Position numbers and translations under genes: made by a program. DNA of 39,789 nucleotides from a virus: IMG/VR virus record IMGVR_UViG_3300020122_000438, positions 1 to 39,789 of that record. The stretch is one strand, 5' to 3'. The notes beneath the pieces were generated by a model. The model saw only the letters and a list, made by a program, of their open reading frames with translations. It was not told the DNA's origin and did no database searches. This document shows, one piece after another, positions 1 to 39,789 of this stretch (positions are counted from its first letter, which is position 1; each line of letters begins with the position of its first letter).

Positions 1-127
1 AGGATTTTACTTTGCCAAACAGATCTCACAAGCGCGCCACGAAAAGAGGATTTGCCACCTACCGTATGATGAAAATGCCAAAACCTATACCAGCTGGGAC
101 ATCGGAATCGGTGACTCCTGCGCAATC
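1..127. repeat. Terminal direct repeat, copy 1 (circular closure overlap)
   Basis: These 127 bases are identical to the last 127 bases of the window. The terminase frame runs through the join without a break, so the molecule is circular or circularly permuted. A length of exactly 127 matches a common maximum k-mer of short-read assemblers, which leave a k-length overlap when they close a circle. It is therefore more likely an assembly overlap than a biological terminal repeat. Confidence 0.95.
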
Positions 128-622
128 TGGGTGTGGCAACTCGTCGGTAAAGAAATCCATTGTATCGACTATTACGAGAACTCTGATGAAGCCCTGGCAC
201 ATTATGTTAAGTGGCTTAAAAGTAAGCCTTACATATTTGAGAAACATTTTCTCCCGCATGATGCCGCAGCAAGAGAAAAAGGCTCAGGAAAATCATTTGC
301 AGATATTGCAAGAGATCAAGGCCTCAAAGTGGATATCGTCCCAAGACAAGCCAACGAAATATTCGGAATCGAATGTTTGCGGAATACATTGCCGAGGTTC
401 TTCTTTGACTACGTTAAATGTGAAAAAGGAATCAAAGCCATAGAGAACTTCCGCAAGGAATGGAATGAGAAGCTCGGCTGCTATCGCGAACGCAGTTATC
501 ATGATTGGGCATCTCACGGATCGAAAGCACTGATCTACGGAGCCGAATCAATCCAAAGACTAAACGGTGGAAATGGTATGTCTGCGGAAGAATGGAAGCG
601 CATGAGGAAAGAGTGGATCTAA
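2..622 (+). CDS. terL: Terminase large subunit, C-terminal part (nuclease domain)
   Basis: This is the 3' part of the large terminase that begins at 38791 and continues across the circular join. The joined protein is about 497 residues and this part is about residues 292-497. It carries the RuvC/RNase H-like nuclease that cuts concatemeric DNA during packaging. Three acidic positions fit the active site: Asp in SWDIGIGDS (about 324), Asp in FLPHD (about 378) and Asp in YHDWASHGS (about 459). The last motif is typical of phage terminases. The frame is open from the first bases, so ATG 131 is not the start. The stop overlaps the opposite-strand HNH gene by four bases. The portal gene follows, as is usual. 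Confidence 0.93.
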   Translation, partial: GFYFAKQISQARHEKRICHLPYDENAKTYTSWDIGIGDSCAIWVWQLVGKEIHCIDYYENSDEALAHYVKWLKSKPYIFEKHFLPHDAAAREKGSGKSFADIARDQGLKVDIVPRQANEIFGIECLRNTLPRFFFDYVKCEKGIKAIENFRKEWNEKLGCYRERSYHDWASHGSKALIYGAESIQRLNGGNGMSAEEWKRMRKEWI

Positions 623-1176
623 GTTCCATGACGTTTTCCTTTAGCGTTACGCGTACGATACTTCGAACCACAAGAATAACCACAAGTAAGAGTTTTGAAA
701 TATTTATTGATAAGAAAGGTTTTTGAGCAAATGATACATTGTCTATCGATTAAATCATCTCCTCGCTTCCTCCTAGCAGCTTGCTCACATTTATTGTTGC
801 AGTATTTAGCTCTATCGATCTGCTTTGCCGTGAAATCTTCTCCACAAAATTCGCATTTCAAAACATGGCTTTCTCGTTCTTTCCATAATTGTTTGGCTTT
901 TTCTCCTAGAAATTTTCTTCCTTCAGGAGTTTTGTGCCAATCATACAATTTTTTATTCGATTTCATGTGTGTAGAGAGGTGTTCAGAATGAGGAATACAC
1001 TCGAGATTCTCAATACAATTATTCAGTTTATTACCATCGATATGGTGAATATCAAATCCTTTTGGAATAGGACCATTTTGAGATTCCCAAATCATTCTAT
1101 GCAAGTAAGTTTTTTTGCCGGTCATCATATAACCATGCGAAGATATTCTGAACCGCTTATCAGTAAAATTCATCAT
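619..1176 (-). CDS. HNH homing-type endonuclease with zinc-finger tail
   Basis: A likely free-standing homing endonuclease of about 185 residues, on the opposite strand between terminase and portal. The N-terminal half has the HNH_3 pattern: HRMIWE, then IHHIDGNKLNN, then IENLECIPHSEH, giving the His/Asn/His metal-binding site. The C-terminal half has two Cys-rich knuckles (CEFC...CNNKC and CIIC...CGYSC) that probably bind zinc and contact DNA. The frame is open to 1251, but ATG 1176 has GGAG four bases upstream and does not overlap the portal gene, so I use it; ATG 1173 is equally possible. Its orientation against the late genes suggests a later insertion. Confidence 0.85.
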   Translation of the reverse strand: MMNFTDKRFRISSHGYMMTGKKTYLHRMIWESQNGPIPKGFDIHHIDGNKLNNCIENLECIPHSEHLSTHMKSNKKLYDWHKTPEGRKFLGEKAKQLWKERESHVLKCEFCGEDFTAKQIDRAKYCNNKCEQAARRKRGDDLIDRQCIICSKTFLINKYFKTLTCGYSCGSKYRTRNAKGKRHGT

Positions 1177-1238
1177 TTGACTCCAAGTTATGATTCCTAT
1201 TATACATGTAAGTTTAATATAATTCAAGGAGAATTTTA

Positions 1239-3275
1239 ATGTACTCTGCACAGAGTGATGGTTCTTCTAATAATTCACCAGATCATAATAATAAAGTATT
1301 TCAGTTTACTCAGTTTTTTTACGATGCTTACCGCACTTGGGGCGTTTTTTACGCTGCGGCTTACCGGGATTTGAGAGCATATGCTGGAGATAACTGGACG
1401 AACCTGGAGAGAACGAAACTTGAAAGACAGAATAGGATGGTACTGGAGCTCAATAAAATCCGTAGAGTCGTCAATCTCTATTCCGGATATGAGCGTGAAA
1501 ATCGTACGCAAACAGTCACTACCCCAGTGGAAGGATCTGATGAGATTACGGCGGATCTCTTCTCTAATGTCATGTATTACGTCTATGACAAAGGTAACGC
1601 CGATTATATCTTCTCAGAAGCCTTTGAGCATGCGCTTAAGACAGGATTGGCCATCGTTGGGATCTACATGGACTACTCAAAGGATAAGGTCAATGGGGAT
1701 ATCAAGTTTTACTGGAAGCCTTTTAATGCTCTTATGTTGGACCCTTACTTCACGAAAAGAGATCTTTCTGACTGTGATCAAGCTTCAACACGTGATCTTC
1801 TCAGCAAAGAACAAGTTAAATCCTTACTTCCATGGGTTGATCCAGAAGAAATCGATGCCATCCCTACAGGAATTAGAGACAACAAATATCAGTATCTAGG
1901 CATCTACAGACAATACAATAGCACTTATATTGCCCGCAATTTGGTAACATATGACCAACATTGGAAGAGAATTCTTAAGGTTCAGAAATATCTTGTAGAT
2001 GAAGAAACAGGCGTTTCGGATGAATGGTTTGGAACAAGAGCTGAAGAAAAGGCTCTTAAAGAAACACTGAAAGAAACGCCGTCAATCAAACTAATCACCT
2101 CACATAAACGTACAGTAGAATTGAATATCATTGTTGGTGGAAGACTGCTCTACAGCGGTCCTGATCCTACTGGATTGGACAACTTTCCATTCATGCCGAT
2201 TCTACTTTATCATGAACCATTAATCGATACATATGAACTTAAGATCCAGGGTCTCGTCAGATCCATCAGAGATGCTCAACGCCAGTACAACAGACGGCAT
2301 AGCCAAATCATCGACCTTATGGAATCCATTATCAATACAGGATGGATCACCCGTAATGGCGCTGTTCTTGATCCGACGATGCTTATGCAGGCAGGTCAAG
2401 GAAGGCAAATTGTCGTCAACGACGGCTATGATGTTAATGCAGACATACGCGAAATTTCACCGCCTAACATCCCCCCAGGATACCTGCAGTACCAAGACAT
2501 CATCGATAAGAATATTATGGAAATCCCTGGTGCTAGTGATGAACTGCTCGGGCTATCCTCCACGGGTGACTCTCAGGTATCCGGAAAGCTTGCCGAAGTA
2601 CGCTCCTCAAATGGCCTTAAGGGTAATCGGGGCATCTTCGATAATCTGGAACAGACCAAGAAATATGTTGGAATGCTTGTCATAGAATGTATCCAGAAGA
2701 ATTATCAGCCAGGAAAGATTGCTCGAATCACAGGAAAAGAACCAACAGAAGAATTCTTCTCTGGTCAGTTCTCAGAATATGATTGTGCCATCAAACAGGC
2801 TGTCAAAACATCTACACAGAAAGAAGCTTACTATTATCAATTGCTCCAGTTGGTAGCTCTTGGAGCTCCTATCCCTTGGGAAGATATTCTAGAAGCTGCA
2901 CCTCTACAAGGTAAGACAGAACTTCTTGAGAAGATGCAACAGAGAGCAGAACAGGAACAAGCTGGCCAACAACAAGTTCAAGAAGCCGAACAGTTAGAGA
3001 AAGCAATGAAGATTGCTCAGATCGAACAAAGCACAGCATTGGCAGAAGAGCGTAGAGCTAGAGTTCTTTCTGATATTGGATTGGCTAGAGAAAGAATGTC
3101 TGAAAGCACACAGAATGAGGCTAAAGCTCTTCTGGATAATGCTAAGACATTAGCCGAGATAGAAGATATACCAAGAAAACGTTTAATGGATGTAATGCAA
3201 TTAGCAGCTGAGATGCACTCGAAAGAACAGGATAGAATCAACCAGCAGCTAACAGAAGATGCCCAAAGGGTTTAA
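1239..3275 (+). CDS. Portal protein (P22-like)
   Basis: A 678-residue protein directly downstream of the large terminase, the usual place and size for a P22-type portal (P22 gp1 is about 725 residues). Portals form the dodecameric ring at one capsid vertex that docks the terminase and passes DNA. Visible features are the YNRRHSQIIDLMESIIN helix near residues 366-382 and a long Gln/Glu-rich coiled C terminus from about residue 560, which could form a barrel. AAGGAG at 1226-1231 sets the start. The family assignment rests on pattern and position, not on a search. Confidence 0.85.
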   Translation: MYSAQSDGSSNNSPDHNNKVFQFTQFFYDAYRTWGVFYAAAYRDLRAYAGDNWTNLERTKLERQNRMVLELNKIRRVVNLYSGYERENRTQTVTTPVEGSDEITADLFSNVMYYVYDKGNADYIFSEAFEHALKTGLAIVGIYMDYSKDKVNGDIKFYWKPFNALMLDPYFTKRDLSDCDQASTRDLLSKEQVKSLLPWVDPEEIDAIPTGIRDNKYQYLGIYRQYNSTYIARNLVTYDQHWKRILKVQKYLVDEETGVSDEWFGTRAEEKALKETLKETPSIKLITSHKRTVELNIIVGGRLLYSGPDPTGLDNFPFMPILLYHEPLIDTYELKIQGLVRSIRDAQRQYNRRHSQIIDLMESIINTGWITRNGAVLDPTMLMQAGQGRQIVVNDGYDVNADIREISPPNIPPGYLQYQDIIDKNIMEIPGASDELLGLSSTGDSQVSGKLAEVRSSNGLKGNRGIFDNLEQTKKYVGMLVIECIQKNYQPGKIARITGKEPTEEFFSGQFSEYDCAIKQAVKTSTQKEAYYYQLLQLVALGAPIPWEDILEAAPLQGKTELLEKMQQRAEQEQAGQQQVQEAEQLEKAMKIAQIEQSTALAEERRARVLSDIGLARERMSESTQNEAKALLDNAKTLAEIEDIPRKRLMDVMQLAAEMHSKEQDRINQQLTEDAQRV

Positions 3276-3293
3276 TCAACAAAGGAGTTAATT

Positions 3294-3566
3294 ATGGCTA
3301 AGGGAATGAAAGGTACTGCGGCAGCAAACAAAATGATGCCCAATATGAGTACTTATGGTGGACAAGAGTCCCCAGGATACAAACCACCATCCGGTAATGC
3401 TGGTAGCATGGCTAGAGGTGAATACTCAACTAAATCCAATCCTTTAAGAGTTCCTGAGAAAGGTTCTTCTATTGGTCCTGGTTATGGTAATGCTGACCGC
3501 TTAAAAGCAATGTCTGCAAAAAATGAACAGGCTAAGAAAGAAAATCTTAGAGGACAAGCATGCTAG
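3294..3566 (+). CDS. Small Gly/Ser/Lys-rich protein in the head operon
   Basis: Not recognised. A 90-residue basic protein rich in Gly, Ser, Lys, Met and Asn, with low complexity and probably disordered. An AAGGAG site lies just upstream. Its 3' end overlaps the next gene by seven bases, and it sits between portal and scaffold, so it is probably made with the head genes. It could be a minor capsid or decoration peptide; nothing visible decides this. Confidence 0.7.
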   Translation: MAKGMKGTAAANKMMPNMSTYGGQESPGYKPPSGNAGSMARGEYSTKSNPLRVPEKGSSIGPGYGNADRLKAMSAKNEQAKKENLRGQAC

Positions 3567-3895
3567 AAAAAATGCCAACCATAGGTGAGTTACACCTTAT
3601 GCAGCGTGAAAGGCTAGCCGAAAGACACGCCGAACTCTTAGAGAAGATCTTAGAGGAAAACGCTCATAAGGATAAGTACTGGATCCTTGGTTGGACCAAA
3701 ACGAAGCGTAAAGAAGGTAAAACACGGATCACGCCTTGTCTAGAGGCATTCGATGTTCAGCCAAAAGTTACGAAGGAAGCTTACCTATATGAAGTGGATA
3801 ATATAGCTAAGACAAGAAGTTTGCTTTGGGTGATGCATCCAAACAACAAATTAAGTATGCCGTCAATCGGCAAATCCATACACGTTGCTGCGTAA
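3560..3895 (+). CDS. Hypothetical head-operon protein
   Basis: Not recognised. A 111-residue protein with a charged N-terminal helix (about residues 8-38, ERLAERHAELLEKILEE) followed by a Lys/Arg-rich region and a probable beta segment. It overlaps the preceding gene by seven bases, suggesting translational coupling. The position before the scaffold gene suggests a head assembly role. Its codon use resembles the neighbouring genes. Confidence 0.7.
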   Translation: MLEKMPTIGELHLMQRERLAERHAELLEKILEENAHKDKYWILGWTKTKRKEGKTRITPCLEAFDVQPKVTKEAYLYEVDNIAKTRSLLWVMHPNNKLSMPSIGKSIHVAA

Positions 3896-3948
3896 GTCAG
3901 TACGATCTTGGCACCGAAGTGAGGGTGCAAAAATAACGGGAGTTATTA

Positions 3949-4578
3949 GTGAACGAAACAAATACCGAACAAGAACCAATTGAGGCTGCCTCCGAGCAAC
4001 AAGTGGTCGAGACTCAGGAAGAAGTACAAGAACAAAAGATGGTCCCTCTTGCAGCATTGCAAGATGAAAGACTTAAACGTCAAAAACTAGAAGTACAGGC
4101 ACAACTCTACGAGAAAATGCTAGCTAAGGAACAGGCTGAAACAGTTGAGGAAGAAGATCCCAACGCTTTAGTTGAGAAGAAACATCTCAACGAGACCACA
4201 GCCCATACCAAACGCGATATTCTAGAGACTCTCTATCAAGATATGAATCCTGAGGCTGTTCAGAAGATCAATAAATATTTAGGACCGATTTTAGAAAAAA
4301 AGCCTTGGTTGGCTTCTTCGGTAGACACAGCTCAAAACAGATATGCGCGAGCATATGAAATTGTCCAAGACTATCTTCATCTCGTGGAAGAAAAACCCGC
4401 AGTGAGACAGTCCAGCAATAATGATGCTCAGAGAGTCGTTCAGAATTCCCAGAAACCTAGATCACCGACTGAGGTTGGTAAATCTGCGAGACCGGAAGGC
4501 GTTGAATTCCTCAAGAGCATTCAAGGTAAGAAAGAGTTCCGTGAATACCGACAGAAAGTTCTCCGAGGCGAAGCCTAG
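3949..4578 (+). CDS. Capsid scaffolding protein (probable)
   Basis: A 209-residue, very acidic and helical protein immediately upstream of the major capsid gene, the classic place for a scaffold. Residues 1-35 are Glu/Gln-rich, residues 38-70 look like a coiled coil, and the C terminus (about 175-209) is a basic helical segment ending in FREYRQKVLRGEA. Many scaffolds use such a basic C-terminal hook to bind coat protein. It starts with GTG at 3949, chosen because CGGGAG lies 6-7 bases upstream and no ATG fits. No protease gene is seen nearby. Confidence 0.75.
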   Translation: MNETNTEQEPIEAASEQQVVETQEEVQEQKMVPLAALQDERLKRQKLEVQAQLYEKMLAKEQAETVEEEDPNALVEKKHLNETTAHTKRDILETLYQDMNPEAVQKINKYLGPILEKKPWLASSVDTAQNRYARAYEIVQDYLHLVEEKPAVRQSSNNDAQRVVQNSQKPRSPTEVGKSARPEGVEFLKSIQGKKEFREYRQKVLRGEA

Positions 4579-4628
4579 AGACAAAGTCGTAAAAAAATTT
4601 TGTCTCTGGTGTCAAAACATTTTTTGAC
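4577..4628 (+). promoter_or_regulatory. Tandem hairpins before the major capsid gene
   Basis: Two stem-loops lie back to back between scaffold and capsid. The first pairs AGAGACAAA (4577-4585) with TTTGTCTCT (4599-4607) around a 13-base loop. The second pairs GTCAAAA (4611-4617) with TTTTGAC (4622-4628) around CATT. The first overlaps the scaffold stop codon and the second ends 12 bases before the capsid ATG. They could be a partial terminator, an mRNA processing site or a 5' stabiliser raising capsid expression. There is no clear U-run. Confidence 0.55.
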
Positions 4629-4640
4629 TAGGAGATAAAA

Positions 4641-5585
4641 ATGGCTAATGGAACTACTACAACTGTACAGGTTGACCCAGAAGTTAATCTATACTTTGAC
4701 AATATTTTGCTGGACAGACACCAGCCGTATTATGTTCACGGGTATTTTGCCCAAGAACGTAGAATCCCTCAGAAGAACAGCAAAACAGCTATCTTCCGTA
4801 GATTCGATAATTTGGCTGATGCTCTTACTCCTCTCACAGAAGGCGTTACACCGGCTTCTGAACAGGTTACTAAATTTGATATCACAGCAGTGGTTTCCCA
4901 ATACGGAAAAGTTGTTGAGCTATCAGATGACGTAATCATTTTAGTACAAGATCAGACTGCAAATGAAGTTGCAGATATGCTTGCACAGAATATGGCATCT
5001 ACTTACGACAAGATCGTTCGTAACATGCTTGTTGCTACTGCAGCTCAGATTGACTGCTTAAACGGCGTCAATGGAAATGCAATCACAGAAGTGACAACAA
5101 CTGACCTTGAGTTAGCTGTTGACTATCTTGAAGGCAATAACGGTAAGAAGCTTTCTCCTAATCAGGAAGGCACTAATGCGTTCGGTACAGCCCCAGTTTG
5201 GGCAGCTTACTGGATGATAATTTCTACCGATCTTCGTACAGATTTCAAAAACCTTTCAAACTTCTTACCTACTGCTGACTATCCACGTCAACAATCAGTT
5301 CTAGAAGCTGAATTCGGTTCTTGCGATGAGGTTCGCCTTGTTAAGACATCTGAAGCGTTTAAAGACACAGCGGTTTCTCCTGCTGTTTATTACAACTTCT
5401 TGTTCGCAGCTAATGCTTACGGTCGTATCACTATCGATGATCAGTCGATGGAAATGATCATCAAGCCATTAGGAGCTGGACAGGATCCGTTGAATCAGCG
5501 CCAAACTATGGGCTGGAAGGGTCGTCTAGGGTCCGTAATCCTTGATGATAGCTGGTGCGTCGCTTTAAGAAGCACTAAAGGTTAA
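4641..5585 (+). CDS. Major capsid protein (N4-gp56-like)
   Basis: A 314-residue protein with features of the N4-gp56 major capsid family: an N-terminal stretch with TAIFRRF, the YGKVVELSDDVI segment near residues 92-103, and MGWKGRLG near the C terminus followed by RSTKG. It would form the icosahedral shell in an HK97-like fold. The length fits the family (about 300-400). GGAG at 4631 is the ribosome site. It follows the scaffold gene and the tandem hairpins. Confidence 0.87.
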   Translation: MANGTTTTVQVDPEVNLYFDNILLDRHQPYYVHGYFAQERRIPQKNSKTAIFRRFDNLADALTPLTEGVTPASEQVTKFDITAVVSQYGKVVELSDDVIILVQDQTANEVADMLAQNMASTYDKIVRNMLVATAAQIDCLNGVNGNAITEVTTTDLELAVDYLEGNNGKKLSPNQEGTNAFGTAPVWAAYWMIISTDLRTDFKNLSNFLPTADYPRQQSVLEAEFGSCDEVRLVKTSEAFKDTAVSPAVYYNFLFAANAYGRITIDDQSMEMIIKPLGAGQDPLNQRQTMGWKGRLGSVILDDSWCVALRSTKG

Positions 5586-5604
5586 TAAATAAGGAGGAAC
5601 TACT

Positions 5605-6354
5605 ATGACAGCACCTATTGGAACAATAGCTAACCGTTTCAATGGCATCAGAGAACTGAGCCAAGTGACGAATAGCTACGGCGGATATCTGCAATCTGCA
5701 GGTGTAGCCTATAATCTTAACTTACCTTTCCAAGCAGACCGCTTAGACTGGTTTCGTTATACAGGTTTTGGAACTGATTCAACAGTTATTCAAGGCGTTT
5801 GGTTTAGAGACTTTCCTTCTGGAGACGCTCTGAACATTTCTCGCGGAACAACTACGTTGACATCCGTTCTAGAAACAACTAATGGTGTGACTATCAGCAA
5901 TCTTGCTGGTGGTTTTACCAACGAACACCTGGTTATCTCAGGTATCACAACAGCTACACCTGGTGTTGTTACTACTACTGCGAACCATAATCTTTCCAAT
6001 CTCGACCGTGTTGTAATCACGAAAGTTATTGGAACGATGGCTCCAGAAGTTAACAACCAAACATTCGTTGTTCAGGTTCTTAGCGCAACTACATTCGCTT
6101 TGTATGACACTTTTGGCTTACCTATCAGCTTGATAGGGGCTTACTCATCTAGTGGTCAGGTTACGAAAATTAACCCAGCTCTTGGTGATGTAAATCAGCC
6201 AGTAAGTCCTGCATTCCCTCATCAAGCCGTTATCGATTATCCACCAGTCTACAGACTGCTCTTGGGTACTTCGATCATGGGTGCAGATAATGATAAGATT
6301 TATTTCACTGCATGGCAGTTTAATAACTATGTCAACTTGGGCGATGTAACTTAA
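5605..6354 (+). CDS. Virion protein with FCCH-like beta domain
   Basis: A 249-residue protein right after the capsid gene, with a strong AAGGAGG site. Residues about 113-187 resemble the small beta module often annotated as E1 FCCH-like in phage proteins: NHNLSNLDRVVI, then NNQTFVVQVLSATTFALYD, then SSGQVTK. Related modules occur in the proteins at 8468 and 33750. The N terminus (about 1-75) and the C terminus (about 200-249, with a PPVYRLLLGTS segment) are unlike it and may anchor the protein. It is probably a capsid decoration or head fibre protein; the exact role is inferred from position. Confidence 0.75.
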   Translation: MTAPIGTIANRFNGIRELSQVTNSYGGYLQSAGVAYNLNLPFQADRLDWFRYTGFGTDSTVIQGVWFRDFPSGDALNISRGTTTLTSVLETTNGVTISNLAGGFTNEHLVISGITTATPGVVTTTANHNLSNLDRVVITKVIGTMAPEVNNQTFVVQVLSATTFALYDTFGLPISLIGAYSSSGQVTKINPALGDVNQPVSPAFPHQAVIDYPPVYRLLLGTSIMGADNDKIYFTAWQFNNYVNLGDVT

Positions 6355-6361
6355 TAAATAA

Positions 6362-6390
6362 AGGGAGGGGATCTTCCTCTCCCTCTTTAA
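6362..6390 (+). terminator. Stem-loop terminator after the capsid/decoration genes
   Basis: AGGGAGGGG (6362-6370) pairs with CCTCTCCCT (6376-6384), one G-U included, around ATCTT, and is followed by CTTTAA. The U-run is short, so it may only partly end transcription. It separates the highly expressed capsid region from the tail genes. Confidence 0.6.
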
Positions 6391-6401
6391 TCGAGGAAAT
6401 A

Positions 6402-6866
6402 ATGAGTAAGAAATTAGACACAAAACCAGAAGAAACAGAAGTTATCAAGCCATTTGATTTCGATACTTTCGAGATCAAAACTATCGCAGATTTCGCTACA
6501 TGGAATCTACATGCACGTAAAGCTTTTAGAGAAGCTAAGAAGATGAATCCACGCTGTGACCCTCCTGTTCCTGTACGTGTACCGGACGAGAGCTTTCACA
6601 AGAAAGTTAAGATCAAATTCCAAAGATTCGATCAGCCGGAAAACGTTCTAAAAGTATGTGTTCACAATAAGGACATTTCTTGGAGAGGACAGTTGAAGCC
6701 TGGTGGAACTTATGATTTACCGCTTCCAGTCGTTCGTTTTCTTAACCGTCTAGCCACTCCAATCTTTGCAGAAGTGAAAGTGGAAAACGGTGGTGAAGTT
6801 AAGACTGAGACTAAACAGGTGGGTGAGAGAAACCGTTTTTCATGTCAGGTGCTCGAACTAGAATAG
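6402..6866 (+). CDS. Hypothetical structural-region protein
   Basis: Not recognised. A 154-residue, Lys-rich protein with no membrane segment. The first 30 residues are acidic. The centre (about 55-120) looks like alternating beta strands (VKIKFQRF, VLKVCVHN, TYDLPLPVVRFLNRL). A GAGGAA site lies just upstream. It sits between the capsid/decoration genes and the adaptor, so it is probably a head-tail joining or minor head protein. Confidence 0.7.
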   Translation: MSKKLDTKPEETEVIKPFDFDTFEIKTIADFATWNLHARKAFREAKKMNPRCDPPVPVRVPDESFHKKVKIKFQRFDQPENVLKVCVHNKDISWRGQLKPGGTYDLPLPVVRFLNRLATPIFAEVKVENGGEVKTETKQVGERNRFSCQVLELE

Positions 6867-6873
6867 GAGTTAT

Positions 6874-7827
6874 ATGCCTAAAAATGTTTCTGATTTAGTC
6901 ACTATCATGAGAAATGTGACAGGAAGGGTCGATGCGTCTGATCCTCTTTTCACAGATCAAATCATGGCTCAATACCTGAATGACTTCGTTGTTCAGTTAT
7001 CTAGTCAGGACATTCGCATATTTAAGAATTACACCTGGTGGGAGTTTGATATTACTCCATCAACTCCCAACCCTATGCCTGTTCCTTTACAACAGCTAGG
7101 ATTCACTACAATAGGCCCTCTTGCTTACGTTCAGCAACCAGGAGTGGGTTCATTCATTGATGTGTCTGATGTGCCAATGGTGGGCACGATAGATGCCTCT
7201 AATCAACTATTCACATTGCAAGCCCAGAACTTTGTTATTCCTGGATCGTTTGAGATACTGGGATCTAACCCTCTTCAATCTTTACAAGATGATGGTTTAG
7301 GTAGCTTCATAGGTGATGGATTTGGATCAATCGATTATGACACTGGATTCATCAGTGTTGAATTTGCAACAGCTCCGGCAATTGGAAGCACTGTTAGTGC
7401 ATCTTATAGCTATCAAACATCGCAGAACAATCTAAATGCTCCTAACTTTTCTCTAGAGCTTTGGTGGTTTCAAGATCCACAAGACTTCTATGCACACTGG
7501 CCAGACAGACTGAACTATGTACCACAGAGGCCAACGTCTGTTCTGTATTACAATAACGAACTGACATTCCGTGGTCCTCCTGATCAAGCCTATCATATCA
7601 AGATTCAGGCATACCATGAGGAAGTTCAGTTTGATCAATCTGGAAGCTTAAATTCTGATTATCTCTTTCGTTATCTAGCTTATGGAGCATCTCTAGATAT
7701 CTTCTCAGATTTCGGTGAGATGGATAAATGGAGAGAGATCTTTCCAGTATTTCAACGATATCGGGCTTTAGTCTATTCCAGAACTTATTGCCAATATCAA
7801 AATCAACGTCCTTCACCGGAGTTTTAA
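6874..7827 (+). CDS. Head-tail adaptor protein with inserted beta domain
   Basis: A 317-residue protein in the position of the P22 gp4-type tail adaptor. Its N-terminal 60 residues and C-terminal 80 residues are helical, ending in a Tyr/Arg-rich helix typical of adaptors. Between them, residues about 100-180 form a beta module (VPMVGTIDASNQ, FEILGSNPLQSL, GLGSFIGDGFGSIDY, GSTVSASYSY). The same module occurs near residues 74-153 of the nozzle-like protein at 8468. It therefore appears to be an inserted domain, perhaps for surface display or interaction between the two rings. The adaptor call is by layout and shape. Confidence 0.68.
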   Translation: MPKNVSDLVTIMRNVTGRVDASDPLFTDQIMAQYLNDFVVQLSSQDIRIFKNYTWWEFDITPSTPNPMPVPLQQLGFTTIGPLAYVQQPGVGSFIDVSDVPMVGTIDASNQLFTLQAQNFVIPGSFEILGSNPLQSLQDDGLGSFIGDGFGSIDYDTGFISVEFATAPAIGSTVSASYSYQTSQNNLNAPNFSLELWWFQDPQDFYAHWPDRLNYVPQRPTSVLYYNNELTFRGPPDQAYHIKIQAYHEEVQFDQSGSLNSDYLFRYLAYGASLDIFSDFGEMDKWREIFPVFQRYRALVYSRTYCQYQNQRPSPEF

Positions 7828-7829
7828 TT

Positions 7830-8468
7830 ATGACATATAATCCAGCTGTACCAAATGCTGCACAGTCTCCAGGTTTATTCCCTGCACAGAATAACACTAA
7901 CTACACGCGCATAAAATCTATCGTTAATGCTGATCATGTATTTAACGACACTGCACCATCTCCTCCTAACAATAATGATGGTTTTCATAGGCAGATGACG
8001 ATGGTATCAAGAGCTTCTCCTGTTTCGTTACCAGGAGGATCTAATGCTATTCTTTACACTAAGATTGATAGTTTAGGCCAATCTCAGTTGAGGTTCTATA
8101 ATGGTACCAGAGATGTGGCGATCACTCCTCCGTATATTGTGGCCATGGTCAACTTCGATGGAAGAGGGAGTATTGGGTCTAATCAGAGTATTAGAAGCCA
8201 GCTCAATGTAGCTACAGTTAAGAAAGACAATACTGGCCAATACACTATAAACTTTACTACTCCTCTAGTGAATGCAAACTACATAGTAGAGCTTACAGGT
8301 ATGCGATCAACATCTCTTGCAGCAGATGTTTGTAATGGATCTCTCTTGAGTAGCACTACATATGCTTCTTCCGTGACTACAACTTTCGTGAAGATTCAGT
8401 TTAATGGAAGCAATAGTACACTCCAAGACGTGATCATGGGTAACGTCCTAATCACGAGTGTGGGATAA
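7830..8468 (+). CDS. Hypothetical tail-region protein
   Basis: Not recognised. A 212-residue protein rich in Asn, Ser and Thr, probably all-beta in the second half (YTINFTTPLVNANYIVELTGM). Phage fibre and surface proteins often carry this 'periodic' beta pattern. ATG 7830 is two bases after the adaptor stop, with CGGAG upstream; the longer frame from 7728 would lie inside the adaptor gene and is rejected. The stop overlaps the next start by one base (TAATG). Likely a virion surface protein. Confidence 0.72.
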   Translation: MTYNPAVPNAAQSPGLFPAQNNTNYTRIKSIVNADHVFNDTAPSPPNNNDGFHRQMTMVSRASPVSLPGGSNAILYTKIDSLGQSQLRFYNGTRDVAITPPYIVAMVNFDGRGSIGSNQSIRSQLNVATVKKDNTGQYTINFTTPLVNANYIVELTGMRSTSLAADVCNGSLLSSTTYASSVTTTFVKIQFNGSNSTLQDVIMGNVLITSVG

Positions 8469-10876
8469 TGACATATACACCCTATCTCATAGCAGACTTT
8501 GCAACCGGTTTAGATAAGAGATTCCAACCATGGCTTGGACAGGATGAGGCTGATCAGGAGCTTTATGATGGTTATAACTATCGTGGGACTAAATCTAAGA
8601 GAGAGGGTTATAACTATTTTGCTACAGGTGAAAGAGGTGGTGCTCCATATCGTGAATCTAGAATAGTCCACACTCTAGCAGCAGTTCCAATGGTTGGAGC
8701 TATCAATAGCAGTAATAGGACATTCACTCTGGCTGGAACGGGACAGATTGCTAGGGGGAGTGTAACAATCACGGGTTCTAATCCTAGCCAGGTTTTAGTA
8801 GATAATGGTCTTGGAGGATTTACCGGTCCTGGAACTGGGACTATAAACTACGTCACAGGTGCTATATCCGTCACATTCACATCTGCTCCAATAACTGCAT
8901 CAACGGTATTGATTACCTATAGTTTTATGCCTGGTAATCCTGTGATGATGGTGGCAAATTTCATTACCACAAGCAATGTTAAACAGTTGATCGTTGCAGA
9001 TACGAAATATGTGAATCGATATAATTCTACTCTGAATATCTTAGAAGATATCTCCCCAGGATCTCCATACACAGGAACTTCATTCGACTTCTTCACTTGG
9101 ACAAATTACCGTGATGCTTCTGATAATCCGCGTTTACTGTTCTCCAATAACGTTGATCCTATCCAGCAATATGATGGTACGACAGTTACTAATTATTCTT
9201 ATACACTGGCTGGTATCTCGACTCTGACATGTGCGTCTATGGTTCAGATGAAAGATAGACTGATTCTTTTAAGAACCACAGAGAATGGTACAATCTTTCC
9301 TCAGAGGATCAGAATTTCGGGGACAGGAGCTAGTTCTGATGTTTTTGATACAACGGCCACAGGAGCGGGTTTCATCGATATACCTGATGGAACATGGATC
9401 AACGGTTGTTCGTTCAACAGAGACGATTTAATCATCTATACAGAGGCTTCTGTGTGGGTGTTGAAATATACAGGTAACGATACAGTTCCATTTGTTCTTA
9501 ACAAGATCGATGAATCTCGGGGATGTGATGCTACATTCAGTGCCATCACCTACCTCAACAGAACAACAGCCGCTTCTCCTCGTGGTTTGATTATCACTGA
9601 TGGATACAGAGTGGAAAGACAGGACTACGTTCTTCCAGACTTTTCATACAATGAAATCGATGGAGAGAATTTCTCTCTCTGTTTTGCTGGTTCTGTCGAT
9701 GCTGATAGAGACCATTATCTTATTTACCCTCCACCAATGCAACCGGAATCAAAGAGAATTCTAGTCACAAATTATGATGAAGACAATTTCGCAATTTATC
9801 GCCTACCACTTTCATGCATGGGAACATATGTTACTGCATTTGATATCACATGGAATGACCTATTAATCTATCCTGATTGGGCTTCTTTTTCAGCTGCCTA
9901 TGGTAACTGGAATTCTTTCGCCTACACAGCAGGAGCTCCTTTTAGTATCGGTGGTGGTCATAAGGGTGAGATCTGGCGTTTAGGTGTAACTGAACTAGAA
10001 GATAATCTCGTGAAGATCAGAAATATCACTCAGCCTGCACCTGATTTGTTAGAGGTGACCACCGATTGGAATAACTATGGTCTCAATGACTATGATGAGC
10101 TGATGGGTGCTGATATGATATTCTTCACCGATATTCAGGGAATGGTAGAGCTTAATAACAAACAGTATCCTATCGAATCTACAACGAATGAGAATACATT
10201 CCGAATCAAAGTTCCAACGAATGTTACTTTTTCTGCCTATACTTCTGGAGGAGAAGCGACAAGAGTTATTCCATTTACTTCTTTGACTAAACAGTTCAAT
10301 CCATTCATCAACCAGGACAAGAAAGTCCGATGTGGATGGCTATACATGTATGTCAACAGTTCAGGAACTGATCTGACAAGAAATATAGCCCTTGCTGGAG
10401 CAACTAACACTAATCCAGCGTTGATCACCACTCTAATGAATCATAATCTTACAACTGGTGATCAGGTTTCATTCTTTAGCGTTGGTGGTATGACAGAGTT
10501 AAATAGCATTACTGCTTTCATCACTGTTCTATCACCAACCACATTTTCTCTTAATAGCATCGATGCTACTGGTTTTGGTGTCTATACTTCTGGAGGGTAT
10601 GCTACTGTTCCAGAAGATGCCAAGATGCAGATCGATGTCTTTATAAATGATAGAGATCCGAATGATCTAACTCAGCTGAACAACATAGTCCAGAATCCAT
10701 ATCAAGGAAATTGTACCAACCTGAAATTTGAGGATGGAGTTAAAAAATGGTATAAAGTATTTATAAATCAAACAGGGAAATTCATCCAGTTCAGGTTTAG
10801 AAATACTCAAGCTGGGGCTAAAATTGACATCCAAGCCTTTATGCCAGGATTCCAAGCTGTGGGGAGAGTAATCTAA
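8468..10876 (+). CDS. Tail nozzle / hub protein (beta-propeller-like)
   Basis: An 802-residue protein following the adaptor, where podoviruses encode their nozzle (P22 gp10-like or T7 gp12-like). The N terminus (IADFATGLDKRFQPWL) and the mostly beta body with repeated strand blades fit a propeller. Two extra modules are visible: residues about 74-153 repeat the adaptor's beta domain (VPMVGAINSSN, VTITGSNPSQVLVDNGLGGF), and residues about 638-711 are FCCH-like (NHNLTTGDQVSF, FITVLSPTTFSL). Start and stop overlap neighbours by one base each. The function is inferred from layout, length and overall pattern. Confidence 0.7.
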   Translation: MTYTPYLIADFATGLDKRFQPWLGQDEADQELYDGYNYRGTKSKREGYNYFATGERGGAPYRESRIVHTLAAVPMVGAINSSNRTFTLAGTGQIARGSVTITGSNPSQVLVDNGLGGFTGPGTGTINYVTGAISVTFTSAPITASTVLITYSFMPGNPVMMVANFITTSNVKQLIVADTKYVNRYNSTLNILEDISPGSPYTGTSFDFFTWTNYRDASDNPRLLFSNNVDPIQQYDGTTVTNYSYTLAGISTLTCASMVQMKDRLILLRTTENGTIFPQRIRISGTGASSDVFDTTATGAGFIDIPDGTWINGCSFNRDDLIIYTEASVWVLKYTGNDTVPFVLNKIDESRGCDATFSAITYLNRTTAASPRGLIITDGYRVERQDYVLPDFSYNEIDGENFSLCFAGSVDADRDHYLIYPPPMQPESKRILVTNYDEDNFAIYRLPLSCMGTYVTAFDITWNDLLIYPDWASFSAAYGNWNSFAYTAGAPFSIGGGHKGEIWRLGVTELEDNLVKIRNITQPAPDLLEVTTDWNNYGLNDYDELMGADMIFFTDIQGMVELNNKQYPIESTTNENTFRIKVPTNVTFSAYTSGGEATRVIPFTSLTKQFNPFINQDKKVRCGWLYMYVNSSGTDLTRNIALAGATNTNPALITTLMNHNLTTGDQVSFFSVGGMTELNSITAFITVLSPTTFSLNSIDATGFGVYTSGGYATVPEDAKMQIDVFINDRDPNDLTQLNNIVQNPYQGNCTNLKFEDGVKKWYKVFINQTGKFIQFRFRNTQAGAKIDIQAFMPGFQAVGRVI

Positions 10877-11169
10877 TGCCAACACTCATTACGGATTTCA
10901 ACTGGGGTTCATCGCTTAGAAATGAGAATCCAGAACTGACTATTCAGTTGGCACAGGCTTACACACAGACTGCTTTCACTGTTAACACAAAGATTTCTAA
11001 ATATGTAACGGATGGTATCTCGAAACCGAATGTAAACCCTCCGGCTAACAGCGATTTCAACAGAAACTTCGAGCTTGGGGATATCTACGTTCGATCAGAT
11101 ACAAATACAGCATGGATTATGACGAGCAGAACAACATCTAATGCTGCCGTTTGGACACAAATCACTTAA
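10876..11169 (+). CDS. Small virion protein, tail region
   Basis: Not recognised by family. A 97-residue protein whose C-terminal half (GDIYVRSDTNTAWIMTSRT...WTQIT) has the short beta-sheet ending often found in phage tail or fibre-associated proteins. The N terminus is helical (LTIQLAQAYTQTAFTVNTKISKYV). It overlaps the nozzle stop by one base, so it is likely co-translated and part of the tail. Confidence 0.7.
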   Translation: MPTLITDFNWGSSLRNENPELTIQLAQAYTQTAFTVNTKISKYVTDGISKPNVNPPANSDFNRNFELGDIYVRSDTNTAWIMTSRTTSNAAVWTQIT

Positions 11170-11178
11170 GGAGTTTAT

Positions 11179-11946
11179 ATGGCTAATTTAGGCGGTGGAT
11201 TGGGCGGAGCGGCTACCGGAGCTTCTATCGGTTCTTCCTTTGGTCCAATCGGGACAGGTGTTGGAGCTGTAGTTGGAGGAATCGCTGGCTTGTTTGGTAG
11301 TAAGAAAAAGAAAAGAAAACCAAAACCAGTCAGTAGATTTGATCCAAACCAACAAAAACTGAATGAAGACTATATTGCCTCTTTGAGAGGAGAAGGACCA
11401 TTCAAGGATTTATATAACTATGACACTGAGCAAGCAAATCAAGTCTTTGATCAAAGCACTGGAAGACCAGCATATCGATCATTTGAGGAAAACGTTATCC
11501 CTCGTATTACAGGTCAGTTCAGAGGAAATAATATCCAAAACAGCTCTTATGCAGGCCAATCTCTTGCAAGAGCAGGAAGGGATGTCCAAGAAAACCTAGA
11601 TGCTCTCCGATCTAGTCAAAACTTCGCTGGACAACAGAATGCTCAACAGAATAGAAGACTGGGAATTCAAGATATTCTGAATAGACAGACATTCGATTAT
11701 CAAAGTCCTGAGCAAAGAAGTCCAAGTACAATCGATCAGATCTTAGGATCTTTAGCTCCATCTACAGGAGATTATTTGAGTAACTTATTTAAAGATAAAT
11801 CTCAGCCTGCTGGAATTTCTGGAGGAAATGGGTCAGTTAGAGGCCCAAGTGGAATTAGCGGTGGTTCTGGATCTGTACGTGGCGCTACAGGATCTTTAGG
11901 TGGTAGTATAGCAAGTGCGTTCACAAGTTTATACGGAGGTGGCTAA
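11179..11946 (+). CDS. Ejection / internal virion protein with glycine zipper
   Basis: A 255-residue protein opening with a glycine-zipper hydrophobic stretch (about residues 4-38, repeated GxxxG spacing), then a KKKKRKPKP cluster. Such N termini are common in podovirus ejection proteins that enter the host envelope (compare P22 gp7). The middle is Gln/Asn-rich and helical. The C terminus has a repeat of GISGG.GSVRG (about 212-236). It is first of three consecutive genes with this pattern. A GGAG site precedes the start, and the stop overlaps the next start. Confidence 0.65.
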   Translation: MANLGGGLGGAATGASIGSSFGPIGTGVGAVVGGIAGLFGSKKKKRKPKPVSRFDPNQQKLNEDYIASLRGEGPFKDLYNYDTEQANQVFDQSTGRPAYRSFEENVIPRITGQFRGNNIQNSSYAGQSLARAGRDVQENLDALRSSQNFAGQQNAQQNRRLGIQDILNRQTFDYQSPEQRSPSTIDQILGSLAPSTGDYLSNLFKDKSQPAGISGGNGSVRGPSGISGGSGSVRGATGSLGGSIASAFTSLYGGG

Positions 11947-13202
11947 TGCCAGAAGGACCAAGAATGCTCGATTTCAGAGAGTTGCCTAATAATCAGGGAC
12001 CAACTCCACTAGAAAAGACTTTATCAGCCTATTCTCAAAAAACTATAGAGAATCGTCAGAATCAAAGAGAAAGTGATGCTCTAGCAGACATCTATAAACA
12101 GTATCAGGGTGATGAAGAGAATATCCGTGGGCAAATGCAATCTATCCAAACTGATTCAAGACTTGGTCCGACTGCTAAAGTAAATACTATAAATCAACTT
12201 TTGAAAGCCTCTGAATTTAATCAAAATCGTCAAAAAGAAGTTCAGAAACAACAAGAGGTTTTGAAAAAAGAAAGAGATTTGAAGATAAAAGAAGAAGCAG
12301 CTAAGAGACAAAAAGAATCTGAAGAAGCAAAAACTATCGATGCCTTGAAGAAAGGTGGGGCTTCAGATGCTCAAATAGAACTATATAAAGTTTCTCCAAC
12401 TGGTGGAAAAACTAAATTAATCGAAGATGTCATTGAAACAGCTAACAGAAATAAGTCGCCATCGGGTCTAACTTCTCCAGATATTGAAGATTATGATCAA
12501 GGACTCACAGCTCCAGAAAGAGTAAAAAGACAAGACCAGAGATACTCTACTCAAACTCCTCTCGTAAATAAGAATAGTGAAAGTCTTTCTGGACTTGAAG
12601 CAGAAGGAATGTCTATAAATCTACTGAATGAATTGACCGATTCCGGACGCGTTGGAGAAGGATTAAAGAGTATAAATATCAATCCTAAAACTGGTGATCT
12701 TCTCCTTCCGGCAGCTGGGACTCCAGAAGAACAATTATTTGTTAAAACAGTTAATGACTTCACTGTAAAAGCTAAAGATTCTTTCGGTGCTAGAGTAACC
12801 AATTTCGAGTTAGATCGTTTTATGCAGAGACTTCCAACTCTTGCTAACTCCAAAGAAGGAAGAAAATTGATTCTTAGACAAATGGCAATTGTTAATCAAA
12901 TCAACCAAATAGAAAAAAGAGCCGTGCAAAATGTTTTTGATCAATATGGAGTGAGAAATATTGATTATGCTGATGCAGAAAACAAAGCACGTGCTTCCAT
13001 TTCTGATCAAAAAGAAGAATTGAGAAAAGAATATTTAAATCTAGAGCAAGTTGCAAAAAAAGAAGATGCAGAACTTAATAGGAAAATAAAAGAAAAGACT
13101 CAGCCAGGTTACACAGCCATGCGTAAACCGGATGGAACCATCAAACAATTTCCTAATAAAAATATCGAACATCTAGAAGAAAAAGGATATAAAAGACTAT
13201 GA
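11946..13202 (+). CDS. Ejection / internal virion protein, coiled coil
   Basis: A 418-residue, highly charged and helical protein. Residues about 90-130 form a strong Lys/Glu/Gln coiled coil and the C terminus (about 310-380) forms another. No catalytic motif is visible, and I see no lysozyme or transglycosylase signature. It lies between two ejection-like genes and overlaps both (one base before, four after), so it is probably a second DNA-ejection protein. Confidence 0.62.
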   Translation: MPEGPRMLDFRELPNNQGPTPLEKTLSAYSQKTIENRQNQRESDALADIYKQYQGDEENIRGQMQSIQTDSRLGPTAKVNTINQLLKASEFNQNRQKEVQKQQEVLKKERDLKIKEEAAKRQKESEEAKTIDALKKGGASDAQIELYKVSPTGGKTKLIEDVIETANRNKSPSGLTSPDIEDYDQGLTAPERVKRQDQRYSTQTPLVNKNSESLSGLEAEGMSINLLNELTDSGRVGEGLKSININPKTGDLLLPAAGTPEEQLFVKTVNDFTVKAKDSFGARVTNFELDRFMQRLPTLANSKEGRKLILRQMAIVNQINQIEKRAVQNVFDQYGVRNIDYADAENKARASISDQKEELRKEYLNLEQVAKKEDAELNRKIKEKTQPGYTAMRKPDGTIKQFPNKNIEHLEEKGYKRL

Positions 13203-14980
13203 ATCCAAATGATCAACAAGCAATAGATGATGAAGAATTAGGTATCGATGAAGTAGAAGATGACATCGATTATGATAATATTTATGGTGGATTAGCACTT
13301 GAGACTACCGACATTCCAAGATCAAAAGAACTTCAAAATGATTATAAGAAAATCTTTGGAGATGTTGCAAAGCAAACCGTTAAGGAATCGCTTATTGGAT
13401 TTGGTGGAGCATACGGTGATATCTACGAATTGGTCGGTTTGAAGAAAGGGCAAGGGGAAGGAGCAAAAGCTAGAAACCGCAGTGAATTTGAAGCTTTAGA
13501 AAGAATGGAACAGCCAGGATATAAACCTTCCTTATCTGATATCGAATCCATCTCTTCAGATCAAACAGGATTAGATCTAGCTGGTTCTCCTTCAAGTGGA
13601 GAGCTCAGAAATTTCAATGAAATGATCGGAGGACCTGGAGAAGCGGAAACTACACCAGGTAGATTTGCAGGAAGATCCGCAAAAATCTATGGACAAGGTT
13701 TAGCTGTTGGACAAATTAATCCTATTCCTGCTGCAGTAGCCGGCACTGTTGGTCAAGCTGCAGAAGAACTAGGTTATGGTCCATTGGTTCAAGCAGGAGC
13801 AGAAATTGTAGGTTTATTAGCTGGAGATAAAAGCGTTCGATCTTTGAGTCCAAAACAACTAGCTTCTAATGAAGCAAAAACTCAAAAACTCATAGAAGAA
13901 ATGAGAGGCTTAGGTTATTCAGATGAGGATATCACTCTAGCTATCAATTCCGCATACAAAGATAGTCAGAAAACAAAATTAGCATCTAGAGGACAGGCAA
14001 CAGAAGATGCTTTTGAAAATTTTGCCACAAAATCTGATGATATTGTTACTGATATCTTAGAAAATCAAATTCCAGGTTATGACAAAGGTGCTAAGCATGT
14101 TCATGAAATGGCTTCTGATGTATATGGTCAAGTAGCTAAAGAAGCTGCTAATATTACGATCACCAATTCTAGACCTTTTCTAGATTCGGCTAAAAAAGTA
14201 GTTGATCAGGTTCAGAATACTTTAGGTAAGAATCCAGAAGCACAAGCATTTGTTAAGAGAATTTCTGAAGCAGCTATGGATGCTACTCAGTTTCCTTCTG
14301 CAGAGAAAATGATGAATTTTTATAAAGAATTGAACTCGATGGGAAATTGGCTTGGCCGTTCTCAAAAAGATAGACTTATCTCTCAAGTGAAAGAAGGTAT
14401 CAAAGAAACATTTCGGTCTGAAGGAAAAGCTGGAAAAGCTTTAGCAGATAAGTTTGAAAAAGCTAATCAAGGTATTAGAAAAGCATATCTAGCAGAAGAT
14501 GTCAGAGAAGTCATCCAAAAAGCTACTAGCAATGATAAGATAGATTATAAAAAATTAAGTAAATCTTTAGAGAAACCTGAAAATCTAAAATTGTTTGAAG
14601 AATCTTTAGGTGTTCGACAAGCTGACAATGTTAAAAAGATATCAAAACTTGGAAAAGAAGTCGGTGATTTTGATAAAGCCTGGAAAAAAGTTAATAATCT
14701 AAAATTAGGGACAGCTGCTGATGTTATAAGAGGAGGTCTTGGAACATATTATCTTTTGGATGGGGATTGGAAAAGTTTTGCTGGTGTGTTAGCTACCAAA
14801 GGAAGTAGAGCGGTTGTGGGTAAACTTGCAGAAAAATCATTGACTGATCCAAAGTTCCAAAATCTCATTATTCGTGGACTTCACGCAGTCAAAACCGCTT
14901 CTCCTAGGGGCCTTCAATCTGTTCAAGATGGATTGAATAAATATTTCCAAGAAGAAGGATTGGATATTAATCTAGATTAA
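13199..14980 (+). CDS. Large ejection / internal virion protein
   Basis: A 593-residue protein, last of the morphogenesis run. Residues 1-30 are very acidic. Residues about 155-210 are Gly/Ala-rich and hydrophobic (AVGQINPIPAAVAGTVGQAAEELG), a plausible membrane-active segment, and residues 220-480 are helical. Size and place match P22 gp16-type ejection proteins, which cross the envelope with the DNA. It starts in an ATGA overlap with the previous gene. Its last bases overlap a small opposite-strand membrane peptide. Confidence 0.63.
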   Translation: MNPNDQQAIDDEELGIDEVEDDIDYDNIYGGLALETTDIPRSKELQNDYKKIFGDVAKQTVKESLIGFGGAYGDIYELVGLKKGQGEGAKARNRSEFEALERMEQPGYKPSLSDIESISSDQTGLDLAGSPSSGELRNFNEMIGGPGEAETTPGRFAGRSAKIYGQGLAVGQINPIPAAVAGTVGQAAEELGYGPLVQAGAEIVGLLAGDKSVRSLSPKQLASNEAKTQKLIEEMRGLGYSDEDITLAINSAYKDSQKTKLASRGQATEDAFENFATKSDDIVTDILENQIPGYDKGAKHVHEMASDVYGQVAKEAANITITNSRPFLDSAKKVVDQVQNTLGKNPEAQAFVKRISEAAMDATQFPSAEKMMNFYKELNSMGNWLGRSQKDRLISQVKEGIKETFRSEGKAGKALADKFEKANQGIRKAYLAEDVREVIQKATSNDKIDYKKLSKSLEKPENLKLFEESLGVRQADNVKKISKLGKEVGDFDKAWKKVNNLKLGTAADVIRGGLGTYYLLDGDWKSFAGVLATKGSRAVVGKLAEKSLTDPKFQNLIIRGLHAVKTASPRGLQSVQDGLNKYFQEEGLDINLD

Positions 14981-15043
14981 ATCGAATATGTATACGATCA
15001 TACTTACCATAAAAACCATGGCTATGTGTGCTAAAAATTCCAT
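14972..15043 (-). CDS. 23-residue membrane peptide
   Basis: A tiny open frame with a perfect AGGAGG site (15049-15054) five bases before ATG. The peptide MEFLAHIAMVFMVSMIVYIF... is one hydrophobic helix long enough to span a membrane. It is last in a run of four leftward membrane microproteins and overlaps the end of the ejection gene on the other strand. A lysis or envelope role is possible but unproven. The very strong ribosome site is the main support. Confidence 0.55.
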   Translation of the reverse strand: MEFLAHIAMVFMVSMIVYIFDLI

Positions 15044-15056
15044 ATAAACCTCCTGT

Positions 15057-15278
15057 TTATTGTTTAATTTCTTTCATAAAATCATATTGTTCTTTTTTAA
15101 GAGAAACAATCTCATCTTTCATTTGTTTTTGTAGATCACAAAACATTTCATATAGACGATCGGTGCGCTGGCTTTGCCGTTCGATTTTACCGTCTAGCAT
15201 ATAAAATCCACCAATCAAGGTGAAGAGTAAGACAGCCCATTCAATATGATTGACCCAGCTTATTTTTGTCTCTGTCAT
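15057..15278 (-). CDS. Membrane-anchored coiled-coil microprotein (holin/spanin-like)
   Basis: A 73-residue protein: a short N terminus, one transmembrane segment at about residues 12-28 (IEWAVLLFTLIGGFYML), then a charged coiled coil to the end (IERQSQRTDRLYEMFCDLQKQMKDEI). This shape fits some small holins and inner-membrane spanins, but also many other phage membrane proteins. AGGAGG lies five bases before ATG. It shares its layout with the proteins at 15390 and 28579. Confidence 0.65.
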   Translation of the reverse strand: MTETKISWVNHIEWAVLLFTLIGGFYMLDGKIERQSQRTDRLYEMFCDLQKQMKDEIVSLKKEQYDFMKEIKQ

Positions 15279-15291
15279 GTCATCCTCCTGT

Positions 15292-15384
15292 TTATTTATA
15301 TTTTATAGTATCTTTCAAATGACTTATTTCCATACCTATTCCAAAAAGAAGTAAACAAATTAATCCTAAGAAAAAGTCAGTCAT
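15292..15384 (-). CDS. 30-residue membrane peptide
   Basis: A short frame encoding MTDFFLGLICLLLFGIGM followed by a polar tail ending HLKDTIKYK. Residues 4-18 can span a membrane. The ribosome site is weak (GAGA about ten bases upstream). It lies between two better supported membrane genes on the same strand, with five bases separating it from the upstream stop, which favours real expression in the cassette. Confidence 0.45.
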   Translation of the reverse strand: MTDFFLGLICLLLFGIGMEISHLKDTIKYK

Positions 15385-15389
15385 TTTTA

Positions 15390-15572
15390 TTATTCTCTAT
15401 TGGCTATTTCTGAAGGCATAATATTTTTCATAACCAATACTGTCTTTATGACTAGAATATCCTTTTCTAGTTCATTAAATTTAGAATTCAACCATAGAGT
15501 CGATGTTAATATTGATCCAACAACTGAAACCATGATCAATAATGTCTCTCCGTGTTTTCTTATCGTTTCCAT
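15390..15572 (-). CDS. Membrane-anchored coiled-coil microprotein
   Basis: A 60-residue protein with an N-terminal membrane segment (about residues 9-27, ETLLIMVSVVGSILTSTLW) and an amphipathic tail (NSKFNELEKDILVIKTVLV). The frame is open to 15614, but AGGAG lies seven bases before ATG 15572, so I take that start; ATG 15578 is too close to the site. It is first gene of the leftward membrane cassette and is preceded by an extended -10 element. Confidence 0.62.
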   Translation of the reverse strand: METIRKHGETLLIMVSVVGSILTSTLWLNSKFNELEKDILVIKTVLVMKNIMPSEIANRE

Positions 15573-15678
15573 CTTCATGCTCCTCTTTCCACCCATCATA
15601 CCACAAACCACCATTATCGACTATACACAGAATTTTTTTTGATTTATATGTAAAGAAATTATTTTAAATGGGGGATAT
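15573..15678. promoter_or_regulatory. Divergent promoter region (membrane cassette / tail fibres)
   Basis: The space between the leftward membrane cassette and the rightward fibre genes. Leftward, TGGTATGAT (reverse of 15595-15603) is an extended -10 with no good -35. Rightward, TTGATT at 15639-15644 is followed by a very AT-rich stretch (ATTTTAAAT near 15661-15669) before GGGGG and ATG 15679. Both are predicted by eye. Confidence 0.45.
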
Positions 15679-16200
15679 ATGACTACTTTAAATCTTAGAA
15701 ATCCTAACGGTTACGATGGACAACCAGGGACACAATATAAACAAGGAATTGTTCGTTTAGCAACAGATGCAGAAGTATCTGCTGGAACTGCGACTAATGT
15801 GGTAGTGACACCAGCTCAGTTGAATTCAGTATCGACTGGAGCCAACTTTGCTTCTCCTCCTGCTTTAGGCTTTGGTAGCACAACACCAAGACCTGTACAT
15901 GCGACAACTTTAACATCTACTGGAGCTACGACTATCGGTTCTGGATCAGGTGTTGCTACTGCGGTCGGTAACTCTACTGGAACTCTTGGTTTCTTCGGTT
16001 CTGCTGGAGCTACTAAGGTCACTCAGGGAGCTATCACTAATAGCGTCACTGCTGGTGGAACGACAGGAACGATTGCTAACTATACAGACTTGTCTGTCTA
16101 TGCAAACGATGCCACTGCCATCCGTAATGATATCTATCAGTTGTCTCATGCGCTAGCAAACGTTGTTGGTGCACTTAGAAGTTATGGCCTACTAGTTTAA
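15679..16200 (+). CDS. Tail fibre / fibre-base protein
   Basis: A 173-residue protein with a fibre-like build: an N-terminal segment QGIVRLATDAEVSAGTATNVVVTP typical of phage fibre attachment regions, a Thr/Gly/Ala-rich middle, then GNSTGTLGFFGSAGATKV and a C-terminal helix (RNDIYQLSHALANVVGALRSYGLL). That ending is common in short phage fibre proteins. It starts the fibre cluster and is spaced ten bases from the next gene. Confidence 0.72.
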   Translation: MTTLNLRNPNGYDGQPGTQYKQGIVRLATDAEVSAGTATNVVVTPAQLNSVSTGANFASPPALGFGSTTPRPVHATTLTSTGATTIGSGSGVATAVGNSTGTLGFFGSAGATKVTQGAITNSVTAGGTTGTIANYTDLSVYANDATAIRNDIYQLSHALANVVGALRSYGLLV

Positions 16201-16210
16201 GGAGGCGCTC

Positions 16211-16555
16211 ATGTCAGCTAAGAAAGTCTATTTCGATACTCTTCGCCATCTTGGATTTGCCGGTATTTCAGGAACCTATGCAGCTATTGGTTCAGCATTA
16301 ACGGTCAATCCAAGAACTGTATTAATCACCAACAACACTAACGGTGACATAATTTTAAGTACGGATAATACAAATGCAGCAGGACAGATATTCGTGCCTG
16401 CTAACTCATTTCTATTATACGACCTTGAAGCAAACATGGATCCAAATAAGGATGATGCTTTTGTCATAGCCGTTGGAACAATTTTTTATGTGAAACAGTC
16501 AACTGCTTCGTCAATAGGCGATGTTTGGTTGCAATTTGTTTATGCAGCAGAATAG
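16211..16555 (+). CDS. Small beta-rich tail protein
   Basis: Not recognised by family. A 114-residue protein with likely beta strands (RTVLITNNTNGDIILSTD, FVPANSFLLYDL, IFYVKQSTASSIGDVWLQFVYA). AAGGAGGCG precedes the start. It lies between two fibre genes, so it is probably a fibre connector, a cap or a head-decoration-like domain. Confidence 0.65.
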   Translation: MSAKKVYFDTLRHLGFAGISGTYAAIGSALTVNPRTVLITNNTNGDIILSTDNTNAAGQIFVPANSFLLYDLEANMDPNKDDAFVIAVGTIFYVKQSTASSIGDVWLQFVYAAE

Positions 16556-16564
16556 GAGATAATC

Positions 16565-18595
16565 ATGAGTCAGTCAGGTCGTAATGGAATAGATGGTGGA
16601 GGCGGCGGTGGTACTGGAATTGTGACCATCGACGGAGATGTTGGATCAGTAACAGGAACTATTGTGGCTATTTTTGCAGATAATGCTGCAAATAATGCAG
16701 GATCATCTGTTGAGTTCGTCAATTCTGGTTCTGTTTCGACTTTGAATGTAACAGACAATGTAGGTAATACATTTGTCGGAAAGCTCGCAGGAAACATCAG
16801 TGGTGTTACAGGGATTGATAATACATCTCTAGGTTCAAGCAGTGCTGCCAATTTAGTTGATGGACAGGAAAACGTAGCCATAGGTGCAATCGCGCTTCAA
16901 AATTGTGTTAGCGGAAATCACAACACAGCGATTGGAACGGGTGCTTTACGAGATTACCTTGGTGATGAAAATACCGCTGTTGGTTTTTTAGCTCTAGATC
17001 AAGTGACTACGTCTGGTAATACTGGAGTGGGTGTTCAGTCATTATCAACTGCTACAGGTACCAACAATACAGCTATAGGATTTGCCGCTGGTGATAGAGC
17101 AGGTTCTAATAATACCGCTGTTGGGTTTGATGCTCTAAATGGAGGCTTTGGTGATAATAATATCGGTATTGGGATGAATGCCGGGTTACAATATAGCGCT
17201 ACAGAATCAAGCAATATCCTGATAGGAAATCAAGGGGTCAACGCTGAATCGAATGTAATTCGTATAGGCACTCAAGGATCTGGAGCGGCTCAACAGGATA
17301 CAGCTTTCGTGGCAGGTATTGCTGGAGTTACCGTTTCCAATACTAACATGGTCACTATTGATACAACCACCGGTCAATTAGGTTCACAAGCTGTTCCGAG
17401 TGGTGGAAGTGTTACAATCAATGGAGATTCTGGATCAATCACAGGATCTACACTTACAGTCTTCGCAAACAATGCTGCGATTAATGCTGGAGCATCCGTT
17501 GAATTTGTAAATTCTGGGACGACTTCAACTTTGAATGTATCAGATACTAATCAAAATACATATATCGGGGCTAACTCGGGAACTTTGAGTGCTAGTGGGA
17601 ATTACAACTCTGCTTTTGGTGTTTTAGCATTAAATGCTTTTTCTTCTGGGAACCAAAATACTGCTCTCGGTCGAGGAAGTTTATTTCAATTTGTTAGCGG
17701 GGATGATAATACAGCAGTTGGTTTTAATTCTCTTTTTAGTTCTATCACTGGCAGCGGAAATGTCGGTGTAGGTAGTGCAACTCTCGCTTCATATACTGGC
17801 AGTAATGCAACTGCAATTGGTTTTGGGGCTATGCAGAATGTGACACAACCCAATAATACTGCAGTAGGTTATCAATCTTTAAAAAATGCTACTGGTGATA
17901 ATAATACAGCTATTGGTATTTCAGCTGGTGTATCTGCTGGTGGAGCAAACACCATTATGGGATCTTCTGCAATGTCCGTGGGAACTGGTTTTAATAACTG
18001 TACAGCAATAGGATGGGAAGCTCTATTTCAATGTAGCGGAGATCAAAACACAGCTATTGGACGATCTAGTTTAAACGGTCTTACTTCTGGAACAACCAAT
18101 ATAGCTATTGGTTATACATCGGGAAATGCATATACAAGTTCGGAATCAAGTAATATTGTCATTGGAAATGCCGGTGTAGCTGCTGAATCTAATGTACTTC
18201 GTATAGGAACGGCGGGACAACAAAACGCAGCCTTTATGGCTGGTATATTTGGTACCACCGTAGGCGTTTCTGGAATCCCTGTTGTAGTGGATAATGCGGG
18301 TCAATTAGGTACTGTAGTCTCTTCTAGAAGATTCAAGGAGAATATTGAAGATCTAGAAGGTATCAGCGCTGGAATCTTAAAGCTTCGTCCTGTGATTTTT
18401 GATTATATTATCAATAAGCAACAAGGCTATGGATTGATTGCAGAAGAAGTAAACGAAATCATGCCTGAATTGGTAGTCAAAGATGCTTCCGGAGAAATAG
18501 CCTCTGTGAAATATCAAGATTTACCAATTCTCATTCTTAATGAATTGCAAAAACTTGTGAAACGTGTTGAAGATCTAGAAAAGATTTGTGCCTAA
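16565..18595 (+). CDS. Tail fibre with C-terminal S74 intramolecular chaperone
   Basis: A 676-residue trimeric fibre. The C-terminal 95 residues are a Peptidase_S74 chaperone: SSRRFKENIEDLEG, LRPVIFDY, GYGLIAEEVNEIMPELV, then a coiled coil. This domain helps the trimer fold and then cuts itself off; the Ser of SSRRFKEN is the expected cleavage residue. The shaft has many NTAIG/NTAVG repeats spaced about 16-30 residues. The N-terminal half is a tandem duplication: VTIDGDVGSVTG...FVNSGSVSTLNV near residue 20 recurs as VTINGDSGSITG...FVNSGTTSTLNV near residue 282. Confidence 0.88.
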   Translation: MSQSGRNGIDGGGGGGTGIVTIDGDVGSVTGTIVAIFADNAANNAGSSVEFVNSGSVSTLNVTDNVGNTFVGKLAGNISGVTGIDNTSLGSSSAANLVDGQENVAIGAIALQNCVSGNHNTAIGTGALRDYLGDENTAVGFLALDQVTTSGNTGVGVQSLSTATGTNNTAIGFAAGDRAGSNNTAVGFDALNGGFGDNNIGIGMNAGLQYSATESSNILIGNQGVNAESNVIRIGTQGSGAAQQDTAFVAGIAGVTVSNTNMVTIDTTTGQLGSQAVPSGGSVTINGDSGSITGSTLTVFANNAAINAGASVEFVNSGTTSTLNVSDTNQNTYIGANSGTLSASGNYNSAFGVLALNAFSSGNQNTALGRGSLFQFVSGDDNTAVGFNSLFSSITGSGNVGVGSATLASYTGSNATAIGFGAMQNVTQPNNTAVGYQSLKNATGDNNTAIGISAGVSAGGANTIMGSSAMSVGTGFNNCTAIGWEALFQCSGDQNTAIGRSSLNGLTSGTTNIAIGYTSGNAYTSSESSNIVIGNAGVAAESNVLRIGTAGQQNAAFMAGIFGTTVGVSGIPVVVDNAGQLGTVVSSRRFKENIEDLEGISAGILKLRPVIFDYIINKQQGYGLIAEEVNEIMPELVVKDASGEIASVKYQDLPILILNELQKLVKRVEDLEKICA

Positions 18596-18609
18596 CTTGG
18601 GAGAAATAG

Positions 18610-20049
18610 ATGACTGGTTTTAATCCAAAGAATCCAAATAAACATGTTGGCACAGACCAGTTTCTTATCCCTTTCGTCTCTAGAAATAGGCAGCCGACTG
18701 GGACAGATTATAGACAACCTGAAACAGGGAGATTATATGTTTATGGAACTATATGGCAAGTTAGCAAGAATCCAACAACAGGCGTTGAAGGCGAGCTTTG
18801 GATGCTTTCAAAGATCGTGGCCAATATTGCTTATTGGGTTAACGTCTCTTCTGGTGTGGTGGGTCCTCTATTAAAGATAGAGGTAGATGCTGCAACGTCT
18901 CCTGGTGTTGATCCTGTCTTACCAGATGTTAATGGACTTGTGACTGTTACGGGCTCAATAGTTGCTAATCAAACGATACCGATACGAACACATTCAACTG
19001 CTCTAAACGAATATGGTGTGGAGGTTCAATATGCGACTTCTTCGGCGTCAAGCAATCCAGATTTGGCTGGTCTTGCTTCTTTCAATTCTACTGAGTTTTC
19101 TGTTGATGCTAATGGCTTTGTTTCTCTTTCTGGGGGTTCTGCTGCTGTAGTTGCTCTTGGTGTTCAAGCCACGAGTGGATCAGGAACTAACCCTGTTTTG
19201 GCTGATGGAAGTGGAAAGATTGAGATTGATGGAGCTTTAGTGGCTGCTGGAACTAATCCTATCAGATCTGTTTCAACTGCACCAAATCTCTTACAGATTC
19301 AGGCTCAAACATCCCAAGCTATCGCTTCTGTTGATTCGACTAAAGTCGGTCTTTCTAACTTTAACAGCGCTCAATTCTCTGTCAGTGGTGGTGGTTTTGT
19401 CTCTCTTCTTGGTGCTGGTCCAGCGATAGGCAGAGTGATTAGACAAGTGTTTACTTCTACTGGAACCTACACTCCAACTTCTGGAATGCTCTATGCAGAT
19501 ATAGAAGTTATCGGAGGCGGTGGTGGTGGTGGTGGAGTTAGTCTTCCTGGAGCTTCAGAAGGCGGAGCTGCTGGTGGTGGTGGAGCGGGTGGTTATGCGA
19601 AAGGCTTATTCACCGCTGCGACTATTGGTGCTTCTAAAGCTGTCACTATTGGAGCTGCTGGAACTGGAGGATCAAATTCTGGGGCTAGTGGTACGGCTGG
19701 AGGAACAACCTCTGTTGGTGTATTAATTTCTGCAACAGGTGGTGGTGCTGGTGCTGGCTCGGGTACATCATCTGCAGCTCAAATTACTGGTGGAGCATCT
19801 GGAGGAACTGGAACAGGAGGTGACTTTCAGGCTTCAGGAAGTAATGGTTTCTATGGATTGACACTTCTTAATGGATCAAATGCAGCAGGTGGAGTGGGTG
19901 GTTTTTCTTTCTTAGCTGGAGGCGGTTCTTCAGTAGGTCAATCTTTTGGTGCTGGTGGAGCAGGAGGCGTGGCTCACAATGGCGATCCAGCAGCTACAGG
20001 AAATGCTGGTAAGGCCGGTGTTGTCATCGTCACCGAATACTGTACCTAA
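18610..20049 (+). CDS. Glycine-rich tail fibre adhesin
   Basis: A 479-residue protein. The N-terminal ~90 residues (VGTDQFLIPFVSRNRQPTG, RLYVYGTIWQVSKN) probably attach to the tail or fibre. Two related beta repeats follow (VTGSIVANQTIPIRTHSTA and IDGALVAAGTNPIRSVSTA). The last ~200 residues begin VFTSTGTYTPTSGMLYADIEVIGGGG and continue as long glycine runs. This is the pattern of phage glycine-rich receptor-binding domains built on polyglycine II helices. It is likely the host receptor binder. The stop codon overlaps that of a leftward peptide. Confidence 0.8.
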   Translation: MTGFNPKNPNKHVGTDQFLIPFVSRNRQPTGTDYRQPETGRLYVYGTIWQVSKNPTTGVEGELWMLSKIVANIAYWVNVSSGVVGPLLKIEVDAATSPGVDPVLPDVNGLVTVTGSIVANQTIPIRTHSTALNEYGVEVQYATSSASSNPDLAGLASFNSTEFSVDANGFVSLSGGSAAVVALGVQATSGSGTNPVLADGSGKIEIDGALVAAGTNPIRSVSTAPNLLQIQAQTSQAIASVDSTKVGLSNFNSAQFSVSGGGFVSLLGAGPAIGRVIRQVFTSTGTYTPTSGMLYADIEVIGGGGGGGGVSLPGASEGGAAGGGGAGGYAKGLFTAATIGASKAVTIGAAGTGGSNSGASGTAGGTTSVGVLISATGGGAGAGSGTSSAAQITGGASGGTGTGGDFQASGSNGFYGLTLLNGSNAAGGVGGFSFLAGGGSSVGQSFGAGGAGGVAHNGDPAATGNAGKAGVVIVTEYCT

Positions 20050-20123
20050 TCACCAAATATAACAGGTGGCCACTCAGTTATTACAGGTGGCCATTGTGGT
20101 GGAGGAAGAGGTTCAGGTTGCAT
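20046..20123 (-). CDS. 25-residue Pro/Trp peptide with WPPVI repeat
   Basis: A tiny frame beginning in a TGATG overlap with the gene upstream (20123-20296). The peptide is mostly proline and hydrophobic residues and holds WPPVI twice, nine residues apart, encoded by an imperfect direct repeat (ACAGGTGGCCA twice on the + strand). Its stop overlaps the adhesin stop on the other strand. No homologue is recalled. It could be a small inhibitor binding a proline-recognising surface; this is a guess. Coding is uncertain. Confidence 0.35.
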   Translation of the reverse strand: MQPEPLPPPQWPPVITEWPPVIFGD

Positions 20124-20296
20124 CATTTGTTCTTCTTGTGTTTTCCTGTCTCAGCTAGCTTTTCCATCTTCTTCACACCATATTTTTTCATCCCTGCAGC
20201 AGCTGCAACAGCTGCCGGATTCGATGCTCCTGATTTTGCTGCTGATTTCTCAACTGCTTTAAATCTACTTCCTGTACCTAATTTTGCTTTAGCCAT
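20123..20296 (-). CDS. Conserved small Ala/Lys-rich phage protein
   Basis: A 57-residue basic protein (MAKAKLGTGSRFKAVEKSAA..., AAAAGMKKYGVKKMEKLA). I recall this pattern as a recurrent small protein in uncultured phages, with KKYG near the centre; its function is unknown. AAGGAAGG lies upstream of the start. Positive charge suggests nucleic-acid or capsid binding. It belongs to the leftward recombination operon and is one of three very small basic genes at its 3' end. Confidence 0.7.
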   Translation of the reverse strand: MAKAKLGTGSRFKAVEKSAAKSGASNPAAVAAAAGMKKYGVKKMEKLAETGKHKKNK

Positions 20297-20307
20297 ATAT
20301 TCCTTCC

Positions 20308-20439
20308 TTATTTTTTCTTACTTTTTCCGGCTTTCGAGAGAGCTATCGCAATTGATTGCTTCTCGGGCCGTCCGCTTTCGCGCTCTGTCTTGATATTCTG
20401 CGATATCACTTTTTTTGAACTTCCTGATTTTAGAGGCAT
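20308..20439 (-). CDS. Conserved small Ser/Lys-rich phage protein
   Basis: A 43-residue basic protein ([19 protein letters not shown]..., [13 protein letters not shown]). I recall closely similar microproteins, with MPLKSGSS at the start and IAIAL.KAGKS at the end, in many phage genomes; no function is known to me. CAGGAG lies about nine bases before ATG. A 53-residue frame overlaps it almost entirely in another register and is not preferred. Confidence 0.7.
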
Positions 20440-20475
20440 AATTTCTCTCCTGATATTGTTTTATGTATCCTTCTT

Positions 20476-20721
20476 TCATTCTTCCATTCTCCAGAATTTA
20501 ATCTCTTGTCCATGTTTAAGTCTTAATCCATCCCAGTGATGACCGGTATGCCATCCGCGGATTATCTTTTCATCAGACAGTTTTAGCTCTACAAGATCAA
20601 AATCTGCAGGTAAATATATGCTAACATCGACCCAGTCAAGAACCGAATGAGGAATATCATTATATGAGAACTTTCTTCTCTTCTCTCCCATCTCATACAT
20701 TCGGTCGACTTTGTGGATCAT
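20476..20721 (-). CDS. Hypothetical 81-residue protein
   Basis: Not recognised. A soluble mixed alpha/beta protein; residues 31-79 (VDVSIYLPADFDLVELKLSDEKII...WHTGHHWDGLRL) have a conserved look with Trp and His residues. The start is fixed by an ATGA overlap with the lipoprotein gene upstream, so translation is probably coupled. It could be a small regulator or inhibitor. Confidence 0.65.
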   Translation of the reverse strand: MIHKVDRMYEMGEKRRKFSYNDIPHSVLDWVDVSIYLPADFDLVELKLSDEKIIRGWHTGHHWDGLRLKHGQEIKFWRMEE

Positions 20722-20882
20722 ATGGCTGCTGGTGGAATCTCTAACGTTGGTGATATCTCCGGCGCATTAGAAGACTCCTCCTTGATCACATCGTCTGCTT
20801 CCCCATCTGTATGTACCAGGTTAATAGAATACGTGCATGAATAGAGCGTAAACGCTAAAATTATTGAAATTAAGGTTCTCAT
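20718..20882 (-). CDS. Small phage lipoprotein
   Basis: A 54-residue protein with a textbook lipoprotein signal: MRTLISIILAFTLYSC, where the lipobox ends in Cys16, followed by a short, acidic, Pro-rich tail. It would be lipidated and anchored in the envelope. Small phage lipoproteins of this type can block superinfection or act as outer-membrane spanins; Cys16 and the Pro-rich C terminus would fit a u- or o-spanin-like part, but no partner overlaps it. AAGGAGG lies five bases before ATG. Both ends are in four-base overlaps with neighbours. Confidence 0.75.
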   Translation of the reverse strand: MRTLISIILAFTLYSCTYSINLVHTDGEADDVIKEESSNAPEISPTLEIPPAAI

Positions 20883-21094
20883 TCTTCCTCCTTATAGAAA
20901 GCGATATGTTTTTTATGTGCAAAGACAAACTCTTCTAGACAGAAGAAGATGTCTTCATAAATTGGTGGACTGTCTTCTGGTTGACAAACGAATCTTCTAA
21001 ACTGATAAGATGAGGTTGGCTCTCCAGATTGGAATTCGATTACTTCAATCTTTTCAAAGCCATTGGACATTAGAAAACGGCATTCGATCTTCAT
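20879..21094 (-). CDS. Hypothetical 71-residue protein
   Basis: Not recognised. A mixed, acidic small protein with beta-like N terminus (MKIECRFLMSNGFEKIEVIEF) and aromatic C terminus. It overlaps RecT by four bases upstream and the lipoprotein by four downstream, so it belongs firmly to the operon. A role alongside recombination is possible only by association. Confidence 0.62.
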   Translation of the reverse strand: MKIECRFLMSNGFEKIEVIEFQSGEPTSSYQFRRFVCQPEDSPPIYEDIFFCLEEFVFAHKKHIAFYKEEE

Positions 21095-21864
21095 TCTTCA
21101 ACCTTCTTGATTTTGATTTTCCACTGATTGAATTTCTCAAAGAGTTTCAACTCATCTTTCATCAGTTCTTTGATGGTTTGAATGACTGTCCAATCAAAAT
21201 GTTTCTGAACGACCTTGAGGTATTCTAATGCTAAATGTTTGTTTTCTGAATCTTCAAAGAGATTTAGAAATTTCTCTAGCCATTCTGCTTCATTTTCAAC
21301 GATTACTTCTTCTGGTGTGATATCCTCAGGAATGATGACTTGTGCGTTTGTAGCTTGAATCTCACCCTCTACATAGCCTATTCCGATAACATCGCTGAAG
21401 AGTTGTCGAGCTAGACGGCTTAATGCTCTTGCAAAGCACATGTCTTTCGGCCATTTACTCCAACCACCACCCGTCTTGACTAGACCAGCGAGTTGAGCTT
21501 CTGCTACTGAAAAAGAAGCGATAAGTTTCTCTCCAGTATCACATCTAAAACCTTCGAGAGTGCAGGAGTTATTTGTGCTTTCTTTGACCCTAATCTGATG
21601 ACCAGCTTTTCTGATCATGGCATTCATCATTCGAGCGGATATTTCGACTTTACCCTGGATAATATTCAATCCACCGTTAAGAGCCTGCATAGCAGGAATA
21701 CCAAGCTCTCTGGCTGATAACATGATCATCATGACACCAGATTCATCGCCTATACCCTTATACATCTTGCTGGTGACGGCTTGTTTAGCCATCGTGTTGT
21801 AAACCATCATCTCATGTTCTGATGGAATCATAGATCTTGTGTCTTGTCTTACTGCCAGTTCCAT
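21091..21864 (-). CDS. recT: RecT-family ssDNA annealing protein
   Basis: A recombinase of about 257 residues that anneals complementary single strands during phage recombination. Family features are LNIIQGKVEISARMMNAMIRKAGH, then the DTGE...SFSVAEAQLAGL segment, then WPKDMCFARALSRLARQLFSDVIG. The frame is open to a TTG at 21909. I use ATG 21864 because GAGG lies just before it and it follows the upstream stop by one base; ATG 21888 is an alternative. It pairs with the PD-(D/E)XK nuclease at 22049, like lambda Red or RecET. The C terminus is a charged helical tail. Confidence 0.85.
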   Translation of the reverse strand: MELAVRQDTRSMIPSEHEMMVYNTMAKQAVTSKMYKGIGDESGVMMIMLSARELGIPAMQALNGGLNIIQGKVEISARMMNAMIRKAGHQIRVKESTNNSCTLEGFRCDTGEKLIASFSVAEAQLAGLVKTGGGWSKWPKDMCFARALSRLARQLFSDVIGIGYVEGEIQATNAQVIIPEDITPEEVIVENEAEWLEKFLNLFEDSENKHLALEYLKVVQKHFDWTVIQTIKELMKDELKLFEKFNQWKIKIKKVEE

Positions 21865-21865
21865 C

Positions 21866-22045
21866 TTACCTCTTCGTGTGTCTTCCATTGTTTTCTTTCT
21901 CATACTCAAACAGCTCTAATTCCTGCTGCTGATATTCACTTAACTTTTGTCTAGCTTTTTGAAAGTCTGGATTTGGATTTTTTCTCCAGGCCAGCACTCT
22001 TTCTCGCATTTTTTCTGATAGATTTGCTAAAGCGGGATCGTCCAT
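21866..22045 (-). CDS. 59-residue charged protein between nuclease and RecT
   Basis: Not recognised. A short, highly charged, probably helical protein (MDDPALANLSEKMRERVLAWRK, then DFQKARQKLSEYQQQELELFEYE). It sits three bases downstream of the nuclease and one base before the preferred RecT start, filling the gap exactly, which supports its being real. A link factor between nuclease and annealer is conceivable. Confidence 0.55.
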   Translation of the reverse strand: MDDPALANLSEKMRERVLAWRKNPNPDFQKARQKLSEYQQQELELFEYEKENNGRHTKR

Positions 22046-22048
22046 GTT

Positions 22049-22594
22049 TTATTCCTTTAGGAAGAAGTGTTTGAAAGTGCGGAAAATGGCTAAAAAAAAA
22101 GAATCATCCACTGGATATTCGTAGATCTTTGGCTCTTTTCCTGTTTTGTTTAGATGAAGAAAGAAGACTTTTTCTATGGGATATCCGGCATTCTTAGCCA
22201 AATATGCGTAAGCTGAGCCTTGACCTTCCCATGTTTTAGATGGTTTGCTTGAGGTTTTAAGATCCACAATCGCAAGCCCATCGTCCGTTTTGATGATAAG
22301 ATCCACTTGCCCAGTAAGACAAAGTTCATCATCCCAAAAACGTCGTTCCATCTCGATGATATGTACACCTTTTTCCCACCATTTCTTAAAAGATTCAACA
22401 TAGCCGCGCGTCTCATCATCAACTCCTATCTCGCCTAATCCTGAGACAATTCCCTCGCAGATCTTATGAACTTTCGTTCCTCTTTCTGCTGCATGAGCCA
22501 AAACATCTGGGTCGATATGCTCTAGTCCAGAGAATGGATAAAGCACGCTTGTCACCCGTAAATAGTTTTCTCTAGACTTTTCAGTCAAAGCCAT
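22049..22594 (-). CDS. PD-(D/E)XK exonuclease (Cas4/RecB-like)
   Basis: A 181-residue nuclease. The core is RGTKVHKI (His about 43), Glu at 81-83 in EMERRF, GQVDLII (Asp98) and VDLKTS (Asp111, Lys113), followed by a Gln-containing helix (GQGSAYAYLA). This is the usual order of the Cas4/RecB-type catalytic site. Next to RecT it probably resects double-strand ends to make the single strands RecT anneals. It is shorter than lambda Exo (226). The ribosome site is weak (GAGAG 11 bases away), and the start overlaps the microprotein upstream. Confidence 0.82.
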   Translation of the reverse strand: MALTEKSRENYLRVTSVLYPFSGLEHIDPDVLAHAAERGTKVHKICEGIVSGLGEIGVDDETRGYVESFKKWWEKGVHIIEMERRFWDDELCLTGQVDLIIKTDDGLAIVDLKTSSKPSKTWEGQGSAYAYLAKNAGYPIEKVFFLHLNKTGKEPKIYEYPVDDSFFLAIFRTFKHFFLKE

Positions 22595-22692
22595 GTAATG
22601 TTTCTCTCTATTAAAAAATTGAGATATAAGAGAAGTAATAAAAATAGGAGATCCTGAATGACATAGAAATCATCATCATCCGGCACAAACAT
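22585..22692 (-). CDS. 35-residue acidic membrane microprotein
   Basis: A short frame with an N-terminal acidic run (MFVPDDDDFYVIQD), then a hydrophobic helix LLFLLLLLYLNFLI and a short polar tail. It overlaps the gene before it by 17 bases and the nuclease after it by ten. Such compact overlaps are typical here. The ribosome site is weak (AGG eight bases upstream). An envelope role is likely if it is made. Confidence 0.45.
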   Translation of the reverse strand: MFVPDDDDFYVIQDLLFLLLLLYLNFLIERNITWL

Positions 22693-22798
22693 ATGCTAAA
22701 CCTAGAAGAGCTATTAAGAGTGTGAATAGGCTTATACTCGCCGCTATAACGCCTTCGTTTCCAATCTCTTTGATAATCTCTTCCCAAACATGTTTCAT
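22676..22798 (-). CDS. 40-residue membrane microprotein
   Basis: A short frame with an amphipathic N-terminal helix (MKHVWEEIIKEIGNEG) and a C-terminal hydrophobic helix (about residues 19-39, AASISLFTLLIALLGLAYVC). No strong ribosome site is seen. It is the first gene of the leftward recombination operon, downstream of the terminator at 22978. Function unknown. Confidence 0.45.
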   Translation of the reverse strand: MKHVWEEIIKEIGNEGVIAASISLFTLLIALLGLAYVCAG

Positions 22799-22875
22799 AT
22801 GAGCGTGACCTAAAATTAAAATTTTAACTTTACTTGAAACTATCAGATGAACACTGGATGGGCAAGAGATTTTTT

Positions 22876-22971
22876 ATGTCAAAAATTTATAGAATTAAAA
22901 AACTGTTTCACACAGATACTAAAACAGAACTTTTACAGAAAATGATGGACTTTTTAAGAATTAGAAATTAA
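22876..22971 (+). CDS. 31-residue basic peptide (doubtful)
   Basis: A short rightward frame (MSKIYRIKKLFHTDTKTELL...) with AGAG seven bases upstream. It lies antisense to the leader of the leftward operon, in an otherwise empty region. The peptide is helical and basic. It may be a real microprotein or chance; no promoter is evident. Confidence 0.25.
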   Translation: MSKIYRIKKLFHTDTKTELLQKMMDFLRIRN

Positions 22972-22977
22972 GTTAGC

Positions 22978-23010
22978 AAAAAAAAAGAGCCCCTCGTTAT
23001 GAGGAGCTCT
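22978..23010 (-). terminator. Strong leftward intrinsic terminator
   Basis: Read leftward, AGAGCTCCTC and GAGGGGCTCT form a ten-base stem with one U-G pair and a five-base loop, followed by nine U. Read rightward the same position is a C-A mismatch and no U-run follows, so it acts leftward. It lies between a leftward promoter candidate (23090-23118) and the leftward recombination operon, as an attenuator would. Confidence 0.85.
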
Positions 23011-23089
23011 TCGTCTTCTGTGAAAAGATGACACACAATAGACTAAATATCTGAGAAAAACAATTCACTTACTAGGGTGATTGTCAGAG

Positions 23090-23118
23090 ATCTTAGCAAT
23101 GTGTCACCTTTTTGTAAA
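23090..23118 (-). promoter_or_regulatory. Leftward early promoter candidate
   Basis: On the minus strand, TTTACA (23113-23118) and TAAGAT (23090-23095) stand 17 bases apart. Transcription would begin near 23083 and meet the terminator at 23010. A GTGTCA element (23101-23106) lies in the spacer and its inverse TGACAC at 23029-23034, a possible repressor site pair. Confidence 0.6.
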
Positions 23119-23142
23119 GACCTAAAGAAACAAAAAGGAAAA

Positions 23143-23418
23143 ATGGACATATTCACAATCACCACACAGGAAATCTTAGAAAGAATCTCTCGACATTGTC
23201 CGGAAGCCTTATCCACTTATTTACAGTGCATAAACCGAGCCGACAGAGAAGGAAATATCCATTTCACTAAACAAATGGTGGATGTTGACCTATCCGAAAG
23301 CTGGCGCGGATTTCGTAACAATATCAAGAAATTGAGCAGGGAAAACCTACTCATGTGGAGTCCATTAGACAATGGAATCTCTGTTTCTCTCGTCGATTCT
23401 GAGGTGAACCATGGTTGA
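23143..23418 (+). CDS. Hypothetical protein opening the replication operon
   Basis: Not recognised by family. A 91-residue soluble protein with helix-loop-helix character; the stretch DLSESWRGFRNNIKKLSRENLLMWSPLDNGISVSL resembles the recognition helix and wing of a winged-helix DNA-binding domain. The frame is open to 23077, but ATG 23143 has AAAGGA just upstream and is preferred. As first gene rightward from the early control region it could be a Cro-like or replication regulator. Confidence 0.65.
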   Translation: MDIFTITTQEILERISRHCPEALSTYLQCINRADREGNIHFTKQMVDVDLSESWRGFRNNIKKLSRENLLMWSPLDNGISVSLVDSEVNHG

Positions 23419-23734
23419 AAATACCAAAATCTGCAGTAAGTGTAATATTGTTAAAAACTTATGTGATTTCTATATGAGTTCTGAGCGTTATCGTTCTGAA
23501 TGTAAAGCATGTACGATCAAAATTACGTCTAAGTACCAGAAAGACAATGAGTCATGGAAAAAACGTTATTCTGATCCAGAACAAAAGAAAGCTGCAAGCC
23601 GGGCTTACTATGCTAAACACAAAGAACGATTCAAGAGGTATCGGGAGACATTTAAAAAACGTCACCCCGAGTACCACAAAGAGTACTCGAGGAACGCCAC
23701 AAGAGACAACATGAGAAATACAATTTCTTCCTGA
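23411..23734 (+). CDS. Zinc-ribbon, Lys/Arg-rich DNA-binding protein
   Basis: A 107-residue protein with a Cys4 zinc ribbon (Cys8, Cys11, Cys31, Cys34: CSKC and CKAC) followed by a strongly basic helix with repeats of KKR/YAKHKERFKRY. The Cys4 plus basic helix build is the N-terminal part of many phage HNH and endonuclease VII proteins, but no HNH motif follows here. It may be a stand-alone DNA-binding remnant. It overlaps the previous gene by eight bases. Confidence 0.68.
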   Translation: MVENTKICSKCNIVKNLCDFYMSSERYRSECKACTIKITSKYQKDNESWKKRYSDPEQKKAASRAYYAKHKERFKRYRETFKKRHPEYHKEYSRNATRDNMRNTISS

Positions 23735-23782
23735 TCACCCACTAAAGTAATCAAAATTAACAAACATTCAACGAGGTTCATA

Positions 23783-24085
23783 ATGCAAGAACAAGAATTT
23801 AAAGGCAATGGAAAATCGAGAACAATAATTCAAAAAGGTCCTCAGAAAAGAGAATTTAAAGGTGTTTGGATACCTGCAGAAATCTGGCGACATCCTCACC
23901 TAACTTCGATTGATAAAGTAATTTATGCTTCTATATCTATTCATGAAAATATTTGTCTTGATACCTTTTGTAGCATAGTTTTAGAAGAATTAGGCATTCC
24001 AAAAGAATACACTAGAAGATCTTTAAAACATTTGGAAGATCTTGAGATTATTTCTTTTTCTTCTTTTGATGAAGGAGTGAAGTAA
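23783..24085 (+). CDS. Initiator N-terminal-domain paralogue
   Basis: A 100-residue protein resembling the first 80 residues of the initiator that follows: FKGVWIPAEIW against FTGIFIPVEIL, then matching helices and a closing segment (YTRRSLKHLEDLEII against TISKALTNLRKIGLL). It thus looks like the winged-helix DNA-binding domain alone, made by tandem duplication. It could compete with the initiator for origin or operator sites, or help it. The stop overlaps the next start (TAATG). Confidence 0.7.
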   Translation: MQEQEFKGNGKSRTIIQKGPQKREFKGVWIPAEIWRHPHLTSIDKVIYASISIHENICLDTFCSIVLEELGIPKEYTRRSLKHLEDLEIISFSSFDEGVK

Positions 24086-24972
24086 TGTCAAATCCGAACC
24101 CAAGATTTACTGGGATTTTCATTCCAGTTGAGATTTTAGAAATTGAAGAGCTTAGCCCTTTGGAGCAATTTTTAATTTCTTGGATAGATGCCCTCTATTG
24201 TGAAAATCATGGGGGTTGTTTTGCTAGTAATGACTATCTCGCCGAAAAATTAAGGGTCAAAGAAAATACTATTTCTAAAGCTTTGACAAATCTTAGAAAA
24301 ATTGGACTACTAGAAGACGTATCGTTTGACGGGCGTCATCGGGTAATTCGTGCAAAAATCGGTGAATTTGTTGAAAAAAGCCAATCCAAGGCAGCATTGG
24401 ATTTAAATCCAAGGCAGAGTAGGACAAAAATCCAACCCAGAGTAGGAGAAAAATCCATCTCCTCATATATAGATAGTAAAGTAGAGAGTAAAGAAGAGAA
24501 ACCCTCCTTAAAGGTTCCAACCGAAGAACGAGCGCCTAACGGCGACATGCCAGCTAAAGCTGGCGAGGAGGAATTTGATTCATCTTCAAAATCATCCAAG
24601 AAAAAGACAGAGCATTCGCCTCAAGTGCTCGAGGTTTGCGATAAGATGATTCAACGTCTAAAAGACGCCGAACCGGGTTACAAACCTCCAAGGAATCTCA
24701 TTCCCATTCTGAATGAAATCGATTTTATGATCCGTCTTGATGAGAGAGATCCTCAGAAGATTTTAGATATTTTAACTTGGGCTTTAGGAGATAGCTTCTG
24801 GAAAGATAAGATGTTTAAGCCTAATCCTGCTAAATATCTTCGCGGTCAATTCCTTCAGCTCCAAATCAGAATGGAATCGACGCCAGCAAAAAAAGAACGT
24901 AAATTCCTTCCAAGCTCCAATCAGGCCGAAGCAGTCAGAATCATGAAAGAAATGTCGGAGGACTCAGTATGA
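24085..24972 (+). CDS. Replication initiator (lambda O-like organisation)
   Basis: A 295-residue protein. Residues 45-90 form a winged helix (FASNDYLAEKLRVKENTISKALTNLRKIGLLED). Residues about 95-175 are a low-complexity linker whose DNA holds the iterons. The C-terminal domain (about 185-270) includes WALGDSFWKDKMF and NPAKYLRGQFLQLQ, a conserved ending in phage initiators. DNA binding at the N terminus, origin in the middle of the gene and a C-terminal protein-contact domain copy the layout of lambda O. The helicase loader follows, overlapping by four bases. Confidence 0.82.
   Translation: MSNPNPRFTGIFIPVEILEIEELSPLEQFLISWIDALYCENHGGCFASNDYLAEKLRVKENTISKALTNLRKIGLLEDVSFDGRHRVIRAKIGEFVEKSQSKAALDLNPRQSRTKIQPRVGEKSISSYIDSKVESKEEKPSLKVPTEERAPNGDMPAKAGEEEFDSSSKSSKKKTEHSPQVLEVCDKMIQRLKDAEPGYKPPRNLIPILNEIDFMIRLDERDPQKILDILTWALGDSFWKDKMFKPNPAKYLRGQFLQLQIRMESTPAKKERKFLPSSNQAEAVRIMKEMSEDSV
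24383..24474. repeat. Four 23-bp iterons: replication origin in the initiator gene
   Basis: AATCC recurs at 24383, 24406, 24429 and 24452, exactly 23 bases apart. Units 1 and 2 share AATCCAAGGCAG; units 2 and 3 share AATCCAA..CAGAGTAGGA.AAA; unit 4 keeps AATCCA. As 23 is not a multiple of three the repeat is at DNA level, not protein level. A 16-bp perfect palindrome (TTGGATTTAAATCCAA, 24397-24412) joins units 1 and 2, and an AT-rich stretch follows to about 24490. This is the structure of an iteron origin. Confidence 0.85.
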
Positions 24973-25802
24973 AATTAGCCGGAAGAATCGGTCATGAAAT
25001 GATAAAACCAGCTTCAAAGCCTAAGATCGTCCATCAAATCGCCGTTATAGGCGGATGGAAACATCTCGATAAGCCTACTTTATCCAGTGAACTCCAATGT
25101 CCGATTTGTCAGAGTAAAGAACATCAGACACCCTTGATCAATCCTGATTTAGGAGATGAAAGATTGTGGTTGTGCGGGAACATGTCTTGTTTCATCCACA
25201 GCAAGGACAACATGCCAAGCGCTACCACCACACCACCCATACCGAAACGTGCGGTTCTGTGGCCTTTATGGTGCGAAATTAACGATATTGGTGATATATA
25301 CCACGACGTTAAGTTTGAAAAGATCGAACAAGTGGAAGGCAAGATCGAATATCTCAGAAAATTTGTAGCCAATCCAACAGGAATAATCTTAATGCAAGGC
25401 GATAAAGGAACTGGAAAGACTTATTGTTCACTAGGATTGTGTGAATTTATGACACGAACAGAAACTTCCGTGATTTTTATGACCCAAAAACAAATGTTAG
25501 AAAAATGGCTCGAAACATTCAAAAATGAAAAGTCTACGAATTTTTCTCATAGGTTGAAAGAAGCCTCTTTACTAGTGATCGACGACTTCGGAACGGTTGA
25601 ACCCACTCCAGGATTCATGACATTTTTCATGGATTTAATAAACGCAAGAAACCAGTGGAAAAAAAGAGGGACTGTGTTAACAACAAATTTGACTGATCAG
25701 AAATTAGCAGAATTTTGTGGAGACGCTCTTTCCGATCGACTAAATACAGGAAAGAAATTCCATTTTGAAGGAAAATCTAGAAGAAAAAAAACAGTTTTGT
25801 AG
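24969..25802 (+). CDS. DnaC-like AAA+ helicase loader with zinc site
   Basis: A 277-residue ATPase that would load the host replicative helicase at the phage origin. Walker A is GDKGTGKT (144-151), Walker B is LLVIDDF (201-207), sensor 1 is TTN (238-240) and the Arg finger is SDRL (255-258). The N-terminal ~90 residues carry Cys44, Cys47, Cys69 and Cys74, a likely zinc ribbon for contact with helicase or initiator. No helicase is encoded in this genome. It overlaps the initiator by four bases, as lambda P follows O. Confidence 0.88.
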   Translation: MKLAGRIGHEMIKPASKPKIVHQIAVIGGWKHLDKPTLSSELQCPICQSKEHQTPLINPDLGDERLWLCGNMSCFIHSKDNMPSATTTPPIPKRAVLWPLWCEINDIGDIYHDVKFEKIEQVEGKIEYLRKFVANPTGIILMQGDKGTGKTYCSLGLCEFMTRTETSVIFMTQKQMLEKWLETFKNEKSTNFSHRLKEASLLVIDDFGTVEPTPGFMTFFMDLINARNQWKKRGTVLTTNLTDQKLAEFCGDALSDRLNTGKKFHFEGKSRRKKTVL

Positions 25803-25811
25803 GAGTAACAA

Positions 25812-26135
25812 ATGATTGAAATATCAAATATCCAAGCAGTGAATAAAGGCTCTTTATTGGCCAAGTGCGATGTCTATATCGTTCCATGGGATTTAGAGCT
25901 TTGCGAAGTTAAGATCTTCGAGAAAGGACAAAACCGATGGTTAGGTATGCCGTCTAGAGAATTTACCAACCAGGTTGGAGAGAAAAAATACATTGAGCTG
26001 ATAAATTTCAGGAAAGAATCAACAAAAACACGGTTTAGAGCACAGATTCTTGAGGCTGTAGATAAATTTCTATCTGCAAATCCAGATCTTAAACCTGTCG
26101 ATGTGATCAAAGAAGATGAGGAACTACCATTTTGA
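25812..26135 (+). CDS. SpoVG-like ssDNA-binding protein with SSB-type tip
   Basis: A 107-residue protein. Residues about 15-95 resemble SpoVG-like folds (VDLELCEVKIFEK...RWLGMPSREF..., FRAQILEAVDKFL). The last residues, EDEELPF, copy the acidic hydrophobic tip (DDDIPF) by which bacterial SSB recruits partner proteins. I infer a phage single-strand-binding role with partner recruitment. A GGAG site precedes the start; the next gene begins in the stop (TGATG). Confidence 0.65.
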   Translation: MIEISNIQAVNKGSLLAKCDVYIVPWDLELCEVKIFEKGQNRWLGMPSREFTNQVGEKKYIELINFRKESTKTRFRAQILEAVDKFLSANPDLKPVDVIKEDEELPF

Positions 26136-26416
26136 TGGATCAACAAAAACAAGAGATGTACGACAGATTCAAAAAGAATGTCGAATATATCGAAAAAACT
26201 GTGCCACCCGATGATATCTATCTGTTTACAGAGCAAACATTGATGGCTGCGTTGTATTTTCTACGAACTCTTCAAGATTTTACGGACATCAAACAGTTAT
26301 GCAGAGATGATCCTATCTTCGCAAAGTGGACGGAAAATATAGGCGCTTTCTATTTGGCACAGGTCAACGATTTTGAGATGACTCTTGATCTAAAAATGGA
26401 TGAATTTGACGAATGA
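26135..26416 (+). CDS. Hypothetical replication-operon protein
   Basis: Not recognised. A 93-residue, acidic, mostly helical protein (YDRFKKNVEYIEKTV, EQTLMAALYFLRTLQDF). ATG 26135 is used because it overlaps the upstream TGA (TGATG); a TTG one codon earlier is less likely. It overlaps RusA by four bases. The position suggests a small accessory factor. Confidence 0.65.
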   Translation: MDQQKQEMYDRFKKNVEYIEKTVPPDDIYLFTEQTLMAALYFLRTLQDFTDIKQLCRDDPIFAKWTENIGAFYLAQVNDFEMTLDLKMDEFDE

Positions 26417-27045
26417 AGATTGTCATTCCAGGAGAGCCGATAGCTCAAATTCGTATGCGATATTCTGGTAGAAACGGTATAGGCAGAATGTATGATCCAA
26501 GAGAGAAGGAAAAGACAAAGCTTAAGAAGTGGTTAGACTCGCAGTCTAAAGATTTTGTTAAGCTCAATCATCCAACAATCTCTTTTATCTTTCATATGCC
26601 TATACCAAAATCCATTCCAAAAAAGATGTTACCTCTCTACCAATCTGGTTTCTTGAAACACGAAAAAAAGCCAGATTGTGACAACTTCGTTAAGCTGTAT
26701 CTAGACTGCATAGACACATATTTCTTCGATGGTGATCAGAAAGTGACACTCGGCTCTTGTGTCAAACTTTATCACAAAGAGCCTAAAACTATTATTATGC
26801 TATCTGAGACCACAGAGTTGTTGACTCCTCAAGAGGTTGATCCTTGCATCGCCTCTTTCCTTTTCGAAGAAGAATATGGTAAACTGCAGTGTGAAGGAAT
26901 TCCTTTCCGTCCCGATACTGATAACCTGTCTCATTTAGAACTTCAGCAATGCGACGATATGAAAGCCCGTATTCAAAAAGCTGCAGCATTTCAGCCACGA
27001 CTGCCTGTTCTTCTGGATCTTCCAAAAGCAAACCTTGTTTCATAA
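26413..27045 (+). CDS. rusA: RusA-like Holliday junction resolvase with unusual extension
   Basis: Residues 1-125 are a RusA nuclease: PGEPIAQIRMR at the start, then KPDCDNFVKLYLDCIDTYFFDGDQKVT with the metal-binding acidic residues (Asp88, Asp90, Asp106/108). It would cut four-way junctions from recombination or replication. RusA is normally about 120-140 residues, but this frame runs to 210. The extra ~80 residues lie exactly over the opposite-strand end of the serine recombinase, whose HTH domain is clearly genuine. The extension is probably a read-through tail created by a new neighbour. Confidence 0.82.
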   Translation: MKIVIPGEPIAQIRMRYSGRNGIGRMYDPREKEKTKLKKWLDSQSKDFVKLNHPTISFIFHMPIPKSIPKKMLPLYQSGFLKHEKKPDCDNFVKLYLDCIDTYFFDGDQKVTLGSCVKLYHKEPKTIIMLSETTELLTPQEVDPCIASFLFEEEYGKLQCEGIPFRPDTDNLSHLELQQCDDMKARIQKAAAFQPRLPVLLDLPKANLVS

Positions 27046-27550
27046 TCTTAGATTTATTCGGACCATTAACAGGAACAAGATTGACTGGATCGAGTTTATA
27101 TCCATAGGGCACTTTACCTGTTCTCTCGTTTCTCTCTTTCTTAGCCCATAACTTGTCTTTTATCCTCTCTCTTATGATCGAAACTTCTTTTGCTGCGAGA
27201 GCTACATAGACTGAAAAGATCAGAGGATCTGTGATTCCTGGCTGGTCAATCATAGTTATTCCAATATTGTTTTTTATTAGAAACTCTTTGATTTTATGTG
27301 CTTCTAATTCATTCCTTGCCAATCGGTCAACCTTCTGTCCTACTAAAATATCACCGCTTTCTAGAGCGTTCAAAGCATTGTTTAAGCCTTCACGTTTATG
27401 TAAAGGTTTTCTGGATGATATAGAATCAGTGAAGATCAAATATTTTAAATCTCCTTGATCAAGAGACTTAAGATATTTCAAACACATTTGCTCTTGAGTT
27501 CTCAAGTCTTGCTCTTTAGTAGATATTCGTAGGTAAATTACATATTTCAT
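26795..27550 (-). CDS. Serine recombinase (resolvase/invertase family)
   Basis: A 251-residue small serine recombinase. The catalytic Ser10 is in YLRISTKEQDL, KVDRLARN holds the active-site Arg pair, and RERIKDKL lies in the long dimer helix. A Hin-type HTH follows (about 200-230, SYRRIAEVLNETGYQYRDG). It could integrate, resolve or invert DNA. It lacks the long domain of large serine integrases. It starts in an ATGA overlap with the upstream gene. Its last 250 bases overlap RusA on the other strand. Confidence 0.87.
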   Translation of the reverse strand: MKYVIYLRISTKEQDLRTQEQMCLKYLKSLDQGDLKYLIFTDSISSRKPLHKREGLNNALNALESGDILVGQKVDRLARNELEAHKIKEFLIKNNIGITMIDQPGITDPLIFSVYVALAAKEVSIIRERIKDKLWAKKERNERTGKVPYGYKLDPVNLVPVNGPNKSKIMKQGLLLEDPEEQAVVAEMLQLFEYGLSYRRIAEVLNETGYQYRDGKEFLHTAVYHILLRKGKRRCKDQPLEESTTLWSQIA

Positions 27551-27783
27551 TTCTTTCTTCCTTGATAGTAAATTCTAATATTCTCTTTCAGCAACTTAGG
27601 CAATGTAGCTAAATCATGACTTTCTGTTATGATAGTGTTTTTCCTGTCTATATCAAAAAAGATCATGAATCTTTCAGGATTCCTCTTGTAATAGACAGGA
27701 AACGACATGGAATAAGCTTCATTTTCTGTCGAATATTCCAGATCAATCATCGCTATAATATTTAGTCCTCTAGGCTTCTTCAT
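27547..27783 (-). CDS. Hypothetical protein before the recombinase
   Basis: Not recognised. A 78-residue mixed protein with a beta pattern in the middle (YSMSFPVYYKRNPERFMIFFDIDRK). It ends in QGRKK, where the last codons GGAAGAAAGAA supply the ribosome site of the recombinase and overlap it by four bases. Translation of the two is therefore probably linked. Confidence 0.62.
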   Translation of the reverse strand: MKKPRGLNIIAMIDLEYSTENEAYSMSFPVYYKRNPERFMIFFDIDRKNTIITESHDLATLPKLLKENIRIYYQGRKK

Positions 27784-28099
27784 CTTTCTTCACTTTCTTT
27801 TTGCGTGGTATCTTGACATCGGGAACCATTTGTTTCAGAGCTGCAAGAATATCTTCTTCTTTCAATTCTGTTCGATCAAGAATATGATTAACTTGTGTTT
27901 TATACAAAGACAAAAGTCTCTCTATTTCCCAAAGAATGGTCTTAGCTGATTCTGATTCGTCTTCATCCAGCAAACCTTTGTTGAATGCCGAATGATGGAA
28001 TGCAGCTAATGTTTTAAGTGATACCATCCCACCAAGCAGTGAAGCTCCGTACTCTTCCAGTGTCGCAATCTTACCTGAATCAACTAGATTAACTTTCAT
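27770..28099 (-). CDS. Hypothetical helical protein
   Basis: Not recognised. A 109-residue protein, helical in the middle (SAKTILWEIERLLSLYKTQVNHIL) with a basic then acidic tail (IPRKKKVKKDEEA). It begins in an ATGA overlap with the XRE regulator gene and overlaps the next gene by 14 bases. Confidence 0.62.
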   Translation of the reverse strand: MKVNLVDSGKIATLEEYGASLLGGMVSLKTLAAFHHSAFNKGLLDEDESESAKTILWEIERLLSLYKTQVNHILDRTELKEEDILAALKQMVPDVKIPRKKKVKKDEEA

Positions 28100-28272
28100 T
28101 TAGCACTTCCTTGTTGTAATTGCTTAATTTTGTCTTTTGCCAATTTTGATGGTTTAACCCTTCCAGATTCCCACCTACTTATTGATCCTGTGGTTACTCC
28201 AATTGCTTGAGAAAACTCAACCTGCGTCAAATTAAGCACTTTCCTCAACGTTTTAATCTCTTCTCCGTTCAT
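28096..28272 (-). CDS. XRE-family helix-turn-helix regulator
   Basis: A 58-residue protein that is nearly all one Cro/CI-type HTH: EEIKTLRKVLNLTQVEFSQA, then IGVTTGSISRWESGRVKPS. These segments give the conserved TQ.EFA...GV....ISRWE.G pattern. It lacks a dimerisation or cleavage domain, so it is Cro-like rather than a full repressor. It overlaps both neighbours by four bases. It could control the early promoters near 23100 or 30400, but its target is unknown. Confidence 0.8.
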   Translation of the reverse strand: MNGEEIKTLRKVLNLTQVEFSQAIGVTTGSISRWESGRVKPSKLAKDKIKQLQQGSAK

Positions 28273-28592
28273 AGGATTCCTTCGTTCAGTTTTTTAAACA
28301 GTTCGGCAGCTCTTCTTGGTCGATATTCTTGATCAACTTCCAATCCTTCACCATCCTGATTGAAGCAGCCTAATAGATATTTCATCGAAGTGTATTCGGT
28401 AATCGCCGAATCTTCTTTAAATGCTTTGGTTATACACATAAGCTCATCTTCATTCTCTGGATTCATCGCATAGATATAACTCTGCCATGGTGATTTTGGA
28501 TCATAAAGCCGAACCTCCGCACGGCATGACATAGATTCAGCTTTCTCACCCCAATTTTGTTTCAGTTTTTCTGTCTGATTATGGTTTAGCAT
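28269..28592 (-). CDS. Hypothetical protein beside the XRE regulator
   Basis: Not recognised with confidence. A 107-residue soluble protein with CRAEVRLYDPKSPWQSYIYAMNPENEDELMCI, a region that looks conserved and might be a DUF-type fold. ATG 28592 has AGAGG 6-7 bases upstream; a frame from 28607 is possible. It overlaps XRE by four bases and the upstream gene by 14. Confidence 0.62.
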   Translation of the reverse strand: MLNHNQTEKLKQNWGEKAESMSCRAEVRLYDPKSPWQSYIYAMNPENEDELMCITKAFKEDSAITEYTSMKYLLGCFNQDGEGLEVDQEYRPRRAAELFKKLNEGIL

Positions 28593-28767
28593 TTCTAGCC
28601 TCTTCAATCTTACATAAACGACCGTGAAAGTCTTTCATTTCGGATTGAATTGCTTCAATGCGATTGTTTGTTTGCATATGCAATGCAATTGTCGTTCCAA
28701 AGAACGTTAGCATGATCACTAGGTTTGAACCTACGATCGTTAGAACTTGAATCCAGGTTTCATTCAT
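28579..28767 (-). CDS. Membrane-anchored coiled-coil microprotein
   Basis: A 62-residue protein with one membrane helix (about residues 8-30, VLTIVGSNLVIMLTFFGTTIALHM) followed by a charged coiled coil (NNRIEAIQSEMKDFHGRLCKIEEA). Its layout matches 15057 and 15390. Such proteins are often holin-like or membrane scaffolds. GGAGGAAAAAG precedes ATG. Confidence 0.62.
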   Translation of the reverse strand: MNETWIQVLTIVGSNLVIMLTFFGTTIALHMQTNNRIEAIQSEMKDFHGRLCKIEEARNAKP

Positions 28768-28963
28768 CTTTTTCCTCCTTTAATTGTTGATAACTATCCC
28801 ATACTCGTTCGCAATCATCCATCCAGTTTTGTTTTGTTGATTTTTCTGAAACGCTTGCTATTAAAATAGAAAACATAACTGATAAAACTCTACCTACTGG
28901 ATGTATACTGCAGAGATCAACCATCTCTTGCCCTAATTTTTCGGATGCTTCATAATCATTCAT
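28760..28963 (-). CDS. Hypothetical protein, paralogue of 29173-29400
   Basis: Not recognised. A 67-residue helical protein. Its hydrophobic core (HPVGRVLSVMFSILIASV) and charged end (DDCERVWDSYQQLKEEKD) resemble those of the gene at 29173 (DIERMWNHYKQQLKDKN), so the two look like diverged copies within one operon. GGAGAAGGG precedes the start. Confidence 0.6.
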   Translation of the reverse strand: MNDYEASEKLGQEMVDLCSIHPVGRVLSVMFSILIASVSEKSTKQNWMDDCERVWDSYQQLKEEKDE

Positions 28964-29186
28964 TTCCCTTCTCCTTTTTTTCTAGTTGTCTTTTGTAAAA
29001 TTCAAGACTCTGCAAGCATCCATTCCAATCCCTTCCACCTTCCAAGTCTTCCTCAAATAATGAGCAAGCAGCAAGGTGATTATCTTTGAATATTTCTTTT
29101 AGACATTCTTTTATAAGCTCAACCAAATCGGATTCCATTTGATAGGATTCTGATATTAATTGTTTTAATAAGCTAGTTGTTTTCAT
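28956..29186 (-). CDS. Hypothetical helical protein
   Basis: Not recognised. A 76-residue, acidic, all-helical protein (LLKQLISESYQMESDLVELIKECLKEIF; CLQSLEFYKRQLEKKEKGNE). It lies between the two paralogues at 28760 and 29173 and overlaps both, so the three may act together. Confidence 0.58.
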   Translation of the reverse strand: MKTTSLLKQLISESYQMESDLVELIKECLKEIFKDNHLAACSLFEEDLEGGRDWNGCLQSLEFYKRQLEKKEKGNE

Positions 29187-29400
29187 TGTTTTTATCCTTT
29201 AATTGTTGTTTATAATGATTCCACATTCTTTCTATGTCTTCTATTAAAGACTCTAAAGGCACATTGTTTTGCAAAGCCTTAATTATGAATAATGATATTA
29301 AAGCCGATGCACCAATATGTGTCGGTATACCACCAAGCGCTAGATTGATTCTTTCAATCGCTCTGTGTAATATCTCTTTGTCTTCAGGTGTTGGTTGCAT
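29173..29400 (-). CDS. Hypothetical protein, paralogue of 28760-28963
   Basis: Not recognised. A 75-residue protein with a helical start, a weakly hydrophobic centre (GASALISLFIIKAL) and a Lys/Asn-rich end. The C-terminal 25 residues match the pattern in 28760. It overlaps the following gene by 14 bases. Confidence 0.6.
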   Translation of the reverse strand: MQPTPEDKEILHRAIERINLALGGIPTHIGASALISLFIIKALQNNVPLESLIEDIERMWNHYKQQLKDKNNENN

Positions 29401-29401
29401 T

Positions 29402-29785
29402 TTACTCCTCTAACTGTAAATATTGTTGGTAAAGCTCTTCTCCCAACAAACGTTTCATTCCCTTTTTTATTTTCTTACAATGCTCGTATGCTTTTTGAGC
29501 TTTACGGCTATCAGTATCATAACCAAACTCATCGCAAAACCCCTCAAATGTCTCATATTCTCCACATTGACAATCTAGAATCAGTGATTCTAGAACTTGA
29601 CCAATCTTAGGCTCTTCAGTGTAATAAATACCCATGTGATAAGGAAAATCCATAGACTTTTCTTGATAGATCAATCGGCACGCATAAGACGTATGTTTCC
29701 ATCCGTCTTTATCTATGTCTTTGAGGTTGATCTTGTCACAGACTAGATTAAAATCATGTTGGTTCATAAATTCTTGTATGTTCAT
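29402..29785 (-). CDS. Hypothetical accessory protein
   Basis: Not recognised. A 127-residue acidic, soluble protein with aromatic-rich centre (YHMGIYYTEEPKIGQVLESLILDCQCGEY) and a helical, basic C terminus. It follows the upstream stop by one base and ends one base before the next gene. Phages and plasmids often carry proteins of this shape without known function. Confidence 0.62.
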   Translation of the reverse strand: MNIQEFMNQHDFNLVCDKINLKDIDKDGWKHTSYACRLIYQEKSMDFPYHMGIYYTEEPKIGQVLESLILDCQCGEYETFEGFCDEFGYDTDSRKAQKAYEHCKKIKKGMKRLLGEELYQQYLQLEE

Positions 29786-29786
29786 G

Positions 29787-30095
29787 TTACGCCTCCACTT
29801 TTGAATAGGTTAAAACTAAACGTCTAGGCAGATTGTATAGTACATCCGCTGGAAAATATATCTCTGCCTCACCTCTATCATTAATCTGAAATTCAGAGGA
29901 TTTAGGAAAGTGAAGATATGAGAGTGTTCTTTTATCGGTTAGAAAAGCAACCGCATTAGATTGCACCTTACCAACTTCACGAACACATTGTGTTTGAAGG
30001 TAAGGAATAGCATTTTCTCCATCCCATTGAAAATAGGTATACTTCCACTTAGAACCAAGCGTTAAGGCTCTCTTAAAATCTGCGAGTGTTTTCAT
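29787..30095 (-). CDS. Hypothetical accessory protein
   Basis: Not recognised. A 102-residue protein with many likely beta strands (SKWKYTYFQWDGENAIPYLQTQCVREVG; AEIYFPADVLYNLPRRLVLTYS). It is tightly packed in the leftward operon. Confidence 0.62.
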   Translation of the reverse strand: MKTLADFKRALTLGSKWKYTYFQWDGENAIPYLQTQCVREVGKVQSNAVAFLTDKRTLSYLHFPKSSEFQINDRGEAEIYFPADVLYNLPRRLVLTYSKVEA

Positions 30096-30096
30096 G

Positions 30097-30285
30097 TTAG
30101 ACAGCCCTCCATGATTTTACGTGTTCCGCATAATCATCGGCTAAAAAGCACAGATCAATCATTTGGTTTAGGTTCCAACCTTTCTTCTCTAACCACTCCA
30201 TCTTTGCCGTATCGCTCATCTCTAGACTGGTTAATATAAATACTGCCTCTAGTGTTTTCTGTTCTTTAATGTTGATTGTATTCAT
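30097..30285 (-). CDS. Hypothetical first gene of the leftward operon
   Basis: Not recognised. A 62-residue helical protein (EAVFILTSLEMSDTAKMEWLEKKGWNLNQ). AGAGAGAAG lies just before ATG. It is the first gene downstream of the leftward promoter candidate at 30383, so it is probably among the earliest made of its operon. Confidence 0.62.
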   Translation of the reverse strand: MNTINIKEQKTLEAVFILTSLEMSDTAKMEWLEKKGWNLNQMIDLCFLADDYAEHVKSWRAV

Positions 30286-30382
30286 CTTCTCTCTCTTGTT
30301 GTTATGTTGTCTCTCTAACCTACTCTTCTTTCACACATGAAGATCTTATCACTCATGGTTAATCGTTTTCAGTATGCATAAC

Positions 30383-30411
30383 AATATACCACATGCCTAG
30401 TATTAATGCAA
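30383..30411 (-). promoter_or_regulatory. Leftward promoter of the regulatory operon
   Basis: On the minus strand TTGCAT (30406-30411) and TATATT (30383-30388) are 17 bases apart, and the -10 is preceded by TG, giving an extended -10 (TGGTATATT). It would drive the leftward run from 30285 to 26795. The 308-bp space at 30286-30593 holds no gene. Confidence 0.65.
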
Positions 30412-30471
30412 GCGTTTACTCTGATTAAATTAATTATTTGACACAAAATACCCCTATTATGTTAACGTGCG

Positions 30472-30593
30472 TATAATCAAGCTTGACTAATGGGCGTGTT
30501 CCGCCCTAGAGGAACTCCTCATCATTGTCTAAACATCAATTGATCATCATCTATTGACCAACGCTTGACCAACTATAACAACCACTAGGTATC
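30472..30593 (+). promoter_or_regulatory. Control region upstream of the small terminase: repeats and -10
   Basis: A perfect TATAAT lies at 30472-30477 (rightward) without a good -35. TTGACCAAC repeats at 30554-30562 and 30565-30573, 11 bases apart, with a relative TTGACTAAT at 30483-30491. A GGGCG/CGCCC hairpin (30492-30506) lies between. The repeats face one side of the helix and could bind a regulator or the small terminase itself. Confidence 0.5.
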
Positions 30594-31025
30594 ATGGCCG
30601 GCTTCCCATCTAAAAAGAAAGGTAATCAACTAGGCGAATCCCCCGCCAGCCAACCTAAACCAGGTATACCGTTAGACAGAGAAACTATCAAAGATCTCTT
30701 ACCAAAATGTAACGGTAACCTGTCTAGAATAGCTGAATCAATGGGTACCACTAGAGGTACTGTTAGACGAAGAATTGATAATGATGAAGAATTAAAATCT
30801 TTGTTGGAAGATGTTCGAGAAAGAAGAATTGATTTGTTAGAAGATACATGCTTTCAAGATGCCGTTGAAGGCCGTGATACAGGCTTACGTTGCTTCCTGC
30901 TCAAGACACAGGCTCGACACCGTGGTTATGACCAGGATGATAACAAGAATGCTGCTAAGGACATAGCTGCAGCTGCATTTGAGTTCATCAACAAGACTAA
31001 GAACCCTGCAGAGAACGGTAAATAG
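30594..31025 (+). CDS. terS: Terminase small subunit (probable)
   Basis: A 143-residue protein. Residues about 38-60 form an HTH (CNGNLSRIAESMGTTRGTVRRRI), then an acidic helix, then LRCFLLKTQARHRGY, a segment seen near the end of many small terminases (FFLKTQ..R.G). The small terminase would recognise packaging sites and load the large subunit. It is unusual that it lies 7.8 kb from the large subunit gene at 38791 instead of beside it. The start has only a weak ribosome site. It could instead be another HTH regulator. Confidence 0.65.
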   Translation: MAGFPSKKKGNQLGESPASQPKPGIPLDRETIKDLLPKCNGNLSRIAESMGTTRGTVRRRIDNDEELKSLLEDVRERRIDLLEDTCFQDAVEGRDTGLRCFLLKTQARHRGYDQDDNKNAAKDIAAAAFEFINKTKNPAENGK

Positions 31026-31409
31026 CCCTCTCACCATATCCACAGACCATATCAATCCCTGTTCAATACCTATCTAATCCGTACACCTAGACCAGTCACT
31101 ATTCAATAGGTACTGAACATGGTGTAAGGAACCTTGTCTAGTCAAATAACTCCTTGAAAATGATATGGGGGTGATGACCTTAACTAGTACCGGTTACTTA
31201 TTATTATCATCTCTATCCCTCAATCACAAACAATCCATAATTCAGAAAAAAACTTTTCACATATATTTTGTGGTAGAGTCCTGGTTAGGTAAGATGAATG
31301 GATGAATCACATTTCCAAAAAAATTCATCCCATATTTTTAGACTAATCAGATATGTTGATATGGTGGGTGGAAAAAAAATTCTCTCTAGAAAAAAACTGA
31401 TGGTGGTAT
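31026..31409. other. 384-bp non-coding region with inverted repeats
   Basis: I see no convincing gene here. GTTCAATACCTA (31061-31072) is matched at 11 of 12 bases by the inverse of TAGGTACTGAAC (31107-31118). GGATGAAT (31300-31307) pairs exactly with ATTCATCC (31323-31330), followed by CATATTTTTAG, a possible rightward terminator after the small terminase gene. A packaging site or regulatory RNA is possible next to the small terminase. Confidence 0.5.
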
Positions 31410-31568
31410 ATGGGTATGAATCATGCGATGATAAATCTAATAGAATTATTGAGACGGTGTCCGTGTGAGGTGTGTAAGAAAGAGGTAGAGGATATATTGG
31501 AAGAAGAGCGGAAACGGTTGGATGAGTTGAGGGTGTTTAAGGAGGAAGATGAACAGAGAGATCACTGA
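31410..31568 (+). CDS. Small Cys/Glu-rich protein
   Basis: Not recognised. A 52-residue helical protein with CPCEVC near residue 18 (possible metal site) and a long Glu/Arg helix to the end. It overlaps the next gene by 20 bases. Its coding strength is modest, and no strong ribosome site precedes it. Confidence 0.45.
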   Translation: MGMNHAMINLIELLRRCPCEVCKKEVEDILEEERKRLDELRVFKEEDEQRDH

Positions 31569-31782
31569 AACTATTATTCATTGGAAAGATAAAGATGGGA
31601 AAGAAGGGATGAAGGTGTATGAGGGTGACTGTGATTTTGGTGCAGTATACATGCGTAGTAGAAAACCTGATCTGACTAAACCATTGGGTCATTTGATACC
31701 GGATGAGAGGAAATATCGATTGGTTGAAGAGAAAAGAGAACCTGAGAAACCTGTTAGATATTCATACTATGAGGAGATGTAG
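31549..31782 (+). CDS. Hypothetical 77-residue protein
   Basis: Not recognised. A charged soluble protein with a beta-like N terminus (ETIIHWKDKDGKEGMKVYEGD) and a Lys/Glu/Pro-rich end. AAGGAGG at about eight bases before ATG is the strongest ribosome site in this part. The stop is shared closely with the holin-like gene that follows. Confidence 0.65.
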   Translation: MNREITETIIHWKDKDGKEGMKVYEGDCDFGAVYMRSRKPDLTKPLGHLIPDERKYRLVEEKREPEKPVRYSYYEEM

Positions 31783-31935
31783 ATGGCTTGGAGTGATAAG
31801 AGCTGGTTAGCAGCATTCTTTTCTATGACGATGGTGGCTCTATGGGCTGATACTGAAAAACAGTACATAATGACTGGGGTGGTATTTTTTCTCTGTTCAG
31901 TTGGAGGAATGATTAAATCCTGGAGAGATGAATGA
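31783..31935 (+). CDS. Two-span membrane microprotein, holin candidate
   Basis: A 50-residue protein with two hydrophobic segments (about 8-22, WLAAFFSMTMVALWA, and 29-43, IMTGVVFFLCSVGG) joined by a short polar turn, and a charged C terminus (KSWRDE). This is the shape of a small class II holin or pinholin. GAGGAG lies upstream. It would permeabilise the inner membrane at the end of infection; no endolysin is found beside it, so the call is tentative. Confidence 0.58.
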   Translation: MAWSDKSWLAAFFSMTMVALWADTEKQYIMTGVVFFLCSVGGMIKSWRDE

Positions 31936-31976
31936 CTGAACCTAATCCAAAATAAATCCTTTGCAAAAAAAAGAGT

Positions 31977-32327
31977 ATGGGATATGAGAAGATCTTTCCG
32001 TGGAGGGATATGAGAGAAATCGCTGTTAGAATATCTCAATACGGAACTTGTATTTTGAATGAAGAAGATACCATAACTTTGAAACATAATGGAGAAAATA
32101 TGATAGATGTCACAGACGAATTGATTGATTTGAAGAAAGGATATGAGAGAGCTCTAGAGCAAGAACATATTTATCTAGATGCTTCTCTAGCCAATGTTGT
32201 CCACTGTACTAAAGCACTGATTACACATTACGATAAGATTCGAGAATTGGATAACAAATTGGGTAATCTAAAACTGAAGATGAGATGTAATGAGTGTGGT
32301 GAAAGCTGTGATGGAGATGATGAATAA
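31977..32327 (+). CDS. Hypothetical protein with C-terminal CxxC...C site
   Basis: Not recognised. A 116-residue protein: mixed N-terminal part, long helix (about 70-100), then CNECGESC near the end and an acidic tail. The Cys residues may bind a metal. It overlaps the next microprotein by one base (TAATG). Confidence 0.65.
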   Translation: MGYEKIFPWRDMREIAVRISQYGTCILNEEDTITLKHNGENMIDVTDELIDLKKGYERALEQEHIYLDASLANVVHCTKALITHYDKIRELDNKLGNLKLKMRCNECGESCDGDDE

Positions 32328-32395
32328 TGAAATGGTTCTTCATAACAATTTTCTTCATAGGCATGGGCATCGCATGGGCCCAACATTTTGGGTGA
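32327..32395 (+). CDS. 22-residue membrane peptide
   Basis: A tiny frame, MKWFFITIFFIGMGIAWAQ plus three residues, forming one hydrophobic helix. It starts in a TAATG overlap and its stop overlaps the start of the next gene. It could also be read as a secretion signal (cleavage after AWA). Likely real because of exact coupling at both ends. Confidence 0.45.
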   Translation: MKWFFITIFFIGMGIAWAQHFG

Positions 32396-32615
32396 ACTGA
32401 CTGATCTGGTCTTTGTGATTCTTGGTAAGCTTGGGTCCTGGTTGAATGCCAAAGGAAGGAGGGTATGCTTTGTGGTATGGGCAGCCGTCCTCCTTTATTG
32501 GGGTGCCAGGAACATACAGCTTGGCCTGATGGTTCAAACAGGTGGATGTCTAGTCAGCCTAGGCATTCATCTTTACGGTTATTTAAACTGGAAAAAAGAG
32601 GGTATTGGAAAATGA
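32388..32615 (+). CDS. Membrane protein, possibly PnuC-like fragment
   Basis: A 75-residue protein with two or three membrane segments (about 6-20, 26-40 and 45-62). The end, GLMVQTGGCLVSLGIHLYGYLNWKKEG, recalls the last helix pair of PnuC-type vitamin transporters. It begins with TTG at 32388, the only start that couples to the preceding stop; this is not certain. It is too short to be a full transporter. Confidence 0.5.
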   Translation: MGELTDLVFVILGKLGSWLNAKGRRVCFVVWAAVLLYWGARNIQLGLMVQTGGCLVSLGIHLYGYLNWKKEGIGK

Positions 32616-32719
32616 ATGATTACATAGATTTCGCTTTGGCCGCTGGGGTGCTTATGTTCTGCTCAACAGTTGGGTTCTTTTTCTTTGCGCTGGGATGTTA
32701 CACCATCGTGAGAGTTTAA
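32612..32719 (+). CDS. 35-residue membrane microprotein
   Basis: A peptide with one long hydrophobic helix (DFALAAGVLMFCSTVGFFFFALGCYTIV). ATG 32612 overlaps the preceding stop by four bases and its own stop overlaps the next start by one, so it is tied into the operon. A longer frame from 32465 would lie inside the previous gene and is rejected. Confidence 0.55.
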   Translation: MNDYIDFALAAGVLMFCSTVGFFFFALGCYTIVRV

Positions 32720-33000
32720 TGTGTGAATGCTGTGGAGGAGACTGTAAATTGATTAATCAACCAGAACCGCTAAAAGACACATCTCGCCTCATGATCGAAC
32801 GCCTGATCTCCATTGGCAAAGCCCAGCATCTTCTAACAGATGTGATAGACCATCCAATATTGGAAAAACTCAGTAAACACAATCTCTACTGGTCATCTCA
32901 ACATGAGATCGAATGCTGTAAACTGGATGAGATAAGAAGACAACTAATGTATATCAATGATAAGCTCTGTGAGCTTCAAGAGATTCTTCATTCAGACTAG
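32719..33000 (+). CDS. Hypothetical Cys-rich protein
   Basis: Not recognised. A 93-residue protein opening with CECCGGDC, a likely metal site, then mostly helical (LMIERLISIGKAQHLLTDV; KLDEIRRQLMYINDKLCELQEIL). ATG 32719 is in a TAATG overlap. It ends 16 bases before the tRNA. Confidence 0.65.
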   Translation: MCECCGGDCKLINQPEPLKDTSRLMIERLISIGKAQHLLTDVIDHPILEKLSKHNLYWSSQHEIECCKLDEIRRQLMYINDKLCELQEILHSD

Positions 33001-33016
33001 CCGATCTACCGTCTTT

Positions 33017-33088
33017 GGCTCATTAGCTCAGTGGTAGAGCTCATGGCTGTTAACCATGCTGTCGGTGGTTCAAATCCATCATGAGCCT
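33017..33088 (+). tRNA. tRNA-Asn (anticodon GTT)
   Basis: A full cloverleaf: acceptor GGCTCAT with ATGAGCC, D-arm GCTC-AGTGGTA-GAGC, anticodon arm CATGG-CTGTTAA-CCATG, variable loop CTGTC, T-arm GGTGG-TTCAAAT-CCATC. The anticodon GTT reads Asn codons AAC/AAU. CCA is not encoded and the base after the acceptor stem is U rather than the usual G. It may boost Asn decoding in the Asn-rich virion proteins or replace a cleaved host tRNA. Confidence 0.93.
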
Positions 33089-33090
33089 AA

Positions 33091-33119
33091 AATAATAAAC
33101 CACGGAACGGATTCCGTGG
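33091..33119 (-). terminator. Intrinsic terminator beside the tRNA
   Basis: CCACGGAA (33100-33107) pairs perfectly with TTCCGTGG (33112-33119) around CGGA. Read leftward it is followed by TTTATTATTTT, a good U-rich tail, so it ends the leftward gene at 33149. Read rightward no U-run follows, but the stem may still help to define the tRNA 3' end. Confidence 0.75.
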
Positions 33120-33148
33120 CCTTCTAACAGTAAAACTGCCAGGGAGAA

Positions 33149-33295
33149 TTAATAAGGGACTGATTTTCCACCGATTCCGGCTCTTTTCTTATCGCCTTTA
33201 GAGCTGATCTTTGGTGTCAGACTCTTGGGCTTTGGCGCCTTGGTTTGTTTGCTTCCGGTGACAAATTTCGATTCTGGGCTTGACTTTGCTTTCAT
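33149..33295 (-). CDS. Small basic Ser/Lys/Pro protein
   Basis: A 48-residue, highly basic, probably disordered peptide (SPESKFVTGSKQTKAPKPK; KRAGIGGKSVPY). CAGGAG lies about seven bases before ATG and a clean terminator follows, so it forms a one-gene leftward unit among rightward genes. It resembles in composition the microproteins at 20123 and 20308. Nucleic-acid binding is plausible. Confidence 0.65.
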   Translation of the reverse strand: MKAKSSPESKFVTGSKQTKAPKPKSLTPKISSKGDKKRAGIGGKSVPY

Positions 33296-33360
33296 AGAAA
33301 AACTCCTGTTGTGTTTTTTGTCTTTTTCGCAGTAGAGTGAATTTATGTAAAGGAATTCTT

Positions 33361-33513
33361 ATGCAACCTGGTATGTTTACTTTGATCCAAGAAGCGACAC
33401 AAATGCTTAAAGATAGACAGCAGATTGAAAGAGATCTAATCTACCAGATTTGCATACTAGATAACGAAGAAAGAGCAGCTATAATTTTTGCTTACCGTAA
33501 CCTAAAAGATTGA
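33361..33513 (+). CDS. Hypothetical 50-residue helical protein
   Basis: Not recognised. A short soluble helical protein (MLKDRQQIERDLIYQICILD). AAGGA lies seven bases before ATG, and the next gene starts five bases after the stop. A sigma70-like region (TTGTGT, then TAGAGT) lies upstream near 33309-33336. Confidence 0.6.
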   Translation: MQPGMFTLIQEATQMLKDRQQIERDLIYQICILDNEERAAIIFAYRNLKD

Positions 33514-33517
33514 AATT

Positions 33518-33763
33518 ATGATTCCAGCCGGAACTGTATACCATAAAACTGTCATTGAATGGGTTGAAATAGATAATGAAGAAGAAAAGATTGAAGCAAA
33601 GACTTATCTTCTGCTTTGGAAGAAATTCTATCTGAAACATCTGCCTTCTTTTGAATGCGTCTATGAAGAATTTCTAGATAAGAGGATCACAGTAGGTGAT
33701 AAAGCCGCTGATACGATCGGATTAAGAGTATTTCTAAAAAGGATTGAAGATGTCGAGTCCTAG
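33518..33763 (+). CDS. Hypothetical 81-residue protein
   Basis: Not recognised. A mixed protein with a beta-like start (TVYHKTVIEWVEIDNEEEKIEAKTYLL) and a helical end. It overlaps the FCCH-like gene that follows by 14 bases, so it may be made with it. Confidence 0.6.
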   Translation: MIPAGTVYHKTVIEWVEIDNEEEKIEAKTYLLLWKKFYLKHLPSFECVYEEFLDKRITVGDKAADTIGLRVFLKRIEDVES

Positions 33764-34211
33764 CTCACAAGACCCAAACTCACCGATCTACACATTCATC
33801 GACACTCAGCCGGCCAGCCCTCCACCGAACACACCAGATGCCACACTAAGCCACTTTACAACGCGTCAGTTCGTGCCAACAGCTATAACCAACGCTAATC
33901 CCGTTGTTGTCACTATTCCTAATCACGACTTCCAGAATGGCCAACAATTGCAAGCCACTAAATTTATCAGGATACCGTTTGCTCTAGCAACAGGTATGGA
34001 ACAACTAAATAACCAGATATTCTATGTGCAACAATCCACTACCAATACTTTTGTTCTCAGCGATCGTAATACCATTGGTATTGATGGCTCTGGCTTCACT
34101 CCTTATATTTCTGGAGGACAATTCACGTTATCAGGACCCACCCTACCAATAGTCAATCCTCAGCATTTTCCACCTCCAGGATTTGTTGACTCGGGCTTTT
34201 CTCTATTTTAA
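33750..34211 (+). CDS. Stray FCCH-like virion-type protein
   Basis: A 153-residue protein. A Pro/Ser-rich N terminus is followed by one FCCH-like module (about 40-125: NHDFQNGQQLQA, NNQIFYVQQSTTNTFVLSD, YISGGQFT) matching those in the proteins at 5605 and 8468. It is therefore probably a virion part, though it lies far from the structural genes. ATG 33750 has AAGGA at the right distance; a TTG two codons earlier is possible. Its 3' end overlaps the leftward gene at 34153 by 59 bases. Confidence 0.72.
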   Translation: MSSPSSQDPNSPIYTFIDTQPASPPPNTPDATLSHFTTRQFVPTAITNANPVVVTIPNHDFQNGQQLQATKFIRIPFALATGMEQLNNQIFYVQQSTTNTFVLSDRNTIGIDGSGFTPYISGGQFTLSGPTLPIVNPQHFPPPGFVDSGFSLF

Positions 34212-34731
34212 TCAACTGATCGACCATAGATTTGCATTGTTCTATGCAAAATGATACATTCTTATATGTTTTATTGAATAATCTACTTTCGATTCCCATT
34301 TGTTTGTATAATTCTTCAAAATCTTGCGTTATTTTGATCATTTCAGGATCATTTCTTTTGAAAATTTCACAGGAGGGACAATAATCATCACAATGTGCAC
34401 AATCAAAACCGATCCAATGGCCTATATGTGTAAGATATAAATAATTATATTCATCTTTTTCTGAATATGTCAATCCTCCATGAACATCTATATCACAGTC
34501 ATTATAATCTTTTCCAAAATAGGGATGATCTTCGGGAACTTGAACATATCCGCATAGATGACCTCCATACATTGAACCATTATATTGCAAAGCGAACATC
34601 CTGACGATGACACATTCATAATTCCTATATTTGAATAGTATCTTATCAGGTTCTTCCACCCATTCGCCATAACCCCACCACTTAAGTTTCTCATCAGCCG
34701 AATGATGGTTGATTTCTTTTAAATCAATCAT
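34153..34731 (-). CDS. Conserved hypothetical protein (VHGGLTYS type)
   Basis: A 192-residue protein. HLCGYVQVPEDHPYFGKDYNDCDIDVHGGLTYS followed by IGHWIGFDCAH...YCPSC has a pattern I recall from phage and mobile-element proteins of unknown function; the Cys/His residues could bind metal. It is the last gene of the leftward run and overlaps the rightward gene's end by 59 bases. (Motifs are quoted in parts: YGKDY-like, VHGGLTYS, GFDCAH.). Confidence 0.72.
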   Translation of the reverse strand: MIDLKEINHHSADEKLKWWGYGEWVEEPDKILFKYRNYECVIVRMFALQYNGSMYGGHLCGYVQVPEDHPYFGKDYNDCDIDVHGGLTYSEKDEYNYLYLTHIGHWIGFDCAHCDDYCPSCEIFKRNDPEMIKITQDFEELYKQMGIESRLFNKTYKNVSFCIEQCKSMVDQLIKIEKSPSQQILEVENAED

Positions 34732-34867
34732 GTTGTTTTTCTCTTTTTTTTAAACCTTTTAGAATTCCAGACAAAAGTTTGTCTATCTCTTTGTGATGCT
34801 TCTCTAGACGAATCAAAAGTGCCAACTCTTTGAAAGATTGTGATAAATCTTGGTCAACTTTCATCAT
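34724..34867 (-). CDS. 47-residue helical charged protein
   Basis: Not recognised. A short helical protein (SFKELALLIRLEKHHKEIDKL; GILKGLKKREKQ). The frame is open to a GTG at 34951, but ATG 34867 forms an ATGA overlap with the gene upstream, so I use it. It overlaps the next gene by eight bases. Confidence 0.5.
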   Translation of the reverse strand: MMKVDQDLSQSFKELALLIRLEKHHKEIDKLLSGILKGLKKREKQHD

Positions 34868-35127
34868 ATCGACGGGATGGAAACCAGGGCATTTATGCCT
34901 TGGAGGAAATCCCGCTCCTTTGTTATTATGTTCTTTGTCTGTATAGCCCACGACAAGACAATCGTCGCGATGACGTTAAAAGCACATCGGGGCTTGCTCA
35001 GCTCTTCAGCTCTGCAACTGGCGAGAGAACAACGAATCGCTTTTGAGCGTGAGTTCGATGTAAACCGTCGGGATGTCGACCCTAGGGTACGATAAATCAA
35101 GTATGGTAAATTCCTGTCGCGAGACAT
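34864..35127 (-). CDS. 87-residue Ser/Arg-rich frame in a GC-rich patch
   Basis: Uncertain. AAGGA lies eight bases before ATG and the stop couples to the next gene, both in favour. But the protein is unusually rich in Ser and Arg, and the DNA here is about 54% GC (34981-35080) while neighbours are nearer 38%. A rightward frame (34850-35095) competes. The patch may be recently acquired, regulatory, or code on either strand. Confidence 0.35.
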   Translation of the reverse strand: MSRDRNLPYLIYRTLGSTSRRFTSNSRSKAIRCSLASCRAEELSKPRCAFNVIATIVLSWAIQTKNIITKERDFLQGINALVSIPSI

Positions 35128-35148
35128 CAGTCTAATCCTTAGCTTGTC

Positions 35149-35174
35149 AAAAAGCTTTTGCCTTAAGGCAAGAG
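35149..35174 (-). terminator. Intrinsic terminator of the leftward accessory operon
   Basis: Read leftward, CTCTTGCC and GGCAAAAG pair around TTAA (one mismatch) and CTTTTT follows. The core TTGCCTTAAGGCAA (35158-35171) is a perfect palindrome. It overlaps the last codons of the zinc-ribbon gene, marking the end of the operon that starts near 38694. Confidence 0.6.
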
Positions 35175-35324
35175 TTGTTTACTGTGATAATAATAAAAAT
35201 GATTGTTTGAACATACTATGTTCATATATTCTACGGAATTTTTTCCAGAGTCTCTATCAACATTTTCTACAACTTGCATGACCTTTATATAGGTGGATCC
35301 ACAATGTGGACATTCAATTTTCAC
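35163..35324 (-). CDS. Zinc-ribbon microprotein, GTG start
   Basis: A 53-residue protein starting KIECPHCGSTYIK, with a second Cys in NIVCSNNHFYYYH, so CPHC...C..H can form a zinc site. It starts with GTG at 35324, in a GTGA overlap with the phosphatase stop, and AGGAG lies five bases upstream. Zinc ribbons of this size often modulate nucleic-acid or protein partners. Confidence 0.65.
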   Translation of the reverse strand: MKIECPHCGSTYIKVMQVVENVDRDSGKNSVEYMNIVCSNNHFYYYHSKQLLP

Positions 35325-35884
35325 TTTCTCTCCTGATTGCAATCAAACACGAAAATTCCTTTCTTTCTGAACATGTCTATGGTTGGCTTATGAGAACTGA
35401 AGACGAATTCGATGGCATATCCAGCAACTTGAATCCAATCTTCAAATAAAACTTCCTGAGATCTCATATCACGGATGGGGCGCATTTTAATATTTGGAGG
35501 CTTGTAGCGTTGTCGTTTTCTTAGCCATTCTTCGGTTTTTTCTCGAGTGGTCTCTTCTCTCGAAGACCAAATTACAATTCCACCATAATCAACCCATGGA
35601 GTATCGGATCCATATTCCTTTGCTTCACCGATATATTCTAACATATCAATTATGGATTTGATAGGTTCATCATAAATAATAGCTTCATCATATGCTTTCC
35701 TATCCTCTATCCAATCCAAAGGGAAACGTCCGCATGAGCATTGAATTGGGCCATCATTGATGATAGGATTTTTTGCTTGTGCCATTAGCAATTCGTAACA
35801 GTCGGTGCATAAATCCCATGGTGCAACGATGAAATGCTCTCTATGGGATGAATCGGCGAGACAGTCTAAATCAAAGATGATCAT
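35321..35884 (-). CDS. HAD-family phosphatase (PNK 3'-phosphatase-like)
   Basis: A 187-residue protein with HAD motif I IIFDLDCLAD (Asp5, Asp7), motif II near GGIVIWSSREE (Ser), then REKTEEWLRKR and a C-terminal MRPIRDMRSQEVLFEDW, which matches the end of T4 PseT-type phosphatase domains (MR..D.R....K...). A zinc-like CSCGRF and CTDC segment is inserted (about 60-90). Such enzymes repair RNA or DNA 3' ends, which would fit a response to tRNA cleavage. ATG 35884 overlaps the upstream stop. Confidence 0.7.
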   Translation of the reverse strand: MIIFDLDCLADSSHREHFIVAPWDLCTDCYELLMAQAKNPIINDGPIQCSCGRFPLDWIEDRKAYDEAIIYDEPIKSIIDMLEYIGEAKEYGSDTPWVDYGGIVIWSSREETTREKTEEWLRKRQRYKPPNIKMRPIRDMRSQEVLFEDWIQVAGYAIEFVFSSHKPTIDMFRKKGIFVFDCNQERK

Positions 35885-36012
35885 TTCTTTTCCATGTAAA
35901 CATCTCTTTCCTCTGTCCATCCTGTTCCAAAATTCATGGTAATCTTATCTTTTCTTGCCATTCTTAATTTACATAAAATCCACATGATGAAGCGAAATAG
36001 TTTTATTTTCAT
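35881..36012 (-). CDS. 43-residue basic peptide
   Basis: Not recognised. A short basic peptide (MKIKLFRFIMWILCKLRMARK...) with a weakly hydrophobic start that could sit on a membrane. GAGAAGGAA lies before ATG; the stop overlaps the phosphatase start by four bases, which supports expression. Confidence 0.55.
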   Translation of the reverse strand: MKIKLFRFIMWILCKLRMARKDKITMNFGTGWTEERDVYMEKK

Positions 36013-36267
36013 CTATTCCTTCTCATATTCAGCTAAAGTCTTCATTGAAAACTCAAATATCCTATCTATATAACTTGTGAATCCTGAATTATCGAAACCG
36101 TTACCTCTTGCAAAAACATTCCTGATAATATCTTGTGACAAGATATATGCTATTCTATCAGCGGTTTCCTCTGTGAGCTGTTCATAATTCCACTTGATTG
36201 CATAGTCAAACATCTCTTCATCAGTATCGAAATATTTACCTTGGAAATAGAAAACCTTATTTGTCAT
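36013..36267 (-). CDS. Hypothetical 84-residue protein
   Basis: Not recognised. An acidic, helical soluble protein (DTDEEMFDYAIKWNYEQL; RIAYILSQDIIRNVF). It overlaps the upstream gene by four bases and is followed directly by the next ATG. Confidence 0.62.
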   Translation of the reverse strand: MTNKVFYFQGKYFDTDEEMFDYAIKWNYEQLTEETADRIAYILSQDIIRNVFARGNGFDNSGFTSYIDRIFEFSMKTLAEYEKE

Positions 36268-36620
36268 TTCTTTTCCTCCTCCAATTCCTTGACGCGTTCT
36301 TTAAGTTTGTTCACTTCATCCCATAACTGTTCGATATGGCGAATGGGATCTCCCTTCACTTTGGTTAGCCTCTCATATGGAAGGGGAGCCATGGACATTG
36401 TTACAAGATCTTTAAATGTAAAAATACTATTTGCGAACTGTTGCATTTCTTTTCCTTTCTGTGATTTATCCAAATCCAAAATAAAGCAATCGGTGAAGTC
36501 AGAATTTTTCACATAATCTTCCGCTACTTCTAAATTCGCACATAGGATTTCTCCAAGAGGATACCCATATTCTGGATGCTTGTCAGATCTACTTTTCACA
36601 ACCTTGTATTCATCTTTCAT
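36264..36620 (-). CDS. Hypothetical coiled-coil protein
   Basis: Not recognised. A 118-residue protein with a C-terminal coiled coil (IRHIEQLWDEVNKLKERVKELEEEKK). Its end, GAGGAGGAAAAGAA, is also the ribosome site of the next gene. Overlaps both neighbours by four bases. Confidence 0.62.
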   Translation of the reverse strand: MKDEYKVVKSRSDKHPEYGYPLGEILCANLEVAEDYVKNSDFTDCFILDLDKSQKGKEMQQFANSIFTFKDLVTMSMAPLPYERLTKVKGDPIRHIEQLWDEVNKLKERVKELEEEKK

Positions 36621-36823
36621 TTCTTGCCTTCGTATCTAAGTTCAACCGTTACATTTTCACGGCTCGCTTTCATCGAGGTTGGAAGAATATTAGGCAGTGG
36701 TAAAACTCTAGCATCTAAATAAACCAGTCCATCAAAAAGAGAAGCAGCATCCTCTAATTTATTTTGAATTTCACTCATTATGATGTCTCTTAAACAAAAG
36801 ATTTGTTCTTCTTCTGGTGTCAT
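36617..36823 (-). CDS. Hypothetical 68-residue protein
   Basis: Not recognised. N-terminal helix (EEEQIFCLRDIIMSEIQNKLEDA) and C-terminal beta-like segment (VTVELRYEGKK). Ends in GKK, coupling to the next gene by ATGA. Confidence 0.6.
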   Translation of the reverse strand: MTPEEEQIFCLRDIIMSEIQNKLEDAASLFDGLVYLDARVLPLPNILPTSMKASRENVTVELRYEGKK

Positions 36824-36848
36824 TTCTTTTCCTTCTGCAATTCATTTC

Positions 36849-36998
36849 TTATTCCCAATATTTTTTTTTCAATAATTCTTCTCTGATCGATTCGAAACAC
36901 CGATTAATGGCATAGCGTGCACTTATCAGTCCCCCAATTAATCCTCCAAGAATGAAAGAAATTGAACAAAACCAAAAAGCATCTTCATAAGATATCAT
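36849..36998 (-). CDS. Membrane microprotein with glycine-rich span
   Basis: A 49-residue protein with one membrane helix (about 9-28, WFCSISFILGGLIGGLISA) and a charged tail. ATG 36998 overlaps the upstream stop by four bases and has GGGAAG upstream; a longer frame from 37031 is rejected. Confidence 0.6.
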   Translation of the reverse strand: MISYEDAFWFCSISFILGGLIGGLISARYAINRCFESIREELLKKKYWE

Positions 36999-37177
36999 TT
37001 CTTCCCTTTCTGCAATTCTTTTCTTATGCAATCATCGGCCAAATCTCTACAGTAGAATATCCAACTCATCTGATCATCATTTAATGTATATTGCCTTCCG
37101 CTGCATTCATATGTTAGAGTATCCAAAATTCTTGAAATACTTTTTAATGTTATTATGGGATCTAGTTCTACATTCAT
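36995..37177 (-). CDS. Hypothetical 60-residue protein
   Basis: Not recognised. Soluble and mixed. Ends ELQKGKK, the same ending as the next upstream gene (37174), because the repeated sequence TTGCAGAAAGGGAAGAA there doubles as a ribosome site. Confidence 0.58.
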   Translation of the reverse strand: MNVELDPIITLKSISRILDTLTYECSGRQYTLNDDQMSWIFYCRDLADDCIRKELQKGKK

Positions 37178-37383
37178 TTTTTTCCCTTCTGCAGTTCATT
37201 AAAACACGTCAACGAGCAAGCATACACCGTCTTGATCTGCTTCTCTTGTCTATAGTAGAATTCGGAACTTTTCAACTTATCGCAGGCATCGCAATGACGG
37301 CTGATTATCTTAAGCTCGAGGGGTGTATAGATTGCGTCCCATAGATCGTATTTAGCGTTTTGTCTTTTAAGTGGAGGTGTCAT
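37174..37383 (-). CDS. Zinc-knuckle protein
   Basis: A 69-residue protein with CDAC (about residue 31) and CSLTC (about 56), a likely Cys4 zinc site, and the end NELQKGKK. It resembles the small zinc proteins phages use in nucleic-acid contact. It overlaps the next gene by four bases. Confidence 0.62.
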   Translation of the reverse strand: MTPPLKRQNAKYDLWDAIYTPLELKIISRHCDACDKLKSSEFYYRQEKQIKTVYACSLTCFNELQKGKK

Positions 37384-37791
37384 TCAATTTCCTTTCAGTC
37401 TCGTGCTTTCAAGGATAGGTAAATTAGCCTCAGTTGGAACATAAACTACTTGCATTTGATTGGTCTGTAATCCTTGTATCCAAAGGTATCTTAAATATCC
37501 CTCATTGTCCGTCAGAGATTCTCCAATTATTTTATTAGCTTCTGCTACTCCTTGCGCTCTGATAACTTCGGCATCGGCTAAAGCTTTAGAGCTTTCTTTT
37601 TTTGCTACAGCTTCTAGAGTAGCTATTTGCCTATTTGATTCGGCACGAGCCAATTCAGCCTGTCCGAACATTCTCTGTTGCCAAACATGAATGTATGGAT
37701 TTATGAAACTTATGTATACAAAAACAAATATACATAGGATAATAAATGACAGTATTAATATTTTTACGATTTTTAATTCATCTTTATTCAT
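37384..37791 (-). CDS. Band-7/SPFH-like membrane protein
   Basis: A 135-residue protein: an N-terminal membrane helix (about 10-32, ILILSFIILCIFVFVYISFI), an Ala/Glu/Gln-rich coiled coil with AEVIRAQGVAEANKI, and a compact C-terminal part (LRYLWIQGLQTNQMQVVYVPTEANLPIL). The coiled coil and C terminus match the ends of HflC/prohibitin-like proteins, here without the full SPFH domain. HflKC regulates FtsH and lambda lysogeny, so a host-membrane control role is conceivable. ATG 37791 overlaps the upstream stop. Confidence 0.65.
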   Translation of the reverse strand: MNKDELKIVKILILSFIILCIFVFVYISFINPYIHVWQQRMFGQAELARAESNRQIATLEAVAKKESSKALADAEVIRAQGVAEANKIIGESLTDNEGYLRYLWIQGLQTNQMQVVYVPTEANLPILESTRLKGN

Positions 37792-37991
37792 TTTTTGTCC
37801 CACATTGATTGACCTACCCACTCGACATCTTTCCATGATTTCATCATAGAAACATTTCCTTTACCAGGAATCTGCACATGGCCGATAATGCCATTATCTT
37901 GAACTTCTCGAACAAACATAAAACAACCTCCATATTGTTTATCACTTGGATGAATCTGTACGATATCACCATAACCTACTTCTTGCATCAT
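37788..37991 (-). CDS. Hypothetical small beta-barrel-like protein
   Basis: Not recognised. A 67-residue protein (YGDIVQIHPSDKQYGGCFMFV; GIIGHVQIPGKGN) with an SH3-like beta pattern seen in several phage DNA-modification accessory proteins. Ends DKK, overlapping the next start by four bases. Confidence 0.6.
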   Translation of the reverse strand: MMQEVGYGDIVQIHPSDKQYGGCFMFVREVQDNGIIGHVQIPGKGNVSMMKSWKDVEWVGQSMWDKK

Positions 37992-38224
37992 TTCTTCCTC
38001 CCGTTTCTGATGTTCATTTGCTTCCTTTCAAAATCTTTCTGGGCTTCATCTGGATCATAATCTGAACAAGAACCAAGACGTTTAGCTTCTCTCATGACCA
38101 CAGATTTAACCCTTCCAACATGTAATGCTATCTCCGAATAGGACATATTCAGCTCTATGCCTTCCTTGACTTTCACTCTTTCCTCTATTGTAAGAGGATT
38201 AATCGCTATCCATTTACTAACCAT
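37988..38224 (-). CDS. IS30-like helix-turn-helix protein
   Basis: A 78-residue DNA-binding protein. LTIEERVKVKEGIELNMSYSEIALHVGR followed by VVMREAKRLG is the HTH_38 pattern found at the front of IS30 transposases, here without a catalytic domain. ATG 38224 overlaps the upstream stop (TGATG) and has GGGAAG seven bases before it. It may regulate this operon. Confidence 0.68.
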   Translation of the reverse strand: MVSKWIAINPLTIEERVKVKEGIELNMSYSEIALHVGRVKSVVMREAKRLGSCSDYDPDEAQKDFERKQMNIRNGRKK

Positions 38225-38694
38225 CAGTTGTCTTCCCATCCATCTTCATCATCCTCGTCTTCATGCTCGGATTCTTGAGGTTCTGGATTGGATTCAGGTG
38301 TAATATCATTATCGAAATAATATCTGGTCCTCTGAGCATCGAATTCAGTTAGCCAAGCTTTCAACTCATCTGTTTGGTGATCATATAGCCAATTATAGAT
38401 CTCCTGGCAGATATGTTCATGCCGAGGAAGAAACTTACCATTGATGTCATTCTTCAACATATCAATACACTTATCGAACACTCTCTTCTGAATATTGGAT
38501 GAAGCAGTAATCACTGATTCTTTCATCGAGTAATCTTCATATTCCTGAAGATTTACCATGATCTGGAAAGTCTTCATCGTTTCCATGATTTCTCTCTCTG
38601 CACTTCCAAATGGAATCTTATGAGGATCTGAAACGGTAATGGTAAAGACCAAATCACCGTTCTCTTGATTAACTCTATCTACTTGGATTTTCAT
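38224..38694 (-). CDS. Hypothetical protein with acidic tail, operon leader
   Basis: Not recognised. A 156-residue protein, beta-like at the start (DLVFTITVSDPHKI), helical in the middle, and with a very acidic C terminus (SEHEDEDDEDGWED). Such tails can mimic DNA or bind basic partners. AGGAGG six bases before ATG and the promoter at 38716 make it the first gene of the leftward operon. Confidence 0.65.
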   Translation of the reverse strand: MKIQVDRVNQENGDLVFTITVSDPHKIPFGSAEREIMETMKTFQIMVNLQEYEDYSMKESVITASSNIQKRVFDKCIDMLKNDINGKFLPRHEHICQEIYNWLYDHQTDELKAWLTEFDAQRTRYYFDNDITPESNPEPQESEHEDEDDEDGWEDN

Positions 38695-38710
38695 TAAAAC
38701 CTCCTGGTCC

Positions 38711-38760
38711 TTTCGATTCTATCAAGGTATCGAAACTAAAACAAGAAAAAGATTTGTCAA
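38711..38760 (-). promoter_or_regulatory. Leftward promoter with overlapping operator
   Basis: On the minus strand TTGTTT (38739-38744) and TAGAAT (38716-38721) are 17 bases apart; a TTGACA further upstream (38755-38760) may serve a second start. A perfect inverted repeat, TTTCGAT (38711-38717) and ATCGAAA (38729-38735) with 11 bases between, covers the -10, so a repressor probably binds here. The rightward terminase gene starts 31 bases beyond. Confidence 0.6.
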
Positions 38761-38790
38761 TAATTTTATTTAGATGTTAAAGAAAAGACT

Positions 38791-39789
38791 ATGCAATTGG
38801 AACAAAACGCACAACTCGCAGAAACACTCGGAAATCAAGACTGGCGCCTCCGTAATCTTTACAAAATAAAAGATAAACAAGGAAGGATTGTTGATTTTGA
38901 ACTTAACTGGGCTCAAGAGATTCTTAGAAAACCTCATTATCTCAATATCATCCTCAAGGCTAGGCAGTTGGGTGTTACGACTTATCACGCTATTCTTTTC
39001 CTTGACACCTGTCTTTTTAATAACAACGTCAACTGTGCCATTGTAGCCGATAGCAAACCCATCGCGAGAGAAATATTCATTGATAAGGTTAAATTCGCCT
39101 ATGACAACTTGCCTCAGTTTGTTAGAGACATGTGCCCAGCTTACAGAGATAACGTTCATGAGATGCGTTTTGCCAATGGCTCGGTATTTCGGGTGGCGAC
39201 TTCTCTACGCGGAGGCACGCTGCAGCTTCTACATATTACCGAATTTGCAAAGATTTGTCAGGAGAATCCCAGCAAAGCCAACGAAATCGTTTCAGGAGCA
39301 CTTAATGCGGTTCAAGCGGGTCAGTTTGTCTGCATTGAATCAACCGCACGCGGTCGAGAAGGTCACTTTTATAACCTCTGTAAACAAGCCCAAGCTTTAC
39401 AGGATTCTCAGGTTGAACCTGGACATCTAGATTGGAAGATCTGGTTTTTTCCGTGGTGGCAATCTAAAGAGTATGTAACAGATTCAAAAAATGTCTTGAT
39501 AAGTAAAGATATGGAAAGGTACTTTGAGGATTTAGAAAGTAAACAAATTATTTTAACTTCTGAACAAAAAGCTTGGTACATAAAAAAAATGCAAACCCAG
39601 GGCGAATATATGAAAAGGGAATATCCCTCGACGCCGGAAGAAGCATTTGAATCAGCTAATGAAGGATTTTACTTTGCCAAACAGATCTCACAAGCGCGCC
39701 ACGAAAAGAGGATTTGCCACCTACCGTATGATGAAAATGCCAAAACCTATACCAGCTGGGACATCGGAATCGGTGACTCCTGCGCAATC
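38791..39789 (+). CDS. terL: Terminase large subunit, N-terminal part (ATPase domain)
   Basis: The first 333 residues of the packaging motor, continuing at base 128 after circular closure. The ATPase domain has a Walker-A-like KARQLGVTT (57-64), a Walker-B-like LLHITE (146-151), where Thr-Glu replaces the usual Asp-Glu, and a coupling motif IESTARG (182-188). The RuvC Asp of SWDIGIG is already in this part. ATG 38791 is the only start in the open frame; the ribosome site is weak. The small subunit candidate is at 30594. Confidence 0.93.
   Translation, partial: MQLEQNAQLAETLGNQDWRLRNLYKIKDKQGRIVDFELNWAQEILRKPHYLNIILKARQLGVTTYHAILFLDTCLFNNNVNCAIVADSKPIAREIFIDKVKFAYDNLPQFVRDMCPAYRDNVHEMRFANGSVFRVATSLRGGTLQLLHITEFAKICQENPSKANEIVSGALNAVQAGQFVCIESTARGREGHFYNLCKQAQALQDSQVEPGHLDWKIWFFPWWQSKEYVTDSKNVLISKDMERYFEDLESKQIILTSEQKAWYIKKMQTQGEYMKREYPSTPEEAFESANEGFYFAKQISQARHEKRICHLPYDENAKTYTSWDIGIGDSCAI
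39663..39789. repeat. Terminal direct repeat, copy 2
   Basis: Identical to bases 1-127. Joining the copies restores one uninterrupted terminase frame of about 497 residues and gives a unique genome of 39,662 bp. Confidence 0.95.

Follow-up and report, generated by a model that had tools for sequence, protein, structure and literature searches.

Short repeats inside the coding sequence of a replication protein could serve the protein or the DNA, and the locus studied here raises the question of which applies and what such DNA might do. We analysed IMG/VR virus record IMGVR_UViG_3300020122_000438 over its full 39,789 nucleotides (hereafter the window); the same contig encodes a P22-like portal protein. 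An initial annotation, made from the sequence alone, had proposed an iteron-type replication origin within the initiator gene.

Architecture of the initiator locus

The initiator gene P0001 (24085–24972, plus strand) encodes a 295-residue protein with a winged-helix HTH_36 domain, a disordered linker and a helical C-terminal domain. It matched Pfam HTH_36 (PF13730, E=5.7e-10) at 39.3 bits, above the gathering cut-off of 25, as well as the PHROG groups phrog_2880 and phrog_391 (replication initiation/O-like); the Pfam match, together with a helicase-loader gene as neighbour, places P0001 among the HTH_36 phage and plasmid initiators. AlphaFold predicted the winged-helix domain (wHTH) at residues 14–90 (codons 24124–24354, plus strand; pLDDT mostly 83–93 from residue 21) and disorder at residues 101–173, so that the repeats, at about codons 100–127, fall at the start of the linker; the initial annotation had placed them inside it. 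The C-terminal helical domain (residues 179–264, codons 24619–24876, plus strand; pLDDT about 92–97) presumably contacts the loader or the helicase; its relatives in L002 (44% identity) and L005 carry different N-terminal parts, and it gave no structural match of its own in a search made with the whole protein.

Structure comparison matched the wHTH to RepA_N initiators (4pql and 4pt7, Z 9.4 and 9.2, rmsd 2.5 over 86 residues; 5kbj was also near, Z 8.7), at scores only slightly above those of other winged helices. Pfam searches at E up to 1 returned neither RepA_N (PF06970) nor Phage_rep_O for P0001, whose only O-like assignments are the PHROG groups, and a PDB sequence search gave no match.

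Directly after the initiator, as initially described, lies the gene for a DnaC-like AAA+ helicase loader, P0003 (24969–25802, plus strand; phrog_50, E=3e-27; PF01695, 1.6e-10; PF00308), which overlaps the stop codon of P0001; a homologue with 51% identity adjoins the initiator in L005. Ahead of its AAA+ domain, the P0003 N-terminus (24969–25230) carries a CPIC...CGNMSC pattern that suggests a zinc-binding module. Directly 5′ of the initiator, the 100-residue P0002 (23783–24085) showed 22% identity to the wHTH (E=0.004, a single comparison); it looks like a degenerate winged-helix copy and could compete with the initiator or regulate it.

A 23-bp repeat array in the linker codons

The array spans 24383–24463 on the plus strand, with units starting at 24383, 24406, 24429 and 24452, an exact 23-bp period. 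The initial annotation had counted four AATCC-led units; the period holds, and the fourth proved to be a half unit (24452–24463) that reads AATCCA and then diverges, leaving three full iterons: AATCCAAGGCAGCATTGGATTTA (24383–24405, with the dyad ATCCAA/TTGGAT), AATCCAAGGCAGAGTAGGACAAA (24406–24428) and AATCCAACCCAGAGTAGGAGAAA (24429–24451), the latter two with imperfect TCC/GGA dyads. Every full unit is an imperfect dyad whose TCC and GGA arms flank CAG. Agreement between neighbours reaches 20 of 23 bases for units 2 and 3, the maximum originally reported, and 17 of 23 for units 1 and 2. The 16-bp palindrome ascribed to the first units, TTGGATTTAAATCCAA (24397–24412, no strand), is indeed perfect, and is so only where units 1 and 2 meet.

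This array was the top-scoring tandem self-match of the entire 39.8-kb window (score 34 at lag 23, with a runner-up of 18 over lags 10–60). Shuffling the codon order of the initiator gene gave a maximum of 16 (n=2000), and synonymous recodings gave a mean of 7.7 and a maximum of 20 (n=1000; p about 0.001), bearing out the earlier argument that a period not divisible by three is not caused by the protein. As a positive control, the known lambda O iterons scored 15 (p=0.002) by the same recoding method. The unit is unique to the array, the next-best site in a mismatch scan of the whole window differing at 8 of 23 positions, and a DNA-level search of phage records returned no match. Cumulative GC skew, which had been suggested as a check, was uninformative, since in the window it follows gene orientation and makes no turn near 24.4 kb.

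Adjoining the array is the AT-rich stretch that the initial annotation had noted, here delimited to 24464–24503 (no strand, with a purine-rich top strand), a candidate DNA-unwinding element that contains two 12-bp repeats, TAGATAGTAAAG and TAGAGAGTAAAG, at 24470–24493; Tandem Repeats Finder likewise reported period 12 at 24470–24499.

Linker repeats across HTH_36 initiators

A scan of the genome collection with the single protein as query found no relatives; a profile search with the winged-helix domain gave 80 viral loci. Together with loci from other scans, Leptospira replicons and the window, these made up 116 genes, reduced to 66 representatives with less than 75% identity in the winged-helix domain, of which 62 had enough linker to test. 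In each we scored lags 20–25 in a 240-nt segment that took in the last 30 nt of the matched domain and ran on from there, against recodings preserving the protein and each gene's codon usage.

Linker repeats beyond the needs of the protein were found in 34 of the 62 testable genes at p<0.01, where 0.6 would be expected. Their periods were 23 (20 genes), 22 (13 genes) and 24 (one gene). The same test was positive in none of 175 neighbouring genes, none of 66 wHTH parts and one of 52 downstream segments of the same genes. Over lags 8–60, the excess appeared at 22 and 23 and at their doubles, 44 and 46; a lesser peak stood at 12. The first check that had been proposed, a search of related genomes for similarly placed repeats of the same period, thus came out positive, with clean controls. 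Linkers kept without repeats, which had been named as evidence against an origin, are not typical of the family: of the 54 genes encoding 200 aa or more, 33 were significant at 0.01 and 41 at 0.05, and the 13 of 54 that were non-significant at 0.05 may use degenerate, in-frame-spaced or external sites. Proteins shorter than 150 aa gave 0 of 8 at 0.01.

The position of the arrays also recurs. In the 37 arrays with p≤0.01, the start lies a median of 28 nt past the wHTH codons, and the roughly 40 nt that follow are 71–78% AT, compared with a gene mean of 62.5%; past the array, 16 of 36 had more 12-bp repetition than synonymous recoding would give (p<0.05). At L064:3301–3437, a 45-bp sequence in the initiator linker is repeated three times almost perfectly and apparently arose by in-frame amplification of a 22+23-bp double iteron.

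These results bear directly on the idea that the repeats are a protein-sequence repeat of a low-complexity linker, or chance. Such linkers are indeed repetitive and Asn/Lys-rich in several relatives; however, the 23-bp period is out of frame, protein-preserving recoding falls short of the observed score, and in all but one of the 34 significant arrays of the family the period is 22 or 23, neither a multiple of three. With the recoding null, the family periods and the clean controls all against it, we regard this explanation as refuted and give it practically no weight.

Iterons and their putative recognition domains

The iteron arms differ by lineage: TCCAA/TTGGA in the window and L053–L057, GTGCC/GGC in L068 and L070, GTGAA/TTCAC in L022 and L075, and AGTTCC/GGAAC in L067. 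Iteron k-mers covaried with the wHTH (Mantel r=0.40, p=0.0005; 0.398 with the C-terminal domain partialled out) and showed no covariation with the C-terminal domain (partial r=0.025, p=0.25). Two loci display this separation individually: L068 has the C-terminal family of the window with a different wHTH and different iterons, whereas L053 has the wHTH and iterons of the window with a different C-terminal domain. Both the covariation and these two loci are what would be predicted for a recognition cassette, although physical adjacency also plays a part in the pattern; because the wHTH and the iterons lie side by side, linkage may account for some of it. What the tests demonstrate is selection on the DNA at the position of the array and a fit of the array to its matched recognition domain.

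Related replicons in Leptospira

A matrix built from the three units of the window was used to scan about 5 kb, on both strands, around rep genes of Leptospira. Its best match fell in the rep linker of L018, L012, L013, L017 and L019, replicons that comprise L. kobayashii pE30-1, L. mayottensis p2, L. interrogans and L. kirschneri plasmids and L. biflexa p74; shared gene descent may contribute to these matches. In LE1 Orf5 the linker site ranked second, and in LA1839-type reps the matrix ranked no linker site first, with a related dyad visible; both have only one or two degenerate motif copies. Synonymous-site variation at the motif was low in the LA1839 group (rank 20–43 of 473 windows) and not in the lcp3 group, and because the lcp3 group lacks it we do not count this suppression as evidence.

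Several further observations were made in these replicons. In the LE1 fragment, the window iteron is best matched at L003:2613–2635, outside rep and about 100 bp upstream of parA; this is possibly a second Rep-binding or regulatory site. The L. kobayashii plasmid has a second strong match, AATCCACGACCGAGTCGGACCAA, at L018:5119–5141, about 2.4 kb from the rep linker. Seven LA1839-type rep linkers (L046–L052) keep the dyad ACTAGTCNGTCTAGT while its central base alternates between A and T (Gln/Leu), which should be the one position indifferent to a two-fold symmetric reader. The rep of L. mayottensis plasmid p_Lmay_MDI272 (L011:2387–3060) is unannotated; tblastn joins it from two pieces, and it may be frameshifted.

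Published vector work provides functional data for this group. Zhu et al. replaced the LE1 rep of a shuttle vector with the lcp3 rep alone and reported that four Leptospira strains could be transformed with the lcp3 vectors, whereas a vector deleted for rep yielded no transformants (PMC4338851). The lcp3 rep DNA alone thus supports replication, which places the origin in that fragment or next to it, as flanking sites may contribute. The lcp3 replicon (L015) belongs to the same Leptospira group as the matrix-matched replicons. Like the window, the Leptospira Rep genes (LE1 Orf5, lcp3 LIL50003, p74 and pE30-1) encode a related wHTH (best local matches 31–51% identity) and carry the same motif at the same linker position; in contrast to the window, their C-terminal parts are smaller and unrelated, the motif is recognisable in only one or two copies, and parAB-type genes rather than a loader adjoin rep. 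The word iteron was absent from the Leptospira papers that we searched for it.

The adjoining parA/parB genes in these relatives, and the finding that shuttle vectors failed to enter hosts that already had the same rep (PMC4338851), would also suit a parS-like partition or incompatibility site that pairs or segregates replicons and has no origin function. We consider this very unlikely, since rep without parAB is enough for vector replication (PMC4338851), none of the window proteins searched was recognised as a partition protein, and many of the family matches are phage contigs.

A further alternative is that the repeats are an operator through which the initiator or P0002 regulates its own operon, with replication starting elsewhere. 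Dyad sites are typical of operators and P0002 is a weak wHTH relative, but the array sits some 300 nt into the coding sequence, arrays across the family precede an AT-rich tract with 12-bp repeats, and a related replicon replicates from rep DNA alone (PMC4338851), all of which make the operator reading improbable. Autoregulation could nevertheless exist alongside an origin role.

Discussion

The array consists of regular direct repeats inside an initiator gene, beyond what the protein needs, as in an intragenic iteron origin, and this is very likely what it is. The analysis shows the repeats and their excess over the needs of the protein, their recurrence in relatives, the AT-rich tract with its 12-bp repeats and the covariation with the wHTH; binding, melting, helicase loading and origin use are inferred. 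We propose with high confidence that 24383–24503 is a theta-type replication origin embedded in the initiator gene, at which the wHTH would bind the iterons, the AT-rich tract would melt and the loader would bring the helicase. The proposed order is winged-helix codons, dyad iterons and AT-rich 12-mers. The winged-helix domain would occupy the three dyad iterons and the half site, with the 23-bp spacing, about two helical turns, aligning the bound proteins on one face of the DNA; initiator assembly would then melt the adjoining tract with its 12-bp repeats, and the C-terminal domain and the DnaC-like loader would together recruit the host helicase.

This kind of system is already known, as three precedents illustrate. 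In pSK41-type RepA_N plasmids, the origin is inside the rep gene and the linker encoded there is dispensable (PMC5703833). RepA_N initiators (pSK41 Rep, PF06970) resemble the window in having Rep boxes in the linker codons between winged-helix N-terminal and C-terminal domains (PMC5703833) and in being the best structural match of its wHTH; they differ in Pfam family and site sequence, and the DnaC-like loader is the window phage's own. The Staphylococcus plasmid pPR9 combines a PF13730 N-terminal domain, the Pfam family of the window, with a different origin region in a mini-replicon that replicates autonomously, an approximately 500-bp unit of N-terminal domain plus origin differing as a block from pSK41 (PMC5703833); unlike the window, its Rep has a pSK41-type C-terminal domain. 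Our test found no significant 17–26-bp repeat in pPR9 rep (p=0.30), in which CCGTTTACTGAAAATCCGGATACGG recurs 54 bp apart, and the same lags in phage 77 rep fell below significance (p=0.065), with TTGAC/GTCAA dyads visible.

Lambda O has inverted-repeat iterons in mid-gene and an adjoining AT-rich tract (PMC7466680). The likeness to the window extends to the spacing of these iterons (ATCCCTCAAAACGAGGGA, 20/24/23 bp), the AT-rich tract on the loader side and the loader gene next in line. In contrast, the window initiator has no Pfam O-family match (E up to 1), its iterons are unrelated to those of lambda beyond TCC/GGA, and its loader is DnaC-like AAA+ rather than P. The initial description had cast the locus as a lambda O/P plan with another initiator family and iteron; the closest precedents are the RepA_N initiators and the PF13730 Rep of pPR9 rather than lambda O.

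For the family, we think it probable that phage and plasmid HTH_36 initiators of several bacterial phyla have linkers written mainly by the DNA, with 22–23-bp dyad iterons matched to the preceding wHTH and then 12-bp AT-rich repeats, and that wHTH and origin form one cassette moving between unrelated C-terminal domains. The proposed origin-in-initiator layout recurs in most of the related phage and plasmid genes compared and so seems to be a rule of the family, not an isolated case, and the family-wide 22–23-bp rule with matched recognition domains seems undescribed in the open-access papers searched. It offers a possible reason for the Asn/Ile/Lys-rich linkers of HTH_36 initiators. If the cassette reading is true, it would also place the origins of LE1-type vectors and Leptospira plasmids, which are unmapped, giving a concrete origin candidate for Leptospira vectors, and the natural wHTH/iteron pairs would constitute a library for recognition studies. 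For phage and plasmid initiators of this large and little-studied class, the origin and its matched recognition domain would be readable from sequence, making origin prediction from metagenomic contigs possible.
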